This document shows positions 1-64,000 of a stretch of 64,000 nt of DNA, in pieces. Origin of the DNA: Actinoplanes lobatus. GTDB lineage: Bacteria > Actinomycetota > Actinomycetes > Mycobacteriales > Micromonosporaceae. The notes below the pieces were generated by a model. That model was not told where the DNA came from. It saw nothing but the letters and a program-made list of their open reading frames with translations, and made no database searches. The stretch covers positions 7,064,501 to 7,128,500 of the forward strand of contig NZ_JACHNC010000001.1 in assembly GCF_014205215.1 (NCBI RefSeq). Direction: 5' to 3'. The translations under genes were made by a program, and so were the position numbers. Position 1 is the stretch's first letter, and every line of letters starts with the position of its first letter.

Positions 1-261
1 ATCTGGCTGGCCACACCCGGTGACATCGCCCAGGAACAGGCCGTGATCGACGGGATGCGGGCGGCCCGCGCCGCCGAGTACCGGACGGTGATCGAGCAGG
101 CCACGACCGTACCGGCCGACGACGCCGAGCGCACCCGCCTGGTCCGGAGACTGCGCGGCGAGCTGCGCCGGATCACCGACCGTGACCACTTTCCGCCGGG
201 GGAGCGGGAGACCGCGCGGATCGCGGTGCAGGAACTCGCTACGGTGAAGGAGTCGACATGA
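1..261 (+). CDS. chrB: ChrB N-terminal-domain protein (chromate resistance), 5' end outside window
   Basis: The frame is open from base 1 and ends in TGA at 259-261, so only the C-terminal 86 residues are visible. The Ala/Arg/Glu-rich helical text (DGMRAARAAEYRTVIEQ, then RLRGELRRITDRDHF) is what the small N-terminal domain of split ChrB proteins looks like. The stop overlaps the next ATG as ATGA, so the two are translationally coupled. In the family ChrB is a chromate-responsive regulator or accessory factor of chrA. Here the protein is split into two polypeptides, as is frequent in actinobacteria. The assignment rests mainly on the neighbours chrB-C and chrA. Confidence 0.75.
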   Translation: MWLATPGDIAQEQAVIDGMRAARAAEYRTVIEQATTVPADDAERTRLVRRLRGELRRITDRDHFPPGERETARIAVQELATVKEST

Positions 262-689
262 GGTGGGCCACCCGTGCCGGCGTGCACATCGACCGTGCCG
301 CGTGCGCGTGGCTGATCCGCACCCACATCGACCCGGACGCGGAGTTCCTGTTCGTCGACGACCGGACCGCGGTGCCCGCCGACGCGACCCCGTTCGACAT
401 GCGCGGCGCCGAACTCGGCCACCACAGGGGTGACTGCTCTTTCGAGACGATCCTGCGACGGTACGAGCTGCACGATCCGGTGCTGTGGAAGATCGCCGAG
501 ATCGTGCACGAGGCCGACCTCGCCGACGAACGCTACGACGCGCCTGAGGGACCCGGCTTCGACGTGCTGCTGCGCGGGCTGTCGATGACCTGCGACGACG
601 AGCGGGTGCTCGCGCTGAGCGGACCGATCTTCGACGGCCTGTACGAATACCAGCGCCGCGCCGTCCTGCTGAACAGGACACCCGGATGA
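258..689 (+). CDS. chrB: ChrB C-terminal-domain protein
   Basis: 143 residues. It opens with the conserved WATRAGVHIDRAACAWLIRT block, followed by FDMRGAELGHHRGDCSFETIL, which is diagnostic of the ChrB C-terminal domain. Conserved His, Cys and Glu residues suggest metal or oxyanion binding. The start ATG overlaps the preceding stop (ATGA) and its own TGA overlaps the chrA ATG (ATGA at 686-689), so all three genes form one coupled operon. In the family ChrB helps or regulates chromate efflux. No signal peptide or membrane segment is visible, so it is probably cytoplasmic. Confidence 0.88.
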   Translation: MRWATRAGVHIDRAACAWLIRTHIDPDAEFLFVDDRTAVPADATPFDMRGAELGHHRGDCSFETILRRYELHDPVLWKIAEIVHEADLADERYDAPEGPGFDVLLRGLSMTCDDERVLALSGPIFDGLYEYQRRAVLLNRTPG

Positions 690-2062
690 GCCAGTCCGTC
701 GACGAGATCCGCGACGTCGTCCCGTTCGGCAAGGCGGTCCGCGCCTGGTTCAGCATCTCGTTGCAGACCTTCGGCGGCCCGGCCGGGCAGATCGCGGTCA
801 TGCAGCGGCACCTGGTCGACGAGCACCGGTGGATCGGGCAGAAACGGTTCCTGCACGCCCTGAACTACTGCATGCTGCTGCCCGGCCCGGAGGCCCAGCA
901 GCTGGCCATCTACGTGGGCTGGCTGCTCAACGGCGTCCGCGGCGGCCTGGTCGCCGGCACCCTGTTCGTGCTGCCGGGCGTCGTGGCGCTGCTCGCCCTG
1001 TCGGCGATCTACGTCGGCTTCGGCGACACCCGGGTGGTGACCGCCCTGTTCGCGGGCCTCGCACCTGCGGTGGTGGCGATCGTCGCGCAGGCCGTGTGGC
1101 GGGTCGCCGGACGGGCACTGACCAACCGCACCCTCGTCGCGTTCGCGGTGCTGGCGTTCCTCTCGCTGGCGGTGTTCGCGGTGCCGTTCCCGGTCGTGGT
1201 CGCGCTCGCCGCGCTGGCCGGCTGGGCGCTGCACCGATGGCGGCCGGAGCTGGTCGAGTCGTCCGGCGGCCACGGCTCGGCGAAGGACGGCCCCGAGCCG
1301 TTGATCTCCGACGATGCCCTGCACCACGAACATCCGTCGGCCCGCCGCACCGCGGTGATCCTGGCGATCGGGCTGGCCGTCTGGTTCGTACCGGTGGCAT
1401 TGTTTGCGATCTTCACCGGCACGGACAGCGTCTACACCCAGCAGGGCCTGTTCTTCTCCGGCACCGCCGTGGTCACTTTCGGCGGCGCCTACGCGGTGCT
1501 CGCGTTCGTCGCGCAGCGGGCTGTCGAGCACTACGCCTGGCTGTCTTCCGGCGACATGGTCCGCGGTCTCGCGCTCGCCGAATCCACCCCCGGCCCGCTG
1601 ATCATGGTGGTGCAGTTCGTGGCGTTCCTCGGCGCCTACAGCAACCCGGGCAGCCTCGACCCGTGGGTGGCCGGAGTCGTCGCGTCGCTGCTGACGACCT
1701 GGGTCACGTTCGTGCCGTGCTTCCTGTTCATCCTGCTCGGCGCCCCCTACGTGGAGCGGCTGCGCGGGAACCGGTCGCTGTCGGCGGCACTGACCGGCAT
1801 CACCGCGGCGGTCGTCGGCGTCATCGCCAACCTCGGCCTCTACTTCGCGGTCCACACCCTGTTCAACGAGGTGCACGAAGTCCACGCCGGGCCGGTGCAC
1901 ATGAGCCTTCCCGACTTCGGCGCCGTCCGCCCCGTACCCCTGATCATCGCCGCCGTGGCGGCTCTCTTGATCTTCTGGCGCAACTGGCCGGTGCTACGCG
2001 TCCTCGGCATCTGCGCCGGGCTGGGCCTGATCGCGGGGCTCGCCGGCCTGCCGGGAGTGTGA
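686..2062 (+). CDS. chrA: Chromate efflux transporter ChrA
   Basis: 458 residues, the usual length of two-domain (long-chain) ChrA. The N-terminal CHR domain shows FGGPAGQIAVMQ and the PGPEAQQLAIYVGW signature. The C-terminal half repeats the plan (VTFGGAYAVLAF, STPGPLIMVVQF). About ten or more hydrophobic segments indicate an integral membrane protein. The family exports chromate (and sulfate-like oxyanions) in antiport with protons. It is last in the chrB-N/chrB-C/chrA operon with a 4-bp overlap. The gene ends 2 bp from the convergent methyltransferase, leaving no room for a separate terminator. Confidence 0.93.
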   Translation: MSQSVDEIRDVVPFGKAVRAWFSISLQTFGGPAGQIAVMQRHLVDEHRWIGQKRFLHALNYCMLLPGPEAQQLAIYVGWLLNGVRGGLVAGTLFVLPGVVALLALSAIYVGFGDTRVVTALFAGLAPAVVAIVAQAVWRVAGRALTNRTLVAFAVLAFLSLAVFAVPFPVVVALAALAGWALHRWRPELVESSGGHGSAKDGPEPLISDDALHHEHPSARRTAVILAIGLAVWFVPVALFAIFTGTDSVYTQQGLFFSGTAVVTFGGAYAVLAFVAQRAVEHYAWLSSGDMVRGLALAESTPGPLIMVVQFVAFLGAYSNPGSLDPWVAGVVASLLTTWVTFVPCFLFILLGAPYVERLRGNRSLSAALTGITAAVVGVIANLGLYFAVHTLFNEVHEVHAGPVHMSLPDFGAVRPVPLIIAAVAALLIFWRNWPVLRVLGICAGLGLIAGLAGLPGV

Positions 2063-2064
2063 AG

Positions 2065-2889
2065 TCAGGATGACGCGTTGCCGGGCTTCGTCCCGGCGAT
2101 GAGTATCGCGTGCCCGAGCACCTTCGGATGCCGTAGCGGGAACGGCAGCGGCAGGGAGCCGGCCAGGATGCCGAATTCCGTGATCGAGGCACCCGCTCGT
2201 CCGATCGCCTCCCGAACGTCCTCGGTCGACGGATAGCAGGCCGGGTCAGCGAACAGATCAAGAAAGACGTACCGGCCGCCCGGCCGCAGCACGCGTAGGG
2301 CCTCGACCACGCCGTCGGACTTGTCCGCGAGGTCGCCGATCTCGTGGAAGGTCAGGCAACTGACTACCGCGTCGAAGCTGCCGTCGGGGAACTCGATGGC
2401 GGCGGCGCTCTGCCTGCCGAACGCCGTCCGGGCGGCGACGCCCTCGATGCGCGCATTGTTCTCGCACTGCTTCTGCGAGTACTCCCAGTCCGTCCCCCAG
2501 GAGTCGATGCCCGTCACGGTGCTGTCCGGCAGGGCCTTCGCGAGCCTGATGACCAGGCTCCCGCTGCCGCAGCCCACATCCAGCACCCGGCGCGGCGCCG
2601 CAGGCGCGACCTTGGCGACCATGAGGTCGTGGATGCGGCGCTGGAAGTCCCCGCCGCGCGGCGTGAAGCGACGGACGGTGAGCGCCAGGATCAGCGTGAT
2701 GTAGCCGAAGACCGCGAACGGTACGAGGAACAGTAGGAACCAGGGCGACAGCCACGCCAGCGCGCTCAGAGCCAGGCAGGCGCCGCTGACGGCGGCGAAC
2801 CGGCGGAGCCGGCCGCTGCGAATCCAGGTGCCGTAGCGCGGTGCACGGCCTACGGTCACCGTGACCTCCCAAACGTCCGGCCACGGCAT
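2065..2889 (-). CDS. Membrane-anchored class I SAM-dependent methyltransferase
   Basis: 274 residues from the ATG at 2889; the frame stays open to 3015, but the added residues are Arg-rich and unlike a leader. Two adjacent hydrophobic segments (about residues 27-68, ALSALAWLSPWFLLFLVPF and FGYITLILAL) precede a Rossmann methyltransferase domain with the SAM motif I VLDVGCGSGSLVIRLA, acidic motif GIDSW and motif IV AVVSCLTFHEI. The substrate cannot be told; the fold resembles UbiE/Methyltransf_11-type enzymes. It is convergent with chrA and probably unrelated to it in function. Confidence 0.75.
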   Translation of the reverse strand: MPWPDVWEVTVTVGRAPRYGTWIRSGRLRRFAAVSGACLALSALAWLSPWFLLFLVPFAVFGYITLILALTVRRFTPRGGDFQRRIHDLMVAKVAPAAPRRVLDVGCGSGSLVIRLAKALPDSTVTGIDSWGTDWEYSQKQCENNARIEGVAARTAFGRQSAAAIEFPDGSFDAVVSCLTFHEIGDLADKSDGVVEALRVLRPGGRYVFLDLFADPACYPSTEDVREAIGRAGASITEFGILAGSLPLPFPLRHPKVLGHAILIAGTKPGNASS

Positions 2890-3020
2890 TCCGCCGGCCT
2901 CGGCAGATCGTACGGCAAGTGCCCGAGCGGCCCCGACAACTCCGGTCGCCGGGCGTGGACATCGTGAACGGGTGCGACACAAGACATCCGCGACAATGAG
3001 CCTTTCATCCTGCATAGCGG

Positions 3021-3304
3021 TTAGCCCTCGACGTGGTGCAGGACGCTGAAGTTCTGAACGGGCCCGAGGCGGCCGAGGCGTCGGGGCTGGCCCGCACAGC
3101 TGCGTTGGTTGCTGCCGTACATGTCGTTGGTGCCGATGTGCAGCAGCGGGGTGTAGGACTGCGGTCAGTTGACGATGTTGGCGTCGATCCGGGCGATCGT
3201 CCAGCCGGAGTGGCCTGTGCCGGCCGTGAGGGCTGTCGCGGCGACGAGGGCGGCCATTGTGCCGGCCGCGCCGAGGAGCAGGCGCGTCGGTCTTCTCTTG
3301 AAGG
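3021..3304 (-). pseudogene. Decayed secreted CE3-type acetylxylan esterase (SGNH fold)
   Basis: One minus-strand frame encodes a signal-peptide-like start (KRRPTRLLLGAAGTMAALVA), then GHSGWTIARIDANIVN, a TGA at 3165-3167, and in the same frame PQSYTP-LLHIGTNDMYGSN, ending in TAA at 3021. The GHSGW and LLHIGTNDM blocks are hallmarks of carbohydrate esterase family 3. The TGA sits where CE3 proteins have Trp (one base change), a few residues before LLHIGTND are missing, no start codon remains (TTC stands there), and the protein collapses soon after. It lies 26 bp downstream of the broken GH62 gene in the same direction, so both were probably one secreted hemicellulase operon. Confidence 0.7.
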
Positions 3305-3330
3305 GTCCTTTCGCGGCGCGGGCTCGGCGA

Positions 3331-4113
3331 CTACTGCTGCAGGGTCAGCACCGCCGGCCGCCACGGCAGCAGGTTGTAGTCGCCGCTGGAGCTGGGGGAG
3401 CGGCCCTGGTAGAGGAGTTGCAGGTGGCAAGGATCGATCGTCATCGTCTGATCGGGATTCGTGCGCACCAGGTCGCCGTGGCTGATGTCATTGGTCCAGG
3501 TGGCGCCGCTGTTGGCCTTGCCGGCGAACGGGTTGCTCTCGGAGGTGGACTGCGGCGTCCACGTGCCGCCCAGGCTGGTGGCCGTGAACGAGCGGAAGTA
3601 GCGCCCGTTCGCGCCGATCGCCTCAACGATCATCAGGTACTGGTTCTGTCCCTGGATCTTGTAGACCTGCACCGCTTCGAACAGGTTGTTCGTGGAATCG
3701 CTCAGGATCGTCGTGTACGACGAGCCGAAGTTGCCGGGGAAGTTCCCGATCGGCATGCTGGCCCGGTAGATCTTGCCGTTGTCGCCGGCGAAGAAGAGAT
3801 ACATGTTCGTGTTGTCGCCGATCAGGGTCTGGTCGATGGGTCCGTACGGCGCGTCGGAAACGCTTCCGGTGAACAGCGGCTGTGCCGCTGACCACCCGTT
3901 GGCATTTGTGGGGTCGCTCGACGTCCGGTACAGGAACGGGTATGCGCCCCACTGGTAGGCGAGCACCCAGATGTTCTTCGGGGCGAAGTAGAACAGGGTG
4001 GGGGCGACGGTGGCGGACGACATGCCGTTCTGGGTGGCCGAGGCCATGTCGGACCAGTTCGTGAAGAGGTCGAAGTTCATCGAGCCGTATGTTCCTGCGG
4101 TCGAGACGAGCAA
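3331..4113 (-). pseudogene. GH62 alpha-L-arabinofuranosidase, N-terminally truncated
   Basis: 260 codons match the second part of a GH62 arabinofuranosidase: [56 protein letters not shown], ending [13 protein letters not shown]. Intact enzymes begin with a signal peptide and a first propeller blade carrying the catalytic base Asp; both are missing. The frame begins with TTG and is closed by an in-frame TAG two codons upstream (4117-4119), so no start for the full protein exists here. Loss of the catalytic base makes activity unlikely. It belongs with the CE3 remnant and the CE15 gene as relics of an arabinoxylan-degrading locus. Confidence 0.8.
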
Positions 4114-4366
4114 CTGCTACACCCGCAGATCGACCTGTACACCCTGGATTACGCCGACAACCCCGGCCTGAGGCGGGCCCGGCAGTTCGGCAGGCACTGC
4201 CTGGTCAGCGGCCGGCACTGTCCCGGGTATGACGGGCCGCTGGCAGGCGCCTGCCAGCGGTCACGACGAGAGGACCGCTCGCTGACCGAGCTGCCCTGGA
4301 CGCCGCCGCGGACCCGGTCCTGGCCCCCGGTTGGATCACCGAAGCACAGGCTGAACGCCAATGCGC

Positions 4367-5479
4367 TCAGGCCCGTCGGCTTTCGGAACGCGCGGAATCG
4401 ACGCCGTGGTGCGATGCGTTTTCCGGAGCGGGAGCCGCGGTGCTGGCGCGGATCGCCAGGGCGGTCGGCAGCTCGACGCGGGTGTTCGCCACCGGGTCCT
4501 CCATGATGAGCTGAAGCAACAGGCGGGCGGCGGCGGCGCCGATCTCCCGGAACGGCTGGCGAACAGTGGTCATCGGCGGACCGCACCATCGGGTGGCCGT
4601 GATGCCGTCGAAGCCGACCACGCTCAGGTCGCCGGGAATGTGCACACCGGCCCGCCGGGCGGCCTCGTAGACGCCCAGCGCCAGCAGGTCGTCGCCGCAC
4701 AGCACGGCGGTGGGCGGCCGGGCCATGCGGAGCAGGATCGTGCCGAGTTCCAGGCCGTCTTCGAAGAGGAACCGGCCGGTGTGGATCAGCTGTGGGTCGG
4801 CCGGCAGGCCGGCGGTTTCCATGGCGGCGCGGCAGGCCTCCAGTCGTTCCCGGGCGACCAGTTGATCGGCCGGTCCCCCGATCAGCGCGATCCGCCGGTG
4901 GCCCAGCCCGATCAGGTGCCGCGTGGCGGCCACGGCACCGCTCCAGTTGGTGGCGGCCACGGAGGGCACCGCGTCCGGCGGCGGGTTCACGGGCTGCGCG
5001 GAGACCAGTGGAATCCCACTCGCCGAGAGCTGGGCGTACTGCTGGGCGGTGAAGCGCGAATGGACGACGATGATGCCGGCCGGCCGGCGCGCCAGCAGCC
5101 GTTCGGCCCACGGGCGTCCCTCTCCGCCGAACGCGGCCACGTCGGTGAAGCCCACGCCGAGGTCCCGGTCGCCGGCCACGTCCTGGACCCCGCGCATGAT
5201 CTCGATCGCCATGGTGCTCTCCAGCCCGAAGAAGACGACCTCCATCCCGGGCGAGGGAGCGACCGCGGCCGGGCGGCGGTAACCGTACTCGCGGAGCACC
5301 TCCTCGACCCGCTGCCGGGTGTCCGGCGCGACGCCGGACTTCCCGTTGAGAACCCGCGAGACGGTGGGTTTCGACACTCCGGCCAGGCGGGCGACGGCGG
5401 CCACGGTCATCTCGCCGCGTCGCCGGCCCCGGCGTTCGGCCCGGGCGGCCGCCTCCGTCACCGAGTAGTCGGGTTGCAT
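4367..5479 (-). CDS. LacI-family transcriptional regulator
   Basis: 370 residues from the ATG at 5479; the frame stays open further upstream but without family similarity. Residues about 24-70 form the LacI headpiece (MTVAAVARLAGVSKPTVSRVLNG), followed by a periplasmic-binding-protein-like ligand domain (GIIVVHSRF, HRRIALIGGP, VLCGDDLLALGVYEA, SVVGFDG). The family represses sugar-use genes until an inducer binds. It is divergent from the CE15 esterase gene, and the 260-bp gap holds GGAACGTTTC(C) boxes of the kind LacI proteins bind. It probably regulated this polysaccharide locus. Confidence 0.92.
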   Translation of the reverse strand: MQPDYSVTEAAARAERRGRRRGEMTVAAVARLAGVSKPTVSRVLNGKSGVAPDTRQRVEEVLREYGYRRPAAVAPSPGMEVVFFGLESTMAIEIMRGVQDVAGDRDLGVGFTDVAAFGGEGRPWAERLLARRPAGIIVVHSRFTAQQYAQLSASGIPLVSAQPVNPPPDAVPSVAATNWSGAVAATRHLIGLGHRRIALIGGPADQLVARERLEACRAAMETAGLPADPQLIHTGRFLFEDGLELGTILLRMARPPTAVLCGDDLLALGVYEAARRAGVHIPGDLSVVGFDGITATRWCGPPMTTVRQPFREIGAAAARLLLQLIMEDPVANTRVELPTALAIRASTAAPAPENASHHGVDSARSESRRA

Positions 5480-5534
5480 GCAGCCGTCCCTCCGGTTGGC
5501 CCTGTGGCCATCATCGATTCGCCACATAGTACGA

Positions 5535-5586
5535 ACTTCCAGGAAGTACGTGCTGGAACGTTTCCTTGACTCTGTCGGAACGTTTC
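5535..5586. promoter_or_regulatory. Putative LacI operators between lacI-type gene and CE15 gene
   Basis: GGAACGTTTCC lies at 5555-5565 and GGAACGTTTC at 5577-5586, 22 bp apart (two helical turns). A perfect palindrome ACTTCC-A-GGAAGT lies at 5535-5547. TTGACT at 5566-5571, between the two boxes, could be a -35 element, so bound repressor would block it. The GAACGTTC-like core is typical of LacI-family sites; that the neighbouring repressor binds here is inferred. Confidence 0.6.
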
Positions 5587-5740
5587 TGCGACGCTCCACA
5601 TCGACATATGTCACTGGATTCAGCTGCTTGTGCCGACGCGACACCCCGGCAACCGTTCTGCCGCTCCCCATCACGTGACGCAGGCCGGCGACAAGTCCCC
5701 CTCCGTTGTCGCCGCCACTCCTATCCCCGAAGGAGCTCCG

Positions 5741-7345
5741 TTGACCACCACAATTCGCTCCGGACTGATCGCGCTGACGGTCGCGGCTGTCGTGGCCGCG
5801 GCCGCCGTCGCGGCGACCACCGCCGAGGCCGCCACCGGCGTCGCGTTGGCCGCGTCGGTCGAGGACGAAGGCGCCGATTGCGCGGTGTCGTCGTTCAGCA
5901 CGATCAACAATGCTCAGCTGCCGGATCCGTTCACCCGGATCAACGGCACGCGGATCTCGACCACGGCCGACTGGCGATGCCGCCGGGCCGAGATCAGGGA
6001 GATGGCCGAAACCTACGTCTACGGCCAGAAACCCGCCAAGCCGGCCACCGTCACCGGCTCGGTCTCCACCACCAGCATCACGGCGAACGTCTCCGACCAG
6101 GGCAAGAGCACCAGCTTCTCGGCCAGCGTCCAACTACCCTCGACCGGGACAGCACCCTACCCGGCGGTCTTCGTCCTTGCCGGCGTCGCCGACACCGCCA
6201 CGATCCTCGCCTCCGGCGCCGCCGTGATCAACTACAACCCGCTGACCGTCGGCGCCGAGGGCACCAGCCGCAGCGCCAAGTCCGGCGCCTTCTACACGCT
6301 CTACGGCTCCACCAGCACCACCGGCTTGGAAATGGCCTGGGCCTGGGGCGTCAGCCGCCTCATCGACGTCATCGAACAGTCCGGTACCAGCATCCTGCGC
6401 GCCGACGGCCTCGGCGTCACCGGCTGCTCCCGCTACGGCAAAGGGGCCTTCACCATCGGCGTGTTCGACCAGCGCATCGCCCTGACCATGCCGATCGAGT
6501 CGGGCAGCGGCGGCGTCCCGGCCTTCCGCAGCATCCCCGGCGAATCCGGATCCCAGCCACTGAGCAGCGCCTACAACGAACAACCCTGGCTCGGTGACGC
6601 GTTCGGCTCGTTCACCTCCAACCCGAACGCCCTGCCGGTCGACACTCACGAGATGGTCGCCATGATCGCGCCGCGCGGGCTGTTCATCATGGAGAACCCG
6701 CACATCGACTGGCTCGCCGCGAAGTCCGGCAGCGTGGCGGCGCTGGGCGGCGCCGAGGTCTACAAGGCCCTCGGCGCCGGCGACAACATCACCTACTGGT
6801 CGGACGTCTCCGACGGCACGCACTGCGCGAACCGCAGCGAGTGGAAGACGCCGCTGCAGCAGAACATCCAGAAGTTCCTGCTCAGGACCGGCAACGCGGC
6901 CGGCTCGTTCCACATCTCCAGCAAGAAGGCCGGCAACCTGTCCCAGTGGCGGACCTGGACCACCCCGACCCTGACCAGCGGCGCGACCACCTCACCCACC
7001 ACGGTGCCGACCACCACACCGCCAACCACCACGCCCACGACCCCACCGGCCTCCGGCGCGTGTAGCGCGACGGTCTCGCTGAACTCGTGGACCGGCGGCT
7101 ACGTCGCCACGGTGCGGGTGACGGCCGGATCCACGGCACTCACCGGTTGGTCGGTGGGTGTGACGTTGCCGGGGGGCAGCGCGATCACCAACACCTGGAA
7201 CGCGACGGCAACCGGTAGCTCGGGCACGGTAAGTTTCCGGAACGTCAGCTACAACGGGAGCGTCACGGCCGGCGCAAGCACCGAGTTCGGCTTCCAGGGC
7301 ACCGGCACCGGGCCCACCGCCACCCCGACCTGCCAGGCGGGCTGA
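5741..7345 (+). CDS. Secreted CE15 glucuronoyl esterase with CBM2
   Basis: 534 residues from TTG at 5741, chosen because AAGGAG lies at 5730-5735 and a signal peptide (TTTIRSGLIALTVAAVVAAA, cut near TTAEA) follows at once; the frame upstream has neither. The catalytic domain carries the CE15 nucleophile motif GCSRYGKGA (Ser about 230), IESGSGG and a late His in DGTHCANRSEW (about 361). A Thr/Pro linker (about 410-440) leads to a C-terminal family 2 cellulose-binding module of about 100 residues bounded by Cys. CE15 enzymes cut ester bonds between lignin and xylan glucuronic acid. It is the only intact hydrolase of the locus at 3021-7345. Confidence 0.9.
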   Translation: MTTTIRSGLIALTVAAVVAAAAVAATTAEAATGVALAASVEDEGADCAVSSFSTINNAQLPDPFTRINGTRISTTADWRCRRAEIREMAETYVYGQKPAKPATVTGSVSTTSITANVSDQGKSTSFSASVQLPSTGTAPYPAVFVLAGVADTATILASGAAVINYNPLTVGAEGTSRSAKSGAFYTLYGSTSTTGLEMAWAWGVSRLIDVIEQSGTSILRADGLGVTGCSRYGKGAFTIGVFDQRIALTMPIESGSGGVPAFRSIPGESGSQPLSSAYNEQPWLGDAFGSFTSNPNALPVDTHEMVAMIAPRGLFIMENPHIDWLAAKSGSVAALGGAEVYKALGAGDNITYWSDVSDGTHCANRSEWKTPLQQNIQKFLLRTGNAAGSFHISSKKAGNLSQWRTWTTPTLTSGATTSPTTVPTTTPPTTTPTTPPASGACSATVSLNSWTGGYVATVRVTAGSTALTGWSVGVTLPGGSAITNTWNATATGSSGTVSFRNVSYNGSVTAGASTEFGFQGTGTGPTATPTCQAG

Positions 7346-7523
7346 CCTCGGCCGCCACTCCACCGACTCGGTATGTGCCGCGGCCGGCAATCTTGTGGGA
7401 TTCTCCAGCTGGCCTCGATCCGCCGAAGGATGGCGGTGACGATCGACCTTGAGGCCATCGCTGCCGAACGTGTACGCATCAGGAACGACTACCGCGCGAG
7501 GCGCCTGAACCGAGGTCCTGGGC

Positions 7524-7794
7524 GGCCTGCACCATGTGGCGATCTCGGTCACCCCGGAGCGGTGGCGGCATCTGCAGGGCACCTCGACGCGGCGGGATTC
7601 GCGGCAAGCCGCCGAGATCTTCGGAACCGGTGCCCGGTCGAAGCCGCCGGCACCGGGCGGCGGCCGTTCGAGGGTGCCTTCATGGCGCTCGGCGACGGCC
7701 TCACAAGCTGCCGGTCAACGGCGCGGTGCGCAAGGCGATCGGCAAGACCGACGGCGACGAGGTGGTCGTGTCACCTGACGCGCCGTCGGGTTGA
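7524..7794 (+). pseudogene. DUF1905-like fragment in an otherwise gene-free gap
   Basis: The last frame piece reads HKLPVNGAVRKAIGKTDGDEVVV, which matches the core of DUF1905-type proteins (K-LPVN-AVRKA-G...GD-V). The text before it in this frame is unconvincing and no start or RBS is evident, so it looks like a truncated or frameshifted remnant. The rest of 7346-7794 shows no other supportable gene. Confidence 0.45.
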
Positions 7795-8286
7795 TCACTG
7801 CGCGGGGTCGTGGTTGCGGAGGCGGTCCAACTCGGCGAGGTAAATCGCCTGCATACGGCCATAATGCCGGACCAGCAGCATGACCTCCTCGCCGCTGTAG
7901 CCCTCGACGAGCTGCTTCGCCTGCTCGGCGAACCGCTCGTAGGGTCGCTCCAACTCGGCGGCCCGCTCCGGTCGCAGGGTGACGATCATCCGACGCCGGT
8001 CCGCCGGGTCGCGCTCGGCCGTCACGTAGCCCGCCTGCTGGAGCCGGCGGAGCATACTGGTCACCGCCCCGGTGGTGAGGTTGGTCCGCTCGGCGACCTG
8101 CCCCGCGGTGGCGGATCCGATCTCCGCCAGGTAGTCCAGGCACTCCAGGTCGCTCACGGTGAGGCCCAGCCGCTCCGCGATGGCGTACCGGAACACCGTC
8201 GACAACCGTGAGGTCTCCCGCCCGGCGCGCATGAGGTCGGCGATCGCGGACGCGCGGGCCGGCTCGTGGGACATGCCCGCAATCAT
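7795..8286 (-). CDS. MarR-family transcriptional regulator
   Basis: 163 residues with the MarR winged helix: SDLECLDYLAE, AGQVAERTNLTTGAVTSMLRRLQ and the wing VTAERDPADRRRMIVTL. The ATG at 8286 overlaps the stop of the upstream monooxygenase gene (ATGA), favouring it over the ATG at 8274. The two genes are therefore one operon, and the regulator probably controls the monooxygenase and itself through the palindrome at 9540-9552. MarR proteins usually release DNA on binding aromatic compounds or drugs. Confidence 0.92.
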   Translation of the reverse strand: MIAGMSHEPARASAIADLMRAGRETSRLSTVFRYAIAERLGLTVSDLECLDYLAEIGSATAGQVAERTNLTTGAVTSMLRRLQQAGYVTAERDPADRRRMIVTLRPERAAELERPYERFAEQAKQLVEGYSGEEVMLLVRHYGRMQAIYLAELDRLRNHDPAQ

Positions 8287-9530
8287 GCCCTTGGTACGGT
8301 GACCCGGTGCAGCCGAGGTAGCAGGCGGGTCAGCACCCAGTGCGGTGCGGCCGCGTCACCGGTGAGGCGGCGCATCAGCCCGGCGGCGGTGTCGACGGCG
8401 CGGAAGGCGTAGCGCACCATCTCGTCCTGGTAGCCGGCGATCGCCTGCTCCACCGGCGTACCGGTCGCCCGGGCCTCGACCAGCCGCTGGCCGAGCAGGG
8501 CGGCGTCGCGCAGCGCGGTGTTGCCGCCGTGCGCGCCGAACGGCGGCATGGCGTGCACAGCGTCGCCCATCATCGTCGCCCGGGGCACCGCCCACCGGCG
8601 CGGGCGCCGGCCGGTGGCGAAGAGGTTGAGCACTGTGGTGTCCAGTTCGGCGGTGTCGACAAGCCGCTGGATGAGCGGGTGGAAGTCCGCACTCGTCCGG
8701 GCGGCCAGTTCCCGCAGCGCCAGCAGGTCCCCGCGGACGGCGATGGGAACCTCCTGCTGCCGCAGCAGCAGTCCCCACATGACGTAGTCGTCGCCGGTGG
8801 GCGCATAGTTACCCGGGGCCAGGCGGGCGAACGCCTCCCGCGGGTTCTCGCCGAACCGCATGGACGTGAAGAAGAAGGCCCGGCTCGGCCGGTCGGCGAT
8901 GGCCAGAACCCCGCTGGTACGCAGCGAGTCCGGGATGACGCTCTCGCCGTTTCGCCGTAGGGGCGATCGGCCGTAGACGCCCGCCATCGGGGTGTTCGCC
9001 GGGTCGGCGTCCGGCATGAGCTGCGCGCGCAGCGCCGAGCCGACGCCGTCCGCGCCCACGACGACGGTTGCCGCGGCGGCCGTGCCGTCGGAGAACCGCA
9101 GCCGCAGCCCTGCCGGGCCGCCGCTGTCCACGGCGACGGCGGCCTTGCCGTAGTGGATGCGCCCGTCCAGCCCGTACGTCAGGATCGATCGCAGGGTCAG
9201 CCGGTCGACCTGGCGGGTCGCGTGCGGTTCGTCCTTGAAGTTGATGGTGAATGCGTTCCGCAGCTGGCTGTCGGTGAAGCGCAGGTGCCCGCCGGGCTCG
9301 TCGCCGGTGGTCAGCGCCAGGCGGTACAGCGGGCGGGGCAGGCTCTCGCGCAGCGCCTCCAGCCCGTACCGGTCGAGAATGATCCGGTAGCCCTGCCGCC
9401 GGACGAAGGGGCCCGGGTCGCGCTCGTAGACGTGCACGTCGATGCCGGCGCGCATCAGGTACTGGGCGAGACAGAGGCCGGAGAGACCTGCGCCGGCGAT
9501 TGCCACCGAGAAGTCGGTCGATATAGCCAT
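8283..9530 (-). CDS. FAD-dependent monooxygenase (aromatic hydroxylase family)
   Basis: 415 residues from ATG at 9530, with AAGGTAA about 9 nt upstream; an ATG at 9548 would place the start inside the likely operator. The N-terminus has the dinucleotide-binding motif VAIAGAGLSGLCLAQYL followed by the Glu/Arg of YERDPG. The middle has VVVGADGVGSALR (DG motif) and the end GDAVHAMPPFGAHGGNTALRDA, the second FAD/ribose site of class A flavoprotein hydroxylases. Relatives act on polyketides, antibiotics such as tetracyclines or rifamycins, and phenols; the substrate here is unknown. Co-transcription with a MarR regulator suggests an inducible detoxification role. Confidence 0.88.
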   Translation of the reverse strand: MAISTDFSVAIAGAGLSGLCLAQYLMRAGIDVHVYERDPGPFVRRQGYRIILDRYGLEALRESLPRPLYRLALTTGDEPGGHLRFTDSQLRNAFTINFKDEPHATRQVDRLTLRSILTYGLDGRIHYGKAAVAVDSGGPAGLRLRFSDGTAAAATVVVGADGVGSALRAQLMPDADPANTPMAGVYGRSPLRRNGESVIPDSLRTSGVLAIADRPSRAFFFTSMRFGENPREAFARLAPGNYAPTGDDYVMWGLLLRQQEVPIAVRGDLLALRELAARTSADFHPLIQRLVDTAELDTTVLNLFATGRRPRRWAVPRATMMGDAVHAMPPFGAHGGNTALRDAALLGQRLVEARATGTPVEQAIAGYQDEMVRYAFRAVDTAAGLMRRLTGDAAAPHWVLTRLLPRLHRVTVPRA

Positions 9531-9539
9531 GGCGATTAC

Positions 9540-9552
9540 CTTAACCATTAAG
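9540..9552. promoter_or_regulatory. Putative MarR operator
   Basis: CTTAA-CCA-TTAAG is a perfect inverted repeat 10 bp upstream of the monooxygenase start, AT-rich within very GC-rich DNA. Size and symmetry fit a MarR dimer site; autoregulation of the two-gene operon is inferred. Confidence 0.5.
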
Positions 9553-9638
9553 ATAATTTGGGCAAGGCCATCGCCATGCCACGGTCCGTCAAGCCACCTG
9601 GGATCGGCAAAAAGCCACTTCCAGAGGAGGCAGGCGCG

Positions 9639-10448
9639 GTGAGGTAGCACGTCAAGACCGGCCTCGGACTGATCTTCACGGCGATCATGCTGTTCCCGGT
9701 CTACTGGATGATCAACGTGTCGCTGACCAAGGACACCGACATGCGGGCCGACCCACCGCACCTGGTGCCGCTCAACGGGACCCTGGAGGGATACCGCGCG
9801 GTCGTCGAGCAGCAGATGCCGTACCTCGGAACCAGTCTTTTGATCGGTCTCGGCACGGTGATCCTGACGCTGGCGCTCTCCGCGCCCGCCGGATTCGCCC
9901 TGGCCAAGCTGCGCCCGAAGGGCGGCGGAGCCCTGAACTTCGTGCTGCTGATCGCCCAGATGATCCCCGGGATCATCATGGCGATGGGCTTCTACGCCAT
10001 CTACCTGCGCGCCGGTGTCCTCAACAGCGTGTGGGGGCTGATCCTGGCCGACTCCACGATCGCCGTCCCGTTCGGTGTCCTGATCTTCACGGCTTTCATG
10101 TCCGGCATCCCGGACGAGCTGATCAACGCCGCGATGATCGACGGCGCGTCGAAATGGCGCACGTTCGTGTCGGTGATCCTGCCGGTGTCACGCAACGCGA
10201 TCGTCACCGTCAGCCTGTTCGCGTTCCTGTGGGCCTGGTCGGACTTCGTCTTCGCCAGCACCCTCGACGGCGGCGGCGACATGCAACCGATCACCCTGGG
10301 TATCTACCACTACATCGGCAACAACAACCAGCAGTGGAACGCGATCATGGCCACCGCCGTCGTCGCCTCCATCCCCGCGACGCTGCTGCTCATCCTGGCC
10401 CAGCGGTACGTCGCCGCGGGCGTCACCGCCGGCGCCGTCAAAGACTGA
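9639..10448 (+). pseudogene. Sugar ABC transporter inner-membrane permease (MalG type) with early amber codon
   Basis: From ATG at 9687 the frame gives 253 residues of a MalG/BPD_transp_1 permease with the EAA loop (INAAMIDGASKWRTFVSVILPVSRNAI) and about five or six membrane helices. The family start lies earlier: AGAGGAGG at 9623-9630 is correctly placed for GTG at 9639, but the frame runs GTG-AGG-TAG, the amber codon at 9645-9647. HVKTGLGLIFTAIMLFPVYWM after the TAG is the missing half of the first helix. Starting at 9687 would cut that helix. Neither the partner permease, the ATPase nor the solute-binding protein is next to it. The gene is probably dead or rescued poorly; CAG to TAG would explain it. 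Confidence 0.7.
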
Positions 10449-10471
10449 CAGCAGCACAGAAAGCGAGTTCG

Positions 10472-12172
10472 ATGTTCTCCCTCCGAGACATCCCGTTCAG
10501 CTACCGGGGCTCCTGGTTCGGGCTCTCCCCGGTCGTCGCCGAGCAGACGTACGCCGACGACGTGCATCTGGTCTCCCACCAGACCCGGATGCACCCGGCC
10601 CTGTGCCTCACCCCGCTGGCCGGCGGCACACGGGTGGACACCGAGGTGACCGCGACCCCGGCCCGGCTGTCCTGGGCCTACGGGACGCACCGCATCGACG
10701 CGTCCTACGAGAGCGCCGACACCGTACGCCTGCGCGGGTTCGGCCTCGGCCTGCGCATCGCCACCGCGGCTCCGGCACTGACCCCGTTCGCCGGCAGCTA
10801 CCTCTACCGCGACCCGGTCGACGGCGCCCACGTCTTCACCAGCTACGAGACCGGCCGCCGCTACCGCATCACCGTGCTCACCGGAACCCTGACCGACCGT
10901 GCGGGGATCCAGGCACTCGGCGCCACCGACCGCCACCTCACGCTGCCCGACAACCAGCCGTGGGAGATCGCGATCGAGGAGTACCGGACCGCCCGGGCGC
11001 CGTACACGCCCACCGGCACCTTCGACACGGTCACCGCCGCCGCGGACAGCGCCTTCACCACCTACCTCGACGCCATCGCGCCCTGGCGCAGCGACCGCAC
11101 ACCGGGCGCGGAACTCGCCGCGTACGTCCTCTGGTCCGCGACCGTCGACCCCGCCGGTTTCGTCGGCCGGCCCGCCGTACTCATGTCCAAACACTGGATG
11201 GACAAGGTGTGGAGCTGGGACCACTGCTTCAACGCCATCGCCCTGGCCGCAGGCGAACCAGAACTGGCGTTCGACCAGTTCCTGCTGCCCTTCGACCACC
11301 AGGACCCGTCCGGTGCGCTCCCCGACTCGATCACCCACTCCGAGGTGCTGCACAACTTCGTCAAACCACCCATCCACGGCTGGGCGCTGCAACAGCTACG
11401 TGCCCGGCTGCCGCACAGCCTCGACAAGCAGCAACTGACCGACATCTACGAGCGGCTCACCCGCTGGACACAGTTCTGGCTCACCCATCGCCGGGCGCCC
11501 GGCCACCCACTGCCGCACTACCATCACGGCAACGACAGCGGCTGGGACAACGCCACCACCTTCGACACCGCCCGCGTCATCGAGACCGCCGACCTGGCCG
11601 GATTCCTCGCCCAGCAACTCGACTGCCTCGCCGGGCTCGCCACCGAACTGGGCCACCTGGACGCTGCCCGCCGGTGGACGGCGACCGCCGAGGAGATCCG
11701 CACCGCGATGCTGCAACTGTGGGACGGCAGCCGGTTCCTCGCCCGCGACGCCGAAACCGGCGAGACCAGCGCCAGCTCCAGCCTGCTCGACCTGATGCCC
11801 ATCACCGTCGGCGCCGACCTTCCTTCGCAGGTCAGCGACGTTCTTGCCGGTCGCATCGCGGCACACCTGACCGCGCACGGTCCCGCCACCGAACCGACGA
11901 ACTCCGCGCACTACATCTCCGACGGCTACTGGCGCGGACCGATCTGGGCACCCTCGACCGTGCTGATCGAGGACGGCCTGCGCCGCGCCGGCCATCCTCA
12001 CCTCGCCGACGAGATCAGCCAGCGGTTCCGGGCCCTGTGCGAGAAGTCCGGCTTCGCCGAGAACTTCGACGCCGAGACCGGCACCGGACTACGTGACCGC
12101 GCCTACACCTGGACCGCCAGCAGCTACCTGATCCTTGCCGCCGACTACGAGCAGCGCCACAGCAACGGCTAG
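10472..12172 (+). CDS. GH63-like / MGH1-type (alpha/alpha)6-barrel glycosidase
   Basis: 566 residues, ATG at 10472, 23 bp after the permease gene in the same operon. An N-terminal beta-rich part (residues 1-180) precedes an (alpha/alpha)6 barrel with KVWSWDHCFNAIAL (catalytic-acid Asp of GH63 and mannosylglycerate-hydrolase-like enzymes), HGNDSGWDNATTF and YWRGPIWAPS. Members hydrolyse alpha-glucosides such as mannosyl/glucosylglycerate or other small alpha-linked sugars. No signal peptide is seen, so it likely acts on sugar imported by the neighbouring ABC system. Exact specificity is not readable. Confidence 0.8.
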   Translation: MFSLRDIPFSYRGSWFGLSPVVAEQTYADDVHLVSHQTRMHPALCLTPLAGGTRVDTEVTATPARLSWAYGTHRIDASYESADTVRLRGFGLGLRIATAAPALTPFAGSYLYRDPVDGAHVFTSYETGRRYRITVLTGTLTDRAGIQALGATDRHLTLPDNQPWEIAIEEYRTARAPYTPTGTFDTVTAAADSAFTTYLDAIAPWRSDRTPGAELAAYVLWSATVDPAGFVGRPAVLMSKHWMDKVWSWDHCFNAIALAAGEPELAFDQFLLPFDHQDPSGALPDSITHSEVLHNFVKPPIHGWALQQLRARLPHSLDKQQLTDIYERLTRWTQFWLTHRRAPGHPLPHYHHGNDSGWDNATTFDTARVIETADLAGFLAQQLDCLAGLATELGHLDAARRWTATAEEIRTAMLQLWDGSRFLARDAETGETSASSSLLDLMPITVGADLPSQVSDVLAGRIAAHLTAHGPATEPTNSAHYISDGYWRGPIWAPSTVLIEDGLRRAGHPHLADEISQRFRALCEKSGFAENFDAETGTGLRDRAYTWTASSYLILAADYEQRHSNG

Positions 12173-12178
12173 GACGCC

Positions 12179-12213
12179 GGGCTACCTGCCGCGGTTGGCC
12201 GGGCAGGTAGCCC
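12179..12213 (+). terminator. Strong hairpin terminator
   Basis: Perfect 12-bp stem GGGCTACCTGCC / GGCAGGTAGCCC with an 11-nt loop, starting 6 bp after the GH63-like stop. There is no T-run, which is common for actinomycete terminators. Confidence 0.75.
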
Positions 12214-12669
12214 AGAGCGACGTCGTCCCGATCAAAAGGCAGATGTACGGCCGAGCGAACGTCGACATGCTCCGGCTCCGCGTCATCCTTGCCGAGTAGG
12301 TGCCCCGACCCGGGGATCGAAATCACGGACTTCGTGGCGGAGCCATCATTCACGGGCCGACACGAGAACCTGTGACCGTTCCGGACGACCTCGCCGCGCG
12401 GTCGCTGTATCCTGTCCGAGCCTAATGATTTATGGGTGAAACAGACATAACGCTACGAAGGCGCATTCACCCGGGTGGGAGTGATCCCGCAGACGCGTCG
12501 AGGCGCTGTGCCAGGCTGCCGACCTCCCGCCTCGGCGAGGCGCCGTGAAACTCCTTGCTGCCGTCAACCGGGGACGGTTCACTCCCATGATCGGTTCTGC
12601 GCCGTCTCAGGAACGGCAGCGTTTCTCGCGCCAACGGCGCGAGGCGAGACCGACAGCGGGGGGGACAGC
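12214..12669. other. Gene-free stretch
   Basis: No convincing coding frame on either strand. It should contain the promoter of the secreted-protein gene at 12670; an AT-richer patch at 12420-12450 (taatgatttatgggtg) is the likeliest place. No clear -35/-10 pair was recognised. Confidence 0.4.
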
Positions 12670-13005
12670 ATGAACCAGAAGCGAAGGCTGGTGGCGCTCT
12701 TCTTGGCGAGCGCCGCGGCCACAACAATCGGGCTCGCCGGGGCGCGGCCGGCCTCGGCCGTGGCAGAGTCGGCCTTTCTGACGATCCGTTCGCAGGGCGG
12801 CGGCAACTATTCGCTCACCGTGACTGGTCATCGAAAATCTTCCGTGGAAAACCCCCGGCTTTAGCCGTGGGGAGGAAACGGGACTCCTGCGGAGCAGGTC
12901 AGGGATAGCCGATCCGCCGTCGAGGCGGATGGGCGTCTGGTCGGACGTTGCGCTGGTTCTCCACATGCCTCTTCACGGTCTCCAGGGTCGTTGGGCTGCG
13001 CGGGT

Positions 13006-14238
13006 ATGGTGTCTGATGTGGATGAGACGGTGCGTTACACCTATCGCCTGCGGCCTGGCCGTATCGCGGAGGCCGCACTGCTCGGCGAGTGGGGCCGCTG
13101 CCGGTGGCTGTGGAACGAAGCCGTCCACCAGCAGAGGACTCGCCGCAAGCCGACGTTCGGCAAACTGTCCAAGCTGCTGACCGACGCCCGCGGCCGCAAC
13201 GCCTGGCTGCGGGGCGGTTCCCAGGTCGCCCAGCAGCAGACATTGCGCACCTACGGCACCGCCCTGGATCACTCGTTCACGGTGAAGGGCCGGGGCCGTC
13301 CGAAGGTCAAGCGGCTGAAGGACTCGCTGCCCAGCCTGGAATACACCACTCGTGGCTTCTCGATCAAGGGCGGCCGGCTCCGCCTGCCGGACAAGGTCAC
13401 GATCCCGGTCGTCTGGTCCTGGGAACTGCCGTGCGAACCGTCCAGCGTGCGGGTCTACCGTGACAGCCTCGGGCATTGGTACGCCTCGTTCGTGGTCCGT
13501 CGGGACACGATCGGCACACCCGGGGCGGACCTGCCCGGCATCGGCATCGACTGGGGCGTGAAGGTAACCGCCACCACGACCGATCCCGCGTTCGACCTTC
13601 CGCACCTCGGACATCGCAAACGGTGCGCTGCTGAACTGGCCAAATCCCAGCGCAGGATGGCCCGCCGCCGCCGACCGAAGGGCCAGCCGCAGTCGAAGGG
13701 CTACCAGACCGCGAAGCGGCAGGCCGCCCGGGTAGCGAAGAAGGCGGCCCGGCAGAACACCCACGACGCCCGGGTCTGGGCCAAGAACGTCACCGAGCAT
13801 CACAGTTTGATCGCTGTGGAGGACTTCAAACCGACGTTCCTTGCCAAGACGACGATGGCCCGCAAGGCCGCTGACGCGGCGATCGGCGCGTGCAAGCGAG
13901 AACTTGTCGAGCGTGGTATGCGGGCGGGCCGGAAGGTGGTGCTGGTGCCGCCCGCCTACACCACGATGACCTGCTCCGCGTGCGGCGAGAGAGCCAATCA
14001 CCGCCTCGGACTGGGCGTACGCATCTTCGAGTGCACAGCCTGCGGTTACACCGCCTGCCGTGACCTCAACGCCGCGAGGACGATCCTCGCCACGGCTGAA
14101 CGCGACCGTGCCAGTGCCGACGACGTGAGACATCTGATCGCCTCCTTCCGGGATGGTGGATCAGGTGCGGTCCGAGCTGAGAATCCAGGGCCTTGCCCCG
14201 GAGGGAAATCCCCCGGATTCATCCGTGGGGATCGTTAA
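13006..14238 (+). CDS. tnpB: TnpB, RNA-guided nuclease-type protein (IS copy 1)
   Basis: 410 residues from ATG at 13006; an alternative GTG at 13018 matches the start of copy 3. N-terminal HTH-like region (LGEWGRCRWLWNEAVHQQ), a RuvC-like fold with GIDWGVK and IAVEDFKP, and a zinc ribbon CSACGERANHRLG...CTACGYTA, then RDLNAART. In the family D-E-D of these motifs cut DNA beside a TAM under guidance of an omega RNA made from the element's right end. Copies 2 and 3 read TADRDLNAA but this one TACRDLNAA; the Asp of RDLN remains. The TAA stop is the last three bases of the element. Confidence 0.9.
   Translation: MVSDVDETVRYTYRLRPGRIAEAALLGEWGRCRWLWNEAVHQQRTRRKPTFGKLSKLLTDARGRNAWLRGGSQVAQQQTLRTYGTALDHSFTVKGRGRPKVKRLKDSLPSLEYTTRGFSIKGGRLRLPDKVTIPVVWSWELPCEPSSVRVYRDSLGHWYASFVVRRDTIGTPGADLPGIGIDWGVKVTATTTDPAFDLPHLGHRKRCAAELAKSQRRMARRRRPKGQPQSKGYQTAKRQAARVAKKAARQNTHDARVWAKNVTEHHSLIAVEDFKPTFLAKTTMARKAADAAIGACKRELVERGMRAGRKVVLVPPAYTTMTCSACGERANHRLGLGVRIFECTACGYTACRDLNAARTILATAERDRASADDVRHLIASFRDGGSGAVRAENPGPCPGGKSPGFIRGDR
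14100..14238 (+). ncRNA. Predicted omega RNA scaffold, copy 1
   Basis: In studied IS200/IS605 elements the guide RNA spans the tnpB 3' end and right end, with the guide being the flanking host sequence. This stretch is strongly conserved in all three copies and can form hairpins (CCCCGGAGG...CCCCCGG). The guide would start at 14239 (TTCAATCTGCC). The 5' limit is a guess. Confidence 0.35.
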
Positions 14239-14579
14239 TTCAATCTGCCTCAGGCGGTGGTGGCGACGACCTACTCCGTCAAGATCCTCGGTGAGGACGG
14301 CTGGTTCGACGACACACCGGTTTGCGACGCGTGGCCGTTGACCACCGACGCGAACGGGAACTACTGGCACCAGTGGACCTGCACGGGCGCCCTGCTCAAC
14401 GAGGACTGGGAGGGTCAGGACGAGAACTACGCCAAGCTCACCGTCTTCCCATCCGGCGCCAAATCGCACGTGGTGCGGAGCAACACGGTCAAGGGCTACT
14501 ACTAATCAGACCCGGCCGAATGCTGGTCCGGCTACCCGGTGACCGGTGGTGTTACCGGGTAGCCGTGACCTGCCGGGAG

Positions 14580-16898
14580 CTACACCGTTCCGGCTCCGGC
14601 GGGCTGGCGGGCCGGGGGAGCGTCCGGAGTGGCCCGGGTCAGGTGGCCGGCGAGCCGGTCACCCTCGATGTCCAGGTCGGGCAGGAGGCGGGCGAGCGGT
14701 CCGGGCAGGTTCCAGGCCGCGTCGCCGAAGGCCGCCATCAGGGCCGGTACGAGGGTGAGGCGGATGAGGAACGCGTCCACGACGATGCCCGCGGCCAGGG
14801 CCAGGCCGAACTGTTTGATCATCGGGTCGGTGTTGAAGACGAAGCCGGCGAAGACCGCGGTCATGATCACGGCGGCCGCGACGACGACCCGGCTGGCCTG
14901 GGCGTACCCGTGGATGACGGCGTCGTGTCCGTGTCGTCCGTGCACGCGGGCCTCGCGCATCGACGAGACCAGGAAGACCTGGTAGTCCATGGCTAGGCCG
15001 TAGAGCACGCCGGTGGCGATGATCGGCAGGATGCTCAGCACCGGCGTGGTGGCGTCCATCCCGAGCAGGTCCTGCAACCAGCCCCACTGGAAGACGGCCG
15101 TGGTGACGCCGAACGTGGCGGCGACGCTGAGCAGGAATCCGAGGGTGGCCTTGACCGGGACCAGGACGGACCGGAAGACCAGCAGCAGCACCAGCAGGGA
15201 GAGGGTCAGCACCACGCCGAGGTAGACGGGCAGTACGTCGGCGAGCCGGTCGGAGATGTCGATGGCCAGCGCGGCGAAACCGGTGACGCCGACGGTGAGA
15301 TGCCGGGCCGCGGCGCCGTCGCCGGTGCGGTCGCGGATGGCGCGCACCAGATCGGCGGTGCTCTCGTCGTTCGGCCCGCCGTCGGGGATCACGGTGAGGA
15401 TCGCGGTCCGGCCGCTCGTGTCCATGCCGGCGAGGGCGACGGTGGTGACGCCGTCGAGCCGGTCGAGGTCACCGGCGAGGCCGGCCAGGTCGCCGGTGTC
15501 GATGGGCTGCGCGGAGACGCTGGTGGCGGAGACGATCAGCGGCCCGTTGTAGCCCTTGCCGAAGCTGCTCTCGACGATCTCGTAGCTGGTCCGCTGCGGT
15601 GTGCCGACGTCGTAGGCCTCACCGGCCGGCAGTCCGAGGCGCATCGACAGGCCCGGCACGGTCAGCGCGAGCGCGACCACGACGGCGGCCGGGGCGACCA
15701 CGTGCCGGCGCCGGACCAGCAGCCGCGCCCAGCTGGTGGCGACCGGGTGTGCCGCGGCGCGGGTGGAGACGGTCCGGCGGGCACGCGGGCCGCAGACACG
15801 TTCACCGGCCAGGCCGAGCAGGGCGGGCAGGAAGGTGAGCGACGCGGCGACGACCAGGATCACGGTCGCTGCCGCGGCCAGCGCCATGGTGCTCAGCAGG
15901 GTGATGTCGATGACCAGCAGCGCGACCAGGGCGATCACGACGGTGGCGCCGGCGAACAGCACGGCGTTGCCGGCGGTGCCGACGGCCCGGCCGGTCGCCT
16001 CGTGCGCGGTCAGTCGCTGGTCGAGGATGAGGCGGCGTTGCCGGTTGACGATGAACAGCGCGTAGTCGATGCCGACGGCGAGGCCGAGCATCAGGGCCAG
16101 CACGACCGTCAGCGAGTGGATCTGCATCAGGTGTGACAGGGCCAGGGCGCCGCCGACGCCGGTGCCGACGCCGAGGAAGGCCGACAGCAGCGGCAGGCCG
16201 GCGGAGATCACCGACCCGAGCGTCACCACCAGGACCGCCGCGGCCACCAGCACGCCGATGATCTCGCCGGCGCCGACGACCTCGGGGACCTGGACCATGG
16301 TCGACGACGGGTAGGCGGTGAGCCCGCTGCCCTCGACCGCGTGGGCCGCCGCCTCCACCGTCTGGTCGACGGTTCCGGTGGGCAGTTCGAAGGTCTGCAC
16401 GTCGAACTGGAAGGTGAACAGGGCCGCGGTGCCGTCCTCGGAGACGAGCATTCCGGGTACGGCCTGAGCGTCGGCGGTCAGCGGTGCCGGGCCGCTGCCG
16501 GCCGGGAACGCGGTCATCGCCCGTACCAAAGCGCTGTTCTGGCCTTTGGCCGCCTCGGCGGCCAGCACCGTCCGGGCGTCGATCACGTGCTCGCTGCGGT
16601 ACACCGCGTCGACCGCGGCGAGCAGGGCTCTCCGGCCGGCCGGGGTGTCGACGCGCTGCCCGTCCGGTGCGCGGAAGGCGATGATCCCCTGACCGCCGGA
16701 GGCTTCCGGGAGCCGTTCGGCGAGGTCGTCGATGACCTGCTGGGCGGGGGTGCCGTCGATGCGGATCTCGTTGCCCAGGTGCATGGGGAACGCGGTCAGT
16801 GAGGCGGCGAGGGCGGCGACGGCCAGCAGCCACGCGGTGATGAAGCGCCACGGATGGATGTAGGCGGCCTTGCCGATGCGGTACAGCAACGTCGACAC
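14580..16898 (-). CDS. MmpL/RND-family membrane transporter
   Basis: 772 residues from GTG at 16898, which has GGGAG 7 nt upstream; the frame reaches 16931 but would overlap the operator. Twelve membrane helices in the MmpL plan: helix 1 (FITAWLLAVAALAASLTAF), a large external loop (residues about 40-190), five helices including GLAVGIDYALFIVNRQRR, a second loop (about 400-530) and a last bundle with YGLAMDYQVFLVSSMREA. The GxxxDY motifs carry the proton-relay Asp/Tyr. Family members export lipids, siderophores or drugs. It is divergent from tetR with a shared operator, suggesting inducible efflux. Confidence 0.92.
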   Translation of the reverse strand: MSTLLYRIGKAAYIHPWRFITAWLLAVAALAASLTAFPMHLGNEIRIDGTPAQQVIDDLAERLPEASGGQGIIAFRAPDGQRVDTPAGRRALLAAVDAVYRSEHVIDARTVLAAEAAKGQNSALVRAMTAFPAGSGPAPLTADAQAVPGMLVSEDGTAALFTFQFDVQTFELPTGTVDQTVEAAAHAVEGSGLTAYPSSTMVQVPEVVGAGEIIGVLVAAAVLVVTLGSVISAGLPLLSAFLGVGTGVGGALALSHLMQIHSLTVVLALMLGLAVGIDYALFIVNRQRRLILDQRLTAHEATGRAVGTAGNAVLFAGATVVIALVALLVIDITLLSTMALAAAATVILVVAASLTFLPALLGLAGERVCGPRARRTVSTRAAAHPVATSWARLLVRRRHVVAPAAVVVALALTVPGLSMRLGLPAGEAYDVGTPQRTSYEIVESSFGKGYNGPLIVSATSVSAQPIDTGDLAGLAGDLDRLDGVTTVALAGMDTSGRTAILTVIPDGGPNDESTADLVRAIRDRTGDGAAARHLTVGVTGFAALAIDISDRLADVLPVYLGVVLTLSLLVLLLVFRSVLVPVKATLGFLLSVAATFGVTTAVFQWGWLQDLLGMDATTPVLSILPIIATGVLYGLAMDYQVFLVSSMREARVHGRHGHDAVIHGYAQASRVVVAAAVIMTAVFAGFVFNTDPMIKQFGLALAAGIVVDAFLIRLTLVPALMAAFGDAAWNLPGPLARLLPDLDIEGDRLAGHLTRATPDAPPARQPAGAGTV

Positions 16899-16915
16899 GT
16901 ACGAGCTCCCTAAGT

Positions 16916-16948
16916 GATAGTGCACTCTCAAAACGAGAGAATGCTATC
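16916..16948. promoter_or_regulatory. TetR-type operator between mmpL and tetR
   Basis: Inverted repeat GATAGTGCACTCTC-5 nt-GAGAGAATGCTATC; 10 of 14 arm positions pair, with CTCTC/GAGAG and GATAG/CTATC perfect. It lies 18 bp from the mmpL start and 40 bp from the tetR start, so one TetR dimer pair could repress both. Confidence 0.7.
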
Positions 16949-16987
16949 GTTTCGCGGCCAGAGTCAAGCGGCGACAGAGGTGAACAG

Positions 16988-17560
16988 ATGGCCATGCGCT
17001 CCGACGCGTTCGCGAACGTGTCCCGCATCGTCGAGGCAGCCCGGAAGGTCTTCGCAGGCAGCGGCGACGGCAGCGAGTCCCTAAACCACATCGCCAAGGT
17101 CGCCGGTGTGGGCGTCGCCACTCTCTACCGGCACTTCCCGAACCGGCAGGCGCTGGCCCACGCCGTCTACGACCGGATCTACACCACCGAGGTGGAGCCG
17201 CTCATCACCGAGTTCGCCCGGGCCGACGTGCCCCGCGAGGCGCTGCTGGACGTGGCCGAGCGCCTCTGCGCCATCATCGTCCGGGAGAAGGCGCTGGTCG
17301 CCTCGCTCGGCAACCTCACCGAGGAGACCACCGCGCTGCTGGCCCGCAGCACCGAGTCGATCGCGCCGATCCTGTGGCAGGCGCAGGACGCGGGCAACAT
17401 CCGGGCCGACATCGGTCCGGACGACATCCCGCACCTGCTCGCCATGGTCGCGGCCGGCCTCAGCGTCCCGACCCTGGACGACGGGCTGCGCCGCCGCTAC
17501 CTCGGCCTGCTCCTGGACGCCCTGAACCCGGCCCGCGCCACCACTCTGCCCAGCCAATGA
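16988..17560 (+). CDS. TetR-family transcriptional regulator
   Basis: 190 residues. The N-terminal HTH reads RIVEAARKVFAGSG...LNHIAKVAGVGVATLYRHFPNRQAL, a textbook TetR headpiece; the C-terminal helical ligand domain resembles TetR_C SbtR-like types (FARADVPREALLDVAERL). RBS GAGGTG is 7 nt upstream. It most likely represses the divergent mmpL gene and itself through 16916-16948. The beta-propeller lipoprotein gene follows after 34 bp and may share the transcript. Confidence 0.92.
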   Translation: MAMRSDAFANVSRIVEAARKVFAGSGDGSESLNHIAKVAGVGVATLYRHFPNRQALAHAVYDRIYTTEVEPLITEFARADVPREALLDVAERLCAIIVREKALVASLGNLTEETTALLARSTESIAPILWQAQDAGNIRADIGPDDIPHLLAMVAAGLSVPTLDDGLRRRYLGLLLDALNPARATTLPSQ

Positions 17561-17594
17561 GGAACCAGGACCCGCCGCGCGGCGTCACACCCCC

Positions 17595-19448
17595 ATGTCA
17601 CGCCGTCTGATCCTGTGCGCAGCCCTTGTCCTCACCGTCCCGCTCGCCGGCTGCACGACGACCCCCGACGCGCGGCCCGCGGCGTCCCCGTCCACCGGTG
17701 CCGCGATGCGCCTGGTGGCGTTCGACTCGTGCGATCAGCTGATCGCCGATCTGCGCCGGGCGGCGAAGGCCAGCGTCGGACCGTACGGCTTCGGCGGTGG
17801 GCCCGAACTTCTCGACGACTCTGTCCGGGCCGTGGGGGGCTCCGCGAGCAAGGTGGACAGCGCCCCGGGGCCGGACTTCTCCGGCACCAACGTGCACGAG
17901 TCGGAGGCGGACGAGCCCGACATGGTCAAGACCGACGGCCGACGGATCGTCACCGTCAGCCAGGGTGTGCTGCGCGTGGTGGACGTGGCCACCCGCAAGG
18001 AAACCGGCAGCGTTGACCTGGGTGTCCAGAACGCCGGTCAACTCCAGTTGCTGCTCACCGGCGACTCCGCCCTCGTGCTGGTGCCGGCCGGTTACCAGCG
18101 CAGCTTCGTCGGCAAGAAGGCCGAGATCGCCGACGGACCCCAGCTGTTGCTCGTCGACCTGTCCGGCCCGCCGAAGATCGTCAGTCAATACCAGGGTGAG
18201 GGCGAACTGGTCGACGCCCGGATGACCGGTGCCACCGCCCGGATCGTGCTCCGCACGACGCCCCGGATCCAGTTTCCCGACTCGCCCACCATCTCGGACG
18301 AGAAGCGGCGGATCGCCGAGAACCGCGACGCGATCGACCGCGCCCCCGCGGACGCCTGGCTGCCCGGCTGGCAGGTGACCGACGGCGCGGTGACCACCAC
18401 CGGCAAGGTCGACTGCGGTCGGGTCAGCCGGCCCACCGACTATTCGGGCGGCTCGCTCGTCACCATCCTGACCTTCGACCTGGCCCGGCCCGCCCTCGGC
18501 GGCGGCGACCCGGTCGCCGTCGTCGCCGACGGCGACACCGTGTATGCCACGGCGACCAGCCTCTACCTGGCCAGTGACCAGCGCTGGCGGTTCGACCGCT
18601 TCGCCGGCCGGGCGGCAAAGCCGGCACGCCAGGAGACCGACCTCTACAAGTTCGCGCTCGAGGGAAGCCAGCCGCCGGTCTACCGGGCGGCCGGGACCGT
18701 ACCCGGCTACCTGATCAACCAGTACGCATTGTCGGAATGGGAGACCCATCTTCGGGTCGCCACCACCGACTCGAAGACCAACCGGTCCGCGGTGCGGGTG
18801 CTGACCGAACAGAACGGCGAACTCGCGCAAACGGGCATCGTCGACGGGATCGGCAAGGGCGAACAGATCTACTCCGTCCGTTTCCTCGGCAACCGTGGCT
18901 ACGTCGTCACGTTCCGGCAGACCGACCCGCTGTACAGTTTGGACCTCTCCGATCCGGCGAAACCGGCGGTGACCGGCGAACTCAAGATCACCGGCTACTC
19001 GGCCCACCTGCAACCCGTGGGCGCGGACCGGCTGATCGGCATCGGGCAGGAGGCGGACGGCAACGGCCGTACCCAGGGCACCCAGGTGTCGCTCTTCGAC
19101 GTCTCGGACCCGGCGAAGCCCCGGCGGCTGGCGCGTTACCAGATTCCCGGGGGCTACTCCGAGGCCGAGTACGACCCGCACGCCCTGCTCTGGTGGCCCG
19201 CCGCGAACCTGCTGGTCACACCGGTGTCGACCTGGAACGGACAGGACTCGCAGAGCGTGGCCCTCGCGCTGCGGGTGACCGACGACATCAGGCTGACCGA
19301 CAAGGTCTCCCATCCCGCGGCGAAGGGCTACCCGTCGATGATCCAGCGTTCGCTGGTCGCCGGAAACGTCCTGTGGACACTGTCGGACGCCGGCTTGCAG
19401 GCCTCTGAACTGTCCACGATGGACCAGCTGGCCTGGCTGCCCAACTAG
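17595..19448 (+). CDS. Beta-propeller domain lipoprotein
   Basis: 617 residues. It opens with a lipoprotein signal (RLILCAALVLTVPLAGC, lipobox LAGC) followed by a Thr/Pro-rich tether. ESEADEPDMVKTDGRRIVTV is the characteristic start of the actinobacterial beta-propeller family PF09826, and blades such as LLVDLSGPPKIVSQYQGEGE and LSLFDVSDPAKPRRL follow. No catalytic residues can be named; members are extracytoplasmic proteins of unknown role. It follows tetR in the same direction, hence possibly part of the mmpL/tetR regulon. Confidence 0.85.
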   Translation: MSRRLILCAALVLTVPLAGCTTTPDARPAASPSTGAAMRLVAFDSCDQLIADLRRAAKASVGPYGFGGGPELLDDSVRAVGGSASKVDSAPGPDFSGTNVHESEADEPDMVKTDGRRIVTVSQGVLRVVDVATRKETGSVDLGVQNAGQLQLLLTGDSALVLVPAGYQRSFVGKKAEIADGPQLLLVDLSGPPKIVSQYQGEGELVDARMTGATARIVLRTTPRIQFPDSPTISDEKRRIAENRDAIDRAPADAWLPGWQVTDGAVTTTGKVDCGRVSRPTDYSGGSLVTILTFDLARPALGGGDPVAVVADGDTVYATATSLYLASDQRWRFDRFAGRAAKPARQETDLYKFALEGSQPPVYRAAGTVPGYLINQYALSEWETHLRVATTDSKTNRSAVRVLTEQNGELAQTGIVDGIGKGEQIYSVRFLGNRGYVVTFRQTDPLYSLDLSDPAKPAVTGELKITGYSAHLQPVGADRLIGIGQEADGNGRTQGTQVSLFDVSDPAKPRRLARYQIPGGYSEAEYDPHALLWWPAANLLVTPVSTWNGQDSQSVALALRVTDDIRLTDKVSHPAAKGYPSMIQRSLVAGNVLWTLSDAGLQASELSTMDQLAWLPN

Positions 19449-19598
19449 CACTGGGGCTGCTCGGCGGCGCGGCGGCGCTGCTGGTCAGCGGCGGTGGCTG
19501 ACCTGGGGTCGGCGTGCGAGGCCCGCCTGGGCCGCGGCCACGCCCGCCACGTCTCCGGTGATCGCGAGGGTTTCACGAGATGCTCTACATTCGGCGGC

Positions 19599-20096
19599 AT
19601 GCCGGTTGTGTTCGAGTATTCGTTCACCGTGAACCCGCAGTATCGGCTCTTCACGATCTTCGATCCGACCTGCGACGAGGGTGAGAACGTCGAGGCGGCC
19701 CGGCGGACTCTCGGGCACGGGTTTTTCGCGTGGGGTCCCCACGCCGTCGTCGCCCGCGCGATCGACACCGGCACGGCGTCCGTCGCGGTCGAGGTCTGGG
19801 ACGGTCCGCCGGGTACGCCCGGGGGAACGCCGGACGGGATCGCGGTGGCCGAGCTGGCCCTGCCCGGCGGCCGGTTCAGCTCTATCCAGGCCCTGGAGCC
19901 GGCCGTCCACGTCGGAGTGGAACTGCCAACCGGCGCAGGCACGTACGGCGCCCGGATCGCGGCGTACAACCGCGGCGTCTCCGGCGGGTTCGCGCCGGAG
20001 GACGCCGGGCTCTTCCCAGGCCGCTTCGAGGCGTACCGGTTGCAGTTGTGGAAGATCTCGGACGAGCCGTCCTGGCCGGATGACGACGATGAATAG
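19599..20096 (+). CDS. Hypothetical protein
   Basis: 165 residues from ATG at 19599. Beta-rich text (EYSFTVNPQYRLFTIFDPTCD, GTASVAVEVWDGPPG) and an acidic tail WPDDDDE. No signal peptide or membrane segment. I do not recognise the family. The good codon pattern and a normal start region make it likely real. It stands alone between the lipoprotein gene and the convergent araC-type gene. Confidence 0.65.
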   Translation: MPVVFEYSFTVNPQYRLFTIFDPTCDEGENVEAARRTLGHGFFAWGPHAVVARAIDTGTASVAVEVWDGPPGTPGGTPDGIAVAELALPGGRFSSIQALEPAVHVGVELPTGAGTYGARIAAYNRGVSGGFAPEDAGLFPGRFEAYRLQLWKISDEPSWPDDDDE

Positions 20097-20249
20097 CGTT
20101 CGAGGCCGCCGTTGACTGCTGACCGGTCAGGTGCGCATCCGGTTCCGGCGCGCCTGAGCACCTGTCGGACACCGCTGAGAAGGTCCGTATGTCGCTCGAC
20201 TTGCAGTGAGGGGGCGAAGTAGGCCCGGAGCGGTCGGGCACTACCGTTC

Positions 20250-21125
20250 TCAGCCCTGGGAGCGGAGTCGGTACTGCGACGGGCGAACGCCGAACTCGCG
20301 GAGGAAAGCCGTGGACAGGTGGGAAGGGCTGGAGAAGCCGCAGTGCGCGGCGACCGCGGTGACCGTACGGCCGGCATCAAGGAGCCGGGCGGCTTCGCGT
20401 ACGCGCAATCGCGTGAGATGACGACCTGGCGTTTGCCCCGTGGCCCGCTTGAACACGCGCAGGAAGTGGTACGGACTGAGATTGGCCGCCGCGGCAAGGT
20501 CCGCGAGGGTCAGCGGGTCGCCGAGGCGTTCCCGCATCAGGGCAACCGCATCGCGTACGCGCGCATCCTCACGTCCCGGCGGTGCGTCCAGCCGCCGCCT
20601 GCCGTAGTGGGTGACGAGGTGTGCGGCAAGGAACTCGGCGGCGATATCGCCGTACATGGGGTCGGCGTGCTGCCCGGCGGCGGCCGCGAGCGAGTTCAGC
20701 AGGGGCGCGAGCAACGCGTCACCGGGCCCGTCCTGCCGGCCCGGTTTGGTCTGGGCGCTGACTCGGTCGACGATGTCGGCGGGTACGTGCACGTGCACAC
20801 TGCTCATCGCGGCGGACGTGGTGTAGCGCACCTCGGTGGGAATCCCTGGGGTGGCCCGGCCCAACAGGCCCGGGACGATCGCATACTTCTGCCAGCCGTC
20901 GGCGGAGCGCACCTGCATCGTTCCGGCGCCCCGCGTGATCGCCCAGAAATGGTGATCGGACGACGCGGGCAGATGGATCACATCGGTGGCGGGCCGGTGG
21001 TCGAAGCGTTGCACCAACAGCGATCGCCAGCCTGCTTCATCCCAGCTCGACAGCCGCCGGGTGACGTGTCGCTCCATGTCGAAGCCGGCGTAGCCGCCCT
21101 GGTCGAAACGCTCCCCGCGATGCAC
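20250..21125 (-). CDS. AraC-family transcriptional regulator
   Basis: 291 residues. The N-terminal half is a cupin-like sensor (HFWAITRGAGTMQVRSADGW). The C-terminal 100 residues hold the two HTH motifs of the AraC DNA-binding domain: LTLADLAAAANLSPYHFLRVFKR and VTAVAAHCGFSSPSHLSTAFL, followed by FGVRPSQYR. It begins 10 bp after the SRPBCC gene, so the two are an operon. No target site could be picked out. Confidence 0.92.
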   Translation of the reverse strand: MHRGERFDQGGYAGFDMERHVTRRLSSWDEAGWRSLLVQRFDHRPATDVIHLPASSDHHFWAITRGAGTMQVRSADGWQKYAIVPGLLGRATPGIPTEVRYTTSAAMSSVHVHVPADIVDRVSAQTKPGRQDGPGDALLAPLLNSLAAAAGQHADPMYGDIAAEFLAAHLVTHYGRRRLDAPPGREDARVRDAVALMRERLGDPLTLADLAAAANLSPYHFLRVFKRATGQTPGRHLTRLRVREAARLLDAGRTVTAVAAHCGFSSPSHLSTAFLREFGVRPSQYRLRSQG

Positions 21126-21135
21126 TCCGGCAAGC

Positions 21136-21564
21136 CTACGCAGCCCGGGCGAGTCCCTCCACCATCCGGCGCATCGTCCGGTTCATCAGCGGCCGCATGA
21201 ACAGATGCACCCCGAACGCCACTTCGTACGTCCCGTGCCAGCGGATCGAAGTGCCGCCGGCCGCGGCTGGACTGAGCCGAATCTCCGCCCGATAGTCGCG
21301 TAGGTACGGGTTTTCGGCGTCCACGTACGCGAAAAGCCGGCACGGTTCCAACTCCACGATCCGCTCGCTGGTGACGACCCGGCCGGTGCGAAACGCCCGC
21401 ACGGCACCTACGCCGTCATGTCCGTCGTCGGAGATGTTCGCGGACCTCTCGGGCATGAGCTCGTCCACAGTGCCCCACTTCGGCCAACTGCTCGCATCGA
21501 CAAGCAACGCCCAGATCCGCTCGCAAGCAGCCGGCGACTGCGCCTCGACATCGTAAGAACCCTT
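21136..21564 (-). CDS. SRPBCC-family protein (polyketide cyclase/START-like)
   Basis: 142 residues from ATG at 21564. The text MKGSYDVEAQSPAACERIW..VDASSWPKW is the typical first strand and helix of SRPBCC proteins with the conserved W-xW; a final long helix (FMRPLMNRTMRRMVEGLARA) closes the hydrophobic pocket. Members bind small hydrophobic ligands; no catalytic assignment is possible. First gene of the operon with the AraC regulator. Confidence 0.85.
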   Translation of the reverse strand, partial: KGSYDVEAQSPAACERIWALLVDASSWPKWGTVDELMPERSANISDDGHDGVGAVRAFRTGRVVTSERIVELEPCRLFAYVDAENPYLRDYRAEIRLSPAAAGGTSIRWHGTYEVAFGVHLFMRPLMNRTMRRMVEGLARAA

Positions 21565-21799
21565 CATGATCAACACGTTAGCGGCGTGCCATTGGCACAC
21601 GCGACCACGTCATTGCCTTTCGCATGCACAGTATTGCGCTGCTGTCTTGCCCTGCCGCGATTGGCGACTATTCGGTGCACCCGTCCGCGGTCGGGCAGCG
21701 GTTCGAGGTGAACATCGACCTGGACGGGGTGCGCATCCAGCGGAGTGATTGCCTGGTGACGTGGCACGGCCCCGTGGTATGGCTATCGCGGCTTGCGCC

Positions 21800-22165
21800 C
21801 AGGGCTGTTGCGTTTTCGGAGAATGGCGCGCTGACCAGGTGTTTCGTGGAGTGAGTGGCCTCTGCGGAGGAAGTTGAAGCGGGTGAAGCCCTCAAGGTGA
21901 TCATGGAGTTTCTCTAGGACTTCACGACACCGAGGACTCCACCCGTCGATGGCATCATCTCTGATCTCGGTACTGACCGTGACTACCCCTGGGCCGGACA
22001 CGCCTGCAAGGCCGGTCGCCGACGGTGAACGTCGAGGGCTCCTCGACGCCGCGAGCCTGGTCCCGGACCCGCGTGATCCTCGCGGGATCCGGTATCCGCT
22101 GGCCGGGTTGCTGACCGTCGCGGTCTGCGTGGTCCTGGCCGGGTGGCTCCGGTCTCGGACCGAAC
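21800..22165 (+). mobile_element. Left ISAs1 remnant
   Basis: After the terminal repeat at 21800, the frame from 21949 encodes the ISAs1 transposase N-terminus (LVPDPRDPRGIRYPLAGLL). At VVLAG it jumps to WLRSRTEP, matching the ARWLRSRT block that normally lies about 90 codons later, so an internal deletion has occurred. It then stops at the end of the lipoprotein gene. No right terminus remains. Confidence 0.8.
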
Positions 22166-22711
22166 CTAAGAAAAGGCGGCTGCCGTCCTGGAGCTTACTG
22201 CGGAGGAGGCGATGGTCTGGGGAAGACGACTATCTGGGCCGCCAACGTAATGATAGTCGTTGTCACGCCATTCGTAGACGCCGTCACCTCCCGTTATGAC
22301 CGTGCGATCCGGGCCGCCATCCGTATCCTTTTCGATGCTGATGTAGATCAGATAACTGTGACCCGTTTTCAGCATCGCTGCAGTTTCTTCCGAGGCTGTT
22401 GTCGCCGTACCAAGTTGATAGATTTCGGCGGACTTCCTCGGATACGAGCCGTGGACGACGGTCGTCACTTGCACGGTGGTAATAGTGATAGGAAATCCGC
22501 GCATCGTGGTGGCGGTCTGCGACATTGCCTGCCCGATAATGACCGCCGCGCTGCCGTCTTCGAGCTCGCTGAGCGTGTTGAGCCGATTAATTTGATCGAC
22601 GTGAACACGAGTAGTGCGCTGCGGCGTAGCCGTTGACGGTGCTGCGGTGCACCCCGCAAGGAACGGGATAAGCACCGCAGCCGCGGTAATCCGTCGAACA
22701 AACCGTGGCAT
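22166..22711 (-). CDS. Putative lipoprotein, composite-transposon cargo
   Basis: 181 residues from ATG at 22711, which overlaps the protease stop as TGATG (coupled translation). The signal RITAAAVLIPFLAGC contains the lipobox LAGC, then a Ser/Thr/Pro tether, then a beta-rich domain (SAAVIIGQAMSQTATTMRGFP, TVQVTTVVHGSY, HSYLIYISIEKD). The domain plan resembles secreted proteins that bind or modulate partners, but I recognise no named family. Its end abuts the ISAs1 remnant, so the C-terminus could be altered. Coupling to a secreted protease suggests an inhibitor or anchor role; that is inference. Confidence 0.7.
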   Translation of the reverse strand: MPRFVRRITAAAVLIPFLAGCTAAPSTATPQRTTRVHVDQINRLNTLSELEDGSAAVIIGQAMSQTATTMRGFPITITTVQVTTVVHGSYPRKSAEIYQLGTATTASEETAAMLKTGHSYLIYISIEKDTDGGPDRTVITGGDGVYEWRDNDYHYVGGPDSRLPQTIASSAVSSRTAAAFS

Positions 22712-23298
22712 CAGTACAGTGCGTTGGCGCCGTTGATGTCGTCCTGCCGAGGGGCCATGCGCCCGCAGCTGGGGACCAGCGAATCGATGTTCACTGACAT
22801 GACAGGGGCGCTGCAGCTGCTTGCTGAAGCGGTGTGGGCGAGACCGAGCGCGTGGCCGATTTCGTGCACCATGATGGTTTCGCGCTGCGCCGAGGTGTAC
22901 GAATCGGTGTAGTGACGGTTCCACCAGGTGACCATGGTGGTGTCCCAGGTTCCGCCACTACACGAGTTGGTGACGGGATTCTTCTGCGTGGAATTCAGAG
23001 TGATTCCGGAGAAGGAATTCCCCATCCATGTCGCACCGTAGTTGCCGTCCGCCACGTGCACGTTGGCGCCGCTGCTGACCTGGGTGAAGTTGAAGTGGGT
23101 GCTGGTCGAGTTCCAGTCGTTGATAGCTGCGGTCGCCGCAGTTGTGTAGGTCGAGTTCGCAATCTTGGGCTGCCACTTCAGATTTCCTGAGGTGAACTTG
23201 CAGCCCAAAAGGCTGTAGGCAGACGCCGGCGAAGCCGGAAGCATCAGGCCGGCTGTTGCGGCAATTACGGCACTAGCCAACACTGCGGCTCGACGCAT
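22711..23298 (-). CDS. Secreted matrixin-like zinc metalloprotease (M10 type)
   Basis: 195 residues. Signal peptide (AAVLASAVIAATAGLMLP, cut near ASPASA) followed by a small catalytic domain. VHEIGHALGLAH gives the HExxHxxGxxH zinc ligands and Glu base of metzincins, and SAPVMSVN supplies the Met turn. Two Cys pairs (LLGC, TNSCSGG; SSCSA, PSCGRM) could form disulfides. It is shorter than eukaryotic MMPs, as is usual for bacterial matrixins, with no prodomain Cys switch visible. It is coupled to the lipoprotein gene and carried within the ISAs1 composite. GC content is clearly below that of flanking genes, consistent with acquisition. Confidence 0.88.
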   Translation of the reverse strand: MRRAAVLASAVIAATAGLMLPASPASAYSLLGCKFTSGNLKWQPKIANSTYTTAATAAINDWNSTSTHFNFTQVSSGANVHVADGNYGATWMGNSFSGITLNSTQKNPVTNSCSGGTWDTTMVTWWNRHYTDSYTSAQRETIMVHEIGHALGLAHTASASSCSAPVMSVNIDSLVPSCGRMAPRQDDINGANALY

Positions 23299-23365
23299 GG
23301 AAGACCCCTATCTATGTGACAACATCGAATGGCGCGCCGCAAGACCGAAAGGGCCGATGCGGTGC

Positions 23366-23671
23366 CTAGAAACTTTCACTGGGGAATTCAGATATGTCAA
23401 CTGCGCGTCGTCGGGGTGGGAGCTTCGCCACATCAAGCACGATTTTCCTCAACTCTTCAATCCCCTCGCTGTCCGTTTTGACATGACCGTTTTGTCCCTC
23501 GCTATTCGTCGGAGTGCTTCGACTTCCGGCTGTCCGTTTCTGCAGGGCAGTGATTAAGGTAGAGCTGACGACTGGCGACTTATCTATTGATCGCCCGCCC
23601 TGACTTATCTGGGGCGCTCGCCGATCGCGGAGTCTCTCGCCGCTCGAGCTGTTTCGGATGTCCCCGGCCAT
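23366..23671 (-). CDS. Possible small protein, transposon cargo
   Basis: 101 residues from ATG at 23671, ending 67 bp before the protease gene in the same direction. The C-terminal text (SEGIEELRKIVLDVAKLPPRRR) could be a helix. No RBS and no recognisable family, so it may be chance. The rest of 23299-23900 shows no better candidate. Confidence 0.3.
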   Translation of the reverse strand: MAGDIRNSSSGERLRDRRAPQISQGGRSIDKSPVVSSTLITALQKRTAGSRSTPTNSEGQNGHVKTDSEGIEELRKIVLDVAKLPPRRRAVDISEFPSESF

Positions 23672-23900
23672 TACGAACTTGGAGCGTCGCTCGTGAAACG
23701 TGCCGACGTTGTTCCGCTTCCATGGAACTGGAACGGGCTGGGTGCCCCGGTCAGGCCATACAGGGGCCTCCGGGTCGCGGCTGCGGGGCAAGATCGTTCT
23801 TCTTCCGGAAGTCGTCCCGCAACGGCTGTCCCGTAATCGGTGGTACTGACGAATTCGGCACGGGTCCCTTCCCGTCACGCGGCCGTCCCTGTCCGGGTGG

Positions 23901-25266
23901 CAGGGCGGTTGCGTAGTCGCTTGAGGAGTGCGTGAGCTGGGGTTTCAGGCGGTTCCACGTGGGGCCGGGTCCATGAAGGACGGGTGCGGCCCCGTTGGTG
24001 ATCATGGTGTTGCGAAGACAACCGTGATCGAGAACAGGACCGCATCCGCTGATGTCATCATCACTGATCGAGATCGTGCTGCCGCAGCGATCCCCGGACA
24101 TGCCGTGCCCGACCACGGTCACCGATGGTGATCGGCTGAAACTGTTCATGGCGCTGGAAGCGGTCGATGACCCACGGGATCCGCGGGGCCGGAGGTATCC
24201 GCTGGTCAGCATCCTTGCGGCAGCGGTGGGCGCGGTGATCGCCGGGGCGTGTACGTTCGCCGCGGTCACGGACTGGGTGCGTTTCCAGGACCGCACGGTG
24301 TGGGGCCCGGCTCGGATTCCGTGGCCGGGTGCCCGCCGCGATGACGGTGTGGCGGCTGTTGATCCGCATCGACGCCGTGGTGTTGTCACAGCTCCTGGCC
24401 CGCTGGCTGCGGAGCCGGACAACGCCGGTCCTGGTCGTCGCCGTCGAGGGGAAGGTCGCCTGTGGTGCCCGGCTGAGCGACGGGCGGCAGGTCCATCTGC
24501 TCTCGGCCTACGACACCAGCACCGGAATCGTGCTCGCCCAGGTCCAGATCGCAGCGAAATCGAATGAGATTCCCGCGTTCACCCCACTGCTGCACCAGGT
24601 CGAAATCGTGCTGGGATCACTGGACGGCGTCCTGGTCGTCGCGGACGCGTTACATGCCCAGGTCGGGCACGCCGATCTGCTCGCCGCGGGCGGCGCGCAT
24701 CTGATGGTCACGGCAAAGTCCAACCAGCCGAAGCTGTTCGCCCAGATCAAGGCCCTGCCCTGGGCGCAGGTCCCGGTCGGGACGCAGACCCGCGAGACCG
24801 GTCACGGCCGCAAGGAGACCCGCACGGTCAAGGCTTTGACCGTCGCGACCCCGGGCGGGCTGGGCTTCCCGAACGCACAGCAGGCGGTCCGGATCACCCG
24901 CACCCGGACGATCAAGGGCAAGACCAGCCGCGAGACGTCGTATCTGACGATCTCGCTGCCCGCCGGTCAGGCCCGGCCCGCTGATCTGGGCACGTGGGCG
25001 CGCTCGGAGTGACATATCGAGAATCGCCTACATTACGTGCGGGATGTCACGTTACGTGAAGACGCCCATCAAGCCCGGACCGGCAGCGGCTCAGCCGTGT
25101 TCGCCACCCTCCGTAACACCTCGATCGGGTACCACCGCCTCAACGGCGCCACCAACATCGCCGATGCCACCCGAGAGGCCAACCACCGTCCCCACGACCT
25201 CATCACCGCCGTCAGCACCGGAAATCCGACCGTGACCAGCAGTGACTCTACTTTGCAATAGCCCTG
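23901..25266 (+). mobile_element. Right ISAs1-family element (inactivated)
   Basis: 1366 bp between the terminal repeats CAGGGCGGTTGCGTAGTC (23901) and, on the minus strand, CAGGGCTATTGCAAAGT (ends 25266). It has no duplication of its own across both ends, but its right outer flank matches the flank of the left remnant. The transposase is broken. Confidence 0.85.
24052..25261 (+). pseudogene. ISAs1 transposase, frameshifted
   Basis: The N-terminal frame (24052 on: LEAVDDPRDPRGRRYPLVSIL) shifts near 24330 to the frame 24329-25012 (TVWRLLIRIDAVVLSQLLARWL, VVAVEGKVACGARLSDGRQ, VLVVADALHAQ, GHGRKETRTVKAL). It stops at 25010-25012 where the family continues, and the last part (HYVRDVTLREDAHQARTGSG, FATLRNTSIGYHRLNGATN) resumes around 25020-25261. 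These are the standard DDE and C-terminal blocks of ISAs1 enzymes. At least two lesions make it inactive. Confidence 0.85.
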
Positions 25267-26050
25267 GCTTGCGCCCTACGCCGCCGTATTGCTCGACCCC
25301 GGGTGCCTCGGTGTCCGGCCGCCATCGGGTTACCGGGACCAGGCCGGGCTCGACGAGTTCCAGACCGTGGAAGAACTGGGCAAGGCGGTCCTCGCTGCGC
25401 AAGTGGTATGGCAACGCGGCGGACTCGTTCCAGATACGTGCCGCCTCGACCACCTCGGGGGAGACAGGGGCGCTGTCGTACAGGGCGAGGTAGCTGCCGG
25501 ACGGCACAGCGTCCAATGCCTTGCTGACCATGCTCTGTGCGACCTCGTCCTTCTCGACGTGGCCGAGGACACCCATGAACAGGATCGCGACCGGTTCGGA
25601 GAAGTCGAGGGTGCGGGCGGCTTCGCGCAGCACCAGATCCATGTCGTACATGTCGGCGTCGAGGTAGCTGGTCAAACCCTCGGGCCGGCTCGTGAGCAGA
25701 GCGCGGGCGTGGGTGAGCACGAGTGGATCGTTGTCGACGTAGACGATGCGGCACTCGGGCGCCACCGATTGGGCCACCTCATGTGTGTTGTTGGCGGTGG
25801 GCAGCCCGGTACCGATGTCCAGGAACTGACGCACACCGGCCTCGGCGGCCAGATAGCGAACCGCGCGGATCAGGAACGCACGGCAGCGACGGGCGTTCTC
25901 GGCGAGTGCCGGTTGACCAGCGAGAATCTGGTCGCCGACCAAGCGATCGGCGGCGAAGTTGTCTTTGCCGCCCAGCAGATAGTTCCAGATTCGCGCGGTG
26001 TGCGGGATCGAGGTTTCCAGTTGGGGTGCCGTCTGCTCGCCGTTCGACAT
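25091..26050 (-). CDS. Methyltransf_19-type (PF04672) SAM-dependent methyltransferase with IS-derived tail
   Basis: 319 residues from ATG at 26050 (GGAGGG RBS upstream). Family blocks: IPHTARIWNYLLGGKDNFAADR at the N-terminus, then VRQFLDIGTGLPTANNTHEVAQ, VYVDNDPLVLTHARALL and FMGVLGHV. The native protein should end VEQYGGVGRKPR; the ISAs1 composite cut it after GRKP, so translation now runs about 57 further residues through IS antisense sequence to 25091. The fold is complete, so activity may survive. The family's substrate is unknown; such genes are plentiful in actinomycetes. Confidence 0.88.
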   Translation of the reverse strand: MSNGEQTAPQLETSIPHTARIWNYLLGGKDNFAADRLVGDQILAGQPALAENARRCRAFLIRAVRYLAAEAGVRQFLDIGTGLPTANNTHEVAQSVAPECRIVYVDNDPLVLTHARALLTSRPEGLTSYLDADMYDMDLVLREAARTLDFSEPVAILFMGVLGHVEKDEVAQSMVSKALDAVPSGSYLALYDSAPVSPEVVEAARIWNESAALPYHLRSEDRLAQFFHGLELVEPGLVPVTRWRPDTEAPGVEQYGGVGRKPGLLQSRVTAGHGRISGADGGDEVVGTVVGLSGGIGDVGGAVEAVVPDRGVTEGGEHG

Positions 26051-26515
26051 GTGCGCGCCCTCCTTCTTGGATGGACCGATGCCGGCAGATCGGCGCCAGC
26101 ATAGACCTTTGCGGCCAACTGGCATCGACGCTCAGCTCAAGGATGAAGCCTCTGGCGGGTGGCTTGAGATGGGACCGTTCGTATGGACGATGCGGACCAC
26201 GGCCGACGTCGGATGGCTGCGGGACATCGAGCCTGAACTGTGCGATGCGGGTGACGAGCTGATGGCCCGGGCGTTACCGGTGTCCGCCGATGCGGACGCG
26301 TGCTACGGGATCCTTGATCCCGCTGACATCAGCGACAACGGCCCGACCTGATCACCATGCCGGGTCTGTCGCCCCGCGACAGTCTCCGCCGCCCCGACCC
26401 AGTGGGACGATGGCGTCGTCCCACTCCTCGAAGACAAGGGGAGGTGCTCCCCTCGGCGGTGCCCGGGGACCACATCGCCGCTGGCCGGCCTCGCCGGACC
26501 TGCCTGCGGCACCGG
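26051..26515. other. Stretch without a supportable gene
   Basis: A plus-strand frame at 26170-26351 (FVWTMRTTADVGWLRDIEPEL) has gene-like composition but no RBS or known family and may be a remnant. The methyltransferase promoter should lie at 26055-26120. Confidence 0.3.
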
Positions 26516-27517
26516 TCAGGCGGCCAGACGCAGCAGACCGGCGAAAAGGAAGAAGCCGGCCGTCAGAGCGAGCAGCACCCGGGGCGTGCGCAGGCCACGC
26601 CACCAGGGCAGTGCCCACAGCAGCGCCCACAGGGCGAGGAACCCGAGCAGGTGCGTGCCGATAACGTCCCAGGTGACTTCTTCGCAACCGTTGACGGCGC
26701 GGACTTCGTCGCAGATGGCCGGGGAGTCGGTGCTGCTGCCGAGGATCACGATGCCTGAGAACAGCACCAGTGCCGGCGCGGCGAACAGCGTCACCAGCGG
26801 TACGCAGATGTAGGCCAGCAGGTCTCGCCGCCGGTCAGCTCCCCACGCCGCGATCCCATGGGCCCGCGGCGTGGCCTGGGCCTCGGTGAACGTCTCGTCG
26901 CCCGGCGTGTCGCTGCAGGTCGCGGCCTCGCCGCCGGCGTCCTCCGGTACGTCGTCACCGGTCTTGGTCTCGCCTGCGGCACCGATCCCGGCCGGGCAGC
27001 CTCTGGCCGCCGTGGCGGCGAGATCCGCTGCGACGGCGGCGGCCTCAGCCGCCTCGGCTGCGGCGGCCGCCGCTTCGGCTGCGGCGTCGGCGGCAGCGGC
27101 AGCGGTATGCGCGGCGAATGCGGCCGCCGCCGCGGCGACCGTTGCGGCGGTAGCCGCCTGCGCCACTACGGAGTCGATCTCCGGGCCTGCCGCGGGTGAA
27201 GGGTCGGGTTCGGCAGCGGTGGCGTCCGGGTCTGTAACAGGCTCCACCACCGCCCGGCTGTCTGCGGCTGATGCTGTGTCGGAGATGCTCTCTCCGTCTC
27301 CGACGGAATCGGCGGTGTCGCCCGCATCGAGGTCACTCCCACTGGTGCCCGGCGAACCCGCCGTAGCCGCCTCGTCGTCCGGCGCTTCCGCGGAAGTAGA
27401 GGACGTCTCATGGTCAGCCGTGGTCGAGGGGGAGTCGTCGGTATTGTTCGGCGCGGTTCCGGACGGGTTGGGGCTGTCGGCGTCCGGCACGGCGGAGGCG
27501 GCACTACGTTCGGACAT
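26516..27517 (-). CDS. Ala-rich membrane protein of unknown function
   Basis: 333 residues in three parts: an acidic Ser/Thr/Asp-rich disordered head (1-115), a very Ala-rich stretch (about 118-175) of AAAEAAEAAA-type heptad-like text that could be a long helix, and a C-terminal half with a short linker and about four hydrophobic helices (LLAYICVPLVTLFAAPALVLF, LLGFLALWALLWALPWW, VLLALTAGFFLFAGLL). The plus strand also has a long open frame here, but only the minus strand gives membrane helices. I recognise no family. Two Cys (ICDEVRAVNGCEEV) sit in an extracytoplasmic loop. Confidence 0.6.
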   Translation of the reverse strand: MSERSAASAVPDADSPNPSGTAPNNTDDSPSTTADHETSSTSAEAPDDEAATAGSPGTSGSDLDAGDTADSVGDGESISDTASAADSRAVVEPVTDPDATAAEPDPSPAAGPEIDSVVAQAATAATVAAAAAAFAAHTAAAAADAAAEAAAAAAEAAEAAAVAADLAATAARGCPAGIGAAGETKTGDDVPEDAGGEAATCSDTPGDETFTEAQATPRAHGIAAWGADRRRDLLAYICVPLVTLFAAPALVLFSGIVILGSSTDSPAICDEVRAVNGCEEVTWDVIGTHLLGFLALWALLWALPWWRGLRTPRVLLALTAGFFLFAGLLRLAA

Positions 27518-27646
27518 GAGGCGAGATCATAAACGGCGGCGCAGGATCGATACCCGTCGTCCCCACTCCTCGGCAGGATCAGCTACTACGCCGCCCCACC
27601 GCGACGAACACCTCTACACCGAGCGCCACCTCAAGGGCCACCGCTG

Positions 27647-27796
27647 CTATGGATCAGCGGAACGGTGGTCGGGAGATCCGTCGGAAGGGTCATGTAACGG
27701 CGTCCAGGCCAGCGCCGCCGCGCCGAGGGCTGCGCCGACGAATGGTGTGAGAACCGCGGTGAGTCCGATCAGCAGCTGTACCCAGATCGCGTCCAT
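27647..27796 (-). CDS. Small single-pass membrane protein
   Basis: 49 residues, ATG at 27796 with AGGCGG upstream, 15 bp after the permease stop. It reads MDAIWVQLLIGLTAVLTPFV, then GAALGAAALAW and a polar tail, i.e. one long or two short membrane helices. Its place directly behind a transporter gene suggests a small accessory subunit, like KdpF-type peptides, but there is no sequence proof. Confidence 0.55.
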   Translation of the reverse strand: MDAIWVQLLIGLTAVLTPFVGAALGAAALAWTPLHDPSDGSPDHRSADP

Positions 27797-27811
27797 GGCC
27801 GCCTGCCGGAT

Positions 27812-29731
27812 TCAGCCGACGTGGACGTGCGGGCGTTGCCGCCGGTCCGGTTCGGCCTGGCGGATCATCTCGCGGGTCACCGGGGCCACCTCGCCCTGGC
27901 CGAAGATGAGATAGCGGGCGAAGTTCGCGACCGGGTTCCCTTCGGTCCATTCGAAGTAGATGTGCGGGCGCCGGTGGGTGGTGTCGCGGATCCACAGCAC
28001 CAGCGCCGCGAGGGCACTGGGCACCGACGAGCTTTCCAGGGTGAGCACCCGGTAGCGGTGGTGCAGCACTTCGCCGCGTACGTGGAGTTCGGTCTCGAAA
28101 TCGGAGGCATCGCGTACGGTCACCTCGACGAACAACACGTCACGCTGGTCGGCCATGTCGTTGTCGGCGATGATCTGCGCCAGCTTCTCGGAATATTCGC
28201 GGGCATCGCGCCGATCCGGCTCATTGGCGATGAGCCTGATCTGCCGACGACTGAGCTCGTCCAGGAAACCTTGGGCGACATGGTCGGCCTCGATGTGGCT
28301 GACGCGCAGCTCGAACGCCCGGAAGACGCGCGAGAGCAGCGAGACCGCGATGATGCCGGCGATGAAGCAGGCCGCGATTTTCACACCGTCCGGGCGTTCC
28401 ACGATGTTGACGATCGTGGTGTAGACGAACACCGCGGTGATGACGCCGAACGCCCAGGTGCGTCCCCGTTGACCGGCGCGGTGGGCGGCCAGCGTCACCG
28501 CGGTGGCGGCCGAGGTGATCAGGACCAGTACACCGGTGGCGTACGCGCCGCCCTGCGCGTCGACGTCGGCGTCGAAGATCCAGGTGATCAGGAATGCGGC
28601 GCCGGTGAAGACCAGCACGAGTGGCCGCACCGCGCGGGCCCAGGACGGGGCCATGCCGAACTTGGGCAGATAGCGGGGGACCAGGTTGAGCAGTCCGGCC
28701 ATGGCTGAGGCCCCGGCGAACCAGAGGATCGCGATGGTCGAGATGTCGTAGATGCTGCCGAAGACGGTGCCCAGGTTCTCGTGCGCCAGGTACGCCAGGG
28801 CCCGGCCGTTGGCCTCACCACCCGGCTCGAACGCGGCCGGCGGGATCAGGATCGTGGTGGCGACGCTACTGGTGATCAGGAAGACGCTCATGATGCCGGC
28901 CGCGGTGGTGAGCAGCCGCTTGCCGCCGCGGATCCGCTGCTGGAGGTCACCCTTGATGTGCGGCATGACGGCCACGCCGGTCTCGAAGCCGGACAGCCCC
29001 AGGGCGAGCTTCGGAAACACCAGCAGGGCGATCCCGACCATGGCCAGAGGGCTGCCGTGCGAGGTGGTCAAAGCGGTGCCCCAGTCGGTGACAGCGTGCG
29101 GGTGGGTCAGCACCTCCCACAAGGCGTCGCCGATCACGATCACGTTCAGGCCCAGGTAGACGGCGACCAGGGCCACCGCGATGCCGATCGCCTCGGTGAA
29201 TCCCTTGAGGAACACCGCGCCGAGCGCCGCGATCAGAACCAGTGTCACCAGGACTTCCTGGCCGTGCCAGGTGGCGGGCCAGAACGGGTTCTCGTCGATG
29301 TGCGCGGTGGCGTCCGCGGCGGACAGCGTGATGGTGATGATGAAGTCGGTGGCCGCGAACCCGAGCAGGGCCAGGACGAACAGCTTGCCCTTCCAAAATG
29401 ACAGCAGCCGGACCAGCATCGCGATCGAGCCCTCGCCGTTCGGGCTCTCGGCGGCGACCCGCCGGTAGACCGGCAGGGCGCCGAGCAGGGTGACCAGCAC
29501 CAGCACCAGCGTGGCCAGAGGCGAGAGCACGCCGGCCGCGAGGGCGGCGATACCGGGCTGGTAGCCCAGCGTGGAGAAGTAGTCCACGCCGGTCAGGCAC
29601 ATCACCTTCCACCACGAGTGCGGCTTCTCCTCGTGCACGTCGGCGTGCGGCCCCGGCTGGCGTGCGGCACGGTCGTTGAGGCCCTTGAGCAGCCATGAAC
29701 GCAATCCGCTGCGTTCGACCGTCGCGGTCAT
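27812..29731 (-). CDS. APC-superfamily permease (amino-acid/K+ transporter-like)
   Basis: 639 residues from ATG at 29731, preceded by GGGAGGAA. About twelve membrane helices in residues 45-480; helix 1 region [26 protein letters not shown] contains the unwound Gly motif of APC carriers. The C-terminal 150 residues are hydrophilic ([42 protein letters not shown]), a cytoplasmic domain reminiscent of KUP/KimA-type transporters. The substrate is not readable; amino acids or potassium are the candidates. No riboswitch was recognised upstream. Confidence 0.85.
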
Positions 29732-30300
29732 CGCTTGTTCCTCCCGGCATGGTCGGGCCGCGCCCGAATCCGCGACCCCGGGAATCCTGACACCGGGAGG
29801 GCGGCGGATCTTGATCATGCCGCGTTAATAAAACGTCAAAAATCTTGGATCTCGAGGCCCACAAGGTCAAACCCATTCCCGGTACGGCTGTGCCGAGTCC
29901 CGCAACTGCCGGTGGGCGAGCCGGGCGCACCCTCCCGGCCGATGCCGGCCGCCGGCTCATGGGAGCGCGTCGCCGTCAAAATCTACTCGCACGTACGTCA
30001 ATTTCCGATCGCTGGGCGCGGCGACGTTCGTGGGGTTCCTCGCGAATCAGTACGGCGAGCTGACCAGCGACCGCGGTGCATGGTCGAATGTCGTGATCAT
30101 CGTGGTGGCGGCGATGCGAGGCGTGCCCTTGTCACGTCTGGCGGCTGACTACGGCACTCCGCTGCACGTACCGGACGAGGCAGACCTGGGGGAGTGCTGC
30201 GCCGAATACGCGGCCGCGTACGGTCCCGGTGGTGCCGCCTACCGCGCGAAGGCCGGCTTGGCCGATCGCCGATTCGGGCTCTCGCCGGTCCGCGAAGAGG
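29732..30300. other. Mostly gene-free gap with one weak frame
   Basis: Holds the permease promoter (AT-richer gcgttaataaaacgtcaaaaat at 29821-29843). A plus frame at 30030-30305 (FLANQYGELTSDRGAWSNVVI..) could encode about 90 residues, but without RBS, good start or family it is left uncalled. Confidence 0.35.
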
Positions 30301-30301
30301 C

Positions 30302-30322
30302 TTGACCCTGACGCTGCGTCAA
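30302..30322 (+). promoter_or_regulatory. MerR-type operator/promoter of the drrAB-merR operon
   Basis: TTGACCCTGACGCTGCGTCAA contains the perfect palindrome TGACG-CTG-CGTCA (30309-30321) with TTGAC as a -35. TGACGCTGCGTCA is the classic site of actinobacterial MerR regulators of the TipA/SkgA kind. The start codon is only 19 bp downstream. Confidence 0.75.
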
Positions 30323-30340
30323 CCCTTCATGCTGTGCGGC

Positions 30341-31123
30341 ATGAGCATGACATCGACGGCTGATGCGATACACGTACGGGGCCTGGAGAAGGCATTCAAG
30401 GATCTGAAGGTGCTGCGTGGTGTGGACATCGACGTGGCGCGGGGCAGCATCTTCGCGCTGCTCGGCTCGAACGGGGCGGGCAAGACCACGCTGGTGCGGA
30501 TCCTGTCCACGCTGCTGCGGGCGGACGCCGGCACCGCGACGGTCAACGGGTTCGACGTCGCGGCGCAGGCCGCCGATGTCCGTGAGTCGATCAGCCTCAC
30601 CGGGCAGTTCGCGGCGGTCGACGAGATCCTCACCGGGAGGGAGAACCTCGTCATGGTGGCCAAGCTGCGCCACCTCAACGACCCGGGCGCGATCGCGGAC
30701 GACCTTCTGAGGCGGTTCTCGCTGACCGAGGCGGGCGGCCGGCGGGTGGCGACGTACTCCGGTGGCATGCGCCGCCGCCTCGACATCTCGATGAGCCTGA
30801 TCGGGAACCCGCCGGTGATCTTCCTGGACGAGCCGACGACCGGCCTGGATCCGGAGGCCCGCCTCGAAGTGTGGCAGGCGGTCAAGGAGCTCGCCGCAGG
30901 CGGCACGACGGTGCTGCTCACGACGCAGTATCTGGACGAGGCGGAGCACCTCGCCGACCGGATCGCGATCCTGCACGAGGGCCGGATCATCGTGGACGGC
31001 ACCCTCGCCGAGCTCAAGCAACTCCTCCCACCGGCCAGAGTCGAGTACGTCGAGAAGCAGCCCACCCTCGAGGACGTCTTCCTCACCCTCGTCGGCGCCC
31101 GCAAGAATGGGGAAAACCAGTGA
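30341..31123 (+). CDS. DrrA-type ABC transporter ATP-binding protein
   Basis: 260 residues from ATG at 30341. Walker A LGSNGAGKTTLV, Q-loop LTGQFAAVDEILTGREN, signature YSGGMRRRLDISMSL, Walker B VIFLDEPTTGLD, H-loop-equivalent LLTTQYLDEAEHL. The GMRRRLD signature and TQYLDEAE block are typical of daunorubicin-resistance-like exporters. It pairs with the permease that follows (GTGA overlap). Expression is probably set by the MerR regulator encoded third. Confidence 0.93.
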   Translation: MSMTSTADAIHVRGLEKAFKDLKVLRGVDIDVARGSIFALLGSNGAGKTTLVRILSTLLRADAGTATVNGFDVAAQAADVRESISLTGQFAAVDEILTGRENLVMVAKLRHLNDPGAIADDLLRRFSLTEAGGRRVATYSGGMRRRLDISMSLIGNPPVIFLDEPTTGLDPEARLEVWQAVKELAAGGTTVLLTTQYLDEAEHLADRIAILHEGRIIVDGTLAELKQLLPPARVEYVEKQPTLEDVFLTLVGARKNGENQ

Positions 31124-31881
31124 ACAGGCACTTCTTCGGCGACACCGGTGTGCTGCTCAGCCGCTCGCTGCGGCACATCGCACGCAGCCCGGACACCATC
31201 ATCACCACCGCGATCATGCCGATCGCCTTCATGCTGCTGTTCGTCTACGTCTTCGGCGGCGCGATCGAGACCGGCACCGACTCGTACGTCAACTACCTGC
31301 TGCCCGGCATCCTGATCATCACGATCGCCTCGGGTATCTCCTACACCGCGTACCGGCTCTTCCTGGACCTACAGGGCGGCATCTTCGAACGGTTCCAGTC
31401 CATGCCGATCGCCCGGTCGTCGGTGTTGTGGGCGCACGTGCTGACCTCACTGGTCGCCAACCTGATCTCGCTCGTGGTCGTGGTCGGGGTCGCCCTGCTG
31501 TTGGGCTTCCGCACCGGGACAGACGTGCTGGGGTGGCTGGCCGTCATTGGCATCCTGGTCCTGTTCACCCTGGCGCTGACCTGGATCGCCGTGATCCCCG
31601 GGCTGACCGCGAAGTCCGTGGACGGCGCCAGCGCGTTCGCCTACCCGTTGATCCTCCTGCCGTTCGTCAGCTCGGCCTTCGTGCCCACCGAGTCGATGCC
31701 CGGCCCGGTGCGCGCCTTCGCCGAGAACCAGCCGGTGACCTCCATCGTCGACGCGCTGCGGAACCTGTTCACCGAGCAGCCGGTCGGCACCGGCATCTGG
31801 ACGGCCCTGGCCTGGTGCGCCGGCATTCTCGTGGTCGCCTACCTGTTCGCCAACCTGGCGTACCGGCGCAAGATCTCCTGA
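31120..31881 (+). CDS. DrrB-type ABC-2 permease
   Basis: 253 residues, GTG at 31120 overlapping the ATPase stop (GTGA). Six membrane helices in the ABC-2 plan, with the conserved YLLPGILIITIASGISYTAYRL and FERFQSMPIARSS (coupling region). Together with the ATPase it should export a hydrophobic drug or metabolite. No other resistance or biosynthetic genes are adjacent, so the cargo is unknown. Confidence 0.92.
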   Translation: MNRHFFGDTGVLLSRSLRHIARSPDTIITTAIMPIAFMLLFVYVFGGAIETGTDSYVNYLLPGILIITIASGISYTAYRLFLDLQGGIFERFQSMPIARSSVLWAHVLTSLVANLISLVVVVGVALLLGFRTGTDVLGWLAVIGILVLFTLALTWIAVIPGLTAKSVDGASAFAYPLILLPFVSSAFVPTESMPGPVRAFAENQPVTSIVDALRNLFTEQPVGTGIWTALAWCAGILVVAYLFANLAYRRKIS

Positions 31882-31901
31882 GAAGCGGCAGGATCTCCAG
31901 C

Positions 31902-32705
31902 ATGCTGACGATCGGTCAACTGGCGTCGTATGCCGGCGTCACTGTGCGCACGGTGCGGCACTACCACCAGATCGGCCTGCTGCCGGAGCCGGAGCGCGAC
32001 AACTCCGGCTACCGGCGGTATGGCGCGACCGCCGTGGTGTCCCTTATCAAGGTCCGTACTCTCGCCGAAGCCGGTGTGCCGCTCTCCGAGATCGACTCCC
32101 TGCTGCAGGCCGACGCACCGGCGTTCGCCGCGGCGATCCAGCGGATCGACGCCCGGCTGTCCGACGAGATCGCCCAGCGGGAGAACAGCCGCAAACAGAT
32201 CGCCCAGCTCGCCGCCGGGGACCATGCCGCGCTTCCCTCGGAGGTCGCGTTCTATCTAAACAGGCTGCGGGAGATCGGGGCGTCCGAGCGGTTGGTGCAC
32301 GCCGAGCGAGACGGGTGGATCCTGATGACGGCGCGCTGGCCGGACCGGGTCCGCGAGTGGATGCCTTCGAAGCTGGCACAACTCGAAGACCCTCGGCTGG
32401 TGCGGCTCTACCAGGTCCTCTCGCGGCTCCTCGAAGGCGGCGAGATCGACGAAGCGCTGCTGGAGGAGGCCGCGGACATCATGGCCGTACTGGCCGAGGA
32501 GGCACACGCCGGCGGTGATGTGATGAGCGAGGACGACCTGGAAGATGGTCTGCCGTTCGACCTGCTCGACGCATTCGCCGTCGAGGTCGACCCCCGAGCG
32601 CAGCGGATGCGCGACCTGATGCGCAAGCGAGGCTGGGAGAGCTGGACCCGGCAGGAACGAGTAGCGGGTCCTGTGCCTCCCGTCGTCGAGCGCCAGCGGA
32701 CGTGA
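31902..32705 (+). CDS. MerR-family regulator of the DrrAB exporter
   Basis: 267 residues. N-terminal MerR HTH (LTIGQLASYAGVTVRTVRHYHQIGLLPEP, YRRYGATAVVSLIKV), coiled-coil dimer helix (IQRIDARLSDEIAQRENSRKQI), then a 150-residue helical C-terminal domain, larger than in metal-sensing MerRs and lacking a Cys cluster, hence a drug/ligand sensor. It lies 20 bp after drrB in the same operon and probably binds 30302-30322. Confidence 0.92.
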   Translation: MLTIGQLASYAGVTVRTVRHYHQIGLLPEPERDNSGYRRYGATAVVSLIKVRTLAEAGVPLSEIDSLLQADAPAFAAAIQRIDARLSDEIAQRENSRKQIAQLAAGDHAALPSEVAFYLNRLREIGASERLVHAERDGWILMTARWPDRVREWMPSKLAQLEDPRLVRLYQVLSRLLEGGEIDEALLEEAADIMAVLAEEAHAGGDVMSEDDLEDGLPFDLLDAFAVEVDPRAQRMRDLMRKRGWESWTRQERVAGPVPPVVERQRT

Positions 32706-32895
32706 CGGCGGGTGATTTTCTCGCGATGGCCGGCACGGGGCGTACCACCAGGCCGGCGAGCCCGTGGCCGGCCGGCCGTGGTGTCGGTCGCCGATGGTTT
32801 CCCCGTGCCCTGCAGCGCCGGGTGACCGTCACCGACCTGTTGGAGCGGTCACGCTGAGACTTCGCTGGCGGTGATGGGGCTGGCCGGTGGGTTGG

Positions 32896-33516
32896 TCAGG
32901 CGTGTGTGTTGTGGCGGGTCTGGCCGATGCGGGGCAGGAAGCGGCCGGTGCGTCGGGTGTAGCCGGTGTAGGTCTCGCCGTGGGCGGTGCGTAGGTAGGG
33001 CTCTTCGACGGTGCGGACCTGTAGTTCGAGTGCGGCGATCACAGCTGCCAGGACGAGCAGTTGGGGCCAGGTCGGTGTCATGGCGGTGATGCCGGCCATG
33101 GCGATGATCATCGCGGTGAAGATGGGGTTGCGTACGAGTGCGAAGACGCCGCTGGTGACGAGGGTGGTGGTTTCGCCGGCGTCGACGCCGATGCGCCAGG
33201 AGGTGCCCATCGCGGCCTGTGCGGCCGGGATGGCGACGAATCCGGCGACGGCGACGATCAGTCCGGCGACCTGAACGGCCCGGTGATCGAGGGCGCTCAC
33301 CGGGTGCAGGGCTCCTGTCGCGTGCAGTAGGGGAGCGGTGAGCCCGCCGAGTAGACCGGCCGCGACCAGTATCTGTGCCCACCAGGCCGGGGTGCCGGTC
33401 GGAGGGCGGCTGTGCCGGTGGCCGGTGTCGCCGGTGCGGCGTTTGTGCAGCCAGGTTCGCAGTCCGAATGCGGTGAGCGTGCCGGTCAGGTTGAGGGTGA
33501 ACGCGAGCCAGGCCAT
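32896..33516 (-). CDS. Isoprenylcysteine carboxyl-methyltransferase-family membrane protein
   Basis: 206 residues from ATG at 33516 with GAAGGAGAT upstream. Four to five membrane helices followed by the ICMT/PEMT-type C-terminus: GVFALVRNPIFTAMIIAMAG, then EEPYLRTAHGETYTGYTRRTGRFLP (the HG..Y..Y signature of the SAM-binding end). Bacterial members methylate lipids or small molecules of unknown nature. It is divergent from the CmtR-like sensor across a perfect operator, so it may be part of the metal response. Confidence 0.8.
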   Translation of the reverse strand: MAWLAFTLNLTGTLTAFGLRTWLHKRRTGDTGHRHSRPPTGTPAWWAQILVAAGLLGGLTAPLLHATGALHPVSALDHRAVQVAGLIVAVAGFVAIPAAQAAMGTSWRIGVDAGETTTLVTSGVFALVRNPIFTAMIIAMAGITAMTPTWPQLLVLAAVIAALELQVRTVEEPYLRTAHGETYTGYTRRTGRFLPRIGQTRHNTHA

Positions 33517-33552
33517 GGTGATCTCCTTCGATTCCGGAGGCTTCGATTGGCG

Positions 33553-33576
33553 ACAGTACAGCATCGGCTGTACTGT
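33553..33576. promoter_or_regulatory. Operator between ICMT gene and cmtR-like gene
   Basis: Perfect inverted repeat ACAGTACAG-CATCGG-CTGTACTGT (9-bp arms, 6-bp spacer), 6 bp before the cmtR GTG and 36 bp before the ICMT ATG. Such 9-bp symmetric sites are typical of ArsR/SmtB repressors. The short distance to GTG suggests a leaderless transcript. Confidence 0.75.
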
Positions 33577-33582
33577 TTGGGC

Positions 33583-33912
33583 GTGGAGATCCTGACGCAC
33601 GGCTCGGTGCTGGCCCGGTTCGGCCATGCCCTGTCCGACCCGACCCGAGCCCGGCTGCTGCTCGCTCTGCGGGAAGGGCCGGGCTACCCGGCCGAACTGG
33701 CTGACCTGCTGGGCTGTACCCGGCAGAAGCTGTCGAACCATCTGACCTGCTTGCGCGGCTGTGGCCTGGTGGCCGCTGTCCCCGAGGGCCGCCGGGTCCG
33801 TTACGAGCTGGCCGATCGGCGGCTGGCGCACGCGCTGGGCGATCTGCTCGGTGTGGTGCTGGCCGTCGACCCGGACGCCTGCCCCGACTCGGCGGAGAAG
33901 GGCTGCTGCTGA
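33583..33912 (+). CDS. ArsR-family metal sensor, CmtR-like (Cd/Pb)
   Basis: 109 residues from GTG at 33583. ArsR winged helix with LSDPTRARLLLALREGPGYP, recognition helix TRQKLSNHLTCLRGCGL and wing GRRVRYELAD. Cys56 and Cys60 in CLRGC and Cys100 near the tail align with Cys57, Cys61 and Cys102 that bind Cd/Pb in Mycobacterium CmtR; the tail adds Cys108-Cys109. The stop overlaps the CDF ATG (TGATG), giving a sensor-transporter operon derepressed by metal. The gene name is by similarity only. Confidence 0.85.
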   Translation: MEILTHGSVLARFGHALSDPTRARLLLALREGPGYPAELADLLGCTRQKLSNHLTCLRGCGLVAAVPEGRRVRYELADRRLAHALGDLLGVVLAVDPDACPDSAEKGCC

Positions 33913-34622
33913 TGACCGGTCGGCTGATCCAGATCTCGCCCGCCGGCCCGTCGCCGCAGCGGCGGGACCTGTTGAGCCGCCGGATCCGGTTGCTGGTGGC
34001 CGCGACCATCACCTACAACGTGATCGAGGCGGTCGTCGCGATCACCGCCGGCACCATCGCGTTGTCGACCGCGCTGATCGGGTTCGGCCTCGACTCGGTC
34101 ATCGAGGTGTCCTCGGCCGCGGCGGTGGCCTGGCAGTTCGCCGGCAAGGATCCCGAGCGGCGGGAGAGGACCGCGCTGCGGATCATCGCGGTGTCGTTCT
34201 TCGCCCTGGCCGCCTACGTCACCGTCGAGTCGGTCCGGGCGCTGATCGGCGGCGCGGAAGCCGAGCACTCCACCGTCGGCCTGGTCCTGGCGGCGCTGTC
34301 ACTGGCGATCATGCCGGGCCTCTCGTACGCACAGCGCCGGGCCGGTCGTGAACTGGGTTCCCGTTCGGCGGTCGCCGACTCCAAGCAGACGCTGCTGTGC
34401 ACGTACCTGTCCGCGGTGTTGCTGGTCGGTCTCGCGGTGAACAGCCTGTTCGGCTGGTCCTGGGCGGACCCGATCGCGGCGCTGGTCATCGCCGCCGTCG
34501 CTGTCAAAGAAGGCCGTGAAGCGTGGCGCGGCGACGCCTGCTGCGCACCCAACGCACGTGCCGGAACCACGGCAGCGGATACAGGCGGAGGCTGTACTGA
34601 CGGCTGCTCCGACAAGCCGTAG
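33912..34622 (+). CDS. Cation-diffusion-facilitator-like metal transporter
   Basis: 236 residues. Membrane helices include NVIEAVVAITAGTIALSTALIGFGLDSVIEVSSA, the CDF helix 2 site with GFGLDS (transport-site Asp), and LFGWSWADPIAALVIAAVAVKEG carrying the second-site Asp. The usual cytoplasmic domain is missing and replaced by a short Cys-rich tail (DACCAPN, GGCTDGCSDKP), as in compact CDFs linked to CmtR. Translationally coupled to the sensor; it should export Cd, Pb or Zn. Confidence 0.88.
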   Translation: MTGRLIQISPAGPSPQRRDLLSRRIRLLVAATITYNVIEAVVAITAGTIALSTALIGFGLDSVIEVSSAAAVAWQFAGKDPERRERTALRIIAVSFFALAAYVTVESVRALIGGAEAEHSTVGLVLAALSLAIMPGLSYAQRRAGRELGSRSAVADSKQTLLCTYLSAVLLVGLAVNSLFGWSWADPIAALVIAAVAVKEGREAWRGDACCAPNARAGTTAADTGGGCTDGCSDKP

Positions 34623-34820
34623 AGACGGCGGAGTGTCTGGTGGCTGTTTGACCCCAGCCCGGCGGCGGGCCGGCGAGCGCCGACGAGAACGCGGTACCTG
34701 AAGACCGGGCGGCCAAGCACGTGAGTATCGGCTCTACCCGGATCGGTCTCGCCAGTACGTTCGGTTGCCCCGCGTCGGCCTGCGATCGCCGCATCCGCCA
34801 CGCCGTACAGTCAGCGGTTG

Positions 34821-35234
34821 ATGGACGCCGTGTGGAAGATCGCGATCGGTGCCGGTGTCGGGCTGATCCTGGTGTGGCTGGCACTGATCGTGGCGTTGCT
34901 GCTGGCCGGCCGTCGCTTTGAACGTCCCGGCCTCGGGGAGATGCTGCGGCTGCTGCCGGACCTGCTGCGCCTGCTCAAACGCCTGGCAGGCGACAAGGGT
35001 CTGCCCCGTGGGGTACGGGTACGGCTGTGGCTGCTGCTGGTCTACCTCGCCGTACCGATCGATCTGATCCCGGACTTCATTCCGGTCATCGGCTACGCCG
35101 ACGACGCGATCGTCGTCGCGCTCGTCTTACGATCGGTGGCCCGGCGCGCCGGCGCTCAGGCTCTACATCGGCACTGGCCCGGCAGCCCGGCAGGGCTCGC
35201 CGCCGTACTCCGCACGGCCGGCATCCGCGACTGA
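34821..35234 (+). CDS. DUF1232 (YkvA-like) membrane protein
   Basis: 137 residues from ATG at 34821. An N-terminal helix (GAGVGLILVWLALIVALLLAG) and the DUF1232 core LWLLLVYLAVPIDLIPDFIPVIGYADDAIVV, whose PIDLIPD..P..GY.DD pattern defines the family. The function is unknown; members often sit near stress or metal genes. It stands alone between the CDF and MerR operons. Confidence 0.88.
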   Translation: MDAVWKIAIGAGVGLILVWLALIVALLLAGRRFERPGLGEMLRLLPDLLRLLKRLAGDKGLPRGVRVRLWLLLVYLAVPIDLIPDFIPVIGYADDAIVVALVLRSVARRAGAQALHRHWPGSPAGLAAVLRTAGIRD

Positions 35235-35285
35235 CGACGAGACTCCATCCCGATCATGGTGCGGAACATCAGTGCATCTTGGGAC

Positions 35286-35317
35286 TTGCATCCGGTACCC
35301 AGGTACAGGCTTACCGT
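35286..35317 (+). promoter_or_regulatory. MerR-type promoter of the metal operon
   Basis: TTGCAT (-35, 35286-35291), 19-20 bp spacer and TTACCGT (-10 region, 35311-35317) surround the palindrome GTACC-CA-GGTAC (35295-35306). The long spacer with a centred dyad is the signature of MerR-activated promoters. The start codon follows at 35324. Confidence 0.75.
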
Positions 35318-35323
35318 CGAGGC

Positions 35324-35659
35324 ATGACCACCACCGAAGACGACGTATGGGCGCCCGAGGCGTGCACCTTGCCGACCGTCGAGCGACCGTTGCGGCTGGC
35401 CGAGTTCGATGATCTGTTCGCTACCGCGCTGCGCGGCCAGCAGCGGATGTCTGCCACAGTGCTGCGCTGGGACCTCGATCCAGCAGCTGAGGCCACGGCC
35501 CGGGACCTGTCCGGCCGGGAGAGCAGGTGCTGCTCGTTCTTCACCTTCACCTTCGATCCCGGCGACGGGGTGCTGCGGCTGGACGTCGAGGTGCCGGCTG
35601 CGCACGTTGACGTCCTCGACGCCCTTGCCGGGCGGGCTGCGGCCGGGATCCGGTCGTGA
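35324..35659 (+). CDS. Small protein of a MerR metal operon, function unknown
   Basis: 111 residues from ATG at 35324. It contains LRLAEFDDLFATALRGQQR, then CCSFFTFTFDPGDGVLRLDVEVP with an adjacent Cys pair. Such CCSFF proteins recur beside MerR regulators in actinobacterial mercury/arsenic-type islands; I cannot name the reaction. GTGA overlap with the following merR shows one transcript. Cys-Cys could bind a soft metal. Confidence 0.75.
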   Translation: MTTTEDDVWAPEACTLPTVERPLRLAEFDDLFATALRGQQRMSATVLRWDLDPAAEATARDLSGRESRCCSFFTFTFDPGDGVLRLDVEVPAAHVDVLDALAGRAAAGIRS

Positions 35660-36096
35660 GCGGCCTGCGCAGCAGCCAACTCGCCGAAGCGGCCGGGGTC
35701 AACCTGCAGACGCTGCGCTACTACGAACGCCGCGGCCTGCTGGCCGAGCCGGAGCGCAGCCTCGGCGGGCACCGGCTCTACCCGGACGATGCGGTCACCG
35801 TGCTGAAGGTGATCAAGGCGGCGCAGCGGCTCGGGTTCACCCTCGACGAGGTCGCCGATCTGCTCGCCGCCGGCGGTCACCGGCACGGCGGCCCGGCCGC
35901 CGGCCTGCAGGATCGCGCCCGGATCAAACTCGCCGAGGTGGAGGCGAAGATCGCCGACCTGCAAGTGATCGCCGCAACCTTGAAAGCCGCGGTGGCGGCC
36001 GGTTGTGACGACCTGGTGGCCTGCGCCGGTCAGCCGTGCTGCCCGATCCCGTTCGCCGCCATCGCCGTGGGGGTGCCCGATGCTGAGCCGCGCTGA
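35656..36096 (+). CDS. MerR-family heavy-metal regulator
   Basis: 146 residues from GTG at 35656. HTH SSQLAEAAGVNLQTLRYYERRGLL and GGHRLYPDDAVTVLKVIKAAQRLGFTLDEVADLL are typical of the mercury/zinc/lead branch. The dimer helix is followed by AAGCDDLVACAGQPCCPIPF (Cys117, 123, 128, 129). The Cys expected near position 80 in Hg-sensing MerR is absent; HRHGG stands there, so the metal or geometry may differ. It presumably activates 35286-35317. Confidence 0.88.
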   Translation: MSGLRSSQLAEAAGVNLQTLRYYERRGLLAEPERSLGGHRLYPDDAVTVLKVIKAAQRLGFTLDEVADLLAAGGHRHGGPAAGLQDRARIKLAEVEAKIADLQVIAATLKAAVAAGCDDLVACAGQPCCPIPFAAIAVGVPDAEPR

Positions 36097-36346
36097 CCGT
36101 GCTCGCCGGCTGCTGCCGTCCGGGCTGACCGGCCTGGCCGGGATCGCCTGCGCCGCCTGCTGCCTGATCCCGATGCTGTTTGCCGCCGGGATCCTGTCCG
36201 GTGCGGGTTGGGCCGTTGCCGGGTCCTGGCTGCCCGGCATCACGATCGCGCTCGCCGCAGCCGCGGGCGGCGCCTGGTGGTGGGCGTCGCGCAGACGGCA
36301 CCGCGCCGGATGCGCCGGTGGTGGCTGCGCCTGTGGCACGCAGTGA
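36080..36346 (+). CDS. Small Cys-rich membrane protein (MerT-like)
   Basis: 88 residues from ATG at 36080, overlapping merR by 17 bp. Two membrane helices: GLTGLAGIACAACCLIPMLF with CAACC-x-x-P like the metal pair in MerT helix 1, and a second hydrophobic segment (LPGITIALAAAAGGAWWWA). The tail CAGGGCACGTQ adds more Cys. By analogy it could pass metal ions across the membrane, but no merA or merP is nearby. Confidence 0.7.
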   Translation: MLSRADRARRLLPSGLTGLAGIACAACCLIPMLFAAGILSGAGWAVAGSWLPGITIALAAAAGGAWWWASRRRHRAGCAGGGCACGTQ

Positions 36347-36370
36347 CTTCGCCGACGGCGGCCGATGATC

Positions 36371-36384
36371 ACCTACCGGTAGGT
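36371..36384. promoter_or_regulatory. Perfect 14-bp palindrome upstream of ynfA-like gene
   Basis: ACCTACCGGTAGGT ends 8 bp before the ATG at 36393 and 24 bp after the preceding stop. It looks like an operator; the regulator is unknown. Confidence 0.5.
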
Positions 36385-36392
36385 TGCCCGGC

Positions 36393-36731
36393 ATGACCGC
36401 CGCCCGTTCGCTGCTGCTGTTCGGTCTCGCCGCGTTCGCCGAGATCGGCGGCGCCTGGCTGATCTGGCAGGGCTGGCGCGAGAACCGTGGCCTGTGGTGG
36501 ATCGCCGTCGGCGTCGTCGCCCTCGGCGCGTACGGCTTCGTCGCCACCCTCCAGCCGGACGCGAACTTCGGCCGGAGCCTGGCCGCCTACGGCGGCATCT
36601 TCGTCGCCGGCTCCCTCGCCTGGGGCATAGTCGTCGACACGTTCCGCCCCGACCGGTGGGACATCATCGGAGCCGCGATCTGCCTCATCGGCGTCGCCGT
36701 GATCATGTACGCACCACGCGCCGGCCACTGA
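36393..36731 (+). CDS. YnfA/UPF0060-family membrane protein
   Basis: 112 residues, four membrane helices of small-multidrug-resistance topology. Family signatures: [43 protein letters not shown] and [23 protein letters not shown]0060 members are proposed efflux proteins of the SMR type; the true substrate is not known. End of the metal/stress island. Confidence 0.93.
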
Positions 36732-37199
36732 CCCACCTCCGCCACCGTCGGGCATGAGGAGACCGACGTTCGCGAAGACACCGGCAGCACAAGGCCGAAA
36801 GGGCCCGGCCCGGGGCCGCCGACTCGCGGCGGGCACCTGTCTCAGGACGGGCCGGACCGCCAGCCCAGGACCCGAGGCAGATGACGCAGCGAGAGCCGGC
36901 CCGACGGATCGTGTTCCGCGGTCACGGGTTTCCGCGGCGATCCCGGCCAGACACTCTCGAACCAAACCCTGAGGCACGAGCCGACCGCCGGACGGTTCGG
37001 CAATACCCGGCGCGACAGGGCGGAGAAGCCGACCACATCGAGCCGGAACTCGACGTCGTGCGCCGATTCCTGGCCGCGCTGTCCACCGCGATAGGTGAGC
37101 ACCGCGACGACCTGCGTGCGTGGTGAGGGGCGGCTGCCGGAACCCGGAATATCTCCTATGCAGCTTGGGCGTACGTTGGCGGCGCTGCCCGGATTGCCG
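36732..37199. other. Gap without a secure gene
   Basis: A plus frame at 36881-37126 (HIEPELDVVRRFLAALSTAIG, ending DDLRAW) and an overlapping minus frame both stay open; neither has an RBS or a recognisable family. Nothing else seen. Confidence 0.3.
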
Positions 37200-37415
37200 T
37201 TACAGCGGTTTGGTGCTGTTGCGGTCCAGCATCTCCTGCAGCGTGGCGATCTCGGTCTGCTGGCCGTTCAACATGATCTGCGCGAGCCAGCGCACGTCCT
37301 CGTTGTCGCTGAGTTCCAGCACCGGCGCCACCAGCGGCGCCAAGGCCCAGCTATGGGATTGCAGCGGCGCCACCAACCAGCGGTGGAGCCACACCTCCGG
37401 CAGCACGATCCGCAA
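37200..37415 (-). pseudogene. DUF305 C-terminal fragment
   Basis: The frame LALSDN-type text ending DVRWLAQIMLNGQQTEIATL..ML matches the last helix of DUF305 proteins (four-helix, metal-associated, secreted). The first half of the domain with its conserved HH motif is missing, and no normal start exists. It adjoins the truncated end of the small-gene cluster at 37470, so a rearrangement junction lies between. Confidence 0.55.
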
Positions 37416-37469
37416 CGCCCAGTCGGGGTCTGTGCGCGGAGAGCGGCAATACCCCCAACGGCTCCACCG

Positions 37470-37763
37470 TCACCCTCCGGACCTGTACCGGGTCCGCGGC
37501 ACAGAACTGGACCAGACGATGAGAAGAGCACTGGCAATCCTGCTGGCAGTGGGCCTGGACGCTGCTCCGCGCCCCGCCCGCCCGCGCGCTCGACAACGGC
37601 GTCCCCCGGACTCCGCCGATCGGTCAGGAGCGCTGGAGGCGGGCATCGGGTACAACGGGGAGTCGAGCAACTCGCGTAGGGCCAGCCGCGTCTCGTCATC
37701 GAACTCAAGCGCGCGGCCGGCGGTGGCCGCCGCAACCATCGCGATCAGGTCAGGTTCGGTCAT
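37470..37763 (-). CDS. Small protein, likely 3'-altered
   Basis: 97 residues; ATG at 37763 overlaps the stop of the upstream gene (ATGA). The first 45 residues (EPDLIAMVAAATAGRALEFD, LALRELLDSPLYP) look like a folded helical domain; the rest is Arg/Ser-rich and unlike a natural C-terminus, probably read into rearranged DNA. Last gene of the cluster divergent from the XRE gene. Confidence 0.5.
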   Translation of the reverse strand: MTEPDLIAMVAAATAGRALEFDDETRLALRELLDSPLYPMPASSAPDRSAESGGRRCRARGRAGRGAASRPTASRIASALLIVWSSSVPRTRYRSGG

Positions 37764-38152
37764 CGGATCCCTCCGTAGACGCGCGGCGTCAGCCGCCGGG
37801 TCAGGTCTTCCTCCGCGGCGATCAACGCCTCGAACTCCGTGACCCGCCGCTCCAGGTCAGCGAGGGTCACGCCGAACGCCCACGGCGTCCGTGGCACGTT
37901 GTCGTCCAGGCCGGGGCGGAAGTCGTCACAGCCGCGCAGGCGCGCCCCGTCGGTCCGGCGGGCACCGAACCCGGCCGGGCGCTCCCAGCCCTTGCCGGTG
38001 TTCTCCGGCATCCACGAGGTGGACCAGGCGGGATGGTCCCGGTCGAACTGCTCGCAGGCGTCCAGGACGCCGTCCGGGTAGGGCAGATTCTCAGCGCGGA
38101 TCCGCCGGTTCCTCCAGGCGAGCGTGTCCTCGGCGAATTGCTGCTCAGCCAC
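37760..38152 (-). CDS. Hypothetical protein of the XRE-linked cluster
   Basis: 130 residues from GTG at 38152, overlapping the upstream gene by 8 bp. The text AEQQFAEDTLAWRNRRIRAE and ENTGKGWERPAGFGARRTDG is followed by a terminal helix (TLADLERRVTEFEALIAAEE). No known family; coupling on both sides supports a real gene. Confidence 0.65.
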   Translation of the reverse strand: MAEQQFAEDTLAWRNRRIRAENLPYPDGVLDACEQFDRDHPAWSTSWMPENTGKGWERPAGFGARRTDGARLRGCDDFRPGLDDNVPRTPWAFGVTLADLERRVTEFEALIAAEEDLTRRLTPRVYGGIR

Positions 38153-38474
38153 CAGGCACCACCAGACCCGATGTCGTGCCCTTGGCGCTGGCACTCGGAC
38201 CGTGCGTGCCCCGGCACGTCTTACACAGCGGCTGGACGGCGTCTCGTGGAGGCTCTCCCGGTTTCGGCTCGTACAGGTGCGGCCCGTAGTCGATCTGCTC
38301 GACGACAACGTACGGGGCATCGTCCGGACCGCCGCCGGTGCACAAGCAGTAGCGGTGACTCGGGTACGCCACGACCGCGTCCAACACCTTCATGGCCGCA
38401 GCGTTGCCGTCGCCTGCTTCCCCGCAATTGGGAGCATGGAAGACGACTCCAGGCGGGTAGTGACGGCGGGTCAT
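38145..38474 (-). CDS. Hypothetical Cys-rich small protein
   Basis: 109 residues from ATG at 38474 (GAGGCGG upstream; the frame extends to 38519). Cys pairs (NCGEAGDG, RYCLCTGGG, PLCKTCRGTHG) suggest a zinc-binding fold; the last CxxC is zinc-ribbon-like. Middle gene of the cluster. Confidence 0.65.
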   Translation of the reverse strand: MTRRHYPPGVVFHAPNCGEAGDGNAAAMKVLDAVVAYPSHRYCLCTGGGPDDAPYVVVEQIDYGPHLYEPKPGEPPRDAVQPLCKTCRGTHGPSASAKGTTSGLVVPGG

Positions 38475-38589
38475 CGGTTGGCCCGCCTCACATCTTGGCC
38501 CAGCCGAGAAACCGGCCAAAGAGATCCACGGGAAGCGGGGCCATGTTCCCCCTGAAATCGTCGAACGGTGCAGACGTGCAGCACGCCGG

Positions 38590-38757
38590 TCACAACGGTC
38601 GACCTCTCACAGGGGCACTATTTGGCTGCCTCTCGTGGCTGTAGCGAACTGTTGTTGCGCCGCACTTGGGGCACCACCGTGACTTGACCTTGAACGAGAG
38701 CAGGCCAGCTAGGTAGCCAATGACGAGGGCTGTCGCAACAGCAATGCCAAGAGCCAC
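38590..38757 (-). CDS. Small membrane protein with a CxxC ribbon
   Basis: 55 residues from GTG at 38757, preceded by GGAGGTGATC. One membrane helix (GIAVATALVIGYLAGLLSF) then KSRWCPKCGATTV. First gene of the cluster that runs divergently from the XRE/DUF397 pair. Confidence 0.6.
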   Translation of the reverse strand: MALGIAVATALVIGYLAGLLSFKVKSRWCPKCGATTVRYSHERQPNSAPVRGRPL

Positions 38758-39054
38758 GAATGATCACCTCCGGGTTGGCGTTGTTGCGGCGGCAGCCGAC
38801 TCGAGGGGCCACCTAGAAGCCAGCTGCCGCCGATCTTGCGGCCCAGCTGCCGAGATCCGGGGGGACCGAACGTCAACTGCCGCGCCTGACCCCGATGTTG
38901 GGACGCTGTCATCCGTTGGTGCAATGTTCCACGGCAGAAAACACGCGATGAAACCTAGAAGTTTTCAAGATCGAGGGGTAAACCTTCCATCAAGGACGCA
39001 TAGCTCATTACATGGCCGCCGACACGGGGTCACGGCATGGAAGGGGCACCACGG

Positions 39055-39954
39055 ATGGAGAGTGAGAGCGCCGGATCAACAGTGCCGCGCCGCCAACTGG
39101 GCCGCTACTTGCGATCACTACGCGAGGGCGCCCAGCCCAAAAAGATCACCATTGAAGCCGCAGCCGCACACCTTGAGTGCTCCACACAGAAGATCTGGCG
39201 AATCGAAAAGGGAGAGTCGCCGGTGCGGGCCGTGGACGTTAAGGCGCTCTGCGAACGGTACGGTGCTACTGCCGAAATGACGGAGGCTCTAATTGGCCTC
39301 TCCAGGGAGACGAAAGCCAAGGGATGGTGGGCCTCCTACGGTGATGCGGTCCCGGAATGGTTCGATCTCTACATCGGCCTGGAGGCCGCAGCTAGCCACA
39401 TCCAAAAATATGAACCGGCGCTCATCCCCGGTTTGCTCCAAGGCGCGGCATACATGGAAGCCGTGTTGCGTGCCGGCCCGAACTTGAGCGAAGCGGAACT
39501 AGAGCGCCGCATCAAAATCCGTCAAGAACGACAGGGGCTACTGTCTCGCCACTTCCCAGAGCCCCCGAACCTTGAAGTGATCGTTGCCGAATCGGCGTTG
39601 CGCGCCGAACTGGAGACAGCTGGTGCAATGCACCAACAGTTCTGGCACCTCTTGAAAGCGAACGAGTTGGCGCATGTCTCCGTACGGGTGCTGCCAACAT
39701 CGGCAGGCCCGCACCGGGCGTCCGTCTCGGGAGCTTTCACCATCCTTCAATTTCCAACGGTGAACGGGGAACGAGGTGAGCCCCCCACGGTCTACAGCGA
39801 GAGCCTCACCGGCGCCCTCTACCTAGACCGGCCGAGAGAACTAGAGGCGTACAGACAGGCGTGGGCCGCGTTGTCGGCCGTAGCCTTGAACGAGGGAGAC
39901 TCGGACGACATGATCAAACGGATCATGACGACAGGAGAGATGAGAAGGCCGTGA
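39055..39954 (+). CDS. XRE-family regulator with DUF5753 domain
   Basis: 299 residues from ATG at 39055 (AAGGGG 9 nt upstream; an earlier ATG at 39037 is possible). N-terminal HTH (LGRYLRSLREGAQPKKITIEAAAAHLECS, WRIEKGESPVR) and the C-terminal DUF5753 ligand-type domain (IQKYEPALIPGLLQ, VIVAESALRAEL, VRVLPTSAGPHRASVSGAF, VYSESLTGALYLD). This XRE+DUF397 pairing is abundant in actinomycetes (WhiJ-like) and linked to development. GTGA overlap with DUF397. Confidence 0.92.
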   Translation: MESESAGSTVPRRQLGRYLRSLREGAQPKKITIEAAAAHLECSTQKIWRIEKGESPVRAVDVKALCERYGATAEMTEALIGLSRETKAKGWWASYGDAVPEWFDLYIGLEAAASHIQKYEPALIPGLLQGAAYMEAVLRAGPNLSEAELERRIKIRQERQGLLSRHFPEPPNLEVIVAESALRAELETAGAMHQQFWHLLKANELAHVSVRVLPTSAGPHRASVSGAFTILQFPTVNGERGEPPTVYSESLTGALYLDRPRELEAYRQAWAALSAVALNEGDSDDMIKRIMTTGEMRRP

Positions 39955-40160
39955 GTGACCACGACTTGACGGGTGCCACGTGGCACAAGAGCAGCCGCAG
40001 CGGCAGCAACGGTGGTGACTGCGTCGAAGTTGCCGACAACCTCCCGGATGTCGTTGCGGTGCGAGACACCAAGAACCGTGACGGAGGAACCCTGACCTTT
40101 AGCCGCGAGGGGTGGGCCGCGTTCGTTGCTGGCGTCAAGGATGGCGAGTTCGACCTCTGA
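39951..40160 (+). CDS. DUF397 protein
   Basis: 69 residues, GTG at 39951 overlapping the XRE stop. WHKSSRSGSNGGDCVEVADN, VAVRDTKN and LTFSREGWAAFVAGV define DUF397. In WhiJ-type systems this partner antagonises the XRE regulator. A T-tailed terminator follows 18 bp later. Confidence 0.95.
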   Translation: MSDHDLTGATWHKSSRSGSNGGDCVEVADNLPDVVAVRDTKNRDGGTLTFSREGWAAFVAGVKDGEFDL

Positions 40161-40178
40161 GCAGTAGCCAGCACCAGG

Positions 40179-40206
40179 AGCCCGGCCCACGGCGGTCGGG
40201 CTTTTT
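40179..40206 (+). terminator. Intrinsic terminator after DUF397
   Basis: Stem AGCCCG / CGGGCT (40179-40184, 40197-40202) and the run TTTTT; the classic form, rare in this window. Confidence 0.8.
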
Positions 40207-40358
40207 GGTACCGGCTGCAAGCCGCCGTCGAGATCCATCCGTCGGCGGTGACCCGAACGCCCTTCCGCTCTCCAGCAACGATCAGGAGCACCCGCGCGGG
40301 GCGGAACGCCGGAGAGGCTCCCGTCCCGCTTCGTGTGTGACGAAGTGTGGAAGTGATC

Positions 40359-40975
40359 CAGGGCTATTGCGTAGTGATTTCGGCCCTGGTCACGGCCGGT
40401 TTTCTGGTAGTCACGGCGGTGATGAGGTCGTGGGGGCGGTGGCTGGCCTCTCGGGTGGCTTCGGCGATGTTGGTGGCGCCGTTGACGTGGTGGTATCGAT
40501 GTGCCATTCCGCCCGTGCCCACGTGCCCAGGTCGACGGGCCGGGCCTGGCCGGCGGGCAGCGAGGTCATCAGGTATGCCGTTTCGCGGCTGGTCTTGCCC
40601 TTGATCGTGCGGGTGCGGGTGATCCGGACGGCCTGTTGCGCGTGGGGGAATCCCAGCCCGCCCGGGGTTGCAACGGTGAGCGCTTGACCGGGCGGGTCTC
40701 CTTACGGCCGTGACCGGGCTCGCGGGTCTGCGCCCCGATCGGGATCCTGCTCCAGGGAAGGCCCTTGACCTGGTCGAACAGTGTCCGCTGGTTGGCCTTG
40801 ACCGCGACCATCAGATGAGCGCCATCCGCGGCGTGCCCGACCTGGGCATGCAACGCGTCCACCACGACCAGGACGCCTTCCAGCGACCCCACCACGGCCT
40901 TGACCAGGCGCAGCAGTGGCGTACATCGGCCGGCGGCCAGGACCAGACCGGCGGTGTCCGGCCGGTCCGCCGACT
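40359..40975 (-). mobile_element. Third ISAs1 remnant
   Basis: The terminal repeat CAGGGCTATTGCGTAGTGATT begins at 40359. Minus-strand frames downstream give transposase pieces (VGSLEGVLVVVDALHAQVGH, MVAVKANQRTLFDQVKGLPW, GHGRKETRPVK), with frameshifts, and antisense C-terminal blocks near 40430-40560. The N-terminal third and the other terminus are gone (the join is near 40975). Confidence 0.8.
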
Positions 40976-41085
40976 CCAGCATGATCTACCTCATCGGCGC
41001 CGCCGGTGATGTTTCGGATGGAGAGCAGGCCCCGAGGGGCGAACACAGCCTCGACCCGGTCCGGTTCCCCGAGCGAGGAGGCTCG

Positions 41086-41655
41086 ATGCGCATTCCCGGC
41101 GATGATGAGATCAGGGCGCTGCACGAGCGCCACGCCCCCACCCGGGAAGCGTTCGAACGAGTATGGACGCACAGCGAGATCGTCTGCCGGATCGCCGAGC
41201 AGATCGGCGGCGACGGTCTCGACATGGCGCTCGTCCGGGCCGGGTGCCTGCTGCACGACATCGGCGTGTACCGGCTGAAGCCGGACGACCACTACATACG
41301 GCACGGGCTGCTCGGCTACGAACTGCTAGCCGGCGCCGGTCTACCGGAGACACTGCGCCGGTTCTGCGCTCACCACACGGGGGTGGGTATCACCCGCGAC
41401 GACGTGTCGCGGCAGCGGCTTCCACTGCCGGCCGGCGACTATCTCGCCGAGACCGGCGAGGAGGAACTCGTCATGTACGCGGACAAATTCCACAGCAAGA
41501 GCATCCCGCCCCGGTTCGTCAGCGCCGCCACGTTCGCGGTGAACGTCAGCCGGTTCGGCGCGGACAAGGTCGAACGGTTCACGTCCCTCGTCGACCGCTT
41601 CGGCGAGCCCGACCTGGATGCGCTCGCCGCCGAGTACGGCCACGCCGTCATCTGA
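41086..41655 (+). CDS. HD-domain protein
   Basis: 189 residues from ATG at 41086 with GAGGAGG upstream. HD motif: WTHSEIVCRIAEQIG gives the first His, AGCLLHDIGVYRL the HD pair, RHGLLGYELL and FCAHHTGVGI further metal ligands. EELVMYADKFHSK closes the core. Predicted metal-dependent phosphohydrolase; substrate unknown. It lies just after the ISAs1 remnant's broken end. Confidence 0.85.
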   Translation: MRIPGDDEIRALHERHAPTREAFERVWTHSEIVCRIAEQIGGDGLDMALVRAGCLLHDIGVYRLKPDDHYIRHGLLGYELLAGAGLPETLRRFCAHHTGVGITRDDVSRQRLPLPAGDYLAETGEEELVMYADKFHSKSIPPRFVSAATFAVNVSRFGADKVERFTSLVDRFGEPDLDALAAEYGHAVI

Positions 41656-41930
41656 GCGGCCCGGCCCGGCGAGTCCGTCGAGCACCTGTGCAGCGTGCTG
41701 GTCGCCATCGGCACCCTGCCCGCCCGCGACGAACAACTGGTGGGGGTCACCGTCGCGGACCTGGACCGCCTTGACCGGATCCGCTCGGAGGTGCCGAGCC
41801 TCGCCAACCGCCGCCTGTGGAACGGCCGCACGGTCCCATCCCGGAGTTGACGGCACCCGGCCTCCGGTTTACGCACTGCCTGAGGCCGGGCTGACCGGCA
41901 CGATCCGCGGCGCCAATTAGGTTGCAGGGC
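41656..41930 (+). other. Possible integrase-like gene scrap
   Basis: A plus frame (ESVEHLCSVLVAIGTLPARD, EQLVGVTVADLDRLDRIRSE) resembles a short block seen in actinomycete recombinase/replication-type proteins but has no start or end. Treat as a remnant at most. Confidence 0.25.
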
Positions 41931-41946
41931 ATGGCGAACGGTCCTT

Positions 41947-42080
41947 TTAACGATCTCCACGGATGAATCCGGGGGATTTCCCTCCGGGGCCAGGCCCTGG
42001 ATTCCCAGCTCGGACCGCACCTGATCCACCATCCCGGAAGGAGGCGATCAGATGTCTGACGTCGTCGGCACTGGCACGGT
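41947..42080 (-). ncRNA. Predicted omega RNA scaffold, copy 2
   Basis: Same conserved right-end segment as copy 1; the guide would start at 41946 reading minus (AAGGACCGTTCGCC). The 5' limit is a guess. Confidence 0.35.
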
Positions 42081-43179
42081 CGCGTTCAGCCGTGGCGAGG
42101 ATCGTCCTCGCGGCGTTGAGGTCACGGTCTGCGGTGTAACCGCAGGCTGTGCACTCGAAGATGCGTACGCCCAGTCCGAGGCGGTGATTGGCTCTCTCGC
42201 CGCACGCGGAGCAGGTCATCGTGGTGTAGGCGGGCGGCACCAGCACCACCTTCCGGCCCGCCCGCATGCCACGCTCGACAAGTTCTCGCTTGCACGCGCC
42301 GATCGCGGCGTCAGCGGCCTTACGGGCCATCCGCGACTTGGCGAGGAACTTCGGCTTGAAGTCCTCCACAGCGATCAGGCTGTGATGCTCGGTGACGTTC
42401 TTCGCCCAGACACGGGCGTCGTAGGTGTTCTGCCGGGCCGCCCTCTTCGCGATCCGGGCGGCTTGCCGTTTCGCGGTCTGGTAGCCCTTCGACGGCGGCT
42501 GGCCCTTCGGCCGGCGGCGGCGGGCCATCCTGCGCTGTGCTCTGGCCAGTTCAGCCGCGCACCGTTTGCGGTGGCCGAGGTGCGGCAGGTCGAACCGGGG
42601 GTTGGTGGTGGTGGCGGTCGTGGTTACGCCCCAGTCGACGCCGATACCGGGCAGGTCCGCCCCGGGTGTGTCGATCGTGTCCCGACGGATTACGAACGAG
42701 GCGTACCAATGCCCGAGGCCGTCGCGGTAGACCCGCACGCTGGACGGGTCGCACGGCAGCTCCCGGGACCACACGACCGGGATCGTGACCCTACCCGGCA
42801 GGCGAAGCCGACCGCCCTGGATCGAGAAGCCCCGAGTCGTGTACTCCAAACTCGGCAACGCGTCCTTGAGCCGCTTGACCTTCGGACGGCCCCGCCCCTT
42901 CACCGTGAACCAATGGTTCAGGGCCGCCCCGTAGGTGCGCAGCGTCTGCTGCTGGGCGACCTGCGACCCGGCCTGCAGCCAGGCGTTACGGCTCCGAGCC
43001 TCGGTCAGCAGCTTGGACAGTTTGCCGAACGTCGGCTTGCGGCGGGTCCTCTGCTGGTGGACGGCTTCGTTCCACAGCCACCGGCAGCGACCCCACTCGC
43101 CGAGAAGTGCGGCCTCCGCGATGCGGCCGGGCCGCAGGCGGTAGGTGTAACGCACCGTCTCATCCACATCGGACACCAT
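41947..43179 (-). CDS. tnpB: TnpB (IS copy 2)
   Basis: 410 residues, nearly identical to copy 1 (differences such as TEARSRN for TDARGRN and GVDWGVTTTA for GIDWGVKVTA). RuvC motifs GVDWGVT, IAVEDFKP, TADRDLNAA and the zinc ribbon CSACGERAN...CTACGYT are all intact, so this copy keeps every expected catalytic residue. TAA at 41947 is the element end. Confidence 0.9.
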   Translation of the reverse strand: MVSDVDETVRYTYRLRPGRIAEAALLGEWGRCRWLWNEAVHQQRTRRKPTFGKLSKLLTEARSRNAWLQAGSQVAQQQTLRTYGAALNHWFTVKGRGRPKVKRLKDALPSLEYTTRGFSIQGGRLRLPGRVTIPVVWSRELPCDPSSVRVYRDGLGHWYASFVIRRDTIDTPGADLPGIGVDWGVTTTATTTNPRFDLPHLGHRKRCAAELARAQRRMARRRRPKGQPPSKGYQTAKRQAARIAKRAARQNTYDARVWAKNVTEHHSLIAVEDFKPKFLAKSRMARKAADAAIGACKRELVERGMRAGRKVVLVPPAYTTMTCSACGERANHRLGLGVRIFECTACGYTADRDLNAARTILATAERDRASADDVRHLIASFRDGGSGAVRAGNPGPGPGGKSPGFIRGDR

Positions 43180-43466
43180 ACCCGCGCAGCCCAACGACCC
43201 TGGAGACCGTGAAGAGGTATGTGGAGAACCAGCGCAATGTCTGACCAGACGCCTATCCGCCTTGACGGCGGATCGGCTATCCCTGACCTGCTCCGCAGGA
43301 GTCCCGTTTCCTCCCCACGGCTAAAGCCGGGGGTTTCCACGGAAGATTTTCGATGAGACGGTCATGGGTTTCCTCGTCGGGCCGTGGCTGGCCCAGGCCG
43401 TACGCTCGGCTGTTGATCTTTCGCTGGCCGAGCATCTGGCGGGACGGCAGCCAGCTGAGGGGGCGG

Positions 43467-43498
43467 CATGCCCGCCCGGCATCAACCGGGCGGGCATG
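43467..43498 (-). terminator. Terminator of the lectin gene
   Basis: Perfect 13-bp stem CATGCCCGCCCGG / CCGGGCGGGCATG with 6-nt loop CATCAA, 24 bp after the lectin stop. Confidence 0.75.
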
Positions 43499-43521
43499 GG
43501 GTCAGATCGGCGGAGCAGCGG

Positions 43522-44025
43522 TCAGAAGTTGTACCACTGCTGGTTGGTCCGGTAGTGGCAGGTCCGTGCCGCGATGATGTTCGACCCGCCGAACGGCGCG
43601 TCCAGGCAGGGCCCGGTGCCGTTGTAGCTGCGATAGGCGTTGCCGGGACCGATGTAGACGATCTGCCACCGCTGACTCGTCGCGCCGCGGCACAGGCTCA
43701 CGACCAGGTGATCGGAATTGCGGTCGGGCTGTTCCAGGCACATGTTGTCCGACCCGTACCTGGCGACCAGGTAGTAGCTGTTCAGGCTCGGGTTGGCGGG
43801 CACGAACAGCCACTCGTGGCTGTAGTCGCACTCACCCAGGACCGGGACGCCGCCGGACGGGTTGTAGTCGGTGCAGTAGTAGTCGTTGTAGGCGCTCTGG
43901 AGGTACATGGGGTTGTACGCGGCGTTCGCCGGGGACGCCATGCCTGCCAGCGCCCCGATCAGCGCCATGATCACCAGCGTGATCCCGGCGGCGGCCCGCC
44001 GGCGCGGCACCTCTGTGTCGATCAC
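43522..44025 (-). CDS. Secreted ricin-B-like lectin-domain protein
   Basis: 167 residues from GTG at 44025 with AAAGGGG upstream. Signal peptide (AAAGITLVIMALIGALAGMA, cut near ANAAY), then a single beta-trefoil of about 130 residues. QxW-type repeats are seen as SQRWQIV and NQQWYNF, with paired Cys (NMCLEQ..SLCRG, GPCLDA..RTCHY) as in ricin-type domains. It should bind sugars outside the cell; no catalytic domain. Its upstream region carries element U (44061-44124), shared with the secreted-protein gene at 47985. Confidence 0.8.
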   Translation of the reverse strand: MIDTEVPRRRAAAGITLVIMALIGALAGMASPANAAYNPMYLQSAYNDYYCTDYNPSGGVPVLGECDYSHEWLFVPANPSLNSYYLVARYGSDNMCLEQPDRNSDHLVVSLCRGATSQRWQIVYIGPGNAYRSYNGTGPCLDAPFGGSNIIAARTCHYRTNQQWYNF

Positions 44026-44060
44026 TGTTCTGTTCCCCTTTCATCGGCTGACTGGCCCCC

Positions 44061-44124
44061 TGTCTAGTGGCGCGGCCGTTGTCTGGCTCCCGCTCGAACC
44101 GGCAAGACAAACAACCCTGGACAA
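44061..44124 (-). promoter_or_regulatory. 64-bp shared upstream element, copy U
   Basis: Read on the minus strand: TTGTCCAGGGTTGTTTGTCT, then AGACAAC and ending CTAGACA. It matches 47875-47938 at 53 of 64 positions without gaps. It contains two direct TTGTC units and one inverted GACAA. It ends 35 bp before the lectin start and lies 54 bp before the STAND gene start on the other strand, so it could serve both. Confidence 0.75.
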
Positions 44125-44178
44125 CGCAGAGACAATTGACGATGGATGTGGCGGTGGTGCGGAGGGAGGCCGGGGGAG

Positions 44179-47100
44179 ATGCCGAGGCCGGAGCGACCCT
44201 TGGACGACCTTGCCGGCCCGGCCGCCGATCTCGCTGCTGAGCTGCGGAAACTGCGGGACAGGGCGGGCCGGCCGGGCTATCGGCAGATGGCCGCACGGGT
44301 CAACTACTCGGTCGCGACGTTGTCCGCGGCCGCGTCGGGCCGCAGGCTGCCGACCCTGGAGGTGACCCTCGCCTACGTCGCCGCGTGCGATGGCGACCCG
44401 GTCGAATGGGAGCGGCGCTGGCGGCAGGCGGAACGCCTCGGCACGACGCCGCCCGGGGATCAGGCGAACGGGAACGCTCCCGTGCCGTACCCCGGGCTCG
44501 TGACCTTCCAGGCCGGCGACGCGGAACTCTTCTTCGGGCGCGCCGCCATGGTGGCCGACCTGGTGCGGCGGCTCGGGCAACGGCGATTCCTGACCGTGTT
44601 CGGCCCGTCGGGCGCCGGCAAGTCGTCGGTCGTGCGCGCGGGACTGGTCCCCGCCGTCGAAGGGCCCGCGCTGGTGCTGACACCGGGCGCGCATCCGATG
44701 GCGGAACTGGCGGTGCACCTGGCACGGGTCGCAGGTGTGCCCGCCGGTGGGCTGCTGGACGAGCTGCGCGAGGATCCGGCGCGTGCCGGCCTCCTCGTAC
44801 GGCAGAGCCTGTCCGGCGTACCCCCGGAAATTGATCTTCTGATCGTGGTGGATCAATTCGAGGAGGTCTTCGCCGGCGGGGTCGACGCGGGGGAGCGGGC
44901 GGATTTCGTGGCCGCGCTGCTGGCGACGTGCCGGGAACCGGGCGGCCGGGCCCGGGTGGTGCTGGTGGTGCGCGCCGACCACTACGCCCGGTTCGCGGAG
45001 TACCCGCAGCTGCTGGCCGTGCTCAGCGACGCGCAGGTCCTGATCGGCGGGATGAGCCCGGCCGAGCTGCGGGAGGCGGTGACCCGGCCCGCCGAACGCT
45101 GCGGCGCCCGGGTGGAGGGCGCGCTGGTGGCCACCATCGTGGCCGAGGTCAGCGGCTCACCGGGCGCGCTGCCGCTGGCCGCGCACGCGCTGCGCGAGGC
45201 CTGGCGCCGGCGTCAAGGCGCGATCGTCACCCTCGCCGGCTACCAGGCCGCCGGTGGCGTGGCCGGGTCGGTCGCTCACACGGCCGAGCAGGCGTACGAG
45301 GCGCTGTCCGGCCCCGAACGGCACGCAGCCCGGCAGACCCTGCTGCGGATGGTCGACGTCGGACCGGACGGGCTGGTCACCCGCCGGCGGCTGGGTCGCG
45401 CCGAACTGGACACGATCGTGGGGGCGCCCGCGGTGATCGACACGTTCACGGCCGCACGGCTCGTCAGCGCGGACCGCGACACCGTGGAGATCGCGCACGA
45501 GGCCCTGATCCAAGCCTGGCCGCGACTGCACGGCTGGGTCGAGGAGAGCCGCGCCGGGCTGCGGCTGCACCGCCTGCTCACCGAGGCAGCCGCCGCATGG
45601 GAGTCGCTCGGCCGCGACGAGGGCGCGCTGTACCGTGGCCCACGACTGTCGGCCGCGGCTGAGGCGGCGGACCTGCGGGTCATCGACCTGACCGGCCCGG
45701 AACGAGACTTCCTGGAGGCGGGCCGCGCACTTCACGACCGCGAGCAACGGGTACGGCGTAGGCGTACCCGAATTCTGGTCTTCGGTCTCGTCGCGGTCCT
45801 CGCGCTGGTGTCGACGGCCGCGGTAGTCGCGGTGGTGTCCGCCCGGCGTGCCGAGGCCCAGCGGATCCGGGCCGTCGCCGGACAACTGGCGGCGGGTGCC
45901 CGGGCCGAACGGATGACCGATCCGGAGCTGGCGCTGCTGCTGGCGCGACGGGCCTACCAGGTTCATCCGGATCCCGAGACCGAGTCGGTGCTGCGGCAGG
46001 CCACCGCCGACGCGCGCTCGATCCGCACGATGGACGCGCACCGGGCGGAGGTGTCCTCGCTCGCCGTCAGCGGCTCCACCGTGGCCGACGTGGACCTCGA
46101 CGGCGTGGTCAAGGTGTGGGATCTGGACAGCCCAGCGCCGCCGGTCACCGCCCCCACGTCCGGCGGCGCCGTCGATCTCGGCCCCGACGGGCGGCTGGCG
46201 ATCGCGAGCTCGGACCCGGGACTTCCGGTGGGCCGCGTGGTGCTGTGGCGGCCGCGGGACCCGGGTCCCCCACGTCTGCTGCGGCCGTTCATACCCGCCG
46301 GAGTCAGTGAGGTCGCCTACAGCCCGGACGGCCGCTGGGTCGCCGCGATCAGCGCGAACTCTCACGTCTACCTGTGGAACACCACACGGGACGGGCCGGG
46401 GCGGCGCTTTCGTTCCAGCGGCCAGGACACCGATCTCGCCTTCGGGCCGGGTGGGCGACTGGCCGTCGCCTCATTCGACGGCACCGTCCGCGTGTGGGAC
46501 GTCGACGGCACGGATGCACCTGCCGTGCTTCGCCAGCCGGCGGGCGCCCATCCTGTTGCGGTCGCCGTCAGCCGCGACGGCAACCGGATCGCGGTCGCCG
46601 GAACGGAGCAAGTCACGGTCTGGCCGGCGGACGGGCGCGGCGAACCGGAGATCCATCGCGGGCCCGAGCACTCCTACCTCAGTGTGGCGTTCAGCCCCGA
46701 TGGGCGTCGTGTCGCCGCGGGCACCAGCGAACGTACCGTGCGGATCTGGGGTGACGGCGACACATCGGACGGGCTGGCGATGCGCGGGCATCGCGGGCCT
46801 GTACGGCAGGTGGCGTTCAGCGCGGACGGTCGCCGGCTGCTGTCCGGCAGCGACGACACCACCGTGCGCGTCTGGGACACCTCCGGGGCCGCCGACCCCG
46901 CACTGATCGCCCTTCCCGCATCGGCCGGCGGCCCGGCAGCGCTCAGCCGTGACGGCGCCTTCACGGTGGCGGGCACGATCTCGGTCTTTCCCACCCGTAC
47001 GCCCGGCGACGCCACCGAGTTGCGCAACGTCCCAGCGGGCCGGCTGTTCTCCGCCGTCAGCGCGGACGGGCGCAGCGTCGCGTCCGCCAACCTCGACAGC

Positions 47101-47838
47101 GAGCAGATCCACTGGTGGAGAGACGTCACCGGCGAACCCACGGTTGTCGAATGCACGCGCCGGCCGGGCGAGGTCACCGTCAACGCCGTCGCCTTGAGCG
47201 ACAACGGACGAGAACTCGCCGTCGACTGTGGCAACGACGAGATCCTGTGGTCTGCCGGCGACGGGCATGCCGCCGTCCGCATCGACGGCCACGGCCCGAT
47301 CGCCGTCAGCCGGGACCTCATCGCGATCGCGATGGCGAACAGCGTGGTGCTGTGGGAACCGGCCACCGGCGGGCTGGTCCGGACCTTGAAAGGCCAGAAC
47401 GGACGCGCGGACCAGGTGCGGTTCTCCGCCGAGGGCGACCGGATCGCCGTCGCCGGCGACGACGGCGCGATCCGGATCTGGCCCGTCGCCCAGGACCACG
47501 ACCCGGTCGTGCTCACCGGCACCGTCGGCAGGACCGTGGCGATGAGCTTCAGCCCCGACGGCAGGCTGATCGCCGCCATCGGCACCGACAACGTCGTACG
47601 CCTGTGGCACACCGACGGCAGCGGCGAACCCGTGACCTTCGACCACCCCGCCGAAGCCCGCCAACTCGAATTCAGCGCCGACGGCCGCAGCATCATCACC
47701 CTGTACGGCACGACGGTCCGGATCACGCCGTGCGAGGTCTGCGGCCCGGTCGGTGAAGTGGTCGCGCTCGCTGGACAGCGCGTGACCCGGGACTTCACCG
47801 CGCGGGAGAGCGCGAAGTACCTTCGCGAACCCGGATAG
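44179..47838 (+). CDS. STAND NTPase with N-terminal HTH, membrane helix and WD40 propellers
   Basis: 1219 residues from ATG at 44179 (GGGGGAG upstream). Order: XRE-like HTH (about 10-80; YRQMAARVNYSVATLSAAASG); nSTAND1 NTPase (about 110-450) with Walker A GPSGAGKSSVVRAGL, Walker B LLIVVDQFEEVF and IAHEALIQAWPRL winged-helix part; one membrane helix (about 532-556, FGLVAVLALVSTAAVVAVV); and a C-terminal WD40 region (about 615-1215) with at least ten blades ending in motifs such as VKVWDLD, VRVWDTSG, IRIWPVA. STAND proteins are ligand-triggered switches. Here HTH and propeller lie on opposite sides of the membrane helix. It sits between two secreted-protein genes sharing the 64-bp element. Confidence 0.9.
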   Translation: MPRPERPLDDLAGPAADLAAELRKLRDRAGRPGYRQMAARVNYSVATLSAAASGRRLPTLEVTLAYVAACDGDPVEWERRWRQAERLGTTPPGDQANGNAPVPYPGLVTFQAGDAELFFGRAAMVADLVRRLGQRRFLTVFGPSGAGKSSVVRAGLVPAVEGPALVLTPGAHPMAELAVHLARVAGVPAGGLLDELREDPARAGLLVRQSLSGVPPEIDLLIVVDQFEEVFAGGVDAGERADFVAALLATCREPGGRARVVLVVRADHYARFAEYPQLLAVLSDAQVLIGGMSPAELREAVTRPAERCGARVEGALVATIVAEVSGSPGALPLAAHALREAWRRRQGAIVTLAGYQAAGGVAGSVAHTAEQAYEALSGPERHAARQTLLRMVDVGPDGLVTRRRLGRAELDTIVGAPAVIDTFTAARLVSADRDTVEIAHEALIQAWPRLHGWVEESRAGLRLHRLLTEAAAAWESLGRDEGALYRGPRLSAAAEAADLRVIDLTGPERDFLEAGRALHDREQRVRRRRTRILVFGLVAVLALVSTAAVVAVVSARRAEAQRIRAVAGQLAAGARAERMTDPELALLLARRAYQVHPDPETESVLRQATADARSIRTMDAHRAEVSSLAVSGSTVADVDLDGVVKVWDLDSPAPPVTAPTSGGAVDLGPDGRLAIASSDPGLPVGRVVLWRPRDPGPPRLLRPFIPAGVSEVAYSPDGRWVAAISANSHVYLWNTTRDGPGRRFRSSGQDTDLAFGPGGRLAVASFDGTVRVWDVDGTDAPAVLRQPAGAHPVAVAVSRDGNRIAVAGTEQVTVWPADGRGEPEIHRGPEHSYLSVAFSPDGRRVAAGTSERTVRIWGDGDTSDGLAMRGHRGPVRQVAFSADGRRLLSGSDDTTVRVWDTSGAADPALIALPASAGGPAALSRDGAFTVAGTISVFPTRTPGDATELRNVPAGRLFSAVSADGRSVASANLDSEQIHWWRDVTGEPTVVECTRRPGEVTVNAVALSDNGRELAVDCGNDEILWSAGDGHAAVRIDGHGPIAVSRDLIAIAMANSVVLWEPATGGLVRTLKGQNGRADQVRFSAEGDRIAVAGDDGAIRIWPVAQDHDPVVLTGTVGRTVAMSFSPDGRLIAAIGTDNVVRLWHTDGSGEPVTFDHPAEARQLEFSADGRSIITLYGTTVRITPCEVCGPVGEVVALAGQRVTRDFTARESAKYLREPG

Positions 47839-47874
47839 ACCGGTGTCGCGTCCCGGGCGTTCCCGAGTGGGCAG

Positions 47875-47938
47875 TTGTCCGGAGTTGTTTGTCTGACCGC
47901 TCCGAGCAGGGGCCAGACAACCTCCGCGCCGCTAGACA
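47875..47938 (+). promoter_or_regulatory. 64-bp shared upstream element, copy D
   Basis: TTGTCCGGAGTTGTTTGTCT ... CCAGACAAC ... CTAGACA, same order and spacing as copy U but inverted in the genome. It starts 37 bp after the STAND stop and ends 46 bp before the secreted-protein ATG. TAGACA could serve as a -10. Confidence 0.75.
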
Positions 47939-47984
47939 CATACCCCGTAAGCCGTACGGTCTATCACTCGGAAACGGGAGAACC

Positions 47985-48416
47985 ATGAACACACTCAAGA
48001 TCATCGGCGTGGCCGGGCTGGCCGTCATGCTGCTGGGGGCACAACCGGCGGCTGCCGCACCGACCGAGGGCGCAGCACGAGCCCAGGCGGCGACGGCCGA
48101 AACGCCGAGGGCTGACGCGACGCGGACGGTGCACGCTGGCACGGCACAGCACGCCCTCGCGGGCTGGCTCGGCAGCTGTTACGTTTCCCGCTACAGCACG
48201 TACGCCGGCGGCTGGTGCGACGGGAACGGTCCGGACTGGACATACCAGGGCACGGTCAGATGCGGGAACAACCCCGGGTACATCAATAACGGCCCCACCC
48301 GCTGGGCCGGCGACCGCCGAGGCTCGTACTCTTCATGCCCCTCTGGCACGAGCGCGGCCCGGGGAGGCGTCGACGTCTTCTATCAGGGCTCGTACCAGAC
48401 CAGCTTCCTGGTGTGA
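47985..48416 (+). CDS. Small secreted Cys-containing protein
   Basis: 143 residues from ATG at 47985 (GGGAGAA upstream). Signal peptide (KIIGVAGLAVMLLGAQPAAA), a pro-like Ala-rich stretch to about residue 60, then a compact domain with four Cys (GSCYVS, GWCDGNGP, VRCGNN, SSCPSG), presumably two disulfides, and the motif GPTRWAGDRRGSYSSC. This kind of secreted protein recurs in actinomycetes without known function; bacteriocin-like or surface roles are guesses. It carries element D upstream and a strong terminator downstream. Confidence 0.8.
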   Translation: MNTLKIIGVAGLAVMLLGAQPAAAAPTEGAARAQAATAETPRADATRTVHAGTAQHALAGWLGSCYVSRYSTYAGGWCDGNGPDWTYQGTVRCGNNPGYINNGPTRWAGDRRGSYSSCPSGTSAARGGVDVFYQGSYQTSFLV

Positions 48417-48445
48417 CGGTGGCGTGACGCGCCGGTCGCTGTTCG

Positions 48446-48477
48446 GGCGCCTCGCCCACGAAGGTGGGCGAGGCGCC
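48446..48477 (+). terminator. Terminator of the secreted Cys protein gene
   Basis: Perfect 14-bp stem GGCGCCTCGCCCAC / GTGGGCGAGGCGCC with tetraloop GAAG, 29 bp after the stop. Confidence 0.85.
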
Positions 48478-48479
48478 TC

Positions 48480-48751
48480 TTCGAGGAGGACTACTACGGC
48501 ATGGCCGTAGCTCTTGACGCTGTGCATGGGGAGGGCCGCGCACACCAGCATGCGGGCGCCGCCAGAACGGGCGACCCGCGCAAGCGGATAGGGGCGGCCT
48601 CCCCGCGGGCGAAGGATGCCGGTGCCGCTGGCGGGCTTGTGGGGACGGCCCGGTGGTTACCGACGGGCGCGGGCATGAACCCTGTGTCCAAGTTCCGTGG
48701 GTAAGGCCCTCCTCCCTTCGGTTCGCCGTCGGCGGCGCCAGTTGCCGTCAT
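48480..48751. other. Unassigned GC-rich stretch with structured look
   Basis: Short frames exist on both strands, none convincing. The hairpin CTACGGC-ATG-GCCGTAG lies near 48493-48509, and text such as ATGAACCCTGTGTCCAAGTTCC near 48670-48695 has a structured-RNA flavour (a group II intron scrap was considered). No claim is made. Confidence 0.25.
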
Positions 48752-48856
48752 CGAATACCTTCCGTGGAAACCCCCGGCTTTAGCCGTGGGGAGGAAACGG
48801 AACCCCTGCGGAGCAGGTCAGGGGTAGCCCATTCGCCGTCAAGGCGAATGGGCGTC

Positions 48857-49020
48857 TGGTCAGACGTTGCGTTGGTTCTCGACATACTTTTGACCGCTTC
48901 CAGGGTGGCTGCGCCGGTCGTGGCGACGAAGTACGAAGTGGTCAACAGGGTCGGCATCCGGGACTCGAGCTGCGGGAACTGCTGTCGAATCAGCCGGGAC
49001 GATCGGCCCTTGGTACGCTG
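48857..49020 (-). pseudogene. tnpA: tnpA (Y1 transposase) 3' remnant in IS copy 3
   Basis: About 50 codons of the TnpA C-terminus up to YVENQRNV and its TGA, with a 1-nt frameshift after LEAVK. The catalytic HUH and Tyr part is deleted. Confidence 0.75.
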
Positions 49021-49026
49021 TCTGAT

Positions 49027-50247
49027 GTGGACGAGACGGTGCGTTACAGCTACCGCCTGCGGCCCGGCCGCATCGCGCAGGCCGCACTTCTCGACGAGTG
49101 GGGCCGCTGTCGGTGGCTGTGGAACGAAGCCGTCCACCAGCAGAGAACCGGCCGTAAGGCGACGTTCGGCAAACTGTCCAAGCTGCTGACCGAGGCTCGC
49201 AGCCGCAACGCCTGGCTGCGCGCCGGGTCGCAGGTCGCCCAGCAGCAGACGCTGCGCACCTACGGCACCGCCCTGGACCATTCGTTCACGGTGAAAGGCC
49301 GGGGCCGTCCGAGGGCCAAGCGGCTCAAAGACGCGCTGCCGAGCTTGGAGTACACGACTCGGGGCTTCTCGATCAAGGATGGCCGACTTCGCCTGCCGGG
49401 TAGGGTTACGATCCCGGTCGTCTGGTCCCGGGAACTGCCGTCCGACCCGTCCAGCGTGCGGGTCTACCGTGACAGTCTCGGGCATTGGTACGCCTCGTTC
49501 GTGGTCCGTCGGGACACGGTCGGAACACCTGGGGCGGACCTGCCCGGCATCGGTGTCGACTGGGGTGTGAAGGCGACCGCCAACACGACCGATCCGGCGT
49601 TCGATCTGCCGCACCTCGGGCATCGCCGACGGTGCGCGGCTGAACTGGCGAAAGCGCAGCGAAGGATGGCCCGCCGCCGCCGGCCGAAGGGCCGGCCGCA
49701 GTCGAAGGGCTACCAGCAGGCCAGGAAGCAGGCCGCCCGGGTAGCGAAGAAGGCCGCCCGGCAGAACACCCACGACGCCCGGGTCTGGGCGAAGAACGTC
49801 ACCGCGCATCACAGTTTGATCGCCGTGGAGGACTTCAAGCCGAAGTTCCTTGCGAAGTCGCGGATGGCCCGTAAGGCCGCTGACGCGGCGATCGGCGCGG
49901 CGAAGCGAGAACTTGTCGAGCGTGGCATGCGGGCGGGCCGGAAGGTGGTGCTGGTGCCGCCCGCCTACACCACGATGACCTGCTCCGGGTGCGGCGAGAG
50001 AGCCAATCACCGCCTCGGACTGGGCGTACGAGTCTTCGAGTGCACGGCCTGCGGCTACACCGCAGACCGCGACCTTAACGCCGCGAGGACGATCCTCGCC
50101 ACGGCTGAACGCGACCGTGCCAGTGCCGACGACGTCAGACATCTGATCGCCTCCTTCCGGGAGCGTGGATCAGGTGCGGTCCGAGCTGGGAATCCAGGGC
50201 CTGGCCCCGGAGGGAAATCCCCCGGATTCATCCGTGGGGATCGTTAA
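49027..50247 (+). CDS. tnpB: TnpB (IS copy 3)
   Basis: 406 residues from GTG at 49027. RuvC residues D178 (GVDWGVK), E268 (IAVEDFKP), D349 (RDLNAA); zinc ribbon C319/C322/C339/C342. More diverged from copies 1 and 2 than they are from each other (CSGCGE, GYQQARKQAA). TAA is the element end. Expected to be an RNA-guided nuclease that cuts at TCAT-flanked targets matching its guide. Confidence 0.9.
   Translation: MDETVRYSYRLRPGRIAQAALLDEWGRCRWLWNEAVHQQRTGRKATFGKLSKLLTEARSRNAWLRAGSQVAQQQTLRTYGTALDHSFTVKGRGRPRAKRLKDALPSLEYTTRGFSIKDGRLRLPGRVTIPVVWSRELPSDPSSVRVYRDSLGHWYASFVVRRDTVGTPGADLPGIGVDWGVKATANTTDPAFDLPHLGHRRRCAAELAKAQRRMARRRRPKGRPQSKGYQQARKQAARVAKKAARQNTHDARVWAKNVTAHHSLIAVEDFKPKFLAKSRMARKAADAAIGAAKRELVERGMRAGRKVVLVPPAYTTMTCSGCGERANHRLGLGVRVFECTACGYTADRDLNAARTILATAERDRASADDVRHLIASFRERGSGAVRAGNPGPGPGGKSPGFIRGDR
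50110..50247 (+). ncRNA. Predicted omega RNA scaffold, copy 3
   Basis: Right-end segment conserved with copies 1 and 2; the guide would begin at 50248 (TGCGCGTGCCC). The 5' limit is a guess. Confidence 0.35.
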
Positions 50248-50474
50248 TGCGCGTGCCCATTTGCCGTGGCCTGCGAGCAGACCAGTGGTCTCACGGCGAC
50301 GGAACGGGCGGCGTACGCACCCGGCCTGGATTTCGAGCGGCCCTGCTCCTGATTCACTCAGAGGATGACTAGTTCCGCGTGTGTTATGTGAATCGTCTCC
50401 TCATCGGTGGAGGCATGCCATAAATGCTCTGGGGCGGCATGGGGCCGTGTCCGAACCGATGTCGGAGGACTCCC

Positions 50475-52601
50475 ATGCGACGCCGCGTCTTTCTGCAGTC
50501 CGCCGCCCTCGCGGCCGCACTCGGCTCGCTCAGATTCTCCGGCTTCGCGCTCGCGACCGGGAGCGGCCAGGAGGATAAGCTGATCGAGGTGTGGACTGGA
50601 GAACATGGCGGCTACCCGCCCTTCGAGCAGGTGAACCCGACCTCGATCAAAGCGGCGCTAGAGAAGGGCATGGAGCTCAATAGAGCCGAGATCGCGAGGA
50701 TCGCCGGCGCCGCCGAAGGGCCGACCTTCGCCAACACCATCGCCGCGCTCGAAGACAGCGGCCGTGCCCTCGACCGCGCTCAACGTCTTTTCAGCGTTTT
50801 CACCTCGGCGATGAACGACAAGGCGATGCAGGATCTGCAGACCGAGATGTCGCCCGTCCTGTCGGCCTTCGGCGACGACATCATTCAGAACGCCCAGCTT
50901 TTCGCCCGGATCAAGGCGGTCCATGACGGCCTGGCCACCGCTGGCCTGTCGCCGGAGCAGAAGCGTCTCGTCGAGAGCTACTACCAGGATTTCACCCGGC
51001 AGGGCGCGGCACTCGACGACGCCGACCAGGCCGCGCTGAAGGACCTCAATCAGAAGCTTGCCTCGCTCTACACCAGGTTCAGCCAGAACGAGCTGGCCGA
51101 CGAGGAGAGTTACCGGCTCACCATCGAGACCGAGGCGGATCTCGAGGGCCTTCCCGATTCGCTGCGTGGGGCTGCCGCAGCGGCCGCCGAGGCGCACGGG
51201 GTCAAGGGCAAATGGGTCTTCACCAACACGCGTTCCTCGATGGAGCCGTTCCTGACCTACTCCGCCCGGCGCGACCTGCGGGAGAAGGGCTGGCGCATGT
51301 GGATCATGCGCGGTGACAACGGCACGGCCACCGACAACAAGGCCGTGATCAGCGAGATCCTTCAGCTCCGGGCCCGGCGGGCCGGTCTGCTCGGCTTCAC
51401 GACACACGCCCACTGGGTCGTCGAGGACAACATGGCGAAGACGCCGCAGGCCGCCATGGACCTGATGATGAAGCTGTGGGGCCCGGCCCTGCGGCGCGCC
51501 CAGGAGGAGATCGCCGACATGCAGGCGATCGCCGACGAGGAGGGCGCCGGCATCACGATCGAGGCCTGGGACCACCGGTTCTATTCGGAGAAGGTACGTA
51601 AGGCGAAGTACGACCTCGACCAGAACGAGGTGAAGCACTATCTCCAGCTCGACAAGATCCGTGACGGTATGTTCTGGGCCGCCGAACGCCTCTACGGCCT
51701 GCGATTCGCCAGACTCGACGGTCTGCCCGTCTACCACGAGGACATGTCGGTCTACGAGGTGACGCGCGGCGGCGAGCGCGTCGGCCTGTGGTATTTCGAC
51801 CCCTACACCCGCGCCGGCAAGAGCTCCGGTGCGTGGATGAACGAGTACCGCACCCAGGAGCATTTCAAGACTGGCATCACCCCGATTGTCTCCAACAACT
51901 CGAACTTCGTGAAGTCAGGCTCCGGCCCAGTCCTCATCTCCTGGGACGACGCCGTCACCATGTTCCACGAGTTCGGCCACGCACTGCACGGCCTCAGCTC
52001 GAACGTCATCTATCCGCGCCTGGCCGGCACCTCGGTCAAGCGCGACTTCGTCGAGTTTCCCAGCCAGATCAACGAGCACTGGCTCCCGACCCCGGAGGTG
52101 CTCGAGCGGTTCGCCCTGCACGTCGACACCGGCGAGCCGATGCCCGCCGAGCTGCTCACCAAGATCCAGAAGTCGCTGAAGTTCAACCAGGGCTTCGGTA
52201 CTGTCGAATTCCTTGCCTCGGCGATCTACGACATGAAGATCCACCTGGCCGCGACGCCGGACGGCACGATCGACCCCGGAGCCTTCGAGAAGACCTGCAT
52301 GGCCGAGATCGGTCTGCCGAGGGAGATCGTCATGCGTCACCGCCCGACCCATTTTGGGCACATCTTCTCAGGCGACGGATATTCGGCCGGCTACTACGTC
52401 TATCTCTGGGCCGATGCGCTGACCGCCGACGTGTGGGAGCTGTTCGAACAGAAGGGCGTCTGGGACCCTGCCACCGCCAAGGCGTTCCTCGACGACATCC
52501 TCGCGGTCGGCAACGCCGTGGCACCGGACGAGGCATTCCGCAATTTCCGGGGCCGCGACGTGGACACCGAGGCCCTGATGCGGTTGCGCGGCTTCGCCTG
52601 A
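50475..52601 (+). CDS. M3-family metallopeptidase (Dcp-like peptidyl-dipeptidase), exported
   Basis: 708 residues from ATG at 50475 (GGAGGA upstream). It starts MRRRVFLQSAALAAALGSLR, a Tat-like leader (Arg pair, hydrophobic core). The long helical M3 body ends in the zinc site TMFHEFGHALHGLSS (HExGH) with the third ligand in DFVEFPSQINEHW, and HRPTHFGHIFSGDGYSAGYYVYLW, the substrate-tyrosine loop. Dcp enzymes remove C-terminal dipeptides. The leader style and text resemble proteobacterial M3 proteins more than actinobacterial ones, so transfer is possible. It lies between two IS elements. Confidence 0.9.
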   Translation: MRRRVFLQSAALAAALGSLRFSGFALATGSGQEDKLIEVWTGEHGGYPPFEQVNPTSIKAALEKGMELNRAEIARIAGAAEGPTFANTIAALEDSGRALDRAQRLFSVFTSAMNDKAMQDLQTEMSPVLSAFGDDIIQNAQLFARIKAVHDGLATAGLSPEQKRLVESYYQDFTRQGAALDDADQAALKDLNQKLASLYTRFSQNELADEESYRLTIETEADLEGLPDSLRGAAAAAAEAHGVKGKWVFTNTRSSMEPFLTYSARRDLREKGWRMWIMRGDNGTATDNKAVISEILQLRARRAGLLGFTTHAHWVVEDNMAKTPQAAMDLMMKLWGPALRRAQEEIADMQAIADEEGAGITIEAWDHRFYSEKVRKAKYDLDQNEVKHYLQLDKIRDGMFWAAERLYGLRFARLDGLPVYHEDMSVYEVTRGGERVGLWYFDPYTRAGKSSGAWMNEYRTQEHFKTGITPIVSNNSNFVKSGSGPVLISWDDAVTMFHEFGHALHGLSSNVIYPRLAGTSVKRDFVEFPSQINEHWLPTPEVLERFALHVDTGEPMPAELLTKIQKSLKFNQGFGTVEFLASAIYDMKIHLAATPDGTIDPGAFEKTCMAEIGLPREIVMRHRPTHFGHIFSGDGYSAGYYVYLWADALTADVWELFEQKGVWDPATAKAFLDDILAVGNAVAPDEAFRNFRGRDVDTEALMRLRGFA

Positions 52602-52689
52602 CCCGGGTTCGATCCGGCATGCGAACCACTGGACCGCCAGGCCGGTCCGGTGTTCTCATGCCATCGTCTGCTGATCACTGGGTCTTCGA

Positions 52690-54168
52690 CGACGAGCAGT
52701 TCAGCAGTCCATAAGGCGGGAACCCCGGCCGTTCACGGCCGGGAGGAACGCCGTCACCCACCTGGACGGTTCTGGTTTCGCGGTGTGCGCGGACGATGCT
52801 GAGGGGTTGGCCGCCGCATGGTCGGTGAGGTGCCACGGGTGTTCGCGGGTGCTCGCGGCGGGCTTGATGCAGTTGTGGATGGTCTGACGTTGTGTGCCCG
52901 AACGTCGGGGATGAAGTGTCTGTTCGGGTGACATAGTCGTATCTAGACTGATCGGCGTGAAGCTGGTGGTGCAGGTGAAGCTCCTGCCGACGCCTGTGCA
53001 GGCGTCGGCGTTGGAGGCTACCCTGCGGGCCTGCAACACCGCCGCCTCGAAGGTTGCCGCCACCGCCCGTGCCGTCGGCTGTTACCGCAACTATGACCTG
53101 CGGAAACACTCCTATCAGGCCATCAAAGCGGATTGCGGGTTGGGTGCGCAGGCCGCGCAACATGTGATCAAGAAGGTCTGCGACGCGTACACGACGTTGC
53201 AGGCCAACCTCACAGCCGGCCGCTACGGCAAGCCCGGCAGCAGGCGCCGCCGCAGAGTCGAGGCCGGCCCGGTTGTGTTTCGCTGGGATGCGGCACAGCC
53301 GTACGACGCGCGGATGCTGTCCTGGCAGCACGACGCCCGGACCGTGTCGATCTGGACGGTCGGCGGGCGGCTCAAGAACGTGGCGTTCACCGGCTCGGCG
53401 GATCAGCTCACAGCGGTCGCGACCCTACCGGTCGGTGAATGCGATCTGCTGCACCGCGACGGCATGTGGTTCCTGTACGCCAGCGTGGAGGTGCCCGAGC
53501 CGCAGCTGATCGAGCCGGCCGGGTTCCTCGGTGTTGATATGGGCATCGTCAACATCGCCTACGACTCCGACGGCACCCGGCACGCCGGGGCCGAACTCAA
53601 CGGCTATCGCCGCCGGCAGGCCCGGCTGCGTCAGCGGTTGCAGGCCAAGAACAGCCAGTCCGCGAAACGGCTGCTGCACCGCCGCCGTCGTAAGGAGGCG
53701 CGGCACGCCGCGGACATCAACCATGTGATCGCCAAGACCATCGTGACCGAGGCTGCACGCACCGGCCGCGCTATCGCCGTCGAACAGTTGACGGGGATCC
53801 GTGACCGGGTCCGGCTGAGAAAGCCCCAACGGGTCACGCTCTCCTCATGGTCATTCGGGCAGCTCGGCGCGTTTCTGGCGTACAAGGCCTGCCGGGCCGG
53901 TGTGCCGCTGGTCCAAGTGGACCCCCGGTACACCTCGCAAACCTGTCATCGGTGCGGGTACCGCGACAAACGCAACCGGCCGAACCAGGAAACCTTCACC
54001 TGTCGGTCGTGCGGGGTCGTTGCCCACGCCGACCACAACGCGGCCCTCAACATCGCCCAACGCGGTGCCGAGAGCTGGGGCGCAGTCAGCCGCCCACACG
54101 TGGCCTGACCTCGCAGCCAGCGGGGGAAGAGATCCACAAACCCGCCCATTCATGGGCGGGTAGTTGAC
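52690..54168 (+). mobile_element. Second kind of TnpB element (IS1341-like), ends approximate
   Basis: Left subterminal hairpin CCCGGCCG-TTCA-CGGCCGGG (52724-52743) and right hairpin CCCGCCCAT-TC-ATGGGCGGG (54141-54160) followed by TAGTTGAC bracket a single tnpB. The sequence is unrelated to copies 1-3. Exact ends are not fixed because only one copy is present. Confidence 0.65.
52957..54108 (+). CDS. tnpB: TnpB of a different clade
   Basis: 383 residues from GTG at 52957. RuvC motifs GVDMGIVNIA (D194), IAVEQLTGIRDR (E276), HADHNAALNI (D359); zinc ribbon CHRCGYRDK...CRSCG. The N-terminus LLPTPVQASALEATLRACNTA is the OrfB HTH domain. All catalytic residues are present. No tnpA is nearby. Confidence 0.9.
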   Translation: MKLVVQVKLLPTPVQASALEATLRACNTAASKVAATARAVGCYRNYDLRKHSYQAIKADCGLGAQAAQHVIKKVCDAYTTLQANLTAGRYGKPGSRRRRRVEAGPVVFRWDAAQPYDARMLSWQHDARTVSIWTVGGRLKNVAFTGSADQLTAVATLPVGECDLLHRDGMWFLYASVEVPEPQLIEPAGFLGVDMGIVNIAYDSDGTRHAGAELNGYRRRQARLRQRLQAKNSQSAKRLLHRRRRKEARHAADINHVIAKTIVTEAARTGRAIAVEQLTGIRDRVRLRKPQRVTLSSWSFGQLGAFLAYKACRAGVPLVQVDPRYTSQTCHRCGYRDKRNRPNQETFTCRSCGVVAHADHNAALNIAQRGAESWGAVSRPHVA

Positions 54169-54174
54169 CGAAGG

Positions 54175-54318
54175 CATGGAGCGCGCCACCCGGTGCACGG
54201 AGGCCGCGATCGTGACGGCGTTGACCGGATCGATGTGCCCGCGTAGGGCGGCCTGCTGCGCGCCGGTCGCGGCGTTCCAGATCCGGTGATCGACCGCTGT
54301 GACCGTGATGATCCGTCA
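54175..54318 (-). pseudogene. WD40-repeat gene scrap
   Basis: The minus-strand frame reads DHRIWNAATGAQQAALRGHI, DPVNAVTIA, one WD40 blade junction (RIWNAATG..LRGH.DPVNAV). No start or further repeats; it abuts the right end of the fourth TnpB element. Remnant of another WD40 protein. Confidence 0.55.
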
Positions 54319-54330
54319 GATGCGCTCTTG

Positions 54331-55407
54331 TCAGCCCGGGTGACCGGCCAGTTCCAGCGCGTACCGCGGGAACCAACGGCCGGCCGGCGGTGAGCCGGCG
54401 GTGCAGGCGCCGTCGGACTCGCCCGGCCGCTTGATCCACAGGTACGCGTCGACGAGCGGATGCCCGGTCTCGACCGTCGGCGGCGTACCGAGGGCGCGGC
54501 CCGGCGGGTTGCACCAGTGCCGGTCGCCGGCGCCCATCTGCGCCGGCCCGTTGCCGTTGCGGCTGGTGTCGACGACGAAGTGCGCGCCGCCGAGCAGCCC
54601 CGACAGTGCCGTCCCGTACGCGATGTTGTCCGGCGTGCTCTCGAAGTTGGCTACGTTGAGCGCGAAGCCGTGCGCCCGGTCGATGCCCGCGGCCCGCAGG
54701 GCCGGCGCCATCCGGCCCGCATCGACCCAGGTCGGGTTGCCGGCGTCGAGGTAGACCCGCACGCCCGGCACGGTACGGAACGCGTCGACGGCGGCGCCGA
54801 GCAGTCGGTAGCGCTCGGCCGCCGCGGCCGCGGGAAGGCAGCCGTCGATGGCATGCGCGACGGCGTCCGGCTCGAGCACGACGATCGCCCGATGGCCGGC
54901 GAGCGCCGCCGCGAGGGCGCCGACCCACCGGCGGTACGCGGCGGCGTCACGCGCGCCGCCGGCGGAGTGACCCGAGCAGTCGCGCTGGGGAAGGTAGTAC
55001 ACGGAGAGCACCGGCACCTGGCCGGCCGCGCCGGCCTCGCGGACCAGGCGGCGGGCGCGGTCGGCGTACCCGGATGCCTCGTCGGCGAACCAGGTGGCCG
55101 TCGGCTGCTCGGCGATCCGGCGGATCGCCGCGGCCTCGCCGGTGCGTCCGGCGGCCTCGAGGCCGCGCAGGTGATCTACGGCCGGCCCGGTGCGCTCGAC
55201 GAACAGCGGCCAGCCGGCGAGCCGACCGGTCGGGGCGGCATCGGAACCCCTCGCATCCGGTGTCGCCCCGCCGGTCCCCGCCCGGTCCGTCGCGTCCCCC
55301 TTCGCGGCGAACCAGGCGGCTGCGCCGAGCAGCAGCACGGCGCAGAGTGCGGCCGCCACCAGCAGTGGGCGGCGGCCGCGTGGCCGCACCAGGGCATGGC
55401 GCGCCAT
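54331..55407 (-). CDS. cslZ: Membrane-anchored GH6 endoglucanase, CslZ-like
   Basis: 358 residues. N-terminal anchor (RPLLVAAALCAVLLLGAAAW), a linker, then GH6: VLSVYYLPQRDCSGHSAGG (catalytic acid Asp in YxLPxRDC), VVLEPDAVAHA, VYLDAGNPTWVDAG, CNPPGRALG and LWIKRPGESDG. GH6 enzymes cut beta-1,4-glucans with inversion. The start is 3 bp after glxA, so it is third of the cslA-glxA-cslZ operon; in Streptomyces CslZ trims the glucan made by CslA. No cellulose-binding module. Confidence 0.9.
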   Translation of the reverse strand: MARHALVRPRGRRPLLVAAALCAVLLLGAAAWFAAKGDATDRAGTGGATPDARGSDAAPTGRLAGWPLFVERTGPAVDHLRGLEAAGRTGEAAAIRRIAEQPTATWFADEASGYADRARRLVREAGAAGQVPVLSVYYLPQRDCSGHSAGGARDAAAYRRWVGALAAALAGHRAIVVLEPDAVAHAIDGCLPAAAAAERYRLLGAAVDAFRTVPGVRVYLDAGNPTWVDAGRMAPALRAAGIDRAHGFALNVANFESTPDNIAYGTALSGLLGGAHFVVDTSRNGNGPAQMGAGDRHWCNPPGRALGTPPTVETGHPLVDAYLWIKRPGESDGACTAGSPPAGRWFPRYALELAGHPG

Positions 55408-55410
55408 CGG

Positions 55411-57360
55411 TCAGAGCACCTGCACCCAGCGGCCGACGGACGGCACGCCCTGGTCGTCGACCAGGTACAGCAGGTACCAGCCGGAGGGCACCAGGCCCTT
55501 GGCCTTCGGGACGGACAGGGCCAGGCCACCCGGCACGGGGGTGATGTCAAGGGCGACGGAGCGCTGGTCGACGTCGGTCACGTGGGTGACGGCGCTGGGC
55601 CGCATGAGCCGGGCGGCGTGGATGCGGCCCGCGTCGGCGGTCGTGAACGTGACGGTGGTGCCCCGCTGGACCGCGGCGGGCCCGTCGGCCACCGTGGGCC
55701 GGTCGCCCTTGAACAGGTACGGCGGGGAGTAGACCTCGATCCGCTGTTCGAAGGTGCCGGGGTTCTTGCCGGAGGGGTCGTAGAGCGGGTCGCTGCCCAT
55801 GGTGATGACCCGGCCGTCGGGCAGCAGGATCGCCTCGGAGTGGTAGTTGCGGCCGATGGTGGAGTCGGCGGCGCGGGCGAAGCTGTTGCTGGCGGGGTGG
55901 TAGATCTGCGCGTTGAGCAGGTCGCTGCGGGTCTTGCCCTGGTATTCGCCGCCGCGGTAGCCGGAGGAGCCGCCGGTGGTGAGGACGGTGTCGTCGGGCA
56001 GGAGCACGGTGCTGAGGTAGCGGGCGGGTTCGGGCAGGTTGGGGCCGGGTCCGTAGGTGGGTTTGGGTTCGTCGAGGTCGGCGATGGCGGTGCGGGCGGT
56101 GGAGACGGGTGATTCGCCGATCTCGCCGCCGCCGAAGATCATGACTTTCTGGTCCTGTGCGGGTGCGAGCAGGACGGAGGAGCTGGTTTCGGTCATGCTG
56201 GAGTCGGGCAGCCCGGGGACGGTCTGGAAGCGGTTGTTGGTGAGGTCCCAGAGCCCGGGGGTGCGGCCCTCGGTGTCGGAGCCGTAGCCGGAGTTGGAGC
56301 CGGAGAAGAAGAGCCGTCCGTCCTGCATGAGGTGCAGCCCGGGGTAGGTGGGGAAGACCCGCGTGAGTTCGGGCGCGTCGACCCAGCGCCGCTGACCGGC
56401 GAGGTAGCGCTCGTTGTTGCCGGGCAGCATCCGGCCGAACCCGTCGAGGCCGGAGACGGCCAGGACGTCGCCGTTCGGGGTCTCGGCGAGGGTCGGATAC
56501 CAGCGGGGCTTCACCATGTTGCCGGTGCGTATGTAGCGCTCGGTGTTCGGGTCGAACTCGTACGACGTGTTGTCGCCGCCGTACTCCTGCTTTTCCCGGG
56601 TGATCTTGTCGGCGAGGCCGTAGAGGTTGCGCCGGTCGTCGCCGGTGAGGCCGGCCAGGGCGTACTGGGCGGGGCCGCGGACGATGGCGGTGTCGCCGGC
56701 GAGCTCGGCGTCGACCCACACCTCAGCTTCGCCGGCGTGCGTCATCACCTCGTCGCCGTGCTTCATGGTGACGGCGGCGGGAACGGTGACGTCGGCGCGG
56801 GTCAGGTACGCGAAACCGTTCTTGCCGGTCAGCCGGGTGCCCTTGGGGAAGAACCGCGGCCCGCCGACGGCGGACTCGTTCTTGATCTTCATGACGCCCG
56901 CGGCGTTGGCGATGTCCTTCTCGAGGACCTCGTACGACTTGGTGCCGCCGGCGACGAGCAGGTTGCCGTTGGCGAGGAACGTGTGTCCCGCGCAGAACAC
57001 GTCGGTGGGGGTTGGCACCTCGGTGAACTTGTCGAGTGCGGGGTCGTAGAGCACGGTGCGGAAGGTGCCGGCCTCGAAGTTCTCCCGGTCGTTGCCGCTG
57101 CCGGCGATGATCAGGACCTTGCCGGTGTGCAGCAGCGCGGCATGGATCGCGTTGACCCGGAAGTCGGCCGGCACCGGAAGGCGCGACCAGTATCCGTGCT
57201 TCTGCGTGTAGGACGGCCGGCTGATCTGGAACTCGTGCAGCTTCTCGGCGCCGAAGACCACCATGGGCCGGTTGACGACGGCGAGGACCGTCAGGACCAC
57301 GAGGGTGACGAACCCACTGAGCAGGCGGCGGGCCACGGTCGGGCGAGGGCGGGGGCTCAT
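55411..57360 (-). CDS. glxA: GlxA, copper radical (galactose-oxidase-like) oxidase
   Basis: 649 residues; ATG at 57360 overlaps the cslA stop (ATGA). N-terminal membrane anchor (GFVTLVVLTVLAVVNRPMVV), kelch propeller, and a C-terminal DUF1929-type beta domain (VYSPPYLFKGDRPTV, HVTDVDQRSVAL). Active-site candidates: Cys in TDVFCAGHTF and Tyr in SYEFDPNTER (Cys-Tyr cofactor), Tyr-His in NYHSEAILLPDGR. In Streptomyces GlxA needs copper and acts on the tip glucan during development. Confidence 0.93.
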   Translation of the reverse strand: MSPRPRPTVARRLLSGFVTLVVLTVLAVVNRPMVVFGAEKLHEFQISRPSYTQKHGYWSRLPVPADFRVNAIHAALLHTGKVLIIAGSGNDRENFEAGTFRTVLYDPALDKFTEVPTPTDVFCAGHTFLANGNLLVAGGTKSYEVLEKDIANAAGVMKIKNESAVGGPRFFPKGTRLTGKNGFAYLTRADVTVPAAVTMKHGDEVMTHAGEAEVWVDAELAGDTAIVRGPAQYALAGLTGDDRRNLYGLADKITREKQEYGGDNTSYEFDPNTERYIRTGNMVKPRWYPTLAETPNGDVLAVSGLDGFGRMLPGNNERYLAGQRRWVDAPELTRVFPTYPGLHLMQDGRLFFSGSNSGYGSDTEGRTPGLWDLTNNRFQTVPGLPDSSMTETSSSVLLAPAQDQKVMIFGGGEIGESPVSTARTAIADLDEPKPTYGPGPNLPEPARYLSTVLLPDDTVLTTGGSSGYRGGEYQGKTRSDLLNAQIYHPASNSFARAADSTIGRNYHSEAILLPDGRVITMGSDPLYDPSGKNPGTFEQRIEVYSPPYLFKGDRPTVADGPAAVQRGTTVTFTTADAGRIHAARLMRPSAVTHVTDVDQRSVALDITPVPGGLALSVPKAKGLVPSGWYLLYLVDDQGVPSVGRWVQVL

Positions 57361-59255
57361 GCGTACGACTCCACGGTGAGGGCGGGCCCGGTGGCGCCGG
57401 CGTCGGCGCCCGTGCGGTCGGATCCGGCGGGGCGGTACGGGACGCGGCGGTGACGCCGGTCCTGTACCAGCCAGATGGCCGGTGGCAGGAGACAGATGAC
57501 CAGGTTGAGGGCGGGCCACAGCCACATCGCGCCGTGCACGTGGCCGGCGAACGGGGCGATGACCAGCAGCGCGGCGAAGAACGCCGCCCAGCGCAGGCTC
57601 TGCCGGAAGGTGAGCAGCCGGTCCGGGCTGGCCGAGTCGCCCTTGGGCGTCACCACGAACTTGCTGTTGCGGCGCAGCAGCGCACCGAGGAACGACGACA
57701 CGTAGATCGGCGTGGAGAGCGTCGACACCAGCATGCCGGCCAGGCCGGACGAGCCGCTCTCCTCGTGCGGACTGACGTTGTGGCGCCGGTTCCAGACGTA
57801 GAGGCCGACCTGGAAGAGCGCGGCGTCCACGTAGAGCATCAGCCACACCTCCTGCGGCACCTGCACACCCTTCGCACCCAGCACCAGGTAGCAGGCGGCG
57901 TTCACCGCGCCGAGCAGCCAGGCGAGTGCGGTGAGCGGGTAGTAGGAGGTGAGCAGGGCGTAGTGCAGGCCGCGGCGGAAGCCGAGGCTCCACATGAACC
58001 TGGCGAAGGAGGTGACCACGACCTCGTCGGTGCCGCGTGACCAGCGGTGCTGCTGGCTGAAGTAGTCGGTCCAGGAGGACGGGCCCTCGCCGACGGCAAG
58101 CACGTCCGGGGTGTAGACCGAGCGCCAACGCTTGCCGGTCTGCGGGTTGCGTGCACTGTGCACCGCGAGGCTGGTCGCCATGTCCTCGGTGATGGAGTCC
58201 TGTAGGCCGCCGATGCCGCGCAGGGCGCTGATGCGTACGGCGTTGTTGGTGCCGACGAGCATGGCGACGCCGAGGCTGTTGCCGGCGCGCTGCAGCAGGG
58301 AGTGGAAGAGGTACTGCTGTGACTCGGCCCAGCGGGTGACGACGTTGTCGTAGTTGCCGTAGATCTGGGGTCCGACGACGAAGGCGACGTCGGGGTCGCG
58401 GAAATAGCCGAGGAGGCGTTCGCAGAAGTTCGGCAGCGGCACGTGGTCCGGGTCGACGGAGACGAACACGTCGTAGTCGTCGCCGTTGGTGTCGACCCAG
58501 GAGTTGTAGTTGCCGTGTTTGGTCTTGGCCTTGAAGGCGCCGGCGGGGGTGTTGTAGTCGGGTCGGCCCTTGCGGCTGAAGTGGTTGACGCCGAGGCGCG
58601 CGCACATCTCGCGCACCTGTTCGTCGTCGCCCTCGTCGAGCAGCCACACGTCGTACCGGCCGGGGTGGCGGACCTGGAGGGCGGCGCGCAGGGTGCGCTC
58701 GACCATCTCCACGGGTTCCTTGCCCGGCACGATGGTGGTCAGGAACGCCACCCGCAGGTCGGCCTGCGGCACCACGGGGACCGGGTCGCGGGCCCACAGG
58801 GTTGCCAGGCACAGCGTGACGACGTTGACCAGCCGGAACAGCTCGATCAGCGCGGTCGCCACGATCATGAAGATCGTCGCCGCGTACAGCCCAGGGTGCA
58901 GGGTGCGCTCGGGAACCTCGATCGAGGAGAGCAGCCAGGCGAAGAAGGTGCTCTCGAACGCGAAGGCGAAGAGCGTGATCAGCACCGTGGAGATCGGCCG
59001 GCGGCGGGCCAGGGGCCGCATCTCGACCTTGTACCCGCGTGCCGGCGCGTGCCGGGCCTGGCCGGCCAGGACGCTGAAGCCGGCGTAGTTGTAGCCGCCG
59101 TCGGGGATGGCCATCGTGGCGTCGTCGCCCGGGTCGGGGAGCGATGTGCCGGTCCGATCGTCGTCCAGACCGGCGGGCGCGCCCGCGGTCGAGTTCATCG
59201 GTACGGGCGCGGCGGTGCGCTCGGTCCTTCCCGGGGGCATTTCAGTGACACTCAT
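57357..59255 (-). CDS. cslA: CslA, cellulose-synthase-like glycosyltransferase (GT2)
   Basis: 632 residues from ATG at 59255. Two N-terminal helices, GT2 catalytic domain with VWLLDEGDDEQV (first Asp), FVSVDPDHVPLP (DxD), DSITEDMATSL (TED base) and FSQQHRWSRGTDE (QQHRW), then about five helices. The pattern is that of processive beta-glucan synthases. No PilZ domain is visible. It heads the cslA-glxA-cslZ operon that makes the hyphal-tip glucan in streptomycetes. Confidence 0.94.
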   Translation of the reverse strand: MSVTEMPPGRTERTAAPVPMNSTAGAPAGLDDDRTGTSLPDPGDDATMAIPDGGYNYAGFSVLAGQARHAPARGYKVEMRPLARRRPISTVLITLFAFAFESTFFAWLLSSIEVPERTLHPGLYAATIFMIVATALIELFRLVNVVTLCLATLWARDPVPVVPQADLRVAFLTTIVPGKEPVEMVERTLRAALQVRHPGRYDVWLLDEGDDEQVREMCARLGVNHFSRKGRPDYNTPAGAFKAKTKHGNYNSWVDTNGDDYDVFVSVDPDHVPLPNFCERLLGYFRDPDVAFVVGPQIYGNYDNVVTRWAESQQYLFHSLLQRAGNSLGVAMLVGTNNAVRISALRGIGGLQDSITEDMATSLAVHSARNPQTGKRWRSVYTPDVLAVGEGPSSWTDYFSQQHRWSRGTDEVVVTSFARFMWSLGFRRGLHYALLTSYYPLTALAWLLGAVNAACYLVLGAKGVQVPQEVWLMLYVDAALFQVGLYVWNRRHNVSPHEESGSSGLAGMLVSTLSTPIYVSSFLGALLRRNSKFVVTPKGDSASPDRLLTFRQSLRWAAFFAALLVIAPFAGHVHGAMWLWPALNLVICLLPPAIWLVQDRRHRRVPYRPAGSDRTGADAGATGPALTVESYA

Positions 59256-60002
59256 CGACGGTTCTCTCACCTCGCGGGGTATGTTACCGAAAGTGATGGG
59301 GACGGTAATGCCGGTGACCGTCCTTTACGGATCGCCGCTAAAGCGAACCGTATTCACTGCCGGCAAATGGCGCTCTTCAATAGCGCCATTGCGGTTGGGT
59401 TGCTGAATGTTTCCTGACAGTTCCACACGGAGGCCGTCGAGCCATAAATTTGAGCCTTGAACGTGATCACTGACACGTGACCGGCGAGTAGCTATATACG
59501 CAGCGTGGCTACGGGTTCCGGTGCAGCGTAGTTGATCAATATCTTTCCAGGGTGTCGCGGCACCCTTCCGCTATGTCCAGATTGCCCTGATGGTGGCGCC
59601 TCGGCCGTTCGATGCCGTCTGTGTCGGCGCGGTTCGGCCTGACCGTTTCGCGGAAATCGACAGTGGACGGCCGCGCGTGACGGCCGTCATGTCCGCGGCG
59701 GCGCCAGCCGCCCGTAGCCCCGGGTGTCACACCCTGTGACCGTCGTTACGTAAGACATTCGCCGTTACCACGCTTTAAGCGGCCCCCCGAAACATTCTTG
59801 GGCTACGCATTCTCGAATGCTCGACGGCGGCTCGATCGAAGGTCGCGTCTCCTGCTATTCCGAGAGGTTGCCGGCGCGGTCGCGGGAACGTTCACTAATC
59901 ACGCAGAAGCGGCAACGATGTGACCGAGGGTGATTTACGTGGGTCATCGCGGACCGTCGCCGCCGACTCGGCGACGGCGGCGGGGGCGGGGGCGTGCCTG
60001 CG
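59256..60002. other. Long gene-free region upstream of cslA
   Basis: About 750 bp with no supportable CDS, RNA gene or clear inverted repeat. It should hold the cslA promoter. AT-richer patches occur near 59385-59410 and 59440-59495. Confidence 0.4.
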
Positions 60003-60204
60003 CTAATAGGCGATCTTCGCCATCTCCCGGATGGCGACGGCCGCGCGAACGAACGGGTTGTCGGCGAGGTCGCCGATGGTCTCGATGCCGAACGCCTGCC
60101 GCAGGCCCTCGGCCTCGCCCTCGGAGATGCCAGGCCAGCGCCGGCACCGGCGCGTCGACGAGGTCGGGAATCTGGCTCGACCGGTACTCCGGGCCGAGGA
60201 TCGC
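60003..60204 (-). pseudogene. Helix-hairpin-helix-like protein 3' part, frameshifted
   Basis: One frame gives AILGPEYRSSQIPDLVDAPVPALA and the next GISEGEAEGLRQAFGIETIGDLADNPFVRAA, ending MAKIAY. Together they resemble the C-terminus of a conserved actinobacterial protein with a (V)xALxGxSxxxAxxLxxAFxIxTxxDL motif. A frameshift near 60132 and the missing start mark it as dead. Confidence 0.55.
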
Positions 60205-60332
60205 GTCGCGCCCAGAGCGATCGCACCGACCATCCCGTCGAGCCCGGATCCGCCGCCGGTAAGCAATCTGGCTGACAATACTCCATAATGGACCGGATCG
60301 TGGCCAGGTGAGCCGATTCAAGTGGAGGACTG

Positions 60333-61139
60333 ATGGCACAGCAGGACCGGCCGGCCCCTGCCGGTGTCGACCCCACGAAGCCCAGCATCGCGCGAGCCTA
60401 CGATGTCGTTCTCGGGGGCAGGGACAACTACGCGATCGACCGGGCGGTGGTCGGCGAAATGCTCAAGATCGTGCCGGAGCTTCCCGAGGTAGCGGCCTAC
60501 AACCGGCAGATCCTCAGCCGAGGCGTGCGCTACCTGGTCGAGGAGGCGGGTATCCGGCAGTTCATCGATCTGGGCTCCGGGCTGCCGACGCAGGAGAACA
60601 CCCATCAGGTGGCCCAGCGGTCGGCTCCCGACGCCCGCGTCGTCTATGTCGACAACGATCCGATCGTGCTGGCCCATGGTCGGTCACTGCTGGTCGAGAA
60701 CGAGAACACCACGGTGGTCACGGCCGATCTGCGCCACCCCGACACGGTGATCACCCATCCCGAGGTGCGGCGCCTCATCGACTTCTCCCAGCCGGTCGGC
60801 GTCCTCCTCGTCGGCATCCTGCATCACCTGCACGACAGCGAGGACCCGCGGGGCGTCGCTAAGGCGTACATGGACGCCGTGCCTGGCGGCAGCTATATGT
60901 TCATGACCAGCTTCTGCGCGTCCTTCCCCGAAGCTGCCGCGCTTGAGGCGACCTACCTGCGCGTCCTGGGCACCGGACGATTCCGTACGCTGCAGGAACT
61001 TCAAGGATTCTTCGGCGACCTCGAGATGGTCGATCCTGGCCTGGTGTCCTTGCCGGAATGGCGGCCGGAGACTCCGATCAGTCACGACCTGTCCGTGGCC
61101 GAACGCCTCATGGCCGGTGGCGTGGCACGGAAACGCTGA
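60333..61139 (+). CDS. Second Methyltransf_19-type (PF04672) methyltransferase
   Basis: 268 residues, GTGGAGGA upstream of ATG at 60333. Same blocks as the 25091 gene: PSIARAYDVVLGGRDNYAID, IRQFIDLGSGLPTQENTHQVAQ, VVYVDNDPIVLAHGRSLL, GVLLVGILHHLHD, and the intact family ending MAGGVARKR. A paralogue with about half identity to the transposon-tailed copy. Substrate unknown. Confidence 0.92.
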   Translation: MAQQDRPAPAGVDPTKPSIARAYDVVLGGRDNYAIDRAVVGEMLKIVPELPEVAAYNRQILSRGVRYLVEEAGIRQFIDLGSGLPTQENTHQVAQRSAPDARVVYVDNDPIVLAHGRSLLVENENTTVVTADLRHPDTVITHPEVRRLIDFSQPVGVLLVGILHHLHDSEDPRGVAKAYMDAVPGGSYMFMTSFCASFPEAAALEATYLRVLGTGRFRTLQELQGFFGDLEMVDPGLVSLPEWRPETPISHDLSVAERLMAGGVARKR

Positions 61140-61334
61140 CTCGGCGGCTCGCCGTTGAGTTCAATGATGAACCTACTGCAAGGTGGCGAGGCGGCAGCTC
61201 CCGACACCGGTCGTGGGCGCGTGGCTTCTGGCCCGATGCCAGGTTGAAAAGGGTGCACCGGATGGAAATCAGGTCGTCCTCTTCGGGGACAAGAGCAGCG
61301 GCCCGGCTTCCATGCTGAATCGAGGGCGACAGCC

Positions 61335-61664
61335 ATGAGTGAGGCATCTGGGTTCCTCATCCCGGTGTCTGCCGAAGGGGCGGAGCTTCTTCGTGACATC
61401 GCGGATGACATGGTGGCGAGATTTCATGTCACGCCGGCGGAGGCGATCGCCAGGATCAACTACCACTGGCGTGGGCAGAACCTGGAAGCCCCGACCGACT
61501 TGGTCTTCCACCAGACTGCGGACTACTGGGCAGATCGGATCTACCACGAGGACGTCTTCGAGGATGGCCGGACATCCCGGGTTCCGCGGCCGGCACCGGC
61601 CGCGGACTCGGGCTGCTGGCCGGTGAGTGATCGCCGCGCATTAGGGCGTGTATCAAAGTCATAG
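61335..61664 (+). CDS. Hypothetical protein, 3' end replaced by IS5-type sequence
   Basis: 109 residues from ATG at 61335. The first 80 or so ([57 protein letters not shown]) look like a real cytoplasmic protein. The last codons lie in the IS beginning at 61644 and supply the TAG. Whether the gene was cut or merely extended is unclear. Confidence 0.6.
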
Positions 61665-62664
61665 CCACTCGTTGATCGCGACGATGGTCACGGTGGCCGC
61701 GTAACGCACGGCGAGTTTCTCAAACCGGGTCGCGACGGCCTGGTGGCGTTTGAGGCGGTTGATTCCGCACTCGACGGCGTGGCGTTGCTTGTAGATCTCG
61801 GGGTCGAAGGCCGGTGGCCGGCCGCCCTTCGACCCGAGCTTGCGCCGGTTCGCGTCCTGGTCGGCCTTGCTCGGGATGGTCGCCTTGATCCCACGCCGCC
61901 GTAGGTAACGCCGGTTCGCGCGAGAGGTGTACGCCTTGTCCGCCAAGACCCGGTCCGGCCGGGTCCGCGGCCGGCCGACCGGCCGGGGCACCCGGATGCC
62001 CTCCAGCACCGTGATGAACTGCGGGCTGTCACCGCGCTGGCCCGCGGTCAGCACGATCGACAGCGGCTTCTGTCCTTGCTCGCAGCTCAGATGCAGTTTC
62101 GTGGTCAACCCGCCCCGGGAACGACCCAGAGCATGATCGGCCGGCTCGACCGCGACGCCGCCCGGCGGCTCGACTTGAAGATCCCCCTACGCGTACCAGC
62201 GGCATGCTGATGCGCTCGGGCCACCGTCGAGTCGATCGACACGTCCCACACGATCCGGCCGGCCTCGTCTGCCGCTGCCTGCAAGGCGGTCAGGATCCTC
62301 GGCCACGTCCCGTCGCGTTGTCATCGGCGATACAGCGCATACGCGGCCGCCCAGGAGTCGTAACAGTCCGGGATGTCACGCCAGGGGGTGCCGGCCCGGA
62401 TTCGCCACGGATCCCGTCGATGAGCTGCCGTTTCGTCCAGATCGGCGGACGTCCCGGACGACGTGGCACGGGCAGCAACGGCTCCAGGGCCGCCCATTGA
62501 ACGTCGGTCAGGTCGTACCGCCTCGTCACCGCCAGGGTGGTCACGAGGTCTCCGGTGGTCTCCGGTTTTTCTTGGTCGTTAAGCCGTCTACCGGAGACCT
62601 CGCTATTTATCGATCACCGACACGCCCGTGATCTCACCTGAACCATCGACTTCGATGCACGCCC
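61644..62664 (-). mobile_element. IS5-family element with 17-bp inverted ends
   Basis: 1021 bp. Left end GGGCGTGTATCAAAGTC (61644-61660), right end on the minus strand GGGCGTGCATCGAAGTC (62664-62648), 15/17 matches. TA flanks both ends (61642-61643 and 62665-62666), consistent with TA target duplication. Confidence 0.85.
61659..62544 (-). pseudogene. IS5-type transposase, multiply broken
   Basis: N-terminal YDLTDVQWAALEPLLPVPRR, PIWTKRQLIDGIR, then a 1-nt loss; IRAGTPWRDIPDCYDSWAA in the next frame ends in TGA where WQRDGTWPRIL should continue; a further shift follows RARQHAAG-type text near 62190. The tail 61659-62108 ([60 protein letters not shown]) is intact DDE sequence. Clearly inactive. 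Confidence 0.85.
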
Positions 62665-62679
62665 TAGTTCGATTACCGC

Positions 62680-62810
62680 GTGGCGGACTGCCTCATCGTC
62701 GCCGCGGCGGCCAGTACGTGCCCGACGACGTCCCCGACCACCAGCGCCACCCGCCCGTCGGCGAGAACGATCGCGTCGAAACCAGCGTGCCCTCCGCCGA
62801 CCACCGACCT
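62680..62810 (-). pseudogene. SpoIIE/RsbU-type PP2C phosphatase scrap
   Basis: The minus frame GGGHAGFDAIVLADGRVALV, VGDVVGHVLAAAATM matches the GGDWYDA..LPDGRVALVVGDVVGHG..AA..M block of PP2C-type phosphatases. Both flanks are lost; the IS5-type element sits at its downstream side. Confidence 0.6.
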
Positions 62811-62890
62811 GACGTGCTCGTTTCAGCTTCCCGTAGTGGGGAACCCGGAGACGGTGTCCGGACGCCAACCCCGTGCCGAGGAGCTTTCCG

Positions 62891-63730
62891 ATGGTCGACA
62901 ACGAACCGCAGCAGCGGCCGCCCGGCAGCACGACCGCGATGCGCCGCAAACCGGATCACGGTGAGGAGAGCTATCGGGGTTCCAAGCGCCTCAACGGTAA
63001 GCGGGCGCTGATCACCGGGGGTGACAGCGGGATCGGCCGGGCGGTCGCCATCGCGTTCGCGCGCGAGGGCGCGGACGTCGCGATCTCCTATCTGAACGAG
63101 GACGACGACGCCAAGGAGACCGCGTCGCTGGTCTTGAAGGCCGGCCGGCGGGCGGTCCTGTTGCCCGGCGACCTGGCCCGCCGCGAGCGGTGCCGCGAAG
63201 TCGTCGACCAGACCGTGCAGACCCTCGGCGGCCTGGACGTGTTGGTCAACAACGCCGCGCACCAGATGACCTACCACTCGGTCGAGGAGATCCCGGACGA
63301 GGAGTGGGTCGGCACGTTCGACGTCAACATCACCGCGATGTTCCGGTTGGTCCAGGCCGCCCTGCCGCACCTGGGCGGGGGAGCGTCGATCATCAACACC
63401 AGCTCGGTCAACTACGACCAGCCGAAGCCGACGCTGCTGCCGTACGCGACCACCAAGGGAGCGATCGCGAACTTCACCGCCGGCCTGGCCCAGTTGCTCG
63501 GCGACCGGGGCATCCGGGTGAACGCGGTGGCGCCCGGCCCGATCTGGACGCCGCTGATCCCCTCGACGATGCCACCCGAGCAGGTCGCCGAGTTCGGCAA
63601 GAACACCCCGCTCGGTCGTCCGGGTGAGCCCCGTGAGGTCGCTCCCGTTTTCGTGCTGCTCGCTTCGGACGAGGCGAGCTACATGTCCGGGTCGGTCATC
63701 GCGGTCACCGGCGGGCGACCCATTCTCTGA
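62891..63730 (+). CDS. SDR-family oxidoreductase (YghA-like)
   Basis: 279 residues from ATG at 62891 (GAGGAG upstream). Rossmann motif ALITGGDSGIGRAVAIAFAREGADVA, NNAAH, catalytic Ser in INTSSVNY, YATTK (Tyr-x-x-x-Lys), then VNAVAPGPIWTPLIP. The ESYRGSKRLNGKRALITGG leader is typical of the stress-related glucose/ribitol-dehydrogenase-like branch, NAD(P)H-dependent. It is followed by the stabilisation-like gene, a common pairing in general-stress loci. Confidence 0.93.
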   Translation: MVDNEPQQRPPGSTTAMRRKPDHGEESYRGSKRLNGKRALITGGDSGIGRAVAIAFAREGADVAISYLNEDDDAKETASLVLKAGRRAVLLPGDLARRERCREVVDQTVQTLGGLDVLVNNAAHQMTYHSVEEIPDEEWVGTFDVNITAMFRLVQAALPHLGGGASIINTSSVNYDQPKPTLLPYATTKGAIANFTAGLAQLLGDRGIRVNAVAPGPIWTPLIPSTMPPEQVAEFGKNTPLGRPGEPREVAPVFVLLASDEASYMSGSVIAVTGGRPIL

Positions 63731-63763
63731 CCCCGGTTCAGCAGCTCATTATTGGAGGCCACG

Positions 63764-64000
63764 ATGCCCGCGGGATCCAGCCCGAAGAGGGAACGCCAGT
63801 ACGAGCACATCAAGGACAGCGCCGAGAAACGTGGCGAGCCGCCCAAGCGGGCGAAAGAGATCGCCGCCCGTACCGTCAACAAGGAACGCGCCCGAGCGGG
63901 CGAGTCCAAGACGGCGAGCCGTAGCTCGCTGCAGGACGTGTCGTCCGGTCATCGGGGCGGGAAACGCTCGCACACCGGTGCGCAGGGCCCGACCAAGGAA
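63764..64000 (+). CDS. Plasmid-stabilisation-like basic protein, 3' end outside window
   Basis: 79 codons visible from ATG at 63764 (TTGGAGG upstream). SSPKRERQYEHIKDSAEKRG and AKEIAARTVNKERARAGESK are the signature of the small, Lys/Arg-rich proteins annotated as plasmid stabilisation proteins in actinobacteria; the actual role is unknown. It lies 33 bp after the SDR gene, same direction. Confidence 0.85.
   Translation, partial: MPAGSSPKRERQYEHIKDSAEKRGEPPKRAKEIAARTVNKERARAGESKTASRSSLQDVSSGHRGGKRSHTGAQGPTKE

Follow-up and report, generated by a model that had tools for sequence, protein, structure and literature searches.

The genome of the soil actinobacterium Actinoplanes lobatus (10.4 Mb) contains, between the genes for two predicted secreted proteins, a gene for a large protein with a helix-turn-helix domain (HTH), an nSTAND1 NTPase, a predicted transmembrane segment and WD40 repeats, and upstream of each of the two neighbours there is a copy of one and the same 64-bp block. 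The question is what this block is doing there. The answer suggested by the window (the whole stretch of 64,000 nucleotides which we analysed) and by the genomes of relatives is that the block is quite probably an operator-promoter, bound by the HTH of the HTH-nSTAND1-WD40 protein, which would in this way switch on the two predicted secreted-protein genes.

The two copies (44061-44124 read on the minus strand, 47875-47938 read on the plus strand) align without gaps and are identical at 53 of 64 positions (83%, E 4.2e-12 genome-wide). When the two 200-bp flanks are compared, no pair of 64-mers scores above this 53, while the best scores in 300 shuffles averaged 30.6 and reached 36 at most. In a profile search of its own genome these two are the only full copies, the next match having an E of 0.15. 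The match noticed in the initial annotation is therefore confirmed, and so is its statement that the copies have the same orientation and similar distances (35 and 46 bp) to the starts of the two secreted-protein genes; the domain order which it had read in the intervening gene and the secretion of both neighbouring products are borne out by the Pfam matches, the hydrophobic segment and the signals called by script in Table 1. The consensus of the aligned copies is cGTTGTCCagnGTTGtTTGTCtGaccnccncGagCaGGggCcAGACAACncncncGccgCTAGACAg (capitals: 90% or more). Its geometry is as follows: arm 1 lies 14 bp after box 1, an inverted arm closes a span of 31-32 bp, and a TA comes 11-12 bp later. The aligned copies of the element show no evident -35 hexamer.

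Table 1. The locus in window coordinates (feature, position, strand, evidence)
Secreted ricin-B-like lectin gene, candidate target 1	43522..44025	-	GTG start 44025; PF00652 E 1.1e-7; script-called Sec-type signal
Element copy 1	44060..44126	-	alignment, profile search, shuffles
Copy 1 box 1 GTTGTCC	44125-44119	-	
Copy 1 arm 1 TTGTCT	44110-44105	-	
Copy 1 inverted arm CCAGACAAC	44086-44078	-	
Copy 1 -10-like TAGACA	44066-44061	-	
STAND gene leader, adjoining copy 1	44127..44178	+	GACAAT/GACGATGG block conserved among aligned STAND-linked copies
HTH-nSTAND1-TM-WD40 protein gene, proposed regulator, 1219 aa	44179..47838	+	Pfam domains, hydrophobic segment, Walker motifs
XRE-like HTH domain, residues 17-78	44227..44412	+	PF13560 HTH_31 E 3.9e-9; five-helix model; XRE-like structural neighbours
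nSTAND1 NTPase domain, residues 103-481	44485..45621	+	PF20703 E 3.2e-117
Single hydrophobic (predicted transmembrane) segment, residues 532-550	45772..45828	+	sequence prediction
WD40 repeat region, about residues 709-1178, proposed sensor	46303..47712	+	PF00400 and related propeller models
Element copy 2	47873..47939	+	alignment, profile search, shuffles
Copy 2 box 1	47874-47880	+	
Copy 2 arm 1	47889-47894	+	
Copy 2 inverted arm	47913-47921	+	
Copy 2 -10-like TAGACA	47933-47938	+	
Secreted four-Cys protein gene, candidate target 2	47985..48416	+	script-called secretion signal

The four-Cys protein belongs to an unnamed family of 77 proteins (E <= 0.001) with the common motif GGWCDGNGPD..RWAGDRR, and neither it nor its family has a Pfam match; those members whose sources name an organism are actinobacterial. 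The window also holds three TnpB-type (OrfB_IS605/Cas12f1-like TNB) genes, at 41947-43194 (-), 49027-50247 (+) and 12991-14238 (+), whose proteins are mutually 90-92% identical. The insertion sequences of the first two, in opposite orientations and about 91% identical, bracket the lectin-STAND-four-Cys module.

Since the alignment of homologues sets in at MPRPERPLDD, the STAND gene most likely starts with the ATG at 44179 and not at 44146, the start of the longer open reading frame. The nSTAND1 match covers positions 1-378 of the 379 of the profile, and the Walker motifs are intact (Walker A GPSGAGKS at residue 142, Walker B-like LIVVDQFE at residue 221). Pfam, the structural model and the structural neighbours agree on an XRE-like fold for the HTH, the top neighbour of the model being RodZ, tied with XRE regulators. 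The Pfam search of residues 1-102 returned HTH_31 and HTH_3 and no SARP or BTAD family, which places the protein outside the SARP/AfsR family, and no PADLOC model of anti-phage defence matched at E <= 0.01. The home genome has one gene of the same HTH kind (E <= 1e-12) and two nSTAND1 genes. From the single predicted transmembrane segment we infer that the WD40 part lies outside the membrane; positive charges flank this segment on both sides, and therefore the charge rule does not settle the topology. A class of 702-aa HTH-nSTAND1 proteins without WD40 match was also seen (L132, L136, L140, L174), and in three loci it goes with a variant of the element that has a longer spacing and contains AAGCAAGACAAC.

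How far does the element follow this protein? With blastn, matches were obtained in 16 of 67 genomes of the genus (own genome included), of which three short ones (G007, G017, G057; E 0.004-0.009) are probably due to chance. A profile built from 23 aligned copies, using sequence only, finds the element in 30 of the 67 at E <= 0.1 and, at E <= 1e-3, in 40 of 354 genomes of Micromonosporaceae, belonging to 10 of 44 genera. We fetched the stretches around strong and middling matches, and nhmmer on these 61 sequences gave 67 element places: 42 are at most 300 bp from the start of a related HTH-nSTAND1 gene, and 25 are solo. Wherever an HTH start lies at most 300 bp from an element, and this includes the remnants in L035 and L052, it diverges from the element and is on the box-1 side, so that the element points away from the gene. 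The HTH (E <= 1e-20) is present in 39 of the 40 genomes with the element versus 103 of the 314 without it (Fisher, 2.5e-16). The sole exception is G062, where a broken HTH adjoins the element (L035); this means that among the 212 genomes without the HTH at this threshold a single one has the element, and it has an HTH remnant as well. For 17 of the 25 solo places the fetched stretch holds no HTH gene, but each of the 10 genomes in question has one at another place.

Conversely, among the 20 HTH genes of the family list with at least 74% identity, 18 have a divergent linked element. The two others are those of G042 (78% HTH identity), which has only a weak element on the 3' side of the STAND gene, pointing back, and of G094, whose STAND gene lacks the element while two unlinked copies precede predicted secreted proteins, one with a peptidoglycan-binding-like sequence and one resembling I36 proteins. 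A second copy directly 3' of the STAND gene, as in the window, is also found in G059 (L039), G180 (L164) and G295 (L173). The upstream element is absent from the HTH-STAND genes of L179-L182 (64-68% HTH identity); by eye L179, L181 and L182 have a different upstream block in common (AATCCGAC..GCGATGCTGG-like), which is perhaps another class of operator. A decayed HTH-STAND remnant adjoins the element in L035 and L052 (G025). The former yielded no call of an intact secreted frame downstream of the element, and in the latter a secreted gene remains. Such remnants beside working-looking elements suggest that decay of a divergent STAND gene can be one way to a solo copy.

The same arrangement can be followed further out. 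From 80 HTH loci of many genera and the loci of the family we obtained 137 distinct readable HTH-STAND genes, 72 of which have an inverted TTGT..ACAA of span 31/32 within 300 bp upstream, versus 19 of 540 control genes (P 1e-40); the motif is missing in the other 65. The histogram of spans has peaks at 31-32 and at 45-46, the latter fitting the presence of box 1. Box 1 stands 14 or 15 bp from arm 1 in 41 of the 72 motif-bearing genes, and a TA follows the ACAA after 11-12 bp in 61 of them, against a background of 2%. The half-site itself varies (TTGTCTG, TTGTCCG, TTGTTCG, TTGTTCA, TTGTGCG), and the two arms tend to vary together: their agreement at letters 5-7 is 0.74, 0.61 and 0.67, versus 0.42, 0.47 and 0.45 after permutation (n=72, kinship ignored). 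Letter 5 of box 1 agrees with each arm at 0.76 and 0.80 versus 0.46 and 0.42 (n=41, kinship ignored), and its letters 6 and 8 show no agreement with the arms beyond permutation (n=41). When only the 35 unique arm pairs are kept, the trend is clear for letter 5 alone (0.69 versus 0.43). Once the rest of the HTH is taken into account, differences in the recognition helix do not improve the prediction of the half-site (partial r 0.02, p 0.28). As to a putative specific binding of this DNA by the HTH, the operator boxes co-occur with HTH-STAND genes and drift together, but no residue-to-base code has emerged.

What the element precedes was judged by a blind script, which picked genes by codon-position GC and applied a simple rule for Sec signals; 9 of 71 places were uncallable. 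A Sec-type signal was called in 39 of 62 callable downstream genes versus 65 of 469 other callable genes of the same stretches (P 6e-16), and 23 of the 62 failed the rule. In the wider loci outside the family, where the picking of genes is crude, there is no clear excess: secretion was called in 12 of 29 callable cases with the motif versus 7 of 28 without. The downstream proteins are small and mutually unrelated. In 43 chosen cargo proteins Pfam found Ricin_B_lectin (7), RicinB_lectin_2 (6), Inhibitor_I36 (7), BTRD1 (4), PG_binding_1 (2), SH3_3 (2), CHAP (1) and M23 (1). Three further matches, to CDtoxinA, are weak (best E 9e-4); this family shares the ricin-type trefoil, and we do not read these proteins as toxins. 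Some downstream products do not look secreted by eye: a multi-TM protein in four genomes (L150, L156, L158, L160), a MauE-like protein (L040), a sirtuin-like one (L166) and an XRE/NB-ARC-like protein after the 3' copy of L039, at 9028.

According to the initial annotation, the TTGTC/GACAA units are bound by the NTPase or by a factor under its control, and the two exported effectors are thereby regulated together. As judged from comparison of sequences, binding by the NTPase and joint regulation of exported proteins gain support from the tracking of the HTH by the element, the kept geometry, the co-changing letters and the enrichment in secretion. It had also called the module self-contained, which holds for the home genome, with its one HTH gene flanked by both copies, but not for relatives with copies far off. 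Finally, it had counted a motif occurring widely before unrelated genes as evidence against itself: the cargo genes are indeed mutually unrelated, but their genomes carry the STAND gene.

A mechanism may be outlined from these features. At rest the NTPase would be ADP-bound and monomeric, as is general for STAND proteins; again by analogy with these, exchange for ATP and oligomerisation would be triggered by a ligand bound to the WD40 propeller, whose place would be outside the membrane provided that the N-terminus is inside, and an oligomer with several HTH domains could fill the three half-sites. If the TA marks the -10, the centre of the dyad falls near -41, where class II activators sit (operators centred near -41.5), and binding there would recruit RNA polymerase; with no evident -35, class II activation would then fit. 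The STAND gene may also regulate itself, since copy 1 lies 53 bp before its start. The circuit of the home genome would comprise one regulator and two exported proteins, while in other genomes the regulator would reach further cargo genes in trans.

Other readings of the element have to be weighed. Another transcription factor, or a sigma factor, might read it, with the STAND gene as a co-target and not the regulator, and the recognition helix, taken alone, indeed does not track the half-site; we hold this to be distinctly unlikely, because a regulator of a general kind would not keep so closely to a single HTH-STAND family that, where the HTH is missing at E <= 1e-20, the one genome left with the element has its remnant. 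The inverted pair around the STAND gene of the window, bracketed in turn by the two similar TnpB-type insertion sequences, brings to mind the terminal inverted repeats of a mobile element carrying this gene. That the sole copy is at the STAND start side in most relatives, that the spacing stays fixed and promoter-like while the letters drift, and that solo copies precede secreted genes makes such an origin hardly credible.

It is also conceivable, though in our opinion unlikely, that the HTH-STAND protein acts on the element as a repressor, keeping the secreted genes and itself off until a signal arrives. Many XRE-type regulators repress, the -35 region would be overlapped by the boxes, and the two genes on either side of copy 1 diverge. 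On the other side, a good -35 is not evident in the aligned copies, the known STAND regulators MalT and AfsR activate, and the dyad near -41 has the position which passages of PMC10936776 quote for class II activator promoters. Activation by the HTH-STAND protein is thus the reading which we prefer.

HTH-nSTAND1-WD40 proteins recur in many actinobacterial genera, and neither an operator nor a target of theirs turned up in the searched excerpts of open-licence PMC papers. With an operator defined, a family without known output would become a testable family of regulators; the element names candidate targets (exported lectins, inhibitors and wall-binding proteins) and is a ready reporter for finding the ligand of the WD40 part. 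We see an even chance that the proteins with N-terminal XRE-HTH and nSTAND1 across Actinobacteria (Actinoplanes, Streptomyces, Lentzea, Amycolatopsis, Actinomadura, Nonomuraea and others) together make up a single class, large and unrecognised, of membrane-anchored STAND transcription switches, where each reads a co-drifting three-box operator of its own and thereby drives exported proteins that change fast (lectins, I36-type inhibitors, wall binders): an NLR-like sensor whose output would be secretion rather than cell death.

Membrane-bound one-component regulators of the CadC/ToxR type have a cytoplasmic HTH, one transmembrane segment and an outer sensor in one chain, which is the layout inferred here; theirs is a winged HTH, without NTPase switch or WD40, whereas the home protein has an XRE-like HTH, an NTPase and WD40 repeats. 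MalT, the STAND activator of maltose genes in E. coli, resembles our protein in that a STAND NTPase is joined to an HTH, and it acts on several operator boxes. It is described as oligomerising under its inducer, a step whose counterpart here would be the one outlined above. MalT has a C-terminal LuxR-type HTH, a TPR sensor, no transmembrane segment and targets in sugar uptake; unlike it, the present protein has an N-terminal XRE-like HTH, one predicted transmembrane segment, WD40 repeats and predicted secreted targets.

The nearest actinobacterial parallel is AfsR, the SARP-NOD-TPR activator of Streptomyces, in which, as here, an N-terminal DNA-binding domain is placed on a STAND-type NTPase. 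Its promoter is poor in the -35, a likeness to our element, and its operator is centred at -29.5, class II CAP sites being at -41.5 (passages of PMC10936776). AfsR differs by its SARP fold, direct repeats and TPR sensor, and its operator is not the three-box TTGT one. The nSTAND/AP-ATPase conflict systems (Kaur et al. 2020, PMC7159879) and the DGR-diversified nSTAND1 sensors (Dore et al. 2024, PMC10907252) have the NTPase family and multicellular hosts in common with our system but, in passages of these two papers, differ in that effector domains are described on or beside the NTPase, in place of an operator driving secreted genes. If our reading is true, a branch leading from transcription to secretion would be added to the STAND/NLR theme.
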